From the NCBI GenBank assembly GCA_032622095.1, contig CP136064.1, positions 254,264,484 to 254,328,483 of the forward strand: DNA of 64,000 nt. Reading direction: 5' to 3'. A model generated the notes under the pieces. That model saw only the letters and a program-made list of their open reading frames with translations. It was not told the origin of the DNA and did no database searches. Each line of letters begins with the position of its first letter. Position 1 is the first letter of the stretch. This DNA is from Siphonodentalium dalli (taxonomy: Eukaryota > Mollusca > Scaphopoda > Gadilida > Siphonodentaliidae). The position numbers were made by a program, and so were the translations under genes. Positions 1 to 64,000 of this stretch are shown piece after piece.

Positions 1-831
1 GACATTCTAGGTATGGGGAAATGGGGGGGGGGGGTCGAACAAAATAAAACCAATTTCGATGAAAAAGCTGTATATTGAACTAATTTCGCCAATGTCACTT
101 CGTTTTCTCACACATAAATTAATACAAAGTATATGTTTGCAGAATGTCCTGCTATTGGGCTGAACAATATAGTAAGTGGTCACACACCTCCATGCAACTT
201 ACATGTATGTTGCGGCTGGAGAAACATTATAAAACATTGACGAAATGAGTTCTATATACGCACGGATGCGGTGACGCGCCCCCCCCCCCCCCACCAAAGT
301 GGTTGCAAGTTTCAACCCTAACACACCATCATGCAGTTGGAGATTTCTCATCGAAAACAGGTTGCAAATCATTTCATAGTTTAATATTTGGTGTAAACAA
401 TATTTATAGTGGTGTGAAATTGGTCGTGACTAAATTGGCATCAGTTGGAAATTCCTAACCTTACAGTTGTGCCCGGTTAGCTATTAGAAATTTCCAACAG
501 GTGGATAGAGGGTGCAAATAGAACAGTGTTCAAAGAGGTGCAGTTATAAATTCCAATTACACCTCAACGGAGACATTCTAGACACATCCCTATAAATACG
601 TTTTAAATATAACTTTGCTCACCGCAAGTCTGATATAGATGGGTCAGCTCTCTTATCTTCAAATATCTGTTCCAGATACTATCGCAGAATTGGACGTTTC
701 ACAGTTGACCGTCCATGAGGTTAATTCGATAGAATGACTTGTAAACTGGCGAGTTCATATTAATCCCGTGCAACAAATTTAATTAATCGTCCCGTTATCA
801 CTGGGTTTATGAATACATCGTCTAAATTGGA
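1..831. other. No gene seen; short G/C homopolymers and a weak dispersed-repeat relic
   Basis: There is a G run near 25-34 and a C run near 280-292. Between about 295 and 560 the sequence repeatedly carries paired motifs such as TTGGAAATT and AATTTCCAAC. They resemble the repeat family seen better at 18.15-18.5, 33.8-34.3 and 41.5-42.25 kb, but here they are too diverged to delimit. No reading frame looks coding. Confidence 0.5.
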
Positions 832-988
832 TAGATCATCTCACTCGTAAGATGACCGGCCCGCGTCTTGTTTGGGAGTGATAAACCCTACTCACTCGCG
901 CTCCGCGCTCGTGAGTAGAGTTTATCAATCTCAAAACAAGACGCACGCCGGCCGTCTTAATTATAAAGACACTCGTTGAGATGATCTA
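832..988. mobile_element. Palindromic MITE, 157 bp
   Basis: The segment folds on itself. It starts TAGATCATCTCA and ends with the reverse complement TGAGATGATCTA. Inner arms also match: ACCGGCCCGCGTCTTG on the left against CAAGACGCACGCCGGC on the right, and ACTCACTCGCG against CGCTCGTGAGT around the apex near 900. It has no coding capacity. It is a non-autonomous foldback-type DNA element. The terminal TA could be target duplication or element end. The superfamily is not determined. Confidence 0.75.
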
Positions 989-1864
989 GCCAAAACTTAG
1001 ACCGAGGATTAAGCTGGTGTGTTTATAATCGCCACCATGTCTGGACATATTTGGGGGGGGGCAATTTTTCGCCATTTACAATATATTTTCGCCACTACCG
1101 CCAGCGAGAACACTGAATGGAAACCATTATTATGTTCATATAAGTCAATATTTTTTCTTCGAAGTGAATGAATTTCTGATATAGGACCTGTTGGTGGAAT
1201 TAATTCTGATAAATTATTCGCAAGCCTTATCATTTTAATTCGAAACTGGTAATTTTGCGATATTTTCGCTATCAGTTGCCAGTTGATAAGAATGGTATCT
1301 AAAAATGTGATGATCTAAACTTAAGGTTATCAAAAGTAAACAATGACCATATGCAATAAAGTATATCATATACCAAATTGAACATGGTGGTGACGCCCTA
1401 TTGTTTGTGCATTTATGAAGGGATAGCATTTAAGACTAAGGCATTAGGGTTGGCGGCATATGAGACCACCAATAAAAAATAGACAGAAAAATTACACTTT
1501 TTCAATTACCTTGACCTTAATGGTTGACCTTGACCATATATGTCATATTGGCCCAGTTCATTTGATGGACCGTTGATTGCACTATGAGTTCATATCATTT
1601 ATTCAAACACAAATCTAATTGTTTTCACTTTTCCCCAAATATTTTATGCCGTTACCATGGAAACCAGAAATTCTCATGAACCATGACCCGCAGTCCGGGC
1701 ACCCCCCTCAAAAATTGTTTCCCATATCCCATTTTACATATCGGCAAAGTTTCATGCTTTAATCCGGTCTGTCACGATTTTGCTAAATGTTGACCCTAAA
1801 CGACTGGGCTAAATCTAATTGTGCGATTTAAAGACTCCGCATTGCTGTCGTTTGGATGAAAGAT
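989..1864. other. No gene seen
   Basis: Only short frames occur. A run of Gs lies near 1051-1058. Two close TTGACCTT motifs at about 1508-1540 resemble the nuclear-receptor-like half sites abundant in the Helitrons at 58-59 kb. No splice-bounded coding frame was recognised. Confidence 0.4.
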
Positions 1865-3060
1865 TGTGGGAGGGGCACTCAATTTGATAAGAATGGGTTT
1901 AGTCGCCGATTTCCACCACACATATACCATATCATCCCCATGGTATGATGAGTATAATGGTGTGGCTTAAATCTGTCAAAAGTGGCATCATTCGAGTCAG
2001 GGTTGAACTGAAAGGCAGAGGGGCACCAAAATTGATACGCAATGATTTTAGCGCCAATTTCCACCAAAGTGATACGCATTCTTATCCATAATACGAGGAG
2101 TTTGATCGTGTGATTTAAAGACGCCATGTTGGTCTGTTTGGGTGAGAGATGGGGGTTAGTGGGCACTAAATTTAACAAACGTATCAATAATCATCTCCAT
2201 GATATCAGGAGTCTAATTGTGTGGTTTAAGGATATCAAAAGCTGTCACAAGCTGGGCCATTCGAGGCATGATGGATAGAGGGTGAGAGGAGCACACAAAA
2301 GATGAACAATATGTTTAGCGCTGATTTTCACCAGATTGATACATATTCTCCTTGATACGAGAAAACTAATCCTGTGGTTTAGATACGCAAAATTGGTGCG
2401 TTTGGATTAACTATAGACGAATTCTGTACAATGCTCTGTAGCGATATTATGGGAAATCTAGCCTAATCGAAAGCAACTGTTAAGTCGGAATAATCGTATT
2501 GTCTTTCTGTTAAAATGAGAGATATGGAGGCCCTAAATTTGATATGAATTTGGTTACTGGCCAATTTTATACAAAAACTTATACAAAATCACCCACACGG
2601 TATGAGGAGTCTAATGGGGTGGCTTAAAGCTGTCAAAAGTGGCGTCATTCGAGTCAGGGGTGCACCGAACGAGAGAGGGGCCCCAACATTGATAGAAATA
2701 ATTTCCACCAAGTTAATGCACATTCTTCTCCATAATACAAGGAATCTAATTGTGTGATTTAAAGACGCTATATTGGTGTTGTGAGAGATGGTGTGGGGTG
2801 TGCACTAAATTTGATAACAAAACTGTTTGTCGCCGATTAGCACCAAACTTATAAATATTTATCTCCATGATATCAGGGGTCTACTTGTGTAGTTTAAAGA
2901 TGTCAAAAGTGGTGCAATTCGAGACAGGGGTCCATAGAGTGTGAGATAGACACAAACATTAATTATCATTATGTTTAGCGCCGATGTCCAGCAGACTGAT
3001 ACTTGTTCTTCTCCGTGATACGAAAAATCTAATCGTGTGGTTTAAATACTGCAAATTGTA
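1865..3060 (+). repeat. Diverged tandem array, about eight units of 120-150 bp
   Basis: Units recur with a shared order of motifs: GCACTAAATTTGATAA, then CGCCGATTTCCACCA, then TGATACGAGGAGTCTAAT or close variants, then GTGTGGTTTAAAGA, then a segment like GTCATTCGAGTCAGGG in alternate units. Starts are near 1876, 2023, 2162, 2291, 2529, 2681, 2802 and 2949. Units differ by many substitutions and small indels, so the array is old. It may be the internal repeat of the Helitron whose 3' end lies at 3552, but I could not trace that element's 5' end. Confidence 0.7.
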
Positions 3061-3514
3061 AACTGAGAATAATTAGCCAGTATATAGCACAATGAACAGA
3101 GTAGCACCTGGTCATTTCTTTAAACACCTGTATCTTCATGGATATATGATAACCAGGTGCTCTCAAAATCTTAGTCAAACCCAATATATTGATTGATACA
3201 TGTCTCTATGTAAAACCCAATTGTCGTCTTTTATTTTTGCGAACTAATGTGTTTATGATGTTCATGTTATAACATCTGAAGTATACGCAGTTGAAAATTA
3301 ATAAATAGTTCTTTATTGGTGGGACTGATTAATCGCGATAAACAAAATGACAATCGCTCCGATCCGACAAGGTGAGCTACTACTTATATTCCGTGTGTAA
3401 GAATCATGTTTTGTCATGCTATTTGGATATATAATTTATGAGAATATTTGTAACGCTTTGAACAAGAGTATCCTCTATTCCCACCATATATCCATAATAT
3501 GCAGAGCGTTTCAC
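3061..3514. other. AT-rich DNA between the tandem array and a Helitron end
   Basis: No coding frame was found. The segment could be the 3' part of the Helitron ending at 3552. No internal hallmark was seen. Confidence 0.3.
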
Positions 3515-3552
3515 ATCACTTTAACACGGGCAACGCCGGGTAACCCTGCTAG
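3515..3552 (+). mobile_element. Helitron 3' terminus
   Basis: The stretch GGGCAACGCCGGGT followed ten bases later by CTAG and then a T matches the GC-rich hairpin plus CTRR terminus of many animal non-autonomous Helitrons, which insert between A and T. Only the 3' end is recognised. The 5' TC terminus and total length are unknown. Confidence 0.65.
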
Positions 3553-5264
3553 TATATACATCATTGGGGGGTGTGGGTTACTATGATTACTCTCACAGAG
3601 GGGGAGCCTGTCTTGGCGCGAGCTCGATCTTCAGCCAACAAAATAACTTGCTTTGACTCGTTCGATTCTGCGCGTGGTTGAAGAAGAGAAAATCATGGCC
3701 GCGAACTCCGAGGCGGAAGCTATCAATAAATGTAAATGAGGCGATGTTACCATTATATCAACACACTCCAATGAAGTTCTTCGCAAAATTAACGTATTCA
3801 AAAATAAGATGAAGACTAAACGGTATATTCTCAGGGCTTGTGGAAGTATTCCAATACGACAGTATCAAATAGACAATTCCAAAGTTATTTATAAGTTTTA
3901 TGATGCAACTTTTACCTCTCATAAAAAGTATTATTCATTGTATTTGGTGCTGTAATTACGTATCCCCTCTAAACTAAACTTACTGAGCCTGGAACTCACT
4001 CTATGAGGCTCCCGAGCCGTCAGCGCTCGTAAGAGTTCGCGACAGTAACCAGGAAGTTAAATATGAGATTCGTCGATTGTGCTATTTGTCATGTCTAACA
4101 AACAGCAGTGGGCCACTTGGTAACATGCTTGGGAGATCAATTGTGTATCCAAGAAGTAGGTGAATGCTCATACTCAACTTCGTGATTTAGAAGTTTCATT
4201 TGCTGGGGAGGATGACTATGTTTGCATGTTTTTATCTCTGGTTGATTCTAGCAGGCGTCTTAGTTCCTGGGACATTACTCGCATTATACGAAGGTACAAA
4301 CTTACACCACACACGTATTTCATGTGATCGATCTACATGACTTCTAAAAGTTAGCTCACCTCTGGATGTGTGGGTGCGCACTGAGCAGACTATTGCGTGT
4401 GGTTAACCATCGTTTAAGCAGCTATATTTCGTTATTGCATTGACATTTTATTGTTGGAGAAAATACCGTAAAGAGGGTTGATTTCAATAGGAAATGATAC
4501 AACATTACTCGTAGAAACTGCCGATCAGTGTTAGCAGTGATCCACTGACCGTGACACTCGAATCGAGTAATTTGTGTTGGATCATTGTTGGGGTTCATCG
4601 TCATTTCATCTGTTATTTTGTCAGCTTTATTGGTAGACGATATATCTTGAGAAAATAATAGATACAATTATCTAACTGTTGACTGTATGTCACATTCAAA
4701 TCAATTAATGTCAGCGGTCGCTTAATAATTGCAAATGTAGATCATGTGAAGAAAATCGCGGGCTGTCGACGCTCAAGTCTGCGTTTTATGTGACATTTAA
4801 TGATTTAATGCACGTATTGAAAGGTAGTTCAGGTATTTATGGACATATCTCGATACCGGGAAAAATCTAAATCGAATACCATTATGTGTATTTTGGGCAC
4901 AAACAGTCATGTGACTTTAAGCCATTGAAGAGAATCGTAATATTCAATACACAAAACAAATTGAACCCGGTTTAAGGAAATGTTTAGGTTTAAACTGGTG
5001 TTTGACATATGTAATGTTTCTTTGTCAATAATTATAACACTGCAAACATTTGCCAACCCGACGGGAAATATGAAGACACCCTTATAAAAGCATTGATCCT
5101 GTCCGGCATGGTGTGTTGCTTCAACCGTGTATTGAATGAACAAATAAATTCAAACTATAAAGTATATATACATGTATATATCGGCCGTCTTTCTTTACTT
5201 GTTCATACCATTATTACGTACTCTACTATATTATTAACGGTCATTGTGAAAACAAGTTAATTGT
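3553..5264. other. No gene seen
   Basis: I scanned both strands. There are only short frames without domain signatures or paired splice signals. A minus-strand frame at 4422-4667 shows nothing recognisable. Confidence 0.4.
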
Positions 5265-5266
5265 TA

Positions 5267-5634
5267 CCCTGTGCCAATGCATTCTCTTATATATGCGAGT
5301 CGATCATAGGTCGCCTCGCATATATAAGAGAATGCATTGGCCTAATAATTTTTTACAATTTTAATATTTTGTTCTTGTATTCTTTAACAAGTTTATAATT
5401 TCACCCATACAGAGCCCCAGACAAACATGAGCAGACGACACTCTTCTATATGCTTATATATATGTGTGGTGCTCCCTGCAGGGTAATGGATGTGTTTTAT
5501 TTTATGTCCTAAAAATTGTAAGAAACATTTATTTAAAAAAAATGATAAAAAATTGTTAGGCCAATGCATTATCTTATAAATGCGAGGCGTCCTATGGTCG
5601 ATTCGCATATATACGAGAATTCATTGGCACAGGG
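5267..5634. mobile_element. TA-flanked MITE with self-palindromic terminal repeats
   Basis: The element begins CCCTGTGCCAATGCATT and ends AATTCATTGGCACAGGG, with TA on each side. Each terminal repeat of about 70 bp is itself a hairpin: ATTCTCTTATATATGCGA is followed by its complement around a centre like GATCATAGGTCGCC. The middle is AT-rich and non-coding. TA target sites suggest the Tc1/mariner group, as inference. A 5'-truncated relative lies at 45800-45990. Confidence 0.8.
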
Positions 5635-5636
5635 TA

Positions 5637-7172
5637 AAAAAATCCCGACTTACGACAAATTGTTAATCGCCACTGTAGATGTAAAGGCAGGTTGTAGGTA
5701 TCAGGGTATCATATACGTTTTGAATGGCAAAGTAAGCAGGGACTACAATGCTCGTAACCTCTTGTGAGAATATAGTTCCAAGTTGACAAGCTAATAAACA
5801 CAATGTTTGTTATATTTTCACAAATCTGTTATATTATGTGACATCTGTGATATTATTTGCTTAAACAATCCTATCATAAATTTCAATAGCTTTTTGTATA
5901 TACTTTCGCAATTCCCTCAGGTTTCATATCCCTTCGCCAGGTGACAGTACTAACATACTGAGTTTCCGCAGGGGTGTACGGGGGTAGAATTGTTGACAAA
6001 TTTATAAAGCTCTAACTTTCTGATAGTATTCTTATCGACAGAATCATGGTATAAACAACATACACAAATAGTGTTTCTGACTACCAAATTTACACCACTC
6101 GTGCGTAAATTATAAATCCCACTCGCGGTGTTAATTTGGTACTCAGAACCACTACGTGTGTGTTATATAACATGTATGTCTGAACATCTGCAGTCATACA
6201 ACTCCGATTCTACAAGAACGAAACATTTCAAATGAGAAATCTGAGAGCATGTGACCACCCAATTTCCCCGAATTAATATACAAACACATATTGTGCTATA
6301 ATATATTCGGCTTGCATGAAAGGAGAAAATAATTTCTATTTAATTATTCAGAAATACACTAAGAACGTGATGTCTAATGTTTAGCTGTTAACAGAAAACT
6401 TGCTCAGGTTAAAATCCGCAAGGTACTCTTACAGTTTATCTATAAGTGTATATAGTGTATACTTTCAATACGATTCTTGTACGATCAGAACAGTTTCACA
6501 TCTTAAAAACTGCATGTTTACAAATCGGACTACACTTGAACAAATCAAACTATATACAAATAAAACTGTGTGTACCTATCTAAACAAAACCTACCGTGAC
6601 GTAAATATCGGCCCAAATTAATAGACAGTCTCACACATATGCATGTAGGTTCCAATTCATAAAAACTGTTTCTATATGAAAAAAACTCTTCAGGCTTATG
6701 CAAACTAGATTCTGAAGATATTGAATAACACTGATATTCCGACATTGTGATATACATTTACCTCAACTGCGAGCGACCCGCAAAAATAAACTGAACTTTA
6801 TATGCGTGAGCTTCCTATCTCGGGAAACGATAGGCCCCTTCAAGCTGAACTCTGAATTATGCTGAATATATTTGGGCATTACTGATATTCTGATATATTT
6901 GCTATCCAACAGATACAACATGAACACGCCCAATAAAAAGAACAACACTTTGGTATGCGCGGACTTGTCCTAAAATAACGAACACAGTCATCAATTCCAT
7001 ATATCTTGGCTACCGACTACATTTATAGTAACCAATCAATATTTAACTAAGTACACATACAAACAAAAACAGCTTTCAGCCCTGAGATTTTAGTCGTTTC
7101 TTTGATCAATATTTGGTCTTACGTTAAGTGTGACGCCAAATGCATCTCGAACAAATCTGCATTGAAAGCAGT
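5637..7172. other. No gene seen
   Basis: AT-rich DNA with several 60-75 codon frames on both strands. None has a recognisable domain, and overlapping open frames on opposite strands suggest chance. Confidence 0.4.
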
Positions 7173-7213
<41 letters not shown>

Positions 7214-7752
7214 CGGAAAAAAATTTCAGGCACGTATGGCATTTTTTCCCTTTCGATCATTTTTTGTACCCACCCACCCCCACCGCCAAATTATTTTCCG
7301 TTTTCGGCAGTTTTTTCCGACCATTTTTTGACACCCACCCCCCTTTTAACACTAAAACAGAGATTTGCGGGGGGAAATTCACTGTAAACAGCTGTATATG
7401 AATTTCTGTGCATACTATTTATCATGGATGTTAACATGGACATGTAAATAGGAATGAGTAATTTTGAGGTCATTCGGCCAAAAAAACATGGCTGCCAGCG
7501 GCCATCTTGGATTTCAAAATTTGCAACAAAATACAACACGATAACTGCCTGCAGTCAGTTTACCAGTTAGAATTACATTATTTCTCTCATTCAAACTGAT
7601 TCAAAGTGGTTTTGAAGCCCAACTCATTGCCAAAACACTAAAAACAAGCAGGAATTTTTTTTTTTAGTTGCGGAAAAAATTGCTTGTTGGTGGCTTTGAC
7701 CACCCACCCACCCCGGCATACGTGCCGGAAGAAATTTTTTCACCCCCCCCCC
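7173..7752 (+). mobile_element. Inverted-repeat element bounded by poly-G and poly-C tracts, copy 1
   Basis: The element starts with about 40 Gs (7173-7212) and ends with about 10 Cs (7743-7752). Inside these tracts the ends are inverted repeats: AAAAAAATTTCAGGCACGTATG on the left is mirrored by CATACGTGCCGGAAGAAATT on the right. The interior holds CAAAATGG-type motifs and the phrase CATCTTGGATTTCAAAATTT, shared with copy 2 at 23907-24711 in the opposite orientation. The 63-99 codon frames here, with glycine runs, are artefacts of the G tract. Superfamily unknown. Confidence 0.7.
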
Positions 7753-8345
7753 TGTTGAAAGCGGAATACACAAACAAGGTTATCCGCAATTACAAACTTA
7801 TAGTACATTGCGATACCTCCCGATGTAATGTTTGTAGAAACAATACTGATTCTAGCCTGACCAATGAAAACCCTCATATATATTAAGAAACGATATTCAT
7901 CATTATAACTCTGCATCATCTCTCCTGCAACTACTACGAATTACTCATCCAAAAGCGTACGGTATACTACTCACATTGTGCGTATATATTTGTATTTATA
8001 TAATCACACTTTTATAACCTCGTCTGCGCCATACATTTCGCCAGGGGTTGTCAGAATTACAGTCCTCGAGTTTACAACACACCCTTGATATATACTGCAT
8101 TGCTCGTCCTCTATTATAAGTGTCTGTATCACCATATATATATAAACACTAAACAATCAATCAATTAATCAATCGTGGACTCTGAATATGATACCAACTG
8201 AAAATTGTTATGTGTCTATACAAGTATGGATATGATAACCAATTCTGATAATAGCATATATTCTGCTAATCTTGATAGTTACTACATCATGTTTGCGAAT
8301 GCCTCACAAGCAAGAAAACATCAGCTCTATGAACACTTACAGGGT
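7753..8345. other. No gene seen
   Basis: AT-rich, no coding signature. Short ATCAATCA runs occur near 8152-8172. Confidence 0.4.
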
Positions 8346-8561
8346 GAAGGAAACCCTCAACAAATCAGGCCGTTAATATGTTTAATATATCAAACATGAG
8401 AAGGAAACCCTCAACATATCAGGCCGTTAATATGTTTAGTATATCAATCATGAGAAGGAAACCCTCAACATATCAGGCCGTTAATATGTTTAGTATATCA
8501 ATCATGAGAAGGAAACCCTCAACATATCAGGCCGTTAATATGTTTAGTATATCAAGCATGG
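8346..8561 (+). repeat. Four tandem 54-bp units
   Basis: Units start at 8346, 8400, 8454 and 8508, each beginning GAAGGAAACCCTCAACA and containing CAGGCCGTTAATATG. The last three differ by only one or two bases; the first is slightly more diverged. Because 54 is a multiple of three, an open frame of repeated 18-residue blocks results. I see no reason to call it a gene. Confidence 0.9.
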
Positions 8562-8999
8562 TGCGATAAAACACCTCTCATTTCTCAGTTATGCTCAAAC
8601 ACAACTACCGCTAATTACGGCGCGTCCATATTTATACGATCATGATGTCACGGCATCACTTCGCGTTACTCATCCTCTATTCTGATATAAAGGCTATCAC
8701 ACTAACATCATTTTGGCGTGTTTGTTTGTTATTCTGCGAAAACACCAACCATCACTGCCTATTGAAGACAACTTACATGTATTATATTATAATATAAAAT
8801 GGTCGCATAACATTTGAATGTGACAATCTCGGCCAAACTCACACGACTTATTTACGTGAAAATATGACAACCTAAACAATCTTTCGCGAACTAAACTATA
8901 ATTTATTCACAACAGATAATCACAAACATTCAATCTGCTGTTTTATTTATTTTCTTATCTAAAAACAGACTATCGTACGCGATAGAATTTAGCGCTAAA
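8562..8999. other. No gene seen
   Basis: No coding frame or repeat was recognised between the 54-bp array and the 5' end of LINE A. Confidence 0.4.
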
Positions 9000-9006
9000 C
9001 AACCAA

Positions 9007-10886
9007 GTGAGGCCATATCCCCAGATATACAGAGACTTCCAGGATATTCTTGGGGATTTCTCGCTCACACAAATGGTTACTGATAACACAAGGGATAACA
9101 ACATACTTGATCTCATCTTAACTAACAATATCGAACTAATCAATAGCACAAGCACATATTCCGGCATATCAGATCATGAGTTTGTCTCCTTAGTTGCAAA
9201 TTTAAACCCAGTCAGGAACAAACAAAAACCCAGGATTATTCACCTCTATAATAAAGCAGACTGGGAAAACTTCAGGCTTTTTACTGCAACAGAACTTTGT
9301 TCCATATATCCAAGTCATAGCAAATCTGTTGAAGACATTTGGACAATATTGAAAACAACATTAGAGAAAGGCATCTCAAAATTTGTCCCCACAAAAATGA
9401 TCACACCAAGGAGATCACTACCATGGATCACATCAGGGATAAAAAGACTTATACATGACAGTGCATACCGACAAATGAAAAAGACCTCAAATAACCATCT
9501 AAAACAGAAACACAGAAGTCTTAAAATGCTGGTCAAAAAGAAACTGAAACTGGCACATGAATCCTATGTTGAAAACATCCTTGAAATTGACAAAAATATC
9601 CATGAAGACCACAATGAAAGAAATTACAAGTCATTCACCAAAAAGCTGTTCTCTTACATTAAAAGCACACAACAACAATCTCAAACAATAAACTCCATCA
9701 ATGACCCAACCACTGGCACTCTGAAAAACTCAAATGCCGAAATAGCCCAGGTGCTAAACAATCAATTTCAGTCAGTCTTTTCCCCACTAAACCCCCTTAC
9801 ATTGTCACAACATTGCCTGACGACCTTACGGAATAATACACATGATAACTATATCCAGTCAAATAGTCATGGCTATCCGACCATCAAGGAAATTAAAGTA
9901 AACGAATATGGTGTCCTTAAACAACTATCTGACCTCAAAACCAACAAAGCTGCCGGACCAGATAACCTTAATCCTGCCATTCTGACACAAATGCGTTACG
10001 AAATAGCTCCAGCCCTCACAATACTCATCCAGAAAACCCTTGACACTGGGACATTACCAAATGACTGGACAAAAGGCAATGTAGTTCCAATATTTAAAAA
10101 GGGAGATAAAACCGACCCCTCAAACTACAGGCCAATCACCTCAACATGTAGCATGTGTAAGATTGCAGAGCATATAATTGCATCTCATATAAGTACACAC
10201 TTCAAAACCCATAACATCCTGTATGACTTACAACATGGCTTTCGTGAACGCCGGTCCTGCGAAACACAATTAGTACAACTTATTTCAACCTTGTTGGAAA
10301 CCTTTTTGCAGGACACCAAACTGACTTAATACTGTTAGATTTTAGCAAAGCTTTTGATAAAGTCAACCACATAAAGCTACTCTACAAATTAAATGAACAC
10401 GGCATCAGAGGCCCAATCTTAAACTGGATTAGATCCTTCCTATATGGCCGCAGACAAGTAGTTGTCCTGGAAGGGGAAACCTCAGCTTCAGTCCCTGTCA
10501 CCTCAGGGGTGCCGCAGGGCTTATCCTGTGCCCCCTACTGTTTCTACTGTATATTAATGACCTCCCTGACGAATTAATATCACAAACCAGACTTTTTGCA
10601 GATGACACAGCCATATATATAACCATCAAAAGCCCCTCAGATCACAACACTCTACAAACCGATCTAATTAAATTGGAGGAATGGGAAAGAAAATGGGATA
10701 TGTCGTTCAATCCGGGAAAATGCCAAGTATTAACAGTGGCTCGCAAGAAAAACCCAGTTTACCATCAATACATCTTGCATGGGCAAATCTTGCAACATAA
10801 CAGCACAGCCCGCTATCTCGGGGTTGACCTAACCACAAACATGTCATTCAACGAACATATACATAAAATAACATCAAGTGCAAACC
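9007..10886 (+). pseudogene. LINE A ORF2, endonuclease tail and reverse transcriptase (broken)
   Basis: The product would be the endonuclease/reverse transcriptase that copies LINE RNA into the target site. The first 440 codons are open. Residues 53-60 contain the endonuclease C-terminal motif GISDHEFV; residues 314-320 (KAAGPDN) and 361-377 (PIFKKG to NYRPI) are reverse transcriptase finger motifs; HGFR follows at 410-413. The frame then breaks near 10310. The next frame carries DFSKAFDKV and GVPQG, breaks again near 10520, and resumes with LYINDLP and the catalytic FADDTA at about 10595-10612. Sequence like SFNPGKCQVL and ARYLGVDL follows. The endonuclease N-terminus is missing. It is certainly reverse transcriptase; the clade is less sure. 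Confidence 0.9.
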
Positions 10887-10900
10887 AAACTCTTGGATTC
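10887..10900 (+). repeat. Left 14-bp target-site duplication of LINE B
   Basis: AAACTCTTGGATTC here is repeated exactly at 11985-11998. The duplicated bases encode the TLGF residues of LINE A and occur once in an uninterrupted element. Confidence 0.9.
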
Positions 10901-11342
10901 TTTCTTACCATCTGCAATTACCGAATGGAACAAACTGTCAGAAACTACAAAGAGCAGCAGTACAATCGAAGACTTCAAAAAGGAACTGAACAGTGACAAT
11001 ATACGTCCACCTGCCTACTTTTATCATAGTAAATGTCGTAAATCTCATATCCTCCATACCCGGTTAAGATTGAACTGCAGCCACCTAAGTGGTGACCTGA
11101 CAGATAACCATGTAACAATTTCCCCCTTCTGTCTATGTGGGGAATTTGAGAAAACTTACCACTATCTCTTTGAATGTACATTTTATCAAGAGCCCAGAAG
11201 AGAACTATATGACTCCCTACCAAATGTTGCCTTATCTGAGAATACACTAATGCGGGGGTCAAGAGAGCTTAGTCTTCGCGAAAACAAACAAATATTTAAT
11301 GCAGTACAGACATATATTATGAGAACAAAAAGATTTCCATGA
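10901..11342 (+). pseudogene. LINE B ORF2 C-terminal fragment with Cys/His motif
   Basis: About 147 residues are open to a TGA stop at the end. The fragment starts with SAITEWNKL, typical of the tail after the reverse transcriptase thumb, and contains CLCGEFEKTYHYLFEC. The latter is a C-x-C-x7-H-x4-C arrangement of the kind found at the C-terminus of many Jockey-group ORF2 proteins, probably nucleic-acid binding. The catalytic domains are absent because of 5' truncation, so it has no start of its own and is not a gene. The longer frame starting at 10878 is a chance fusion with LINE A sequence. Confidence 0.85.
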
Positions 11343-11984
11343 TCTGTATGGGTAACAAATTGCTTTGGATTCCGGCCGCGTTATGCGGCAGCACGATGTT
11401 CTTCATTATATATGTAGTACTAAATGTCTTCCGATAACGATTATTTTGTAAGTTACTTTACTTGTCACTATCCTGTATATACATGAAATGATTCTACATG
11501 AAGAATGCAGCGATATTCACAGTGAACCCCATTGAAATAGGAATTGGCCATTGCGATTGACCCCCTCCCATGGAGCCTGACGCATGCATATTACTACGAG
11601 CATAATTTTCATCACGCAGCAACTAAATTATTGAAAACTCTGTCCCCTCTACTTTCTCACTCTCCCTCTCATTCTCTCTCTCTTCTCTCTCTCTCTGCCT
11701 CCTGCTATCCCTAACACTATCTTCCCGCTGTGTCCATCCCAACTTAAACTTAGTTACTTCTCCTTTAAAAAATATTATTTCTATTATTTCCCGTCTGATC
11801 GATACCCCTCCCTCACTTATTGGGGAAGGGGCATGTCGCCAAAGAGGAGAAGACTTCATATAAGCCCTCGGGCTTGTTGTCTGATCCTCATTTCCATACA
11901 TTATCTCTTATATGTTGTATATTTATGTCATTTGTGTATTATGTGTATTATGTTTGGATTTGGAAATAAAAATATGTTTACACT
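10901..11984 (+). mobile_element. LINE B: 5'-truncated LINE 3' end inserted into LINE A
   Basis: This 1084-bp insert lies between perfect 14-bp direct repeats. It carries the last part of a different LINE ORF2 and a 3' UTR ending near GGAAATAAAAATATGTTTA, which includes an AATAAA-like signal. Severe 5' truncation with a variable-length target duplication is the standard product of target-primed reverse transcription. The UTR contains a CT-rich microsatellite at about 11640-11700. Its reading frame is still open, so it is younger than LINE A. Confidence 0.9.
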
Positions 11985-11998
11985 AAACTCTTGGATTC
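11985..11998 (+). repeat. Right 14-bp target-site duplication of LINE B
   Basis: Exact copy of 10887-10900. LINE A resumes here in the frame TLGFLKRNIKNK. Confidence 0.9.
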
Positions 11999-12495
11999 CT
12001 GAAAAGAAATATAAAAAACAAAAATGAAGTTATTCGTAAAATAGCATATCAAGCTGTGGTACGGCCTAAATTAGAATATGCAGCAAGCGCATGGTCACCT
12101 TGCACAGACACAAATATCATAGAAATTGAAAAAGTTCAGAACAGGGCTGTACGGTGGATAAAAAATATTCAAGATATGCAAGTGTTTCGGCTATGACTTC
12201 TGATCTAAATTTAAAATCACTGGAGGCCAGAAGAAATATATCACGGCTGTGTCTCTTCCAAAAAACCATCCAAAACCATGTGGAAATTCAAATTCCAACA
12301 TATCTTGAAAAGCCCACAAGAAAAACTCGATTCCACCATCAGGAAACATTCAGACGCATTCATACAGGCCCAAATTACTTCAGATATTCCTTCTTCCCTG
12401 CCACTGCAATTCTCTGGAATAACCTAAACACTGACCTGGTCACACTCTCAGACCCTGACATGTTCAGAAAGGGTGTGTACCAGCATATCAAATAA
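11999..12495 (+). pseudogene. LINE A ORF2 continued: reverse transcriptase thumb and C-terminus
   Basis: Immediately after the duplication the frame reads through VIRKIAYQAVVRPKLEYAAS, the conserved thumb segment following the catalytic domain, then KVQNRAVRWI. One base is lost near 12155. The next frame continues SRYASVSAMTSDLNLKSLEA and ends with FPATAILWNNL and a TAA stop at 12493. This is the normal C-terminal order for CR1/Jockey-group proteins and confirms that the two halves belong together. It is inactive because of the insertion and frameshifts. Confidence 0.9.
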
Positions 12496-12520
12496 TTGGC
12501 TCAAATTATCATTCTTTTAA

Positions 12521-13014
12521 AGGCACGGTTGGCCTTAGTTGTCGAAAATATTCATATTTGTTCCAAACACCGTCAACAGACAAACATTAAAACGCATACA
12601 GTTTCGTTCATATATACCATGACCATCGCGTAAACAGCATGCTATCATAAAGACTTACTATATGTTACATAAGCAAGAGCCTGATTGTGTTACAGAAGAC
12701 AACACAGAGTCACTGGCTAATCACACACAAATGATATAAACGCTCTTTATTAGTTCCATATCAGGAATTCAGCAACAAAGAACGCTCTTTATGTTTACCA
12801 TCATAATATAAACAAACACCAGAACAGTAACTTTTTATGCTTTTGTTTACATAACAATGGTCAAACAAATGACAATAACATACTGTTTATGCGATATTTC
12901 TTATTTATATACGGACAAAGTCTTTCTACATTTTGATGTTCTTTCTGTTTGTGGCGGTTTTTGATGGGTGGAAATATTTTCACAGGATACCCACCGCCAA
13001 GGCCAACCGTACCT
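12521..13014. mobile_element. TTAA-flanked MITE, 494 bp
   Basis: The left end AGGCACGGTTGGCCTT and right end AAGGCCAACCGTACCT are inverted repeats with one mismatch. TTAA lies directly outside each end (12517-12520 and 13015-13018). It sits just after the LINE A stop codon and separates it from the LINE A 3' tail. TTAA targets suggest a piggyBac-like source, as inference. No transposase frame is present. Confidence 0.8.
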
Positions 13015-13018
13015 TTAA

Positions 13019-13193
13019 CCTAGTGTTTTTAACTGTTTTTATCTCTCTTCTGTAACATAAAACCTATAAACCTTATTCTCCTATCTCACTGTCATCTCCT
13101 TTCTGAACAAACGCTACCTCTATTCTGCACAGACGCGCACTGGATATAATACCCGATAAGGGGGTCTCTAGTAACGATAGATAGATAGATAGA
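13019..13193 (+). mobile_element. LINE A 3' tail ending in GATA repeats
   Basis: The sequence resembles a LINE 3' UTR and ends GATAGATAGATAGATAGA at 13176-13193. Assignment to LINE A rests on position after the MITE and the microsatellite end. Confidence 0.5.
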
Positions 13194-14659
13194 GGCCGTG
13201 ACGTCACAAACTATAAAGGGAGTTAATATTTCCTCCAAACTGGCGGCGTTAAGTTACCGGCGTATTTGCTTGCGCGGGTTAGTGTGACATGCAATATCTC
13301 CGATCTTGTGTGGAGATTTGCGCTAAAATTTTACACACGAACATAGAACAGCTTGCTTAATGCACATGCCTTTTCGTTATGCGATAGTTTCCTCTTCCCC
13401 TTGAAATCAGATAATTTGTGTTAATCATATCTGATCATTTTATTATGCTGATATACAACTATATAACTTGAGTATATGCAGGATGAAACCACTTCTTTTA
13501 AGAAAAATAAAAACAGAACCGCAACGAAGCACCTTATATGTATACAATGTATATAATTAAAGGAACACAACTATTTGAGAATATAATGTCATAGATGTAA
13601 AATGGTTATATTTCCATCCCTAGTACTTTTAGCTCAAATAGAGAAATATCGCAAATAGTTTTGTCATTTTATTATCCATTCCATATGGGATGTTGACACA
13701 CAGCACACTATAAAACGTGTAATTATTACACTGACACCTAGATCAACGCTCCCGTTTTCTGTTCTATGTTGTAAAGAATCCATTAACCCTCAAAATATGC
13801 GAAAAGATAGACATTGACGGACATAGTAGATTTTACCACACAGAAAAAGTCGACTGTTAGACGTGACCATTTACCACGTCAACAAGAACAACAACCGAGT
13901 ATAGTTTGTAGGTGGTTGGGGTTTTCTCTATGTGACTCGTTGTTATTACACTCTACCGTGGAGTACAGTTCCATATATAGTCCCCAAATGTTCGTGACCA
14001 AACCGAGATGTGACGCATATATGGGAGTTATGATGAATGGATCTGGAAATCGTATCACCCCAGTCTTGATGGTCTAATAATTGGAGATATGCTATGTGCA
14101 CCATCTTTAACGGGAATGTGGTGTTGACCGTGTTGTCAATGCTTGACTATTCCATCTACAAACCAGTACCACATTGGTCGATGTGAGTTACATTGTATTT
14201 TATGCTACTTTGTTCTATATCCATGTCGACTGAACATGTATTCTTATTAGCTGATTTGTTATTGATACAAAAGGAAAATATCACGCTGAATGCATGTTGT
14301 TGATAACAGCGAGGAAAAATGACCTATTTGAGCACTTATTTTAAGAGATGAACCCGGTGAATAGTTCATCGGTCGCTATTCGATAACTTTGGTAATGTGG
14401 TATGTATAATAGTTTCCCTTTGGACAATCACATAGAACATTTAAGCATTAACCATCTGTGTAGTTTCGGAGATGGAACATAGAATGGCTTTTTATTTGAA
14501 TATGGGCCGTTGTATACATATTGTTCCCTCCATCTGACGCGGGCCGTCAGGCCGAATCGAATGGTATTCATGGTTAATTTTCGACCAAAAATAAAATTAG
14601 AACACTTAAGCACTCATGCGACAAACTGACAAGGTTGCCCAGGTACACGAATCTGGTTA
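13194..14659. other. No gene seen
   Basis: Short frames only. An 87-codon plus frame at 13814-14077 shows no domain, signal peptide or splice context that I could support, although the missing first exon of the ADAM gene could lie anywhere upstream of 15.68 kb. Confidence 0.4.
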
Positions 14660-14775
14660 TTGACCCTCCTTATATGTGGATCACACGTGTGTTCGAATCA
14701 GCTTCGTCAGTGCTGGGCGGCCTATGGTGGCGTATAATGAACCGAACACACTACCAACTGGACCAATGAGGCTCA
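14660..14775 (-). mobile_element. tRNA-derived SINE head, copy 1
   Basis: On the minus strand TTGGTCCAGTTGGTAGT resembles a tRNA D-arm/A-box and GCTGATTCGAACAC resembles a T-arm/B-box. The two are separated by about 50 bases. The 12-mer CTGACGAAGCTG just before the B-box is shared with the copy at 33345-33440. The cloverleaf is poor, so it is not a functional tRNA gene. The SINE tail was not delimited. Confidence 0.5.
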
Positions 14776-15682
14776 ATACCTGTTATAGCAATTGGAATAT
14801 GTCATGACATTAAATTTTAAGACTTTATAATAGTCTCGTGCACTATAATATTAATTCTGTAGAAAGTGTTCTCTTTTTTGGAACGCCGAACTAACTGATA
14901 CTGAAAACAGTGACATGTTTAAGGCTGTATACTCGTATATCACAGATTCAGGTCGATTTGAGATAACTTACCACTTGTATATCTTGTTCCCATATGCGAT
15001 ATCCCAGTTATGCCCCTCTTAAGCCATTGGCTAAGTGTTAACACCTGTACCATTATTCTTTTACTGGTTGCAGCGGGATGATGACCGAAATGTTAGTGAA
15101 GCGTACAGACACTCAACATCACGCACATATCTCGACACTTTACCGAACTTAACAGCCCTTTCCACAATAGCCATTAAGTTTTGTTCCGTTGATTGTTAGT
15201 TATATGTATGCATATATAATATGCCTTCTGTTTGTAGTCTCCAATGTTATAATTTGTCAGTGTATTATACAAGGGAGAGCAGGATATTCCAAGTGATTAG
15301 TACTTATCCTCCAATCTCTTTTGTTATAAATCCAATCATGTTTAACTCCACAGTTCACTTTGTAGAGAAATCTTGCTGTTTGCATAGAAGAAGTTTGCTC
15401 TCATAACGATGTCCCCGTGGGGGGGGGGGGGGGTCTTTACTAGAATCAGCTTGTCAAGCCGTCCATCTGTCCCGACTTCTGTCTGCCAGTGTACACAATT
15501 TTGTCCGAGCTTTTATTCCTACATTTTTCGGCCAATTTGTTTGAAGCTTGGCGCAGATATTTAGTACCATGGGAACCTGTGCACATGTGATTATGACGTA
15601 GGTGGTGCTATCCCCTTATTCGACTACCCGATTATTATTATATGTATCGGTCTTCATTGTTTTGTACGTATTCCGTTTACAG
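14776..15682. other. No gene seen; dispersed-repeat fragment and poly-G
   Basis: At about 15276-15340 a segment containing CCTCCAATCTCTTTTGT is shared with 36706-36770, which has CCTCCAATCCCTTTTGT. A G run lies at about 15419-15433. The missing 5' exon of the ADAM-like gene may be in or upstream of this stretch but was not identified. Confidence 0.4.
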
Positions 15683-15888
15683 ACAATATTTCTGTTGAAA
15701 TATCCCTACATTCGAGGACGAAGCGATCGACGCATGTCGACCACAACGAGGCAGACATCAGCTTTTCATTTAGTAAGGGCAAAGTTCAACTGCATTTGAC
15801 CCTGAATGAACACATCAGTGGAGATGTGCCGATCGGGATACTCAACAGTAGGGGTATGCTAGAAGATGCAAGCCTGTTGGGCAGTAAG
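15683..15888 (+). CDS. ADAM-type metalloprotease (mig-17-like), exon 1 of those found: prodomain
   Basis: The gene would encode a secreted zinc metalloprotease of the ADAM/ADAMTS group. This exon follows a good acceptor (CCGTTTACAG) and ends at AAG before GTAAGA. It supplies 68 full codons, in phase 1 at the start and phase 0 at the end. It reads NISVEISLHSRTKRSTHV, then FSFSKGKVQLHLTLNEHI and DVPIGIL. The pattern of hydrophobic strands followed by an N, then VP, is that of ADAM propeptides near residues 40-100. No start codon is present, so at least one upstream exon with the signal peptide is missing from my reading. The overlapping frame at 15602-15799 is a shadow. Family membership is good; the precise subfamily is inferred from molluscan mig-17-like proteins. 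Confidence 0.65.
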
Positions 15889-17152
15889 GTAAGAAAACCC
15901 TCAAGACTTTGTCAGTAAATTGTCACCCCAGTCAACTTTGTAACTCTGGTGGAAGTTATTGGGACCATTTACTGGAGTTGTTTGGATGTCTCGCCTTTGA
16001 AATGCAAATATATTGGCTACTGAGAGATGTTATTTCCTCCCACGTGTAATTGTTGCAATTCAAATTTTATAAACATTTTTGTCAGCGGTTTCAATGTCGG
16101 AAGGTATCAATAAATCCGAAACAGTTTTATCTGCGTATACATTCAGTGTTAAATATTTTTGTTGCCAAATTATAATGTACTGAACTTACCATATCTGCCA
16201 TGATGTTGGAAATTTATCCATGAGTAAAACAATGTCTTTCTTTTTGGTGACATTTAAATACATTTAAATACGAGAACATGATAAGTGGTTGTGCGTGCGT
16301 AAACCAACATATAAGCACAACTACAACTGTAAAGCTAATTAATGTATTCGAACAGACGACTGTCTCATAACAACAGCTATGCCCCACCCCATAAAACTGG
16401 CCGTGGATTCATCCATTTGTGGGGCAATGGAGCTGCACAATCTTTTGGAGATGAGCTTTAATATGTATATCAGTTGCGGTTGGTGGTCGGAAAATATGGA
16501 TTAGTTGCCCACGGTCGCCAAATCACAGCCCGTTTAAAGACGCATCTATTTAATGGACACAACCTTTAGAACGTCTTCTGAATTCCCGGATCAACTGGCC
16601 TCAAGACTAATGCATAAGATAAACTTAGATTACGATATGTCATAGCTTATGTGCAAACTTCGTTTCTTGGGGGAAATAAATTCTTGAATATGATACAGTT
16701 AATGAGTTCAGGTTAAATGGACAATCTCGGTACACATAATTGAAAGCATGTGTGTCATAGCACAGGTGTGGCATAAATTATGTTTGTGAGTTAGGGAGAT
16801 CATTTGCTGACCAGAACGCATTATGAGCGATCGGCTAATTCGTTGCATATTGTTATCTATAGTTTACTGCCTTATTCCGATCACCACCGGCAGCTATATA
16901 TAATTATAACAGTTTCGCACTATATATGGTTTTGGGTTTCGTACAATTTAGTTATTATAGTTAAATGCTGAAATGGGTATATACAATCTATTTGTATGGA
17001 AATAACTGGAGGTATATGCTGTATTATCCTGTGGTATTATTCTATTAGTCTTTTATAGGTGTGTCGGTTTGCATTATGTCCTCTCCGCCACCGTGTAGGT
17101 TGAAGGCATACTCTCAAAATATAGCGATATAAAACAAGTGTAATTTGTTTTT
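15889..17152 (+). other. ADAM-like gene intron, first part
   Basis: AT-rich with no recognised coding segment. A short TTTAAATACATTTAAATAC direct repeat lies near 16255. Confidence 0.4.
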
Positions 17153-17248
17153 GGGGATTGGTGGAATTCGAACCCCGGCCCATGACGGCGAGCGCGCCTT
17201 GTGACTCAAAGTTCAACGTCAATACCACACGGCCACTGAAGCGTCCCC
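17153..17248 (-). mobile_element. tRNA-Ser-like pseudogene or SINE head
   Basis: Read on the minus strand, GGGGAC at the start pairs with ATCCCC at the end like an acceptor stem. AGTGGCCGTGTGG resembles an A-box/D-arm and GGGGTTCGAATTCC is a good B-box/T-arm. The middle is long, as in class II (Ser/Leu) tRNAs. The anticodon loop appears two bases short, so function is unlikely. It lies within the ADAM intron, antisense to the gene. Confidence 0.5.
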
Positions 17249-17399
17249 AAAAAGGAAGCTCATGGGCCTGGGTTCGAATAACACCCACCCACCCCCCAAA
17301 TTGTGCACTGTGTCAAAATTACACTTGCTTCTACAAATAGGCACCTTGTGTGTTGTATAGTCTATATATGTTTCATATAAATGTTGTCATTGTACCAAG

Positions 17400-17489
17400 G
17401 GATCTATTCGAGCATACCAAGATGTTGTCAATGGAGCCGCCATCACCATCGTGACGTCAGATGACGCAGAACAATCGGATGAGGAGATC
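17400..17489 (+). CDS. ADAM-type metalloprotease, exon 2: prodomain
   Basis: Thirty codons, phase 0 at both ends, between CCAAG and the donor GTGAGT. The product starts GSIRAYQDVVNGAAITIV, matching the ADAM/mig-17 prodomain block with YQD, N and AA followed by a beta strand. It ends in an acidic stretch (DDAEQSDEEI). The acceptor lacks a strong pyrimidine tract, so the left edge is the least certain boundary. The phase fits exon 1 and exon 3 exactly. Confidence 0.6.
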
Positions 17490-18629
17490 GTGAGTATATG
17501 TGTAACTATGTCAAGTACCAGCTGGTACACCTGCAAATTGCAGTGAAGCTATTGGCATAAGTTGTGCGCTTAGATCAGTTAGGTTAAACGGACACTAAGT
17601 CATAATATGTTGTCCTGAACATGTGAGTCCGGTTCGCCTGGAGGTCTAGATCAGTTACAACGTAGCATCCATAAACGTCGTGACGATACATTGGCCGGAT
17701 ACTTCATATCAGTTTGGAACCACATAGGGGGGTTCGACTATAGGTCACTAGAATAGTAACCATTTTCAACGTATAGCAACCATGAACTTGGTAGCGATAC
17801 ATTGGGTTGTCATGTACAATTAAACGACGTTCCGTAGACGTGATGCATTGGTTTTGTCTACATGTGAAAATGTAATAGTAGTAGAGACCCACCCAGTTGT
17901 AATGTCATTGTTAACTGTAGATGGTGAACAAGCTGGCAATTAACATTCTTTGCACAATCTTTTATCATTGCTTCGGCCAATATAAATGCAGTGAGAAAAT
18001 GTGACTCACAAAGCGTGTATCTTGTTCAAAATGCTTATAATTTAACCGTTATATATTATATATAGAGAGGGCTCTTTTAAGTTGGTATAACTTGTCCACT
18101 GTGAATTTGAAGTATAACAACTTAAATTATGTCAAGTTTGCCAGGAACGTGGCTAGAGAGTCCCCATTGGGGTGTCCACTTTAGAATTTCCAAATGCACC
18201 TTCTCGAACCAGACCCGATTCCCAAGTTCGGGAAATTCGTTTGCACCGTCAACTCATTGGGGTTGATTTGTTCAACTGTTGGGAATTTCCAACTTGACAC
18301 CCTATGAGCATGGGATAGTTTCAACCGATGACCATTTCAGTCAAAACGTTTGACCGCAAGTATAGGCAAGTATTTGACCTTGGGTCCCGAAATAACAATT
18401 GCACACTAAATGGTGGTTGGAAAATCAAAATGCCAGAATAATTTTAACTTACTTTTGGTGTGAAATTTTCAACTGTGTCAGGCATGAAGTTTACAAATAA
18501 AAATATTGATCAAAGTCGAATACAAAGACCCTACATCATTTTGCCACGTCCCTGATTATTGCGACGCAATTGCTAAGCATGTTGGAATCTTAAGTCTCTC
18601 ATTCTAAGACCTACATGCATTTGATTTCA
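17490..18629 (+). other. ADAM-like gene intron with a dispersed-repeat copy
   Basis: No coding signal. From about 18150 to 18500 lies a member of the family containing GGGAATTTCCAACTTGACAC and GATGACCATTTCAGTCAAAA. The same phrases recur near 41.6-42.1 kb in this orientation and near 34.1 kb inverted. Confidence 0.55.
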
Positions 18630-18630
18630 G

Positions 18631-18754
18631 CTCGGGACGTTTATAACAGACGGGATCGAATACTCTATCACCAAGACCGAACCGTCATCATCGACAAACT
18701 CCTATGTCGTCCAGGAGATAGATGAGGCGATCGGATTCAGTGACGTATTCACAG
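18631..18754 (+). CDS. ADAM-type metalloprotease, exon 3: end of prodomain
   Basis: The exon follows TTTGATTTCAG and ends TTCACAG before GTTGGT; phase 0 to phase 1. It encodes LGTFITDGIEYSITKT, then an S/T-rich linker and VVQEIDEAIGFSDVFT. The block G-T-F-x3-G-x-x-Y-x-I is the conserved strand pair of ADAM and mig-17-like propeptides before the cleavage site. Joining to exon 2 gives EEI-LGTF without a break. Joining the last G to exon 4 gives an Asp codon. The same 3' end is present as a relic about 170 bp downstream. Confidence 0.7.
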
Positions 18755-18904
18755 GTTGGTTGTAGTAAATGGGCGAACACAATAATCTTAACAGATCAAT
18801 GTGTACATGTAGCCGCGTTTAAGTTTACAATAAACCTTTCGAATAGTAATACAAATCGATGAATTCACGACATGCCATACACTGACTTGATATACTCTGA
18901 AAGA

Positions 18905-18955
18905 TCCTACATACGTCTTGCGATCGGATCCGATGACACATTTACAGGTTGGTTA
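18905..18955 (+). pseudogene. Relic duplicate of the 3' end of ADAM exon 3
   Basis: GCGATCGGATCCGATGACAC and ATTTACAG followed by GTTGGTTAT closely match exon 3 bases 18728-18762 (GCGATCGGATTCAGTGACGT, ATTCACAG, GTTGGTTGT), including the donor. The upstream half of the exon is not preserved apart from an AGATCCTACATACGTC-like trace. It is an old local tandem duplication of an exon-intron junction. Confidence 0.6.
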
Positions 18956-18959
18956 TACT

Positions 18960-20024
18960 GAACCATGACGACCACAAACATTTAGAATCGAATGACTGTG
19001 CGTCACAATGATCACGTCAGTCCAGCAACTTTCCTTGGAAATAGAAAATGCGTTAACTTTTACAGTGATCTTTGCCATTATTAATTGAGCTCGACATATA
19101 CGGAATTGATATACACTGATATCATCGATGTTCAGGTGTTTTCCAAATTGAAGTGAGGCTAACGTTTCCAGGTGTTACGGCACCAGTAATATATAGCAAT
19201 CCCAGGTTGCTATTCACTGAGTAATAATTCTCAGATATTATATTTATTCGATATGATAAACACACAGTAGCGGGTACAACCCATACAGCCACAGAGGATA
19301 CATCTTTCAGAGATGTTACTCAGTCTCTAGTCTGGAAGCAAGTCCCAGATATTCTCAACACGAATCATCCTACCAGAAACAGTGCTTTGTCAAATATTAA
19401 TTTTTGTAATTGGTCAACATGAAATATGGTTATGAATTGTGCGGGATGAAAGAGTGAATGAATGAATCATCATGAAATGAGATTAATGCGGTATGCGTTG
19501 AACAATGACTCATACAATGATTCATTAACCATTATATTGAAATAGGTTCTCCCAAAGTTAATTAATATTTCCTCAAATTACGAACAGCGTCCAAGAGTCC
19601 GTTTGGGAAATTTAAGTAATATAATATTGGCGGACATGTCGCATATTTGACAGTGATGGCTACATTTAGAAAGAGTAGCCAGATGTTCCGTATTTCTGAC
19701 GATATGCAAGTCTTACAACTCGATGGACCACGAACGCTCTTTATTTGTTCATGCTGGACCCATTAATTCGTTTTGAGGGGATCGAGTCTCTGAATGGAAA
19801 GTGGCGCGCTCGGTTTAGAATTATCTACTTTCTAATTTATATTTTACTTGTTTTAAGGACACGCCCCTGGGTACCATACATTTAGTGGTTATACTGCAAA
19901 ATTTGCAGTAGACTGTATTGCTCTATACCACAGTATACCACATATGTAACAGTTATAACAAGAAAGTTACGTTCGACCGACACAGACTGGCACAAACACT
20001 TACTCTCGCATACACTGACAATAT
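18960..20024. other. No gene seen (within the large ADAM intron)
   Basis: No coding frame with splice signals was recognised. Confidence 0.4.
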
Positions 20025-20142
20025 ATTCGGTTTTTGTTGGTATTGATCAATACCAAATCTGATTCCATTGGTTTTGATGAAAACCAAATCTGAATCCCTT
20101 GGTTGTGAGGACATGTTCAATACCATATATTGGTTTTGACTG
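20025..20142. repeat. Cluster of TTGGTTTTGAT / ATCAAAACCAA-like palindromes
   Basis: The phrases TTGGTATTGATCAATACCAA, TTGGTTTTGATGAAAACCAA and a third degraded copy are about 50 bp apart. The same palindrome type recurs at 28395-28520. Confidence 0.6.
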
Positions 20143-20489
20143 ATAGTCTTCAAGAGTTATCGTTACTGTTTCCGTGTATCACATGGCCAGACTGGCGGTC
20201 GCCATTTTATTTCGAAGCGACTGAAACACTTTCTAGTGTTAAAATCACAGCAAATAACTTAGACTGGTTCAATGGGTGATCACAGATATGTTTCCCGATG
20301 GCCGGACAATCTTATCTTCAGGAATCTTGACATGTATGTATCTACTAACTATTAATTATAGGATGCTTTCGGTTTCGACTTCAATTTACACGAAATCTTC
20401 ACACGTATTTTGTATCAGCACACAAGCTTATATATGGGCACCAACACGATAGAGAAGTGACAGAACATTTCAAACTCAACAAATAAGAT

Positions 20490-21860
20490 TATGCCTTTGT
20501 CAATGGATAAGACATAACAAATTTTCATCAAAATCAATTTCTCAGTATATTTGATAAAATTTGTCATGCTGTTTGAAATTGGTCATGTCCACAGTAATTT
20601 ATCAGGTTTAGAACTTTAGGTCATGTTTATGGAATGGCATGTACTTTTACATTTATTCCTTATTTGCGCTTAAGCTTAAATCACTTACACGTAAAGCAAA
20701 TTATTTATGCTTAAATGCAAATCATTTACGCTTAAGCACAAAAGGATCATAATTTTCATATTTATGCTTAAGTGCAAATAAGAAGTAAATATTAAAACCA
20801 TGTCCCATATTGTATGGGAGTTCAAATTCACATTTAATATCCAGTTACGCTTAAGTGTAATGCATAAAACCATTATTCTTGAGCGTAATTCAGATTTCCA
20901 TTATGCTTTTCAAAGCATAATCTATTAAACTTAAGCGTAAAGCCATTACGCTTAAGCGTAATGTCGTTATGCTTAAGCGTAATGTCAATACGCTTAAGTG
21001 TAAATCATATTCCATATGTGAAAACTCCCCTGAAGCTGAAATGGATGCAGCCAATTCCTGATGCTAGTAACTTTTGACAAATATCTAGCTTAGATGATAT
21101 CATTATATGTAAGGTAATAATGCTATGAAAATATTGTATGCTTAAGTGTAATGGCAGTGCGCTTAAGTGTACTTTTCAATTTTCAGTGCTTTATGACTAA
21201 TTGGATTCTCTCTATATTAAATCTATTTTGAGCCCTGAATATGCTTAAGCATAATTAGCTATTAAATGTGAATTTGGCCTCCCATACCAATATGGGTGAA
21301 CCACAAATCAATCTTTATTTAGACCGATATGTCTAAATGTGTTGGCCAATCAGTCTAAACAGATTGAATGTTGACAATTTGCCAATAGATAAGACATAAA
21401 ATTTTCATAAACAAAATTCTTAAAGTTGAAAAAGACATTTGACAGTTTATTTGATAAAAAGTTGTCATTCCGTTTGAAAATTATCATGATTCATGGCAAT
21501 TTATCAGGTCTAGGTGAATAGGTGTATGGGAGGCCATGCGCAAATTACTTACACTTTAGAAGCGAAAAATTATGGATCATATTTATGCTCAAGCGCAAAT
21601 AAGGTACAAATGTTAAACTCGCATCACATATGGATGAACCACCGAATGTTCTTAATTAGACCGATCGGTCTAAAGAGTCTAGACCAATTGGTCTAAAGTC
21701 TTCCTGTCAGTACCTTCTCTGACACCGGTCTAACTAAATTGTAAGAGAAGGAAAGCATTTTCACATTTATTCATTATTTGCGCAAAAGTGCAAATTATTT
21801 ACTCTTAAGCACAAATTATTTACGCTTAAGCGATAATTATTTACAAATGAGCACATATCA
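20490..21860 (+). repeat. Duplicated ~890-bp unit carrying a dense CTTAAG palindrome cluster
   Basis: Two diverged copies start near 20494 and 21388. Shared phrases include GATAAGACATAA with AATTTTCAT, TATTTGATAAAA with GTTGTCATTCCG or a variant, and AATTTATCAGGTCTAGG or a variant. Across both copies about sixteen sites fit the palindrome TTACGCTTAAGCGTAA or near variants, for example at 20947, 20970, 20990, 21140, 21242 and 21820. Palindromic TAGACCGATCGGTCTA sites lie near 21320 and 21657. No coding potential. Confidence 0.65.
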
Positions 21861-22627
21861 TTATCATTTATTCTTGAGCACAACATTGACAAATGGATCG
21901 CCCAGACCTGTTTTAATTTTATAATATTTCATTAATTAATCATTTAATCAAAATGAAGATAATTATGTCACAACATAGACATAAACATTTGATGGGCTTA
22001 ATAAGGCTAAGGGGTTACTTATACCCCCACCCACTGAATAATTATTGTTTTAAATATAAAAACTTCATGCTAACAACAGCTGTATGATGTTATATTTATA
22101 TGAACATAATTGTGCGTCGTTCAATAAATGGACCCGATATTTACGACATATTTTAATCATGCAACAAATTACAAAACAAAAATATATTTGCATGTATTCG
22201 TATTTTCGATTATTGAAAATTATGAAATTAGCACATGCTGCACGCCCACTGAGCATCACTTGTGTCTACTTAACGCATACGGACGCAAACAGGTAAGGTC
22301 ATATACTAGGCAGAAAATTACGGCATACAAACTGATTACCGGTATAATTTTCCTTTTAAAAAAGTGATGAAATAAATTACCTCGAGGCAGCTTTTAGTTT
22401 CTCTCATGGTCTTTCGGCAGACATATATTCTCAAAATATTTGTCTCCACATTGATATGATGATCACTATCCATGCGGTTCTATCGGTGTCTACTGTTAAC
22501 ACAATGAAGTCACATTGAATGTCATTTCAATGTCGTTGCAATGACTTCTTCAACATGCCGAAAATAACCATCAGTGCAACAATGCAGTGGAATTCATCGT
22601 AAATGGAATGATGCCTTAGTGATTTTT
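21861..22627. other. No gene seen
   Basis: Overlapping short frames on both strands at 22065-22367 lack features and are taken as chance. Confidence 0.4.
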
Positions 22628-22972
22628 AGACGACCACGATTCAATCTTAAGTGGAAAGATTTCCATCGTAGGAAGTAACCGGTACCGTAGTGAAACTGCG
22701 CATGCTCACGTCAATATCACAAGTCAAAAAATAATATCAAGCACTGATTGATTTCAGATGCGAAATCGTGGCGTATCCTTGACTAGCTCCACTTGTGATG
22801 TACGTAAAATGATAGCGGTAGCTGGAATGATAGTAGGGTAGTCGATCACATGCGTATATAATGAACAGCCCACGGTATCATCATCTACGACAACATCGCA
22901 ATCGTGTGAACAAACAATCCATTATATTTGTCAGGCCCGATTCCTCCACTTACGATTGAATCGTGGTCGTCT
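22628..22972. mobile_element. Inverted-repeat element, ~345 bp
   Basis: AGACGACCACGATTCAATC followed by TAAGTGGA at the left end is matched in reverse complement at 22940-22972. No target duplication is clear and there is no coding frame. Probably a MITE. Confidence 0.6.
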
Positions 22973-23165
22973 GAACGTTTCACCAGCTGAACCACCGGAC
23001 ATATTTGTGCCGGCATGACATGCCTGTCAACCGATATGATAGCCAGATAGATTGTCATAATAATCAGATATAATAGCAATTTTTGTACCTGTCTTGTTGA
23101 CTTATAAAATAAATTAAGAATTTCCTCGCGTGAAAATTTATGTTAGAGTACGAACATGTAGTCGG

Positions 23166-23454
23166 TCATGTCACTTAGCCGGGACAACTCGGTTAGCCGA
23201 GACAACCCGGTCTGCCGGGACAAATCAATCATGCTGTTATGTGACCCGAGACAACTCGGTTAGCTGGGACAACTCGGTAGTCAACGTCAACCGAGTTGTC
23301 CCAGCTAACCGAGTTGTCCCAGCTAACTCGGTTTGCCGAGTTGACCCGGCTCATGTAACAGCACACCATTATTTTAGTGAGAAAGCACAGAGGACCGAGG
23401 CACCCGGCAGAACGGGTTGTCCCGGCTAACCGAGTTGTCCCGCTCATGTAACAA
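23166..23454. mobile_element. Foldback element built from an 18-bp GTTGTCCC/GGGACAAC motif
   Basis: The motif GGTTAGCTGGGACAACTC or a variant occurs about nine times, in one orientation in the left half and the other in the right half. Outer ends (TCATGTCACTTAGCCGGGAC against GTCCCGCTCATGTAAC) are inverted, and an inner perfect hairpin is centred near 23287. Open frames on both strands here follow from the repeat and are not genes. Confidence 0.75.
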
Positions 23455-23906
23455 GCCCCTAAATACATAGGCCTACAGGGCGCTCACAGAATTATTGGAA
23501 AAATGACCACATCATGCTTGATTCTAGTTCGCAATTTGGGAACTACGCATTCGTCAATATTTAACACATTTACAATGATTTTTTCACAAGCAAATTCTTG
23601 ATGAATATATAACAATTAAACAGTGATTTATTTACAAACATCAATTTCAATGGAACACTACATTACTTCCGAATGGACACTCGGAACTATCGGATCGTTC
23701 AATGAAAATGTTCCGAAGATAAAATTATTGGCGCAATCAATAATCGCATTGAAATCACACCAAATTTTATTGTAATCGACCCACTCTACCCGCTGTCAGT
23801 TCATAATCCAGCTAATCCACATTGCTTCATGATTGGGAAATCATCAAACAAAAATAATGTAATTGTTCTTGCAAAGAATTGAATATTTCTCAATCCAGTC
23901 GGCGGT

Positions 23907-24711
23907 GGGGGGGATTTTTTTCAGGACACGTATGCCGGGGTGGGTGTGTGGTTGTTGGGACCAACAATTTTTTTCCGCCACTCAAATTTTTTTCCTGCAT
24001 GTTTTTTTTTTACTGTTTTTGCAATGAGTTTGGCTTAAAGGTACTCAATCCGATCAGACGCTCCTAAATTACTATTTCTTTTGCTTCGGGGTTATTAAGT
24101 GGTTTAAACAGAAAACTCGAGTGGTAATAATTTACCACTCGATTTTTTCTGTTTAAACTATAGTTTCTGGCCCAGAAACAATTTAAATAACTAACTTGAA
24201 AAATCTATATCTGATCACGCTGAGCTTTGACAGGTAGGTTCATTGACTCGATTCAAATATATTTTAACCCGGAAGCCAAAGAAATAGTAATTTAGGAGCG
24301 TCTGATCGGATTGAGTACATTTAAAACACCTTAGAATAAGATAAATAATGTAATTCTAACTGCTAAACTGGCTGCAGGCAGTTATCGTGCTGTATTTTGT
24401 TGCAAATTTTGAAATCCAAGATGGCCGCTGGCAGCCATGTTTTTTTTAGCCGAATGACCCCAAAATGACACATTCCTATTTACATGTTATGTTAACATCC
24501 ATGGATGCACAGAAATTCAGCTGAATTCCCTCAACCCACACCCTCGCTAATCTCTGTTTTAGTGTTAAAAGGGGGGTTGGGTTGTCCAAATATGGTCGGA
24601 AAAAACTGCCGAAAACAGAAAAACAATTTGGATGTGGGGGTGAGTGAGTCCCAACTAGGGTCGAAAAGTAAAAATCAGCATACGTGCCTGAATTTTTTTC
24701 CGAACTCCCCC
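23907..24711 (-). mobile_element. G-tract-bordered inverted-repeat element, copy 2, carrying a nested MITE
   Basis: This is the reverse-oriented relative of 7173-7752. Shared phrases include GGCAGTTATCGTG, TTTTGTTGCAAATTTTGAAA, TCCAAGATGGC and TACATGT with TTAACATCCATG. The ends are a G run at 23907 and a C run at 24707, preceded by AAAAAAATTC-type inverted repeats. A 282-bp MITE at 24039-24320 splits it; copy 1 shows the empty site. Confidence 0.75.
24039..24320. mobile_element. TTAA-flanked MITE with ~45-60 bp terminal inverted repeats
   Basis: The left end AGGTACTCAATCCGATCAGA continues through CGCTCCTAAATTACTATTTC and is mirrored at the right end with few mismatches. TTAA flanks both sides (24035-24038, 24321-24324). 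An inner hairpin (CTCGAGTGGTAA against TTACCACTCGA) is centred near 24131. The AGG-start and TTAA target are shared with the MITE at 12521-13014, though the interiors differ. Confidence 0.85.
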
Positions 24712-25257
24712 TTATCCAGTTTGGATTCTCTCTTAACGAAAATATGGTAAAAATACCAAATAAGGAATTTACTATGATAGTATTGTGAGTTGTAAGATGT
24801 AGACGCACCAAACGCAAATCTAGATATAAGTAAACGATGCATTATCGTGACTCTGCTTATAAACAATTCACTGCTCTTTTTGCTCGAATTGCATTTTCTC
24901 TGACACAAAGCGTGTTTTGTGAATAATATCACATTAATATAATAATTATGCTATACTATATAATAGTATCTTCTTGAGGAAATTATCATAATTTGATAAA
25001 TGTTATTTCTAAACTATAACCTAAATGAAGGGCGCCCGCCCCGAAGTCATGAAGAATGTGATTACTCACACCCCCACCCATGCTGGGTATTTCACCTGTC
25101 ATCAAACCATGCTATGAACATGCCTGCAATAATGTTTTCTTTGTTTGAAATCCGATATGTCGTGGCCGGTACATTGAACAGATTTATATCCAGAACTATA
25201 TGTGATATTTTAAGTAAATCTATAGATGTACATGTCATTTCATATAATACTGCATAT
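24712..25257. other. No gene seen
   Basis: Overlapping short frames on both strands without domain features. Confidence 0.4.
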
Positions 25258-25513
25258 CCAAGCCTTGAAACAGTGTGCCTGTCATTTGCAGAATGAGGTC
25301 CCCGGAGGGTGAATTTAGTGATGCTACCCCGCACAGTGGGGTAGCATGACCAAATTCACCCTCTGGACAGCTCATGCTGCTTACACCGCAGCAGAAGGAG
25401 GTTCACAGAGGGTGAATTTGGTGATGATAGCACACTATGTGGGGTAGCATCACTAAATTCTCCCCCTGGGAACCTCATTCTGCAAATAACAGACACTATT
25501 TCAAGGCTTGTGG
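25258..25513. mobile_element. Foldback MITE with nested hairpins, 256 bp
   Basis: Outer arms of about 85 bp match: AAGCCTTGAAACAGTG at left against CACTATTTCAAGGCTT at right, continuing through GCAGAATGAGG and GAATTTAGTGATGCTACCCC. Each arm also forms its own hairpin from GGGTGAATTT to AAATTCACCC. The design resembles the TA MITE at 5267, but the sequence is unrelated. Confidence 0.8.
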
Positions 25514-25683
25514 GAATCATTTTATAAGACCTGTATGTTATATTTTATAGAGGACGGTCAGCTAGAAGTCTTGCTGCGGAAGTAAATTGACTGGAAGACG
25601 TACACTGGACCAAAGTTGGAACTTGGATGTATTCAATTTACAACTGTAAGTTTTTATATAAATACTGATAGAAGATGTATAAT

Positions 25684-25770
25684 CTGATTTGACGCCCCCT
25701 AAATTACTATTTATTCAGCTTCGGGTTTAAATAATATTTTATTTGAGTTGAGGAACCTATCCCTCAAAGC
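25684..25770 (+). mobile_element. Half copy of the 24039-24320 MITE family
   Basis: CCTAAATTACTATTT, GCTTCGGGTTTAAATA and later GAACCTATCCCTCAAAGCTC match the reverse-complemented right half of the 24-kb MITE. The outer end is eroded. Confidence 0.5.
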
Positions 25771-28173
25771 TCTGAGTTACCGGTATCAAATCTGTTAATT
25801 TTATCCACCTCGATTATTTGTCAACCTACCAAACATTCCACTGACTTCTTCTAGAAATATGCAGATATACAAGATATTGAGAGGTCTCGCAAGGTCATCG
25901 CAAATCAATTTAAGAAGATAACATGCTGAAAAGTAATGTTGGATGACTATTGGCTTTTGGTGTAAATTTCCGTTTGTGCACCTTTAACAAAAAGCCTTAT
26001 GTTGTATGTTTGTTGAATTTATGTCTAAATTCCCTACCTATGGAAAAGAGTCCAAACAAATAATCTCTAGTAGATTGTGTACTTCTAAGTGTCAAGGTAT
26101 GGAATAAGACTAAATAAAATAATATTTGTGAAGGGTAACTGGAGATAAAAAAAACGGGCAATTGGGGGGGGGGGGGGTGAATAATCACCGCATTTTGTAA
26201 TTTAATTCACAGAATACTGATGACACTATATAAACCATAGCCATGATGGCCTTATAAATGGCCTTATAAATATCCAATAACCTGATGTGCTTTTAAAGAC
26301 AAATTAAAGTGATGTAAAACAATCCAGTGAGGTGTTCCCGGACCCGCTGATGGAATAATAAATAATCATGCCAAAATAAGTTATCCAAGTAGTCAGAAAA
26401 CAACATCATTGTTATAAACAAATTAAACTCAGTGACTAGTATTGGGACAATCATTTCAGTAATGTTTATACTCAATAAGGTGCCCTGAATAAAGTAGTAA
26501 GTGTTTACATTTGTGCGTGGTTCAACCGTTGTGTTCTCTGAAATTCTACAGTGGATATGGTTGGAATTTTAGTTCTTAATCTCAGGTTTTTGCTACATAA
26601 TTCCAGTGGGGATAGTGTTCGGATACTAACTGATTGTTTATATGCCCCCATATATGCCTGTTTAAAAAATGGGGATGTATTATGCTGCGTGTCTGTCTGT
26701 TAGTTCGCTTTTAGATTCCAGATGTCAGATGATAACTTTAGATAGTCTCAACTGAGTTGAATGAAATTGGAAATGTGTGTGTTTTAATGTACAAAATACA
26801 GGTCAAGTTTGAGTTTTGGTTCAGCACGTCAATTTCACCAGAGTTAAAGGCCTTTTGTTGGAATTGCCATGGGCATATTTTGCCATGCCCTAACAATGCT
26901 TTTAATATTCAATGAAATAAGTCTCCAATATATGTCTTTAAATCTGACTTTTCCTAAACATAGTATTTTATGCATTTCTTTTCAGAATATGTTTGTTCGC
27001 TGGCATTGGAAACTTTAGTACCAGAATGTGCACAGCATACAGAGGAGGCATGTGTGTTATATGTGCAGATACAATATGTTATTCGTCAACTTTGCATTCA
27101 TAAATATTGCACCACAATATACAAGTGTGGTGCAGCCTGTGGGAAGTTAGTAACATGCTATGCTGTCAAGTGCTGCTATACTCATCAGATGCCAATATAA
27201 AGGAGTTTGCTTATCTTTAAATTTCTACTGCATGACAGGTGTAAAAACAGATGAGCTGTCATTCTTGGGAATGGTCAATATAAGAAGGGTGTGATGAACT
27301 ATATATTAAGTGTTAATTCATTGCAATTGTTGCAATGGTGAGGTGTGCACAGACATCAGGAATATACACTGCTGTGGAAGAATGGCTAGGATGACAATTA
27401 TTCCTGCTGGATAAGTTTGAAGTAAAGTTTAATTTCCAAAATCTCACTGTGTCTTCATTGATGTTTATCTTAAAACTTCATTCAACAGTGATGCAACCAA
27501 TTATGTAATTTGGACAATTTACTTCATCTTCGACTCTTAATTTTGGTTGATTATGATATGATTCATGAATGGGGTGGCCCTCACATGTGCAGGCAAATTA
27601 CATGCCTCATTTTAAGGTTACTGACAGCAATTAAATGGTAGAATAGTCCTCAGAGGTTTGTGATTTCAGGAAATTGTACATGTAATTTGCCACATCTTGC
27701 AGCATCTTGTGGAATTTGGTTCTATGCCAGCATATATGCACTCTTGAAAAAGTCATCACAAAATTAGGTGAGAAACACTTGACTGTTTGCGGACCAACTG
27801 TTTCTATAATAATAATTTCAGGACTGTGTAAACAGTAAATAAGTGATAACCGTAAACAAAAAAATTACATGGTCACCGTTTATTTTCTGTTTACTTGGCA
27901 ACCAACATTATTATGGTAGAAACCATCAAAAATAATGGGTTTTCGTACAATATAAGATTTGAACAATTGACAAAAAGAACCCATATACATGTACATGTAT
28001 GTTTGTGGGAGGGTATGAAAGTCATAATATAGAAATTTGATAGCCTGTAGTATGCAAGTGATCAGCTGAATTTTTGTTCTGGAAATGGAACTGGTGGCAT
28101 CTGTTTCAGACTGTATAGCATCCTGAGTCTAAAGCCTTTTATAATTATCCCTTTAATATATCAATGGATTGGT
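25771..28173. other. No gene supported; possible non-coding splice signals
   Basis: A G run lies near 26165-26178. A GTAAGTTT donor-like site at 25648 and a TTTCTTTTCAG acceptor-like site at 26986 bracket an intron-sized gap. The 76-codon frame after it (26970-27200) has no recognised domain. I do not call a gene here. Confidence 0.3.
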
Positions 28174-28229
28174 AATTATAATGAAAATCAATTTATGACT
28201 CGAGTCATAAATTAATTTTCATTATAATT
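28174..28229. repeat. 56-bp near-perfect palindrome
   Basis: Centred at 28201/28202 on GACTCGAGTC; the arms run from AATTATAATGAAAAT outward with a single mismatch and no spacer. Confidence 0.9.
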
Positions 28230-28369
28230 TTACATGTCGAACTTGGAAAACCAAATTCATTCATGTGCTGCATATATTTTGTTGAGTATGGATATGGTAC
28301 AATAAATGGTGGATTTAGTGTACAGTACCCTTAAAAGTTGCATAAGTATGTTGTATGGCACATTTATCA

Positions 28370-28530
28370 ATAAATTGTGCAAAAAAGGAACTTTTTGGTC
28401 AAAACCAAAATTGGTTTTTATCAAAACCAAAATTGGTTTCATATATAAAACCAGTTTGGGTTTTGATCAAAACCAGTTGGCGCTTGGTATTTGGTTTTGA
28501 TCAAAACCTAATTTGGTTACATATATGGGA
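28370..28530. repeat. Tandem TTGGTTTTGATCAAAACC palindromes
   Basis: Several copies of TTTTGGTTTT / AAAACCAAAA arrangements occur, including two TTTTGATCAAAACC palindromes at about 28458 and 28496. The motif is shared with the cluster at 20025-20142. The short frames rich in KPK/FIK residues come from the repeat. Confidence 0.65.
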
Positions 28531-28669
28531 CAAAGTTCAAGACCAAATTTGTTTTTTTTTAAACAAAAACGTTTAAGAGTGTAAGTTTGAACCACATTTC
28601 CATTAATACAATGATGGGTGCATACCACGTGGTTTTAGGGACCAAGGCTCGGTACTAAGGGCTCGGTAC

Positions 28670-29020
28670 CAAGGGCTGTAACGATTCATCGTGAATTCAA
28701 TGTATCGTGATACACTTTCGAACGATACACGTGCGTATCGTATCATGTGTATCGTGATAAAAGAAATCAGATAATTTATAAAGATGGAAATGTGTATAAC
28801 AGGAGCAACTGCAACGTTCTATCAAGTATACATGATTATTGTGTGTATTTGACTCATCTAACTAACTATTCCACTGCATTTTAGTTTACCATGAACTCCG
28901 TCTCAACTTAAAACATGTTGGTTTTGATAATTCAAGTCGTGTTCATTTAAGAACACTAATTTGGTGTATTGTAATATGTATCCTATCGTTGATCATGTAT
29001 CGTGATTCATTACAGCTCTG
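28670..29020. mobile_element. hAT-like non-autonomous element
   Basis: The left end CAAGGGCTGTAACGATTCAT and the right end (reverse complement CAGAGCTGTAATGAATCACG) are inverted repeats of the kind typical for hAT MITEs, and subterminal GTATCGTG motifs recur in both arms. An 8-bp target duplication is not clear (GCTCGGTA against GCGCGGTG is only 6 of 8). No transposase frame. Confidence 0.6.
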
Positions 29021-32000
29021 TTGCGCGGTGTAGTAACATTCGGCTCCATATTTTTACGAACTACCGTAAGATTCCAATCTTTTCTGAAACAAGGCTTGGT
29101 CAAATTGCCAATTGATGGACAATAATATTTTTGAAATAACACATGCATTTGTACATTGATCAAATTGAGGTTAAACATAATTAAAAAACTCGCTAAAATA
29201 TGACAATGGTTCAGGTTGGTAATCTAGGTATTTGATCTTGTTAAATACTACTTGATTAAATACTTCAAATATGTTATGTCATCCGAGGCAAACATATAAG
29301 TACCGCCATTGACACATGTTATCAGGCTTACACACATACATGTATAGAGCACAATGCTGAATTATTGAACATGCATGTATGTTTATCTATAAGAGGTAAA
29401 TAAAGCGCATTCAATTTTAATGCATGGTTGAATGATTACATACCAACTAACTGCATCTATATTTTAAAATAACTATTTAAAGCAATCTTGTCAAATACGA
29501 TTAATACCAATTTCGACCAATCTAAATCATATGAATCGGGCCTCTCATTTTCAGACATAAAGGAACACCGCCTATCACACAAATTTATGTAAAAGTTAAA
29601 TTTGAATTGGCATACTTGTTTTGGTATGTTTACCAGTCACAATGACAGGCGTGAACGTGTCCAGTCACTCACATGTGCTCTTCGTGTCGTGATTCATACT
29701 GTTGGGTGAACATCCCATCCTATTCACAATGTACTTGATTACACTATCAGTAACAGTCACATATAATTTGCTTGAAACATTCTGGACAGTAATAGCAAAC
29801 GCCGTAATAATTGGCCGATGATTTGACGACAATGTCCTCATAGTCACGCTTGTCTTGATAACAACATGTATACAACTGTGATCTAATTAATCGACCCTAC
29901 TTAACGAGTTTGAACACAATTACACCGCGACAGACCGTGATACCACATCACGTTCGTGGTTAGACAGCATGGTTCATGCGATGTTTATATTAATTTTATT
30001 TAGTTTTTTTTAATTGATGCCATGAAATCGCAAATGTTCCTCAGTGACCAACTTGTTTAATAAACCGTGAACAATTTATTGTTTTGTGTATAGTTAACTC
30101 AGCCCACAAAATTAGCTACGACAACAGGCGAAATCGTAGAAATAGCCGTAGAAGCCAATATTAATGTAGAATGTATGGCCATTAGACTACTATACTGACC
30201 ACTTTCTAATGGCGATTATGGCGCGCGCCAAAATCGACAATAGTTGCACACCAAAAACGATATAATGTAGCATGTTTTGTCGCTTCTGTTGTATGTTTTG
30301 GTGAACGCACAGGGCGACATAAGGACAAAACATGTGACATTTTGTCGCTTTCGGCGCGCAACTAATGTCGCACATTTTATTGCTTCTATCGCGTTCTACG
30401 AGTACCAGAAGCGCCATTAGGATGAGACATAAGAATGTCATGCAATTCTAAAGCAATGTCGCAGAAGAAAATGACAATTTCGAACGGCTGGTGAACTACA
30501 AAATAAAGTTAGCCCTGATGGTTTAAGAGTACCTAAACGTGACAAAGTTGAATTTTCTTTCAATATGGCCGAAAATATTAAAAATAATGAGCTCTAATTC
30601 ACTATAAGGTTTGCATAATGGCCACAATGAACCAATACAATATTATAATCATAAAACATTGATCATTTTGAAATGTAAAATGTTGTCCCATCTTACAGTA
30701 ATCTATATAAAAAAAATTATGAAACAATTGTTTCTTGTGTCAGCAATTCACCGTTTAAAATGTGGTCGTATCCGCTCGATATGCGAAATCAACAGCAACG
30801 CTCGAAAAATATATCTTTCAAAAATATGGATGTGATGTCAAAAAATTGTTCAATCATATTCCTATATCCTTGTGAAATTTCATGTAAATTGGAAACATAG
30901 TCTTGCAATGGCTGGCATTTATCGGAGAGAGGGGTATAAAAACTAATTCGGCCATCTTTGTCAAGTTTAGGATATCCTCAAATATGGTATTTATCAAATG
31001 AAAACTTGGTGATTGAAAATAGCGCGAAACGTCGAACGCTCATGTGTTTCAAAATTTCTAGTTCAAACTCGATGTTCTCGATGTTTGTACTAGGTTAATC
31101 TCATCGCTGTAAAAACAAAATCAACGAACTATATATAATACAAAATCTATAAAATTGATTAACATTTATTAAGTGTTTAGTTGACATAAAACATATTATG
31201 TGACGCGGGCCTCAGTGAAAAATCATTATAAATATCACATATATGATAAGGTCGTGAGTTTGTTCGTATTATTTCCAGGCCTGTTCTCGTGGAAATAACC
31301 ACAACACAGGTTTAGTTCACATTCAATGAGACCCATATAGAGCTGTTTTAATAACCATAGTTTGTGCCCACACAGAGCATATTTGAGCTTTCACATAATG
31401 CCAATATGAACTTATTTAGGTTGTTTCTCGCAATTGCCCATACTGGGTTTATTAACAGGCTGAATAATTGTACATCAAAATAGACCATCACGATATACAC
31501 TGTTAAACATGGTGGGATAATCCATTTAGAATAGAACGGGTTTATCGTGTTCACATTGGTTGACATTTGGTGGCATTATGCACAGTACTAGTACTTGTGT
31601 GCCTGAATGTCAATCGGGCGCTGGCCTCCCAAATTCCCAAGTTAAGACATCCTTGCTTCTCTGTTGGCTAATGACGTAGAAGCTGGGATCAGTAACATAA
31701 CAGAAGTCAACGCTATGAAATGTATGTCCGTTCGTATCATCGCCCAATGTTATAAATGCGTAGAACGGGCAGCACCATAAGTTATGTGCGTATATCATCA
31801 ACAATTGAAGTCCGGACAATTTTATGTAATCATAAAGCAATTCAACAACGAAAACAAATAATAGCCTTTCTACAATCTGCTATTGTCGTCCGAGTATGGT
31901 CAGACATAACGTTTTGAGACAGGGGGTGTCCGTAGTATATCGATGTTATGCATAGGCACTTGAACCGACAACAGTTCAAAACCGAAAACGCTCGCGTCGT

Positions 32001-33344
32001 CCTTAACTGTTTTTAGAGTGTCTGACTGCCGCCTCTAGCCATAGCTGTAGTATATTATGAGCACAATCTGACTGTGATCTTATTATACTGTCACATCACG
32101 TTTACCACAGACTAGTTTCTTATTATTCCGGTTTGAATTCACATGGAATCGTTTACACTTGAAGGTGTCAACCACAAACTATACATGAGACAATTGTTTC
32201 ATTCTAAGTCATTATATGTACTAACATGTTGCATTATACGGAATGGCATGATATCATTGTGGTGGACTTAGATCGCTCTCATTTGTCAGCTCATAGTGAA
32301 GCATGCATGGTCCCCAACAACACTTTCCATAGTTTCTCAATACAGCAGACAATACAAAACGGTTACAGTGGGATTCATGTCTGTCTCCCAAACGACTGAA
32401 TTGGAGCAGTGTCAACAACATGAATGTACTCTGAATCTTATATATAACAAACGTCAACGTGACGGTAAGGACAAAGGTTCACGGTGTCAAAGTTTTAGTC
32501 ATGGTTCATTTCTTTGATTTCTCTTTATATTTTGTAAGACTCATCTGCAACTTGCATGTTCCTATGAGAGTAGGTCATCAAATTAAATGTTGAGTGGGCT
32601 ATTCGACATTTTGATGATTCACAATAATTGTCTTATACCGAGATGTGGAGACCTGGATATAGATGGTGTCTGTTGGGGTTGTGTCCCACTAATATATTCA
32701 GGATTCCAAGAGATAGGGGTGGTACCCTCACTACGCAGGCAATGACTTCAAACAGCGGATTCGTGCGTAATGTATTAAGTGACCAAATTAGCGGACGAAA
32801 TGACTAACCATTGGAGACCCCCAGAGCATCACTCATTCAATCATTTCAGTAACATTTATCAATTATAGATTGCCTCTCATGGAGAGGGAACTATACACTG
32901 AAGGCAGAGAACAGTGCAGTGCAGCGGTTTGATGATAACATAAACAAAATATAATTGCCTGTACCACAATGAAAGACATTTTATCATTTCTAGACATTTA
33001 CGGATGTATATTATTGTTCAGCCAACGACAACCTATGGACAAAAAGCGTGTTGCGCGCTGCATCGTTATTGGTGTGGTAGTGTCGCCAAAGATGAGCATG
33101 TGAAATTGGCTAATCTCCGTATTGTACAGCGACACCTGTATGTCATCGCCGTTAGGCAGGGGTCACGGGGCAGGGATTGATGCGGATGTCACGACGTTTT
33201 CAATGTTACGGCTTGAGGGTAGTCCACACAGAGAGCAAATTTCACCGATAAATCACTCCGCTGTGTGTAGAAACCACCGAGCCCGGAAAGCAAACGACAA
33301 ATTAGCCCAGATACAGGAATAATATTATCCTCACTTAACATGGA
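29021..33344. other. No gene seen (large intron or intergenic)
   Basis: About 4.3 kb of AT-rich DNA with only short frames. At 30230-30380 a loose direct repetition of TTTTGTCGCTT and GACATT phrases is visible. No exon with splice signals and family resemblance was found. Confidence 0.4.
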
Positions 33345-33440
33345 TCGCGAATCCGCCCATGTCCGTATTGGAACCAGCTTCGTCAGCTCCAGACGTCATA
33401 ATGCACTGATCAAACTACCGACGGGACCACCGGGGTCCCT
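33345..33440 (-). mobile_element. tRNA-derived SINE head, copy 2
   Basis: On the minus strand GTGGTCCCGTCGGTAGT is A-box-like and CTGGTTCCAATAC is B-box-like. CTGACGAAGCTG before the B-box is identical to copy 1 at 14660-14775. Not a functional tRNA. Confidence 0.5.
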
Positions 33441-33829
33441 TCCAATCAATGTATAGTGTAAAAAATGTGTTTTCAGACCAAGATTGTTCAACTTTGAGTC
33501 AAAATATTAGACTGAAATTACATTCAGTTCGAGACATTCAACCCCCCAATCTCTGGGTTATTGCGTTAGGATCCTTAATGCTAACTGGTTCTGATATGTT
33601 GATAAATGGTGAGGCATATACATGTATCAATTAGAATATTGCAAACTTAAAAAGAGGAGATATTCAGTTGTCTCTCGAGTTGTGAATTTAGTTGGTGCAA
33701 ATGGAAATGATCAGTTGAACATGCACACCGATCCCAACAAAACCCCTTTAGTCACGTCCCTGTATGTTTCTCCCATGTCGCCACTCCCCATTCGGGACTA
33801 TTGTCACTATATATAGTAACGACTGAAAT
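33441..33829. other. No gene seen
   Basis: Two short plus frames without domain features. Confidence 0.4.
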
Positions 33830-34270
33830 TGTCAAGTTCATGTCTTATATTTAAATCATGATGTGAACGTGAAAGTTTTAAAGTTGGAACGTCGGGTTTC
33901 ATCAAAATACTTAACACAAACTTTGATTTGGTGTCACAGCCAAACTTTGGTCGAACTTTTAGCAGCTGGAAATGGCATGCATTCCTGGCAAATTAGTTGG
34001 AAGAACCTGACAAAAATAGGTTGAACTTGTTTTAATTCTGGGACCACGAGTATTATTTTATTTTCGGCACCAAAATTCGATTCTTTTCATAAATTCGGTA
34101 AAATGTTTCAACTGAAATGGTAATCAGTTGAAAACATTTCGAACCAATGTTATAGAGGTTATCAGGTGGTGATTTCCAACAATTGGAAATAATGAGGTAC
34201 TGTTGGAAACTTTCAATTCATTTGAGAGAGGGGATGGCAGGTGTAATTTCGCGGACTTAGCAAATTGCAA
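33830..34270 (-). repeat. Dispersed repeat of the TTGGAAATTTCCAAC family, inverted copy
   Basis: CAACTGAAATGGTAATCAGT is the complement of the GATGACCATTTCAGT block seen at 18.3 and 41.65 kb. TTTCCAACAATTGGAAAT and similar palindromic pairs follow. Confidence 0.55.
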
Positions 34271-34918
34271 TAAGTTGAAAACTTAGAAAGATTTTAACTA
34301 ATTATCGCCGTGATTGAAGTTATTAAAAAAGTCCAGAATATGTATTTGTCACAATAATACAAGGTCCCGGTGGGTGGGTGGTATCTGAGTCCCGATCGCA
34401 GATATTTCCAATGCCATATATTTGTTTTTCCAAATCCATGTTTAAAGACAAATTGTGACAAATAAACCGATTTGAAATGTGAAGGCTTAAGAAACGGGAC
34501 CAAAATAGAGCACTCATCAAGAGCAGGGGGTCCCAGTTTAAATAGTTACACAATATTTGTTTCTTTTAAAGCGTCATGACGAGATGCGTCCCGCTTCTTA
34601 CGAGGAACAATATTGCATACAACAAACAATTCCATCAGTTCTCACAGGTTTCCATTGCTGTTATTGATTTCCCGTTATTCGTGTGATGCCAACGTTAGCT
34701 CATTTAATTCTTCTGGTGATTTAAATGATATGAATATTGAAGGTAATACAAATTGCATTTATGCCCCATCCAAACACACTGCCCTTACGTGCCGTCACTA
34801 TATACGTGTGTGGTTTACATCATGGTTGTATAACTGAGTCTCATAGAACAAATGGAAAATTATGTAATTAAAAGAGAGACTGGACGACGAAATATATATA
34901 TATTTATAAATATATTAT
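34271..34918. other. No gene seen
   Basis: Short overlapping frames only. Confidence 0.4.
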
Positions 34919-34919
34919 A

Positions 34920-34981
<62 letters not shown>
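34919..34981. repeat. (AT)n microsatellite
   Basis: About 60 bp of almost pure TA dinucleotides. The isoleucine/tyrosine frame across it is an artefact. Confidence 0.95.
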
Positions 34982-34984
<3 letters not shown>

Positions 34985-37900
34985 ATGCCAAACCGTATTT
35001 GGCAAGTTTAATTAACGAGTGTTTTGCTATATTTGTTAGATCTCTGGTACTTTTCATTAAGCTTATATGACTGGCATTCCATCCGCGTGGTTATTTAAAA
35101 CATTTCATACCATATGTCTGCCATTTCGTTCTATTATCACCGTTTTAATAGCACATTTTATGGGGTGACTTTCGTTGGATGGGTGGGTGTCCGAGATCGG
35201 AATCGAATAGGATAAAAACTCCCATCCCCGGGTTTGTGGGTCCCAAAAAAATAAAACCCCAAACATTTCAACCTTGTATCGTGGATTTTCCAGTCAATTT
35301 AATCGGACATTTCCTTATTTTGTACCACCATTTTTCGTTTTGTCTTAATATTACTTTGAGAGTTTTTGCTGTTATATTATATATCCAATCCAGAAATAAT
35401 GCATTTCCAAATGATGAATTGGTGCTTTCATGACTAGCTCCGACCTCAATTAATTTCAGAAACACAGAACCAAAGACAGCCGCATCCAATGCGAGTTACG
35501 TTCCCATTTGCAAAATTATTATCGTTCCCTATTTATCCTTGTCAAACTCACCCATCGATAACAAATTGCGCGTAGAAATACCAGCACGAAATTCTGAATT
35601 ATATCCAACTAACGACAATATTCTAAAAAAAAAAACTGTGCAAGGATATAATAAATAAAATTCCACTATAAAGCCCGCTAACCCCACGCATGATCAAAGT
35701 ACGAATCTGCATCGTTATACTACGAAACCAGAAATCGGTATTCTGGTCTCAGGTTCAAGTCTCCGTTTATACAAAAATCTCAGATCAGGAGGGGGACTAT
35801 GTGTCAGTTGAAGGCTATTACATATAACACACATAATTATCGATGATGTTAAGTTGTATCCAATTCATATATAATTATAATCTGTCCTCTTCACGCATAG
35901 CAATATATCACAATTCATATTTGATTAACATAAAGATAAATTAGTCCAAAAATACTTAGGTTTCTGTGACCAGAACTTGTACGTTACAACATGGTACGAA
36001 TTATTAACAGACCCAAGACAGGCTTGAATGACAATAAGAACGCTAACTATGTTTACGTAAACCCGCGTTTCAAAACGAAAAAAATACGGACCAGACGGTG
36101 CGGACCTATAATCCCAGTTAATCGCTTCGAAGCTAGGTAAAACATTGCGATCTTCACTATACTAGTAGTAGTAGTTTACGCGAAACCTGGTCCATGCCAG
36201 ACCGTATATTGTATATACCTCATATATTACGATAAAGTTGGAGTAACCGTCCATCTCTTGGTACTTTGGCTGTTTGAAATTACCTATATAATCGTGGAAT
36301 TTGATATCCTGAGGACTTATATGTGGTTATAATAAAAAAGATTCTGTTTTTTGGTTCTCAAGCGGTCAGGTAACATTGACATGTCGTTGACGAAAAAGCC
36401 AGACTTGATCATAAGTTAATACAATTGAGCGCTAATTCTGGTATATCTCTTCCCAGCAAGTTTGATATCGATTCCTGTGCAAAAAATAGTAAATAGGTAT
36501 CGAGGACACCTGTCCGGAAAAGCTAATATCAATTAATAAAATTTGATTTAGAATTCCTTATGACATTCGTGTAACAGTTTTGTGGGTTATATTTAGAACA
36601 GGAAAACGGAAAGTCAAAATACGTCACTAACAAAGTGATTAATTTCTTATCCCAACATCAGGGGTATCAATTTCACACCACATATGTGGTATCAATCGTC
36701 ACGTGATAGGAGAGGAGGGTATTCTAAGTTATTTAGCACTTGTCCTCCAATCCCTTTTGTCATAAACTAATTTAATTTATGAACAAATAAAATATGTTTA
36801 AACAACAAAAAAATCGTCACGTTACCAAACCAGCTTAATTTGGCTGGACTATACTGGGTACATCAAAGTCATTGGACCCGCCTCTAAGCGTGATTGATTG
36901 CCGACTCGCCACGTGCATGCTATAGTGCTTCATCTCAAAATATCGGAATTCGCACTTTGCGTGCGCGACGTTCTAAACTGGAATCCGATGTATTCCTTCA
37001 AGGATGATACATACAGAATGATTGCATGAAATTTGCAAATCCAACCTACCACAAAACGCGGTAAAGACTAATATGGAATCCTATGCATTCCGGATATACA
37101 GATTGCATGACATTTGCAAATAAAAATCGTCCACATCACGTGGTTACAAAATGGAATCTGATTTATTCCGTATACATATGTAATACATGTAAACAGACAT
37201 AAAAAATGTCGACTCATCTAAATTACGCGCTCTGCCCCTGATGAGTTGTCGGCGCAAAAATAGACACGAAACACTAGCTTAGCCTTAAAGTGACTATCCA
37301 AATAAATTCAAGCAGTGTCGGGCATCACAAGGAACAAATGTTACCTCTTGTCAATGGCGGATGGTTGGGTATGCACACACCATTGTATATGAAAGTCAGC
37401 TGAGAGATTTACCACGAATTACGATCGAAATACACTACTATAATATGCCTTTATAGACACATATATAATGTAGACCATCTTCAGTTGTATCTGTATTTTA
37501 CTCACAAAATAGCCATGTGTAGTCTTGATATCGGGATTTGTTTAAACACAATGTTGCTGTTGTTGTTGTAATGGTGACTCGGCAAAGAGTGAAATTTACG
37601 GCCCAATGATGCAATATGGAGCGATGGACTCTTAAGTGCGGAATATGTCACTAGGTATCAACACAGATGTTATAATGTGAATACAATGGCACCTTAATTC
37701 ACCAGGACCTCAGGGGTGATGTTATTGATGCACACGGCGTGTTCGTAACGATTGTAGTTCTATATAAATGAAGATATGCGGGTGCAGCCTTATATCAATG
37801 TTAGTTGGTTTTCTGGGTGCGTCATTTTCAATTGAATCGTGTTACAGGAGGCGTATGCATGAATTATCATCGAACGATGAATGTGATATCTACTATACTG

Positions 37901-40169
37901 ATGAACATAACTAAATTAAGTTGTATTGAAAGGTCGCAACGGTGTTACTAATGTGTATTATTGCTTATTATAATTTGGGCGTTCCTAAAACTTCCTTTGT
38001 GATAACGATGAAAGAAGAGGTAGAGATGAACACACAAGTGACACCTCTCCAGTTTACAACATGATTCAAAGTTCAAATTGAAGTTGAGAAATGCCTGTAT
38101 TAAGATACAACTTAATTTCACTCCACGCTGAGTACGCTATATGTGAAATGTCTCCGAGATGACTATACGTTTGATGGAGATATGAAACAAAACAACGTTC
38201 ATCGAATTTGGTTTCGCTTTCCCTTTGAAGGCCTTTTCCATCAGCGTCACTTTAGAAATGTTTCAGATTTACCATTATCTTCTTCGTAAAAAGTCACGCC
38301 ATGCGGTTAGACCCCTAGCTTTAATTTGTCGGAGTCACAGCAAGATTTTCGCGTTTAACATTGTTGCATGTCGTCAATCTTGCGCACACGATTCAGCATC
38401 CAACAACCAAATTGAATGTTATTATATACCGCATCAGAACATACATGTTGCCAGACTGGCAAATTGTCCAAACATGGCCAAAATTACGGGAGATAACTCA
38501 TGCCCATATTAAAATATAGGATTTTACCCATGTATGATATACCGCCACGGTGGCAGTCAATGAAGGACCACTGGTCTAAAATTACTATATGGCGTTCAAC
38601 ATATGATAGTCTACGAAACGATATATAATCCCCTGGACATATGGCTACACGTTTTCGGAAAAATCTTATTCAAATTGTCGAATTGGTGCACCATGCCTAT
38701 AACAAATTATCCAGATCATATGAGGTTGCAATTATACTGAAAACATCACCATTACCTACGTGTTACGACGCTATAAGAGTTCAGAACCTAAACCTGTTAT
38801 ACGTTTTAAATATAGAGTAAAACCTAACACTGCCCTCCAAAATCACGATTTTTAAAGGGATTTTATGCCATTATCTAACCCGCACAAATATGACATCAAA
38901 TCGAGTTGGAATTGTTTTTATGTGATCAAGTTCAGCCAGAATATAATTGTATACACTGAATTAAATATTGTGTATTGTTTTTGCAATTTTGTATTTTTAA
39001 AATCGGCCTTGAAATTGCCAAAAATTCGTAATAAAATGATGGACTTTCAATTGCTCCATAGTTGAAACTGAATGCAAAGTGACAAATACTCCGAGTAGAT
39101 CTACTCTACCAGGCATGCATACGGAATACTCCAAAGCATAGTGGAGGGATATAGCATAATGAGGACAAAAACTAACTCAACCCCATAAATTATATTCAAC
39201 CAACACGCCACATCCCAATCGCAATATGGCACCATGCAAACTTTCCTAAATATTCAATGATTAGTCGACTTTTACTTTGTCAAGACATACATACGGAGTC
39301 ATGTGCCATATATGTCAATGAAACCTTTTAAAGTCAATTAAAACCCTATATCCTATATCCGTCGTGGATAACAGCATCACATTAATAAATAACATGCCTC
39401 TAACATGCATATACGCCAAATTAAGGCACACACTGTCTAGCCCTATACCAAATGAGACTGTGTATTAAAATGGAAACACAGTTCAATGTTTCACATGAGA
39501 GACAACTTTCACCATCTAATGCCATTCATCATACAAGTGTATTGATTATACGAAGCAATGTATCCACGAACGAGTCTGCCTGACTTACAATATCACATAT
39601 TTAATGTGAAAAAAAACATGAAAATTTGAACATTTAACTGAAAATAAAAGATAAATGAATTTGTTTCAATTATGATCGTATTTTTCTTATATACAGACAC
39701 ATGTCCACTGCCAAATTGTTCTTATAAATCATGATCTACATGGAAAGTTTTCTAATATATTATGTCGATAAAACATAGTAATGAGGATAACTTAGTCATG
39801 AGTTGAATACAATTCTTCGAATTTAGAAAGCGTTTATTGACTAATAATTTCACCAATTATTTGTGGTTGTTCGCTGCCATATATACACAATTTCACAGAA
39901 AATATGTTGATTATCTATTATTCGAGAAATACTTAAAAACAAGAACAAATAGGTATCAAATTAGATATAAGGTGAATTGAATAATTGTCACCAGGTCCAA
40001 GATGGCTGCCAAAATGTAAATCGAAACCTTAAATTTCATACATATTTCTAACATTGCTATACAACAGAGACATATGTCACACAGAAATCAAGTCAGATTT
40101 CTATTCATAATCAGACTTCTATTAACATGTGATAACAAGCCACGGGCTCGAAAGCACGCCAATCAATCA
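34982..40169. other. No gene seen (about 5.2 kb)
   Basis: A dispersed fragment at 36706-36770 matches 15276-15340. A 95-codon frame at 38225-38512 and others have no recognised family, signal peptide or splice context. Nothing else was supported. Confidence 0.4.
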
Positions 40170-40950
40170 CATCGGTGATGGGTATACACGGAGCGGCTGT
40201 GTGGTCATCCATGGGGTGTAATGATATACACGAATGTGTTCTGTGATTATTTCTGGGTGTTTTGGTATACTTGGAGTGGCAATATTTCTATTGGTAGGTG
40301 TATACACAAAATACACGTGTTTGCAGTGTGGTCATGGAGTGGGTGTATTGATACAGATGGAGTGGCTGTATGGTCATGGTTCAAGTGGATAGATAGATGG
40401 TCATTGGATGAGCGTATTAGCATCCTTGTTGTCAATGGGTGGTGTATATGGCTGTATTTATACGTGGAGTGGTTGTATGACCATGGATTGAGTGAATGGG
40501 AATACAGCGAGTTTCTGAATGGCCACGAGTTATGTGTATATGCAAGTCTGGATGTGATGACCACTTGCGGGTGCAGTGTGTTGATGCATATGGACGTGGG
40601 GTGTAAATGTATATCTTGAGTGGTCGTGGTTTATGCGAATATGTATACAGGGAGGTACTGTATGGTCATAGTTGTGCTGATTATGCATTTTGTTTCTTTG
40701 AACATATTTTGTTAGGTATATATGCAAGTCTGGATGTGATGACCAATTGAAGGTGCAGTGTGATGATGCATCTGGTCGTGCTGTACTACCTTCGGTGGGG
40801 TTCATGTATATTCTTGGATTGACTGTTTGAGTGGGGTGTAAATGTATATCTTGAGTGTTCGTGGTTGATGCGAATATGTATACAGGGAGAGACTGTATGG
40901 TCATAGTTGTGCTGATTATGCATTTTGTTTCTTTGAACATATTTTGTTAG
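40170..40950 (+). repeat. Minisatellite of GTGGCTGTATGGTCATGG-type units with a 235-bp internal duplication
   Basis: Irregular 30-60 bp units repeat phrases like GAGTGGCTGTATGGTCATGG and GTGTATATACACG. The segment from about 40525 to 40715 is duplicated at about 40716-40950 with few changes, sharing GCAAGTCTGGATGTGATGAC and GATTATGCATTTTGTTTC. Long frames on both strands result from the repeat. The array resumes at 42290. Confidence 0.8.
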
Positions 40951-41539
40951 TCATCCCACACATACATATATACATAATAGGATACACACAGTAGTATGAT
41001 CAGCAACGGAGATTGGAGAACAAGTTATTACAACTTACTAAATGCCCATTTCACCAAATATCCTGAGAAATACTGAAATAAATAAAATGGCGTAGAAAAT
41101 AAATTAATCAAACTAAATTTGTGTTTTGTTCAATATAGCAGGAAATAAGAGTTAAATCACCATTATGAAATGAAAATGAAGGTGGTTCGGGAGTAGATTA
41201 TGCATACATAGAGTTAGTGTATGGCCATGAATGATGTGTCTATTGTAGTGACTGCACCCCTTGAATCAGAATCAGGCCAAACACAAGTTTTGCATAATTC
41301 CGTTTGCACCCCCACCTTGCACCTCAGTGATCGGGCCTAATATCCTATATATTCACAAACCATGGTTCTATATTCCCGGTATGAGAACATTCATATATTT
41401 TAACCTGAAAATTGCATATATCCTAACATCTAGTGGTCTAACTCCAGACAAGTGCAGACGGCCACGCGTGGTTCCAGGACATACCGGGCCGACCATGATT
41501 GTTTGGTCCGGTCTGAGAAGAATTTGAAAACTATACAAG
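40951..41539. other. No gene seen; break in the minisatellite
   Basis: A minisatellite remnant (GTGTATGGCCATGAATG) lies near 41216. The rest is unassigned. Confidence 0.4.
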
Positions 41540-42250
41540 AAAATCGCAAAACGTAGCATCTAGACGGGCCTCAACTGAAGCTTTCCCAACACTGGAAATG
41601 TAAACCTCATACTCCCCCCTCCGGTTGGAAAATTCTCCAAATGATGACCATTTCAGTCCACAAGTGTGACCAAATGTAGTAAAATATTGTTTTGTTAAAC
41701 TAATTACCAGTTTTGTATTGGCCATTGGGGGGCAATGACACACCGGGATGACCATGGTTCGGCCCGTTGGGCGAATTTTTTTAAATCTGAACAAGAAAAT
41801 CGCAAAATCCTAGCATATAGACTAGCCTCATATCAAGCCTTCTTAGTGTTGGAAATTTCAAACCTGACACCCCACTTAGGTTGGAACATTTCCAACTGAT
41901 GACAATTCCAATGACAATGTTGACCAAATGTATGACAATATTGTTGTTATAATTAACTAGCAGTTTTTGACTGGCCACGGGGAAGGGACCAGGACACAAG
42001 CTTTTCAAGTGTTGGAAATTTCCAACCTGTCACACCCCCTAACGTTGGAAAATTTCCAACTGATGGTCATTTCAGTCCAAAATTTTGACCAAAAATAGGA
42101 AAATATGCAAATAATTATTTTCCCGCAATAAATTGTTTGAAAATCAAACTACAAGAACATTTGCAACCTATTGTTGGTGTGAAATCTCCAACTACTGTTT
42201 TGGCAGGTATGAATTTTCCAACTGTTGAAAATTTTGACCAAAGTTGGGGG
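41540..42250 (+). repeat. Tandem ~258-bp units of the TTGGAAATTTCCAAC family
   Basis: GAAAATCGCAAAA at 41540 and 41798 begin two units, followed by a partial third from about 42005. Each contains a GTTGGAAATTTCCAAC-like palindrome, then GATGACCATTTCAGTCC or a close variant, then TTTGACCAAA. The block interrupts the flanking minisatellite and ends at a G run (42246-42258). Confidence 0.75.
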
Positions 42251-42289
42251 GGGGGGGGTGAGACACCCCAAACCCTCCCTGTCGCCACG

Positions 42290-42830
42290 TCTGTGTGTAT
42301 ATAGTTTCATATGGAATGAATGTAGTCATAGTTGAAGTGTATATACATACACGGAGTATAGCTGAATGGTCACCCACCGAGCGAATGTGTATATATGGCG
42401 TTATATTTGGTATATCAGAAATGGCTGTATGACCATTGGTAATGTATATATATGTATAGTGACTGTATGGTCATGGTGGTGTGTATATTTATACTTTGAG
42501 GGGCTATAACCATGGGCGAGGCGAATATGAATAGAGTTACTGTATAGTCACTGATGTGGTGAATAGGTGCATGTATACAGGTTATGACCAAATAGTCATA
42601 GGTGGAGTGCAGGGGTGTACCTGGTGTATCTGCATGGTGAATCATGGTTGTATGGTCATGGGTGGGTGCACATATACATCATATGTGGATGTATGGTAAT
42701 GGGTGAGGTATAATTAGGGGTATTAATAGATTGGTTGTAGGGTCATTTGTGTGGTGTGTGGTGAATATATGGAGTGACTGCGTGGCCATAGACGGGTTGT
42801 ACAGGTATATTTTGGTGGCTGTCGCTTTCC
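42290..42830 (+). repeat. Minisatellite, second block
   Basis: Units with GACTGTATGGTCATGG and GTGTATATATAC phrases like those at 40170-40950. Confidence 0.7.
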
Positions 42831-44577
42831 ACAATGACTCAAGGATATGTTAATCGATAGTGAGACCATACTTGGGATTTCTTCGTCTTTGTTGCGTTTA
42901 TACACAATGGAATAAACACTAAACGGGTTTCCTGATAACAGTTGAATCCGGCATGACGATATCGCCTGCAGTTTATATTATTGAACAGCATTATTATGTT
43001 GTTGCTTGTGATGTACGTGGAGGTATGGACACATGCATTCATTCTCGGAATTTCTGACCAAACATAACGATATACTCCTGAGGTAAAAATCAGTTCATTT
43101 TGTAAGGACAGTGCACCATTATCCTTTATATGGTTATTGTAGGAGTGTCCGTTTTTTTTTTTTGAGATACCACTTTTCCGGAAAATACCATGCATGCGTA
43201 TACTATATCTCCAGCAAGAACAACGTTACTGCAGTATTAATAGGGCTTACAAATTGGCTATGTGTGGCATTTTCTTTCGATAGACTGTCACTAGCAGATG
43301 TTATGAAATCCGATGGAATAATTCCAAACATTTGTCCTTACAGCAAGCTGTAGTTGCAGAATGCATATTTTTGTGAATTCTCAGTATCAAATTCATGGCA
43401 AAAAAATAGATTTTTAATATGTTTTAGAGCGCAATCCCATTGTTGCAATCGTTCCCTGATGTTTGGTAAAGCACATCAATTATCAAGGCTGGCGAAGGAA
43501 TAGTTAAATGATTATCCCATTGTGCTCTGCTTCCCCCAAACACACTGCCATTATACGCCGCTACTATTTACACACCTCTATAGTATACTAAGCAGGCACA
43601 TATATATGGGACGGCGTATAAGGGGAGTGCGGGGTGCATCTCCTCTGGTATAATAATTGAAGCTACATTGAAACGACCGCGCGATTTGTTTGTCATGGGT
43701 GGCGTTTGTCGAACAATGGGATATCACTGAAATATTAGTTTGCCAGCCTTGGGAATTGGTGTGACTTACCAAAATACAATATATATATACACCAACAGGG
43801 CGAACGGAAGGCGGTGGCAATAGTAACACATGCATTGGTTGAATCATTTATTAACTAGTAGAATAATTACATTTATTATAATTATTCCACAAAACTAATC
43901 CAGTTCCGATAATATTCACAGGTACTTAGGACCACTAATCCAACGATGAAACTAAACGAATTAATATTTACATTTAGAACCACTAAATAGTGATATATCC
44001 AATAATTCAACAGAATCACAACTTCACTATATAGCACTCCACATTTCCGATCAAACTTGTATCTGGAGAATCTGGAGGAACCAATGAACTGTTAGTAGTA
44101 ATTTCGAAACAGTTTTCTTGTAAAGGCGACAGGTTTGTCACATAATAATGATGTGCAGCTTTACCTTTAGCAACAAGTAAGTTGGTTGTTGGTTACATGT
44201 CCAAATTCCTTATCATCATTCTGGCAGACAGACTTCTTCGGAATTCATGATCCGCTTATACAATATATATAATATAATAGTAAGACACAATCATGCGACT
44301 GCCGCATTTGACTTTCCAAACACATCTGCGAACGACTTGGTTTGTCAAAACGGGTCACCCGTTATTAACGTGCATGGGACCAGTCCGTGTTGTTTCGGAC
44401 ATATTTATTCACACTCAACGGCGATCATTGCATGGTTAATCGGATTGTTAGGCGTGGCTAACGGGCTGTTGAATCTCGGCGAGCGCACGGATTTCGTCGT
44501 GGTCAACAAACGCTCAACGGCGCATTTCCAGTTAATTGCGTTATGGGGGGGGGGTAAATTGTGCTCTAAGTCTGTCA
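42831..44577. other. No gene seen
   Basis: Overlapping frames on both strands (42839-43353, 43578-43847, 44247-44591) without domains. A G run lies at 44545-44554. Confidence 0.4.
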
Positions 44578-44656
44578 GAGCACGTGAATAGTTCTTTACC
44601 AGAATAAATCTCGTCTTCGACTCGATTGATTCTGGTAAAGAACTATTCGTGTGCTC
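44578..44656. repeat. Hairpin with 33-bp arms
   Basis: GAATAGTTCTTTACCAGAAT on the left pairs with ATTCTGGTAAAGAACTATTC on the right, with GAGCAC/GTGCTC at the ends and a 13-base loop. Confidence 0.85.
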
Positions 44657-45799
44657 TAACCATTACATACAAATTATTTTGCTTTTTATTTCTATACATT
44701 GATATATTTTTTGGGAAGTACAATCAATTTGCTCCACAACAAGACCATTTCCATAATATACATTCCAGGAGAATGAACTGGTTTGACCAAATTACTTACC
44801 CACACCCCATTAACATTTCTACCAAAAGACAATAGGCATATTGACATTCCATCCGTGAGTCAGATTTGTCTAGTATCTGCTAATTACACTTTACCATAAA
44901 ACTGCCTCAGCCATTACTCTCTACAAAAAATAGGACATCGACATTAATGCTATGTTGACACTCAGAATAGTGTGGCTTTTTGAAAAGTTACCCATAATTC
45001 TGCTGTGGTTAAGAGGTCGATGAATTAGAGCATTACTGTACTTTATTAATTTCGCAAAAATATAATTTAAATTTGCGAAAATACAATAATATATCCATGT
45101 TTAATTGTTTTGTATATTACTATTATATGATAACACCCCTTCAAATTTAAACCAACTGCAGTTCGATATATGTATTAACACTATGCTCGGTATTATGGGA
45201 ATGATCTACCCCTACCACCACCCCCAAAATGTACAATGTAGACGAATACGATAAACACATAAAATGTGCCATATAATTAGAACACGACACTTCTCAGATG
45301 GCAAACATCCTTACAAAGATGCTCTATAATAATAATTGGGTCTTTAAAATTCCACAGAGGGGAGGGTTTCCATGTGTTGGACTGTTGGCTCAGGGTGTAT
45401 AACACGGCTGTTGATGATAAAGTAAAATGTGATACGTTTTTATGGTGCTGCCGTTGTAAGCAGCCTGTACTGTCTATGCAGCAACTGGGCTCACCATTCT
45501 GAATGCTTTAGGAGAACGCAGTCCTACCTTAGTATTACTGATATCAAGAGTGGTATATACCATGAATTGTTAATTTTACACTTGTAATAACTGGAGGTGA
45601 AGTGTTTTTGGTGATCTTTTTGTCATTTCAGCATTTTGTTAAAGTATTTTTTTCATAAAAAGAAGAGATACACCCGTATTGGGCTTATTTCGTAATCAAA
45701 TAGGTCCCATATGAACCTATGTGATCTTTTTAAGGTAAAATATGAACCTATTTGCACGAGGATATGTTGAGCTAATATAAGTAGATAGATAATACAATA
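44657..45799. other. No gene seen
   Basis: No coding or repeat structure recognised. Confidence 0.4.
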
Positions 45800-45990
45800 C
45801 CATAGGTCGCCTCGCATATATAAGAGAATGCATTGGCTTAACACATTCAAAATTATAAAATTGTTAAAGAATGTAAGAAAAAATGGTAAAAAGTGTTAAA
45901 AATGATTTTTTTTAGGCCAATGCATTCTCTTATATATGCGAGGCGACCTATGGTCGACTCGCATATATAAGACAATGCATTGGTACAGGG
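45800..45990. mobile_element. Truncated second copy of the TA MITE at 5267-5634
   Basis: The right terminal repeat is complete (GGCCAATGCATTCTCTTATA through TGCATTGGTACAGGG). The left repeat starts only at CATAGGTCGCCTCGC, so its outer half is missing. The subterminal hairpin symmetry is kept. Confidence 0.8.
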
Positions 45991-46640
45991 CATAACTGTA
46001 ACTATCACAATGTGGTCAAGGAGCCGGTTCCAATGATATCCATATTTGTATGGTTCTATTGAGACAGACCGAAGATATTTTAGGATGTTGAAGCTTTATT
46101 TGGCCGGTTTTGGCCGGTTTTGTTGGGTAAAGGGTTAAACTACGCATTCCAGCCATATGGGAAATGTCCAGTAATAGGCCGAGCAATGAACACTTAACTC
46201 CATGACGTATTAATTGTATTGTAATCAACATTTCAATTAACGTCACGTTTACTCTTATGTATACTATGTTTCTGGTCTAGCCCCATGTATATTTTTATCT
46301 TAACTCTATGATAGTATCTTTACTTGTTAGGAATTACACATTCTACCTCACACGACAGCCTGTTCTCCCGAAAACAAGCACATTATATGCTTATATTATG
46401 AAGGGTAATAAAATATATTTCTACCTGTATATGAGGCCTTTAAGTAACAAATATTATTAATGTGCATTTTGAACCAGTTTGTGGACGTTGCAAAATTATA
46501 AAAATGACAGCCATGCATAAGTTGGATACCTTTATATATGATTAAGTATTACTGTGGTGGGGTCAATATGTGTTCTGTGGACCTGTGCTTGAAATGCATA
46601 TAATGCGCACTTTCTATTTTTGCTCGGCTTCTCATTTAAG
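45991..46640. other. No gene seen
   Basis: AT-rich intron-like sequence upstream of the exon 4 duplicate. Confidence 0.4.
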
Positions 46641-46693
46641 ATCAGACCTATAGCTTGAAAAGGAAGACGAGTACTACACCGGCGAACATCGAA
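46641..46693 (+). pseudogene. Degenerate duplicate of ADAM exon 4 (5' part)
   Basis: GCTTCTCATTTAAG then ATCAGACCTATAGC, AGGAAGACGAGTACTACACC and GCGAACATC parallel the true exon 201 bp downstream. The acceptor is AAG instead of CAG. The furin-like block has become KRKT instead of RRKR, and similarity stops before the VEVLAV segment. The copy stays in frame with exon 4 through the intervening DNA (67 codons, no stop), so retention would not break the protein. Probably an old tandem exon duplication. Confidence 0.65.
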
Positions 46694-46841
46694 TCGGATT
46701 ATTTACCTCTAAGAGTCCCTTCAATCCAGAATATGCTTGCTACTAAATCTGCACTTCGAGGATTAACATTTAGATCGATACTAGAAATGAGTATTATGTT
46801 GACCTATATGTTGGCAATTCATTCTCGGCGTCTCATTTCAG

Positions 46842-46932
46842 ATCCGACCAGCGATTTGAGAAGGAAGAGGAGTACTACACCGACGAACATTGTGGAAGTG
46901 CTGGCAGTGCTAGACTACACTATATATAAATT
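46842..46932 (+). CDS. ADAM-type metalloprotease, exon 4: furin site and start of catalytic domain
   Basis: A clear acceptor (TCTCATTTCAG) precedes the exon. The last G of exon 3 completes an Asp codon, and the reading is PTSDLRRKRSTTP followed by NIVEVLAVLDYTIYK. RRKR fits a furin cleavage site releasing the prodomain. V-E-x-x-x-V-x-D-Y-x-I-Y is the first strand of the ADAM/mig-17 catalytic domain. The proposed donor is GTATGT at 46933 (phase 2). The same exon end plus donor is then repeated thirteen more times, so the real 3' boundary may be any of the array copies. The zinc-binding motif is not in this exon. Confidence 0.7.
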
Positions 46933-47390
46933 GTATGTACATCAGTGCTAGACTACACTATATATAAATTGTATGTACATCAGTGCTAGACTACACTATA
47001 TATAAATTGTATGTACATCAGTGCTAGACTACACTATATATAAATTGTATGTACATCAGTGCTAGACTACACTATATATAAATTGTATGTACATCAGTGC
47101 TAGACTACACTATATATACATTGTATGTGCTAGACTACACTATATATAAATTGTATGTGCTAGACTACACTATATATAAATTATATGTGCTCGACTACAC
47201 TATATATAAATTATATGAGCTAGACTACACTATATATAAATTGTATGTGCTAGACTACACTATATATAAATTATATGTGCTCGACTACACTATATATAAA
47301 TTGTAGGTACATTTGTGCTGGAGGTGCTCGACTGCACTATATATAAATTGTATGTGCTCGACTACACTATATATAAATTGTAGGTACATC
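46907..47390 (+). repeat. Fourteen-unit tandem array of the ADAM exon 4 3' end and its splice donor
   Basis: Unit starts are 46907, 46945, 46983, 47021, 47059, 47097, 47127, 47157, 47187, 47217, 47247, 47277, 47324 and 47354. The first five units are 38 bp, most later ones 30 bp; the 8-bp difference is GTACATCA. Each unit contains GTGCTAGACTACACTATATA or a variant, encoding VLDYTIYK when in frame; most units then carry a GTATGT-type donor. Thirty-base units keep the frame, 38-base units shift it. The frame 47097-47306 is a product of this repetition. Confidence 0.9.
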
Positions 47391-47779
47391 TGTGTTTCTG
47401 TTCTTAATGCATAGCGGGTGAGGTGACAATATAGGTGACTTGATTTTTCGAGCACAAGTCAATCCAAAGATGAGGGTTAGTGTTAGAAGCAATAACAAAT
47501 TGAAAACATCCATAAATAACATAAATGGGCATCCACGAATATGATTGATATTGTTAGTAAATCATCTACTTGACACTGCGAATAACTCCAAACTGGTATA
47601 TAAGGCACCAAAAGCAAAATTCAATAACAAATTGATGCTATATGTAAATGGTCTCTGCAATGTTAGAACTTTACGATTTAATTATACAAAGATACGCGTT
47701 ATTAACTTTGGTGTTAATGACTCCTGCACAATATACCACGACACACAAAAAGAGTCTTGAAATTGCTATGGGCGATGTA
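47391..47779 (+). other. No gene seen
   Basis: A 71-codon frame at 47545-47760 has no recognised features. Confidence 0.4.
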
Positions 47780-47905
47780 TTCGGATTGATCGACAGTTTC
47801 TAAGGTTATTTTGCGATTCACCGGCATTTTGTCGCAAAAGCATGCATTCTGATTGGTCGAGAGTTTTTAACGTTTAGTTTGCGATTCACCAGCATAAACC
47901 GCTGG
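47780..47905 (+). promoter_or_regulatory. Duplicated CCAAT-containing segment upstream of a coding-like region
   Basis: Two copies about 63 bp apart share the order GATTGATCGA/GATTGGTCGA, then AGTTT, then TTTGCGATTCACC and GCAT. The second contains ATTGG (inverted CCAAT). A TTTTATATGG TATA-like site follows at about 47918 and an ATG at 47931. The promoter role is inference from these motifs and position. Confidence 0.3.
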
Positions 47906-47930
47906 TCGCTAAGCACATTTTATATGGAGC

Positions 47931-48530
47931 ATGGTGTCACTGATAGCGTCACCACCACCACCACCACCACAACCACCGCCACCACCACCACCACCACCAC
48001 CACCACCACAGCAGCAACCGACTGGTGTCACCCCGGCGGCTCCTGCGATGGAACAGTTCAACTTCGAGATGGGGCTGGTTCTCCACCACAGAGGGAGGAC
48101 TCCTTCACAGTACCGGAGACGGCGATATATAAGCCGGAGTCTCCACCACACAGGGAGAGAGAACCACCGGATGAAGATGACATCATCGACGACTTCACAA
48201 AATATCTGAAGAGCCGGGCAATCGCTGCTGCAAGAAACAAACAAAATTTCACCTTCACCAAAGCAGAAAGCCAATTGGTGTTTCACTGCAAAATCTACAT
48301 TGCAGCAGACGCTGGTGACCCGGCCAACATGGCATACAGGATTATACGGCCAGAATACAGTCGAATACCGAGAAGACAGTAACATGAACAAAACCTCTCC
48401 CTCGGATGCCTCTTCGTCTGCACCAACACCGGCGAAGAGGAAGAATGAAGAACACAAAGACGAAGAAACGATGAAAAATTCATCGAAAAATATTTTTTTC
48501 TCTTTTTTACTTTCTTTTTTGTTTTGACTA
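47931..48530 (+). pseudogene. Unidentified coding-like region with a proline/glutamine-rich start, frame-disrupted
   Basis: This is the most GC-rich, codon-like stretch nearby. From the ATG at 47931 one frame gives a short leader, a run of about twenty prolines, QQQ and VTPAAPAMEQFNFEMGL. Near 48080 a second frame takes over with EDSFTVPETAIYKPESPP, an acidic PPDEDDIIDDF segment and then FTFTKAESQLVFHCKIYI, to a TAA at about 48380. A third frame then reads NMNKTSPSDASSSAPTPAKR and a lysine/glutamate-rich tail. Two frameshifts in one protein, or overlapping small frames, would explain this. I do not recognise the family; a mobile-element or host disordered protein are both possible. The 230-codon minus-strand frame is a shadow of the CCA repeat. 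Confidence 0.35.
47945..48010 (+). repeat. (CCA)n microsatellite
   Basis: About 20 CCA/CAC triplets with few interruptions, encoding proline, threonine or histidine runs depending on frame. Confidence 0.9.
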
Positions 48531-48889
48531 AATGCAGACAATGAGAGGTTAATGGGATGACCATTCGGTCTTTCCGACAATCCAGGGGCTAGCCCCCACA
48601 AACACTCCCATAAAAAAGATTACTTTACGTACGGCTGACCAGAACGCTGTTCTGTGTGGACCCATATATTTTATCACAGAAGAAAAATAGCTCACTTCAT
48701 AGAATATACTACCGAAAAAAGGTGCTTTTCGTTAATTATGTTTATCATATTAGATTATGGTGTATCTCCTATATGAAAATACAGGATATACAGTTTGACT
48801 TGCATGTGATTCGGTGTTCCACGACACTTATCAAAAATGCTTGAAATAGCCACAACAACATGGGAGTGCTTGAAGTTTATTCCTTATAC

Positions 48890-49680
48890 TCCACTTTAAA
48901 ACCCAGCCTTTTTGTTCTACCTCGACCGTCTATTTTCCGAATGGGCAATTAATACCATACGTTATGCCACATTGTCAAGTCGACATTCGTAATCTAGAAA
49001 GTCCATGTCTCATAATTTTTGCACAATTAGCTCCTACGTATACATCTAACAGATAACTAGTTCGTTTATATACAAACTCCCACAAAACAAAAACAAACGT
49101 CTACATAGTGCTTATGAATCCCACGTAATCCAATATATGGTTGGAAGTGGCATCACGCTAATTTGCGTACCAGGGGGTATCTACCACACTCAAACATAAT
49201 ACGTCATCACGATATAGTTACTGATCTTCGTATGTACATAACGATAATAATGCTTTGTTTCGAGTAAATACAAATTCTAAAATTAATGTGCCAAACAAAC
49301 AGATAATTGCATCGACAATATTAGTTTGTTATATCTTTGTGTTCATCAATGTTTAGATTCGTCCAAAGTTGTACTCTTGGTCGGTTTATATGCATATACA
49401 ATTGTGTATATGAATATATACCACGTGCAACCTCTACTCAGCGTATGGTGTCGATGGACGTGGTTTTATTCTCAGTCGAGGACTATATTTTAGACATTAA
49501 ACGTTCTTATATGTCACATTTATCGCGATTTATCAGAACTGTTTATCTTCGGTATGAAAGTATAGTTCACCCTTGTATGTTTAAAACTGTGATTTAAGTT
49601 GATTAACGGACTCGCGACTGGACAATTGGAAACTAATCTCTGATTGTCCAGCAGCTCGTCCATTAACCATGAAATAATGG
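48890..49680 (+). repeat. Dispersed repeat, copy A, with 3' terminal hairpin
   Basis: Matches 53073-53865 in the same orientation. Shared phrases include GTCGACATTCGTAATCTAGA, then AGTCCATGTCT or a variant, and AACGCTCTTATATTTCTCAT-like text near the end. Each copy finishes in a hairpin starting TTAA.GGACTCGCG. The 86-codon frame at 49337-49597 lies in it; copy B does not keep that frame, so it is not a gene. Confidence 0.7.
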
Positions 49681-50003
49681 CCAGACAGGGTGTTGACTAT
49701 TGCAAGACTTCTCGGAGGCCTCACTTGAAATATCAGTGTGTTAAACTGCAGACGGTCCAGCGAAGGGCCTTTATACCCTTATACAACACTATGGTAAAAG
49801 CCAGGTAAACCATGGTTTACCAGGCGCTGCTCTGGTAATGTGATAAAGTCAGTTTCACAATAAAACACTCTGGTAACGATCCGATAAACCACGATCAACC
49901 ATATGCGCATCTGGTTTGCAGTTATAACGCTCTTGTGAATGTCATGTTAAAACCCATGTAACAATGGCATACCCTTGTAAAGTCCAAGTAAATGTATGGT
50001 ACT

Positions 50004-50049
50004 GTCAGGTTTACAATGACATACTCTGGTAACAGCCATGTAAATTGAC
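50004..50049 (+). repeat. Left copy of a perfect 46-bp duplication flanking LINE C
   Basis: Starts GTCAGGTTTACAATGACATA and ends CATGTAAATTGAC; identical to 51068-51113. Confidence 0.85.
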
Positions 50050-51067
50050 ATACAATACAATAATTAATTTGTATAGCGCTCAATATTATGAGTACATATT
50101 CAACGGCGCTTTACATTACATCGAGCTCATTGCATAATCAGCATAATACATGTACATGCACATATATCTAGGAATTAAATGCTACATCAAAGAGATGTTT
50201 TGAGGCCGGTCTTAAACTTATTTAAATCAGTGAATATTTTCAAGTGAGGTGGAATGCTATTCCATAGATGTGGACCTGCAAATGAAAATGCCCTATCGCC
50301 AAACGTTTTCTGTTTGTTGAAAGGAATGTACAAAAGCATACTACTATCAGATCGTAATCCATATGTACACACATTTCTGTCTTTGATCATATCCTGTATA
50401 TACAATGGTGACATGTTATTACGAGATTTGAAGACAAGCAAAATAATTTTGAACATGATTAGATACTCCACTGGCAACCAGTGTAATTGCTTGAGAACTG
50501 GAGTTATATGTTCATGCCGAGGAGTGTATGCTACAACTCGCGCCGCAGCATTTAGCACTTTTTGCAGGCGATCACACTGGTAATCCGGTAGTCCATACAG
50601 TAAAGAATTACAGTAATCTAAGTGTGGCGTGACAAAAGCATGGACCAATGTCTTAGTTGAGTCTACATCGAGGTATTGTCTAATTTGTCGGATTTTGTAT
50701 AAACCTCTGAACGCCTTCTTACACATATTAGAGATATGGTTATCCATTGTCATGATTGTGTCAAAATACGATCCCAGGTTGCGAACAGTGTCCTTTGTTG
50801 GTATGTCGGCGTCTCCCACATGAATTGAACTGATGTTGACTTTCTGAAGTAGTTGTCGAGAACCAATGATTATGAATTCAGTCTTATCGTCATTTATCAT
50901 GAGTCGGTTGGTAATCATCCACGCTCTAATGTACACAATACAGTTCTCCACAATTTGACGAGCTTTAGTTTCGCCTCTCTCTGTCGGTCGAAATGAAAAG
51001 TAGATTTGGGTATCATCTGCATAGCCGTGAACATCGGGGAGGTGACTTTCAAGAAAATCATGGTAAA
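50050..51067 (-). mobile_element. LINE C: 5'-truncated CR1/L2-like LINE, minus strand
   Basis: The 3' part of ORF2 is followed by a UTR that ends with AAAGCGCCGTTGAATATG, AGCGCTATACAAATTAA and TTATTGTATTGTATG. This is the usual tail of L2/CR1-like LINEs, finishing in a short tandem repeat. It interrupts the left arm of the foldback element and is flanked by a 46-bp perfect duplication, either an unusually long target duplication or a recent tandem unit. Confidence 0.85.
50187..51060 (-). pseudogene. LINE C ORF2 fragment: reverse transcriptase from YADD onward
   Basis: The frame begins at the truncated 5' edge with HDFLESHLPDVHGYADDTQI, so the catalytic YADD motif is present only a few residues from the break. 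It continues without a stop for about 290 codons through NDDKTEFIIIGS, VRNLGSYFD, TPHLDYCNSLLYGLP, RLQKVLNAAARV, HITPVLKQLHWLPV and FAGPHLWNSIPPHL to the stop. These are the thumb and C-terminal blocks of CR1/L2/Jockey-group reverse transcriptases. The fingers, endonuclease and ORF1 are missing. The intact frame suggests a fairly recent insertion. Confidence 0.95.
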
Positions 51068-51113
51068 GTCAGGTTTACAATGACATACTCTGGTAACAGC
51101 CATGTAAATTGAC
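51068..51113 (+). repeat. Right copy of the 46-bp duplication
   Basis: Identical to 50004-50049, while other units of the host minisatellite differ at many positions. Confidence 0.85.
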
Positions 51114-53072
51114 TTACAATTTCCAAGTAAATCATGGTAAAGTCAGGTTAACAATGATATACTCTGATAAAAGCCGTGTAAAAAGGACATTCCCTTGTAA
51201 TTTCCAAGTAAAGTCATATAAAGTTAGGTTAACAATAATAGACTCTGGAAAAGCCATTACACCCTTGAAATAAAAACATACCGTTGTAAATTCCATGAAA
51301 GTAAAGCCATCGTGTACCCATTTCACTCTCGTAAATTACCGGTGAAACATGACAAACATGGGAAAATAGTGTAGACCATCACTTCTTCTGTAAAACGTTC
51401 TTTAACAAAACACTCTTTAAATGTTTTTATTATGTTTTCATTTCTGAATAGGTAGTAATGTACAAGTGATGCAAGGGAAATGTTAGTATAAATCAGTCTT
51501 ATGTCCAGACCAAAGTCTGGTATGTTGTCTTGTTGCGATTCAGACTTACATTACCGATCCTAAAAACGTATTTCAACCAGGGACAAAAACTTTGGTGGTT
51601 ATGTTTTTGCATATTTCAGTTCAGAACGGAAACAACTCTGCAATGTGATGTTCAACCAATCTCAAAATTGCTGGTATATGGGTTACAATACACCAAATGA
51701 TTTACATAGGCCTCAGTGTTACCAAATCCCACTGGCCTGTATTCGCAGGAAATGGTTGACCATGCACGAGTATTTAAAATTAAAGAACGTCCTCTTAGAC
51801 ACACGGAAATGTGCCCAAAAGTACTTGTAAACGTGCTGGATCACACTGCAGCTTGACATACGTCACACTACCCTTAACATTGAGAAAAAAATAACATCGA
51901 AAAAAACACAAACACCTCCCATAAATTATTCGCCATTTGTACAGCCATAACCGTTTACCATGTGGCTATATTTGATGTTTCTCGACGGGAAACCCTTTTG
52001 TGCATTTTTCGTGCACTTTTCATCCATGTATCATTGACCATTCAGCTGCCAGAATTTATGTTATGCTGATCCTAGCTTGGGGGTGCCAGGGGAAATCACT
52101 CTACTAATTTGTATGTGGTGTATTGTAACATATAGGCTCCCATGTTGGTTAATGTGTTGTATATAATGGTAATACAGAACGATTTACCAGAGCGCAATGT
52201 AAGTGGAGTACATCATGCCTTTACTAGGAATTTACAAGGGTGTGTCCTTTTTACATGGACTTTACATGGCTTTTACCAGATTATATCATTGTCTATCTGA
52301 CTTTACTTATATTACCACAGTAAACCAGAATCATATTTTGTTCATTATTCAGTGTAAAACAATTGTAACCGGTGTCATTTTCAAAGGTTAACATAATGAG
52401 ACAAGAATATTCGTATTGATAAGTAGGCTAATTCCAGAAGAGCTAACACTATATGTAGTCACATGTGTTATTCATATAGTCTCCGATCTGTTATCTCAAA
52501 TGTTAAAGCTTCTGAAAGCGCACATCGGTACTACCGTGGTAACGTTACCGTAATATCTTGGTAAATTACCCTGGTGTAATTACCCTGGTAGAATACCAAA
52601 TGCATACTTACATATATGGTTGGGAATATTTTACTAAAAATACATGGGTGGGTCTATATTTGTCCGTATTATATGGGGACCATTCACTAGATGAATTTTA
52701 CCCGAGTAAAATTGCCTGGTTCCAATCACCAAGGTAGAATACAACAGAATACCATAATGTTTTACCATGGTTTACCAGATTGTACTTTTTATAAGGGTAA
52801 TGGTCCCTTACGAACCGCGGTCACCTTATAAAACGCAGAGCAGCATTGAACTACTTTGTATCCGATGACTTATACACGGACCATTATGTCATGAACCTTA
52901 AGTCCATAAAGGGACAATCTTAAAAGCTACGCGGCTGAAACATATTGTATTCCCAATTTATTTATAATCAAACACACTCCATGCAAATGAGCCGCGTCGT
53001 GTAACCGGACAGGCGATTATTGAAATTACGAAATCGGAACACCAGTGCATGGGGACCGTGCATGCAACAATT

Positions 53073-53865
53073 ACACTTAAAATCCAGCCTATTTGCTCAA
53101 CAACCCCAATCTTCCGAATAGGCACTTTATATCACACTTTATACCACAAGTCGACATTCGTAATCTAGATCGTTCATGTCTCCATATTCATGCACAACAA
53201 ACTCTTACAGAGAGCTCTAACAGAGACATATATAGTTCGCTTCTATACTGCATATACGACGAAAATTTGCATATTTCTTATAAACCCCAAATTATATCTA
53301 CTTCCTTGTCGATAGAGTCGTGCTGCTCATTTGCCTATCCGCGAGTGTATGTCACATTGCAACATAACATGTCATATGTGAGACTACAGTAACACAACGG
53401 TGATAGTGAATTGTTCGAGTCAAGGTATCCTAAAATGGATACATGACCAAAATACAGACACTTGCGTCCACAGTATACCTATATTACGTATATATACTAT
53501 ACGCTATGCACCTCGCAAAACAAATATATTAGTATTTGTTTGCGTACATCGATGTTTGATTTCGAAAGATCTGTAACGGTATATACATGTATGCGTACAG
53601 TTGTGTAATATTTAGAAAGTCCACACGCAGCCACCACTAACGACACGAACCGTGTCTAGTTGCGCGGTTTTGTTGTCAGCCAAGGATTATGTTTATACAG
53701 AAAAACGCTCTTATATTTCTCATTTATCGTAATATTTCATCTGTATATCCTATTTAATTTATGTTGGTTAATGGACTCGCGCATGGACATTCTAAACTAA
53801 ATTGTTTCGCCTTCGGACTGGACCATCTAGTTTCCGAATGTCCAATAGCTCGTTCATTACACTGG
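53073..53865 (+). repeat. Dispersed repeat, copy B
   Basis: Partner of 48890-49680. The terminal hairpin pairs GGACATTC with GAATGTCC where copy A pairs GGACAAT with ATTGTCC. Confidence 0.7.
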
Positions 53866-55099
53866 AATAATACACTCATATAATCTACCTGGTCTGCGAC
53901 GGCGGTCAGGAAAAAAACCTTTACATGATAAAACTTGCTTATTGAAACCCATGCGTCAAGCCGCAGCTCAAATATTCGGAAATTCATTTGCACAAATGTT
54001 ATATGTTAGTCTATTTTCATAAAATGTCCTCACACGCATGCAAAATCGATAGCCATGTACATTTCGTCAACGCATGATATATGCAGCATACACAGACACT
54101 AATTATGAAACATAAGTGTTATAAATTAACATAGGAATGATTACTCAGTTACAAAAATGTGTGTAGACTAAATTTAAATTGATAAAATTTAATTGAAATA
54201 ATGTGATTATATTTTAACGATCAAATTCCCACGAAGTTAATTGCTATAATGATAAATACACCTGCATTGTATGACATACCATATTTCATAAAATAATCTC
54301 ATTGGCAACTATAGCCCTCAAACACCGATTCGTTCTTGTTCACGCTAATACAAGCACACGGACACATATCATTATCACTATCAAACATTGTATGCTAGAG
54401 TTATCTCGCTTATACACAGTGAACTGAATACCCGGACAGAACTGGTTCTTCTGTGTCTGCAGGTAGGCATCATATCTGTATGGCGATGTGTACCCATGAC
54501 ACAATGTGTTGTCACTGCAGGATCTGCTACACTACCAATCTACCATATAATCCGTTGGGTAGGTCGGAAACTTGGCAGCGTCAATTATTAATAATTGAGC
54601 ACGAACTAAAGAAAAATTACGTACTTATGTATTATAAATATATATATTACAAACTTATATTTCACGAATCAGCCACTACACTCATTCATAATATAATTAG
54701 AACTCAAAATTAGCTGTGATCAGCAACAGTGTTTCAATTCACTTTAACATGTATATTTATTGCATGATCCCACCCTTATTCCATTCAACAGGAAATAGTG
54801 ACAGGTGACATTTGACTTCCGGTTTGTCGTCTGTTTACATGCCATGCGCTACATCTAAGCAATACTATGGCTTCCAATATTTGTTCAACAATCTGTAATG
54901 AATGAAGAGATTGAAAAGTTATGTCATTAAATATACGCCATCATATACGCCAAATGGTCTTTATTTGTCTGGAACCATTTCTTTAAGCGGGCAAACGTGA
55001 AACGTCATCGATTGCCTTACATAAGCCGATGTTAGTTTCACGTCCCATTTTTGGATTTAAACATGCTTTGTCGGGGTTTTAGATCATGTAGTAAATATA
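53866..55099. other. No gene seen
   Basis: Short frames only; no repeat recognised. Confidence 0.4.
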
Positions 55100-55244
55100 A
55101 TCTACAACTCGTCCCCAGTTTAGAGTGGAATTTACAAAACTCGTCCAGTAAATTAGGTCTGGACCTCGCCAACGGCTCGGCCCAGACCTAATTTACTGGA
55201 CTCATTTTGTAAATTCCGCTATAAACTGGGGACTCGTTGTAGAT
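55100..55244. mobile_element. Palindromic MITE, 145 bp
   Basis: ATCTACAACTCGTCCCCAGT at the left is mirrored by ACTGGGGACTCGTTGTAGAT at the right. Inner arms GTCCAGTAAATTAGGTCTGG and CCAGACCTAATTTACTGGAC are perfect. The loop is about 20 bases. Confidence 0.85.
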
Positions 55245-55254
55245 CCTCTAATTA

Positions 55255-55465
55255 TGACATTCATTCTGCTAATAAAACATCTATCTGTCTATCTATCTCA
55301 CCCAATCTAATCGTGAGTAAAATCATGGAAACGTGGATAAGATTATGTCAAGATCAAACAAGGTTAGATTGAGATCTAACTATAAACACATTCGATTATC
55401 AAATACAACCGGGCTATGTTTTTATACTAATAAGTTGGATTAAACATCGTGTATGTTATGTTACA
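55255..55465 (+). repeat. Dispersed repeat shared with 63505-63690
   Basis: Both start TGACATTCATTCTGCTAATA and share ACTAATAAGTTGG followed by TTAAACA. Copies differ by several small indels. Confidence 0.75.
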
Positions 55466-55865
55466 ACAGGGGTTCAACGATCCCTGCAGTTCTGTGTCTA
55501 ACACGATTTCGGTTCCGAAGCTAACATTATTATAATGGTGATTTTTATAGAAAACAACTGGAACATCGTGAAAAATGATAACTGTTAGTGCAATCTTCTT
55601 AATTGGCCCCATAAATTCATTGTGTAATCAGTTTGTGGCAAGCACAATGTCGTTCAATTGAAACAGAATAAAGGTTGGCGATATTGTGGTGCTCAATCGA
55701 CGCCTTGGTGAGAATGATTTCGCGAAAACATATCAAACTTCAAACTAAACCGAAACTCTGTAGACACCAGATCGAGCCAACAACGATCTATGACCTTTCT
55801 GACCCACGATGAGAAACGTGTCATCTCCTGGTATTGACAATTTTATGATTTATAACTCCAAATAG
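55466..55865. other. No gene seen
   Basis: Intron-like sequence before candidate exon 5. Confidence 0.4.
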
Positions 55866-56073
55866 GAAGCGTTACATTGGCTCGGACTCGGACTCGATGG
55901 TTTCGACCCGTATCCCGGACGAATTGATCAGTTCCGTCGCAAACAGTGATGTTGATTCGAATTTCCAGCTAGAGTCTATAGCCATTAACACCTCACCGTC
56001 CTCACTTCGCATCGTATTCACGGATATATCAAATAGCAACATCGAATCAACCAAGCTGAGGATATATATACCA
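55866..56073 (+). CDS. Candidate exon 5 of the ADAM-type gene: catalytic-domain segment
   Basis: An open segment with balanced codons lies between AAATAG and a possible donor GTGATT. It starts in the phase needed after exon 4 (TT plus G gives Leu). It reads KRYIGSDSDSMVST, then ELISSVANSDVDSNFQLESI and SSLRIVFTDI. In mig-17-like proteins the strand after DY-x-IY is followed by a helix ending in a VVNGVD-like motif and then a strand like LRIVF, and this order is present here. The helix is short and the match is loose, so the assignment is tentative. A similar-length minus-strand open frame overlaps. No HExxH motif. Confidence 0.4.
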
Positions 56074-56386
56074 GTGATTGTTGATTGATTGGTGGGGTTT
56101 AAAGTCGTTTTAGCAACAAAGCCATATCACGACGAGAAGAAACAGATTATCAAAATCGAGTGAAGCAACTGTGATTAGAAATGACAGTGAATTAGTCAAT
56201 TAGACTAACAAAAACCAGAACATATACAAATAATAATACCAAAATCGGTGCACGCGTGCTTTATTGGGGTCATTACCATTAAGAAACTGACCATTTTCAC
56301 AATAAAAACATATAAAAACAACATCGAAACAGATAGGAATATTGTTTTGAGAACAGCAAACATGTAAAATATATTCAGCAAATATA

Positions 56387-57076
56387 AATAACTAGCAGGA
56401 TAGCCCGCCACTGGCGTGGTTCGTCTCATGGCTTTGTTCGAAAAAGCAATTGCAACAGCTTCCGAGACACGTATGCTGCACCTAGGTGTAAAATTTCGTC
56501 GAAATCCGCCAGTTTTACCCGATTTGTCCTTGAATTGATCCTTTTCAAGGTCAAGCTCAAAATTTAACCCGTCCATGACACTTCCCGTAGGTAGCAAGGT
56601 AGCTCAATCGGTTCGAGTCTATAAAGGACACACACATATATATTATTTGTGGGTACCCGTTTCAAGGTGAAGATGACCTCGCGCGGAAAAACTGACCCGA
56701 TGAAAATCTCCCCCGTTCCTAGGGCTTAGTACGTAAGAATCACACAACACGCTCATGTCTGGATACAGTCACGCTCACGTGTGGACCCAGACGTAAGAAT
56801 CACATTACACGCATACGCTCTTTATCAACGACACTGCGGATACGAACGCTCTTTTACTATCAACGCGATTAACCCCACAGTGCCGTTTTTGTGACTGAGA
56901 GTGGAGAACGGGTGCTCGGCGCTTCTCCAAAACGGCGCGATGACCATTCCCGTAGTTTTTACCCTTAGATGGGAAGTTTGGTCTCGATCGGTGCAGCCGC
57001 TTTCGATTCTATAAAGTATATATATATTTATATATATATATTTATATATATATACGTAGTTCTCAAAATATAGAGT
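56387..57076 (+). repeat. Long tandem repeat R, copy 1
   Basis: Begins ACTAGCAGGATAGCCCGCC and includes GTTCGTCTCATGGCTTTGTT, GTGTAAAATTTCGTCGAAAT, CTCGATCGGTGCAGCCG and TTTTCGATTCTATAAAG-like text, then an AT microsatellite and TTCTCAAAATATA. The same order occurs in copies 2 and 3. No protein-coding region is evident. The start and end text (CTCAAAATATA, GTAGACTAGCA) is shared, so copies lie head to tail. Confidence 0.75.
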
Positions 57077-57925
57077 AGACTAGCAGGTTAGCGTTCGTCA
57101 GAAAAATGACAATTTAAATTTTTTTTAATTAATTGTTTAATTAAATTTTTTTTTCCATGAGTTAATATTAATTTTTTGTTTATAACATGAGTTAATTGTG
57201 CATTTTTAATTTACTATTTATTTTTTGTTGATAACATGAGTTAATCGTGCATTTTTAATTTACTGGATTTTTGAATTAATTTTTGAATTAAATTTTTGGT
57301 TTTTCAATATTTTACCCGATTAGGCCTTATTTTACCCGATTAAGGTGAAGAAGACATAATAATCACACAACACGCAGTACCCGTCCCTAAAAGAGGTATG
57401 ATTTGAGGTACATCGGGCGGAAAAACTGACCCGATGAAAATTTCCCCCGTTCCTAGGAACGACAGACATAAGAATCACACAACACGCATTTTTTGTTTTC
57501 ACACAACACGCAGTACCCGTCGCTAAAAGGGGTACGATTGAAAATTTCTCCCGTTCCTAGGAACGACAGACATAAGAATCACACAACACGTTAATTCTGC
57601 CTTTTTAATCGAGATAAATGCATTTCGCGTTTTGCATCCGTAGTTTCGTACGCATGGTTAACCGTTTAGCAACGTCGATGGCAATAAAGAGCGTTAGTCG
57701 GTTAACAACTCCAAATATGGTCGATATAAAGATCGTTAATGCCTTAACCCCCCGAAGTGCCATTTGCGGTGATTTTGATGATTGGGAGTGGAGAATGAGT
57801 GCTCAGAGCTTGTCCAAAATGCGACGTCGACGATCCCCGTGGTTTTTATCCTTATATACGAAATTTGAGCTCGATCCGACCAGCCGTTTTCGATTCTATG
57901 CAGTACCCACACACATACGCACATA

Positions 57926-58670
57926 TCTATTATATATTTTGGAAGATCTGTCTGTGTGTCTGTGTGTGAGTCTGTGTGTTCGCGATGGACTCGAAAACGG
58001 CAGAACCGATTTCGATGAAACTTGGTATGTGGGTGTATTTTCGGCCGGGAACTGGCATAAGCCTAGTAATTTGCCCGTGCGACGTGACCTTGACCTTGAA
58101 ATCGGGTAATTTCAAGGTCAAACGCCCGAATATCACGGGATTTCGATGAAACTTGGTATGTGCTGGTATCTTCGGTCGGAGAGTGGCATAAACCTATTAA
58201 TTTGCCCGTGCGACGTGACCTTGACCTTGAAATCGGGTCATTTCAATGTCAAACACTCGAATATCACGGGATTTCGATGAAACTTGGTATGTTGGGCCAC
58301 ATTCGTATGGGGAGTCTCATAAGCATATTCGTTTGCCCGTGCGACGTGACCTTGACCTTGAAATCGGGTCAATTCAAGGTCAAATCGCCAATTTTGATGG
58401 GATTTCGACGAAATTTGATACATGGGGGTACTTTTGTCAACTGAGTGTTTTGGAAGGGTCGAGTCGTGACCCCGACCTGACCTTGACCTTCAAAATGATC
58501 AATTCAAGGTCAAATCGGGTAAAACCGGATGGATTTCGACGGGCACGTTTGTCGGGTACTTTTGTCCGGGCACAGTTTTGGACTGATCTAATCGTAACCC
58601 CCATTTGACCTTGACCTTCAAAATGGACAATTCAAGGTCAAAGCCCGGACGAAGTCGGGTCACCTTCTAG
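57926..58670 (+). mobile_element. Non-autonomous Helitron 1 (745 bp)
   Basis: Starts TCTATTATATATTTTGGAAG after an A and ends in the hairpin CCCGGACGAAGTCGGG, then ten bases and CTAG. This is the TC...CTRR structure of Helitrons with A/T insertion. The interior is about five tandem units of about 130 bp, each with GATTTCGATGAAACTTGG (or a later variant) and GACGTGACCTTGACCTTGAA. It abuts a second copy directly. No Rep/helicase coding region. Confidence 0.85.
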
Positions 58671-59409
58671 TCTATTATATATTTTGGAAGATCTGTCTGT
58701 CTGTGTGTCAGTCTGTGTGTTCGCGATGGACTCGAAAACGGCCTAACCGATTTCGATGAAACTTGGTACATGGCGGTATTTTCGGCCGAGAACTGGCTTA
58801 GGCCTATTAATTTGTCCGTTCGACGTGACATTGACCTTGAAATCGGGTAATTTCAAGGTCAAACGACCGAATATCTCGGGATTTAGATGAAACTTGGTAT
58901 GTGGGAGTACTTTCGGCCGAGGGGTGACATGAGCCTATTACTTTGCCTGTGCGACGTGACCTTGACCTTGAAATATGGTCATTTCAAGGTCAAACGCCCG
59001 AATATCACGGGATTTCGATGAAACTTGGTATGTGGGGGTATTTTCGGCCGGGGAATGGCATAGGCTCATTAATTTGCCCGTGCGACGTGACATTGACCTT
59101 GAAATCGGGTCAATTCAAGGTCAAATCGACAATTTTTATTGGATTTCGACGAAATTTGATACATGGGGTTACTTTTGTACACTGAGTGTTTTGGACGGGT
59201 CAAATCGTGGCCCAGCCTCACCTTGACCTTCTAAATGATCAATTCAAGGTCAAATCGGGTAAAACCGGATGGATTTCGACGGGCACGTTTGTCGGGTACT
59301 TTTGTCCGTGCAGTATTTTTGACTGATCAAATCGTGACCCCATTTGACCTTGACCTTTAAAATGGACAATTCAAGGGCAAAGCCCGGACGAAGTCGGGTC
59401 ACCTTCTAG
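58671..59409 (+). mobile_element. Non-autonomous Helitron 2 (739 bp), head-to-tail with Helitron 1
   Basis: Same start, internal units, terminal hairpin and CTAG as Helitron 1. The T of the target follows at 59410. The junction CTAG|TCTATT joins one 3' end directly to the next 5' end with no filler. Confidence 0.85.
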
Positions 59410-59446
59410 TATACATATATACGGAAGTCTCAAAATATATAGTAGA

Positions 59447-60258
59447 CTAGCATGTTAGCCCGCCACTGGCGTGGTTCGTCTCATGGCTTTGTTCGAAAAA
59501 GCAATTGCAACAGCTTCCGAGACACGTATGCTGCACCTAGGTGTAAAATTTCTTCGAAATCCGCCAGTTTTACCCGATTTGACCTTGAATTGATAATGTT
59601 CAAGGTCAAGCTCAGGTCGTGGTCGCAATGTAACCGGTCCATGACACTTCCCGTGGGTAGCAAGTTTGAGCTCAATCGGTTCGAGTCTATAAAGAACACA
59701 CACATATATATAAGTTGTGGGTACCCGTTTCAAGGTGAAGATGACCTCGGGCGGAAAAACTGACCCTATGAAAATCTCCCCCGTTCCTAGGAAGCCCTAA
59801 GTACGTAAGAATCACAAAACACGCTCATGTCTGGATACAGTCACGCTCACCTGTGGACACAGACGTGAGAATCACATTACTCGCATACGCTCTTTATCAA
59901 CGACACTGCGGATACGAACGCTCTTTAAATATCAACGCGATTAACCCCACATTGCCAATGACGGTCATTTTTGTGACTGAGGGTGGAGAACGGGTGCTTG
60001 GAGCTTCTCCAAAACGCCGCGACGACTATTCCCGTGGGTTTTTACCCTTAGATGGGAAGTTTGGTCTCGATCGGTGCAGCCGTTTTCGATTCTATAAGAA
60101 TGGGTGCTCGGAGCTTCTCGAAAACGCCGCGACGACCATTCCCGTGGGTTTTTACCCTTAGATGGGAAGTTTGGTCTCGATCGGTGCAGCCGTTTTCGAT
60201 TCTATAAAGTACAACTATATATGTGCACACATATACATAGTTCTCAAAATATATAGTT
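59447..60258 (+). repeat. Long tandem repeat R, copy 3
   Basis: Begins TTAGCCCGCCACTGGCGTGG and is very close to copy 1 over the first 300 bp. A 90-bp piece ending GTTTTCGATTCTATAA is itself duplicated (about 60010-60205). It stops at CTCAAAATATATAGTTGATT, next to the LINE D fragment. Confidence 0.75.
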
Positions 60259-60264
60259 GATTTA

Positions 60265-61589
60265 TTAAGACTTCCGCACATCGAGATATTTGTAGTAGGT
60301 GACAACCTCACCTTCTGGCTGAGTGATAATATATTTATAATATCTGATGAATCTGGCGTGGATCTTAATCAATTCATCAAGTTGACAATCGGGAGGTTGA
60401 CTCGGTGGCTGATTCCTCACAGGAAAGCCAGCATTCCTCAAAAACATTCCATGGATGTCTGCGGCTCCTTCCATTTCACTAAAAATTTACCCTTTCGCTC
60501 GAAGCATCATATCGAACCTGTTCTTCTGAGAGTCGAAACTTTTGACAAATGTTGAAGATTTTTGTTTTGGAACAATGGGATCAACTTCCTTATTTGGTTT
60601 CGGAGCAAACGTAAAATCTGCAGTATCTGTATCAATTGCCTGTCAGATAGGTTCTGGAACAGGAGAAATATCATGATCTGGTGTTGGTAGTGATATACTA
60701 ACGATTTTTGTTTGACTCTCTGTCTGAGTGCTGGCATCAAAATATCATTTGTTAGAAACGGCAGATGAGTATGTGACTTGAGAAATTGATCGTCTGGCAC
60801 CAACTAATTTCTTAGCATCCATATACGATAAATGTTTCACATCCTTACATATTTGTGTCTTGAACTCATAGTCCCGTATGGGACATGAACGATCTAATGC
60901 AGCATGTGAAGCTTGACAGTTCGAACATTTGTTAGGATTTATACAATCCTTATGATCATGACCAGAAACAAAACAGCGTGCACAAATGGTTTCTCTACTT
61001 TTACAATGTTCCTGACCATGGGCATAGTCCTGGCATTTAACACATCGTAATGGATTTGGAACATAGGTACTTATATCTACCTTCATATACCCAACATTCA
61101 ATGTCGGTGGATGTTCGCACTGATTTAAGGCCGGAAGATAACTATTCAGAGGAACTCTTAGTCACCAACAGTCTTTGTAAATATACGGACTTCTGTAACT
61201 CCCTGTGGTACCAACCAGCCAATATATCTGATTCCGAAGAATCAGCTATATCGCCTGTTCGCAACACAGTTCTGCTACTATTTAATGTCTTGCGAGGTGT
61301 CTGTGCAATAGTTGTTAACTGCAGCAGAGCATCCGATGGAACTTTCTTTGAACATTCAATCAAGAGAGCCACTTATTGGTCCAGTCCTGATTGGTTTAAC
61401 AGATTTCAATTGTCCAGCAATGCTTTGTAGCGTTTTATCAATGACAAAGATAGAAGGTCTTTTCACATTTGGGTCAAAGCCAAGCAGCAAGTACTGAGGG
61501 AATACCACAGCATTATTTGGAAGTTGGTGTGTCATCACTCTCACGAGCAATACGTTGTATTTTTGTTTGAGATGCCATACGAAAAGCAA
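60265..61589 (-). pseudogene. LINE D ORF1 (gag-like zinc-knuckle protein), broken
   Basis: This is the RNA-binding ORF1 protein of a Jockey/CR1-group LINE, read right to left. The N-terminal part has LNSSRTVLRTGDIADSSESD and ILAGW, the block before the knuckles in such proteins. After a frameshift near 61130, three cysteine motifs follow at about 61044-60883: CVKCQDYAHGQEHC, CARCFVSGHDHKDC and CSNCQASHAALDRSC. The sequence then reads DAKKLVGARRSISQVTYSSA and shifts frame again near 60750. The final stop is at 60265, and the sequence leaves LINE similarity at once into repeat R. No ORF2 follows. Confidence 0.85.
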
Positions 61590-62170
61590 AACATCGACAA
61601 CTAGACCAGCAGCCGTGGTGGACTACCCTTAGAATTATGGTAGGACCAAAGACTGGTACATAGCTGAAGCGGTGACCCGTTTAGCAACTGCATATATCAG
61701 CCTTCTGGTACCTATCCACAATGAGACAGTCGTGAACAATACAGTATTCAACAGTCAACAATCATCAAGACAAACACACACAAGAGACAGGAGACAACAG
61801 AAACATACGTGAAAATAAAACAGAAAACAATACTTGAAACATCAGATGAGCAATACAACATATAACACAAATTGAATCTGAAACACTGTGGTGAGGCGTG
61901 ACCAGCCGATTGATTGAATCGGTTCAACTCAACCACCCGTATTGAAGGCGCGATTAGCCGATTGATTGAGCCAGATCAACTCAACCACCCTTATTGAAGA
62001 GAGATAGGATTAAAGAGGACCATGAGCTAAGTCGTATCCGCAGGTCGATGCCTCACGTGATACGGCAACCCTAGTACCTCAAGGACTCCTACACCACACG
62101 GGGTGCACCCCACAGCAAACAGGGTGTCACAATAGGGATGTTTACCCCTCGCAGTGGGGCGGTAGGCCTA
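61590..62170 (-). mobile_element. Probable 5' UTR of LINE D
   Basis: This lies upstream of ORF1 on the minus strand. It contains two near-identical 51-bp units (about 61908 and 61959) with CCGATTGATTGA and CAACTCAACCACC, and a palindromic GGGGTGCACCCCGTGTGG region at about 62090. Tandem promoter-like units upstream of ORF1 are common in LINEs. The assignment is by position and is inference. Confidence 0.45.
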
Positions 62171-63504
62171 TTCTAACCCGGTGCATATCTGGATACAATG
62201 TGAACGTATATATACAATGTACATGGGAAATTCCCATAATTAGTGTCATGTATTGCGGGATCAACAGCAAACCGCGTAATTAGATATACCGCAAAATGCC
62301 TTTGAATTGAGCCTTCTAGAAATTCCCACATACATTTATAAAACACAGATTTATAAATTGTTATATAGTGCCCTTCCCGATGTCAACTCCTTACTCATGA
62401 AACACCATGGTGATGTCTATATACAATTATAACAAATCAGAATGCATGGGCGGATGCTTTGTCTCAGTAATATATTTCCATTGCTTAGTCCACTGCTATG
62501 TTCCTCAGCTCGGGGCTTGACAATTAGTCCCGTTTTCGCCATCGCGGGTTAGACCTGCCCCCACGGTATCCAGCCGAAACTGTGTGTTCTTACCACGCCC
62601 TCCAAAAAACCTCCACCAAAACTCTAAATAAATGTTGTGACGCCGACACCGTTACTTTGGCAACTTTATAAACCACACCAGTATATATTCCCCATAAATA
62701 CCCATGTTAGATCCATTTAGAGCCCTCTATATAAAAAGCTGCCCCCCCCCAAATTTAGATTAGGGATAAAGAGACGGATATAAGTATGTTGAAAATAAAT
62801 AATAGATTGTCTCCTTATAGGACTTTTGACTGTTCGTAAAAATAAATACATCGAATTTGACAAAATATTTAAAATTTATCACTCCTTTACATATTTCTAC
62901 ACATTCCGGCTCATATAATCGTAGCCGATCGACATGAGAGCATAACCAGGGCGAATAAAACGTATTGATAAAATTAGATTCGGAAAATAAATAGCTGGTT
63001 AGATCCTGATCTGAACCATATATCGGAAAAGTGTCGGAGTAATTTATAACTACGGAGTTTCAGGCCCAATAACAAAAATATGGCGACAGTGTAGTCTGTG
63101 ATAAACAATGTAGTAATCACGCATCCATTACACCCACCTTTCTGTCAATAAATGTTGTTTTGCTAGAAAGCTACACAAACGTTTTAAAAATTGGAGTCCG
63201 ACCCTGATAAAAAAGAGCTGGAGTCAAAATCGGTTAGAACCAAAACTGCAGGAATAGTTGATCCCCAGTGGTCACATAGATCCACAATGCATGAGAACTA
63301 TGCAAAAATTTAAACGAACAGTACCATTCGTCCCGAACAAATCGCCGATAAACTAACGATAATTATTTCGCCAACGAGAGTCACTTTATATAATTTATAC
63401 GAAAGAATGGTGTTGTTTGACACCAACGTGATTAAAATACCTGCGTTGAGCAAGAGTACTAGCTGTCATCGGTAATGGCTTCAATTCACTGAAACATCTA
63501 GTAT
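62171..63504. other. No gene seen
   Basis: A C run lies at 62741-62750. No coding frame or repeat was recognised. Confidence 0.4.
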
Positions 63505-63690
63505 ATTTTATGACATTCATTCTGCTAATAAACGATTTGTCTACCTACCTCATCCAAAATAATCATGGGTAGAAACCATGGATCAGATTTGATTGATTGA
63601 GTTCTAACCATAAGCAGATACGATTGTCAAATATAACCGCGATAACTATGTAATACTAATAAGTTGGTTTAAACACTGTTTGTGTCATAA
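63505..63690 (+). repeat. Dispersed repeat shared with 55255-55465
   Basis: See the partner copy; same orientation. Confidence 0.75.
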
Positions 63691-63699
63691 AATGCACTG

Positions 63700-64000
63700 A
63701 ACATGAGAATACATAATGTATGGCGATTTATTATATATAAGGTATACATGGAAATACACAACGATATAATAATTTGTATGGTGATTTATAATATATGGTA
63801 TACATGAAAATACATAACGATATTATAATATGTATGATGACTTATTATATGTGCTATTTATGAACATACATAACGATAGTATTATAATATGCATGGTGCT
63901 TTATTATGTATATAGTATACATGTAAATACATAACGATATTATACTATGTATGGATATTTAGTATATATATGGTATACATGAAAATATATAACGATATTG
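63700..64000 (+). repeat. AT-rich tandem array, ~58-bp unit, running off the window
   Basis: Units start near 63718, 63775, 63831, 63890 and 63949. Each has TGTATGG.GATTTATTATAT or similar, GGTATACATGAAAATACA and TAACGATATTATA. The right end is not reached. Confidence 0.85.

Follow-up and report, generated by a model that had tools for sequence, protein, structure and literature searches.

A tandem array at an exon-intron junction of an ADAMTS-like protease gene in the scaphopod Siphonodentalium dalli, with candidate decoy splice donors

What becomes of a gene in which the end of a coding exon is repeated, splice donor included, fourteen times over? The question is raised by a 64,000-nucleotide stretch of the genome of the scaphopod Siphonodentalium dalli (the window), which at 46907-47379 of the plus strand holds 14 tandem units, each consisting of the last 26 nucleotides of a coding exon, here termed exon A, and a splice donor. 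This agrees with a preliminary description of the same DNA, in which the exon end and donor were said to be amplified fourteen-fold. The 26-nt unit word takes the degenerate form GTGCT[AC]GACT[AG]CACTATATATA[AC]ATT, which is matched exactly by 13 of the 14 units and with one mismatch by unit 10; units 1-5 are identical to each other. The units are spaced 38 bp (units 1-5), 30 bp (units 6-11 and 13) and 47 bp (unit 12), and the TRF score of the array reaches 410. A GT occupies the donor position in 11 of the 14 units, as nine GTATGT and two GTAGGT, bearing out the earlier claim of a competing 5' splice site in most units; AT stands in its place in units 8, 9 and 11.

The array overlaps an authentic exon-intron junction, as both splicing phase and paralogues indicate. 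Exon A (46842-46932, plus strand; slashes mark splice sites) carries an RRKR site and the first strand of the M12B protease domain, NIVEVLAVLDYTIYK, and then TT/; with its acceptor TTTCAG/AT at 46842 it reads (D)PTSDLRRKRSTTPTNIVEVLAVLDYTIYK TT/ and joins the preceding propeptide exon, P3, in phase 1 through G/AT (Asp). The next exon, B, begins AG/TTGG or, in one paralogue (L001), AG/CTGG in all six close paralogues, the window gene included, and a phase-2 donor is therefore required; the resulting join of exons A and B gives K, Q or T followed by F-W (K-F-W in the window gene). A GT lies five bases past the last Tyr codon in all 12 exon-A loci found. The unit 1 donor (GTATGT, 46933-46938, plus strand) satisfies this arrangement, and the junction is the same in 6/6 close and 6/6 more distant paralogues found. 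The proposal that the founding unit is the exon end with its donor thus fits, and the check on relatives that had been suggested for the VLDYTIYK segment supports its being the exon in use. A 33-aa exon A query returned no Pfam or PDB match. A truncated older copy of the exon (exon A prime, 46641-46690, plus strand), with no donor seen, lies upstream of the working one, window positions 46543-46689 being 90.5% identical over 147 bp to the flank and 5' part of exon A in the paralogue L004; such a truncated copy precedes exon A in the paralogue L003 too. An open frame runs from 46640 through exon A to a stop ending at 46951.

The gene around the array codes for an M12B protease whose cysteine-rich domain is of the ADAMTS type, so that the protease assignment of the preliminary description stands and its ADAM label gives way to ADAMTS-like M12B as the better fit. 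Three propeptide exons were recognised upstream on the plus strand by comparison with one paralogue, L006, alone, and their ends were read from the sequence: P1 (15683-15888, with inferred ends CAG/ACAAT and AAG/GTAAG; 76% identical, across 83 aa, to an L006 upstream ORF), P2 (17400-17489, ends likewise inferred and the acceptor with a poor pyrimidine tract; 35/35 aa identical to an L006 upstream ORF) and P3 (18631-18754, ending in phase 1; 80% identical, across 46 aa, to an ORF upstream of L006). No propeptide-exon match appeared in the 10 kb preceding L005. The remaining exons were derived by tracing L005 and L006 downstream, starting from the exon with HELGH. In the window gene, exons B, C, D, F (with AHELGH) and G lie outside the window at C4:254329164-254345628, on the same strand and in order, with GT and AG in place at all five; a one-motif scan did not find exon E. 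Scanning the window for the motif revealed no HExxH exon belonging to this gene, nor was there any credible match to exons B-G.

When the exons are joined, with exon E taken from L006, the product shows a reprolysin domain with the HExxHxxxxxHD motif (PF13688, E 3.9e-11; PF01421, E 6.3e-10), and three joined ORFs 3' of exon G match ADAMTS_CR_2 (PF17771, E 5.4e-7; 30.4 bits, cut-off 27.3). The PDB sequence matches include ADAMTS-1, -4, -5 and -13, with snake venom M12B enzymes ranking best. The likeness to the ADAMTS family thus comprises the reprolysin domain with HELGHSLSLPHD, the RRKR just before it and the cysteine-rich domain, whereas the propeptide matches Pfam Pep_M12B_propep only under the Pfam cut-off (E 0.11). 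A PF01421 profile search of the genome found none of these protease genes; the HELGH exon of both L005 and L006 was recovered by PF13688 and again by PF13582, one of these four hits exceeding the cut-off. Our literature search found nothing on ADAMTS expansion in molluscs.

An exon A query of the genome gave at least 12 matches, six at 87-100% identity (window included) and six at 48-64%. Among the close group, the unit count is 14 in the window gene, seven in L003, four in L001 (two of them without GT), four in L005 and one each in L004 and L006, such that an array is present in 4/6 close and 0/6 distant paralogues found. With up to three mismatches allowed, the unit word has 30 matches in the 2.2-Gb genome, all at these six loci, compared with one for a reversed control pattern, although the search skips very common words and the rarity of the unit word is to that extent not strictly proven. 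Chance origin of the unit word is excluded by this comparison. A satellite dispersed elsewhere in the genome was looked for and not found, all 30 unit matches being at the six loci. Nor is an array across the junction a general feature of these genes: none was found at exons B, C, D, F and G of the six close genes, the 30 exons that this survey covered, and by our reading of the coordinates seven of the 30 have a tandem repeat at most 60 bases away.

The window gene and L003 are duplicates 27 Mb apart. They differ at 256 of 9888 aligned bases (2.6%), a sum that includes part of the array and, through a repeat in L003, 1.5 kb counted double, and the distance from exon A to a common point in the intron is 598 bp in the former against 365 bp in the latter. 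Differences in unit number, such as these 14 versus seven, were seen between paralogues only. Window positions 43297-55455 align with G000:C4:281.69 Mb (L007, L008) as a segmental duplication of at least about 12 kb, on the opposite strand and 27 Mb off. A short repeat at 45799-45991 occurs in both orientations here and also at several places near L003, L005 and L006.

These loci suggest how the minisatellite may have been born, namely by tandem duplication of an exon-intron junction within a small family of duplicated ADAMTS-like M12B genes. In L004, which has one unit, a 30-bp stretch has the word GTGC at either end, and slippage between two such words would yield a unit of 30 bp; in the 38- and 47-bp units, exon sequence at or near GTGCT would then be joined to the intron at other points. 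The exon A region of the window is itself a mosaic, first L004-like, then resembling the intron upstream of L005 exon A (46690-46823, plus strand; window 46680-46932 against L005, 85.5% over 256 bp), and then an exon whose closest match, L003 aside, is that of L001 (97% over 109 bp). The 38-bp register is common to the window and L005, and the 30/47 register to L003 and, with one 28-bp unit, L001. Exchange among paralogues would be the simplest reading of both the mosaic and the registers.

The consequences of donor choice depend on the frame. As the preliminary description had noted, 30-bp units keep it and 38-bp units shift it. It had further proposed that donor choice would add copies of VLDYTIYKLY to the protein, which the window gene contradicts: any later unit donor lengthens the exon by 38-447 nt and takes in a TAG in the exon frame, inside unit 2 (46949-46951, plus strand), since units 1-5 are 38 bp. 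None of the ten later GT donors is productive, and among the unit donors that of unit 1 alone gives the full protease, with an open frame into exon B; the TAG at 46949 also precedes every other GT further downstream in this gene. It comes from a single codon difference from L005, CTA in place of CTC, synonymous (Leu) in the normal frame, of which CTA gives TAG in the shifted one. The frame test in the paralogues covered the unit donors. In L003, donors 2-5 add 30, 60, 90 and 120 nt in frame and open (+10 to +40 residues; 4/6 later donors), and donors 6 and 7 run into a stop. The 114 nt that donor 4 adds in L005 are likewise in frame and open (+38 residues; 1/3 later donors), while donors 2 and 3 of that gene are open but in the wrong phase for exon B; the single further GT donor of L001 is out of phase. 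Lengthening of the protein by donor choice would hence be excluded in the window gene and possible in L003 and L005.

We then compared computed donor strengths, for which the U1 end sequence and the donor weights are general knowledge. The first donor is GTATGT or GTACGG in 6/6 close paralogues versus GTAAGT in 6/6 distant ones, the former being weaker; the array is not needed to explain this weakness, because both single-unit genes have weak first donors too. Pairing with U1 was computed at -2.7 to -3.0 kcal/mol for the GTATGT units of the window, -5.4 to -7.5 kcal/mol for the GTAAGT of the distant paralogues and -6.5 kcal/mol for the GTAGGT units, with a smaller spread in weight-matrix scores (4.0, 5.7-7.1 and 4.4, respectively). 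For the GTAGGT units, the better register is probably TAG/GTACAT, four bases on, which by our reading makes 47307-47312 (unit 12) and 47384-47389 (unit 14, the most intron-proximal), both on the plus strand, candidate alternative donors. Units 12 and 14, at the intron-proximal end, have the strongest computed U1 pairing in the array and could compete well. U1 energy alone is no mark of a donor, because the two units of L001 that lack GT at the unit position still pair at -5.7 to -5.8. Donors 2-7 share a 9-nt context with donor 1.

The idea that the array serves RNA structure was considered and rejected (z -0.33, 36 of 100 shuffles folding equally well). The pairing probability of the first donor is 0.86-0.92 in the window gene and L005 and 0.54-0.74 in the other four; it fails to separate array from single-unit genes, since the single-unit L004 (0.68-0.73) is level with the seven-unit L003 (0.73-0.74).

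The reading that we moderately favor is that of a junction-born minisatellite whose later donors would act as decoys, diverting transcripts into unproductive forms and reducing productive splicing, rather than that of a device for lengthening the catalytic domain. Use of a later donor would extend the exon by the above-noted 38-447 nt up to a stop soon after the RRKR site; the resulting transcript would be unproductive and a likely target of nonsense-mediated decay, as at least five of the exons found (B, C, D, F and G) follow that stop. The array itself would most likely be a by-product of unstable DNA exchanging sequence among paralogues, which would lower productive splicing to some degree. 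The rather less probable reading of a silent passenger, with the unit 1 donor nearly always used, e.g., owing to exon-side enhancers, and the rest spliced out as intron, would agree with the retention, as far as read, of the catalytic exons and splice sites, by which donor 1 must work at least partly; the shared 9-nt context of donors 2-7 and the better U1 pairing of units 12 and 14 speak against it. Taken together, the array's effect in the window gene is likely to be either decoy donors with unproductive transcripts or none.

Whether the gene is being kept at all bears on a further reading, that of a duplicate on its way to becoming a pseudogene in which the array is tolerated for that reason. 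The recent duplication with L003 and the stop reached from every later donor are compatible with it. The pair's dN/dS of 0.49 is not clearly below 1: there are eight non-synonymous changes where flank divergence predicts 12.9 (P = 0.10, with site counts back-calculated from the 15-pair analysis), and purifying selection on this pair alone is not significant. However, exons A, B, C, D, F and G, the six catalytic ones read, show no stop, frameshift or lost splice site, and dN/dS is 0.30-0.54 for the window gene against the other four paralogues, though older branches dominate these values. Over all 15 pairs of close paralogues it is 0.30-0.68, the L001 rows being somewhat inflated by a few residues (exon F start and G end) outside the matched part. 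We accordingly consider such decay unlikely. As for a generator of isoforms with VLDYTIYKLY copies inserted into the catalytic domain, L003 donors 1-5 (+0 to +40 residues) and L005 donor 4 (+38) are in phase and open, but the absence of any productive later donor in the window gene (0/10), and the expected disturbance of the fold by extra core-strand copies, make it very improbable. An internal promoter seeded by 14 TATA-box-like words is the least credible proposal: each unit does hold TATATAAA or nearly so, which resembles the TATA-box consensus, but in the single-unit paralogues this stretch is simply codons for T-I-Y-K or T-I-Y-Q. As a speculation to which we attach little weight, unit number, register (30, 38 or 47 bp) and the CTA/CTC site might form a heritable splicing dial, setting for each copy the share of productive, unproductive and lengthened products, and reset by exchange among paralogues.

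Unproductive splicing through alternative 5' splice sites coupled to nonsense-mediated decay is a known phenomenon. The favored decoy reading would resemble it in that the stop added by the later donors lies far ahead of the last junction, and would differ from it in that the putative decoys repeat the authentic donor in tandem and are not a conserved poison element. A human precedent for a splice-donor minisatellite is IFI6/G1P3 (Turri 1995), where two downstream repeat units are reported to serve as donors, with three mRNA species as the outcome (PMC4526556). In both cases, a minisatellite lies at a splice donor with donors inside its units; in IFI6, donor use is reported in mRNA and later donors are reported to give an alternative full protein, unlike in the window gene with its stop at 46949, whose later donors are candidates. 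The window array has units of 30, 38 and 47 bp, of which the 38-bp ones shift the frame and the later donors lead to a stop, and it differs among six paralogues. We would accordingly describe it as built like the IFI6 array, by analogy and with no claim of proven membership in one class. Titles and the opening parts of abstracts disclosed no further junction minisatellites besides IFI6/G1P3.

The paralogues constitute a natural series, in which one exon-intron junction is present in 1, 1, 4, 4, 7 and 14 copies across one gene family of a single genome; in one pair the flanks are almost identical. The series would let competition among donors, be it won by the first, the strongest or the intron-nearest, be measured in one animal, and it illustrates a way in which minisatellites can originate at splice sites.

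The remainder of the window contains several features of other kinds. Two long ORFs, at 8986-11342 (plus strand) and 50187-51068 (minus strand), presumably code for non-LTR retrotransposon reverse transcriptase. Two 131-bp tandem arrays, at 58008-58430 and 58749-59176, have consensus units that are alike by eye, and a run of 40 G lies at 7173-7212. Finally, ORFs at 12496-12960 resemble ORFs about 4 kb upstream of L005 exon A, with matching spacing, perhaps reflecting a dispersed element or a shared flank.
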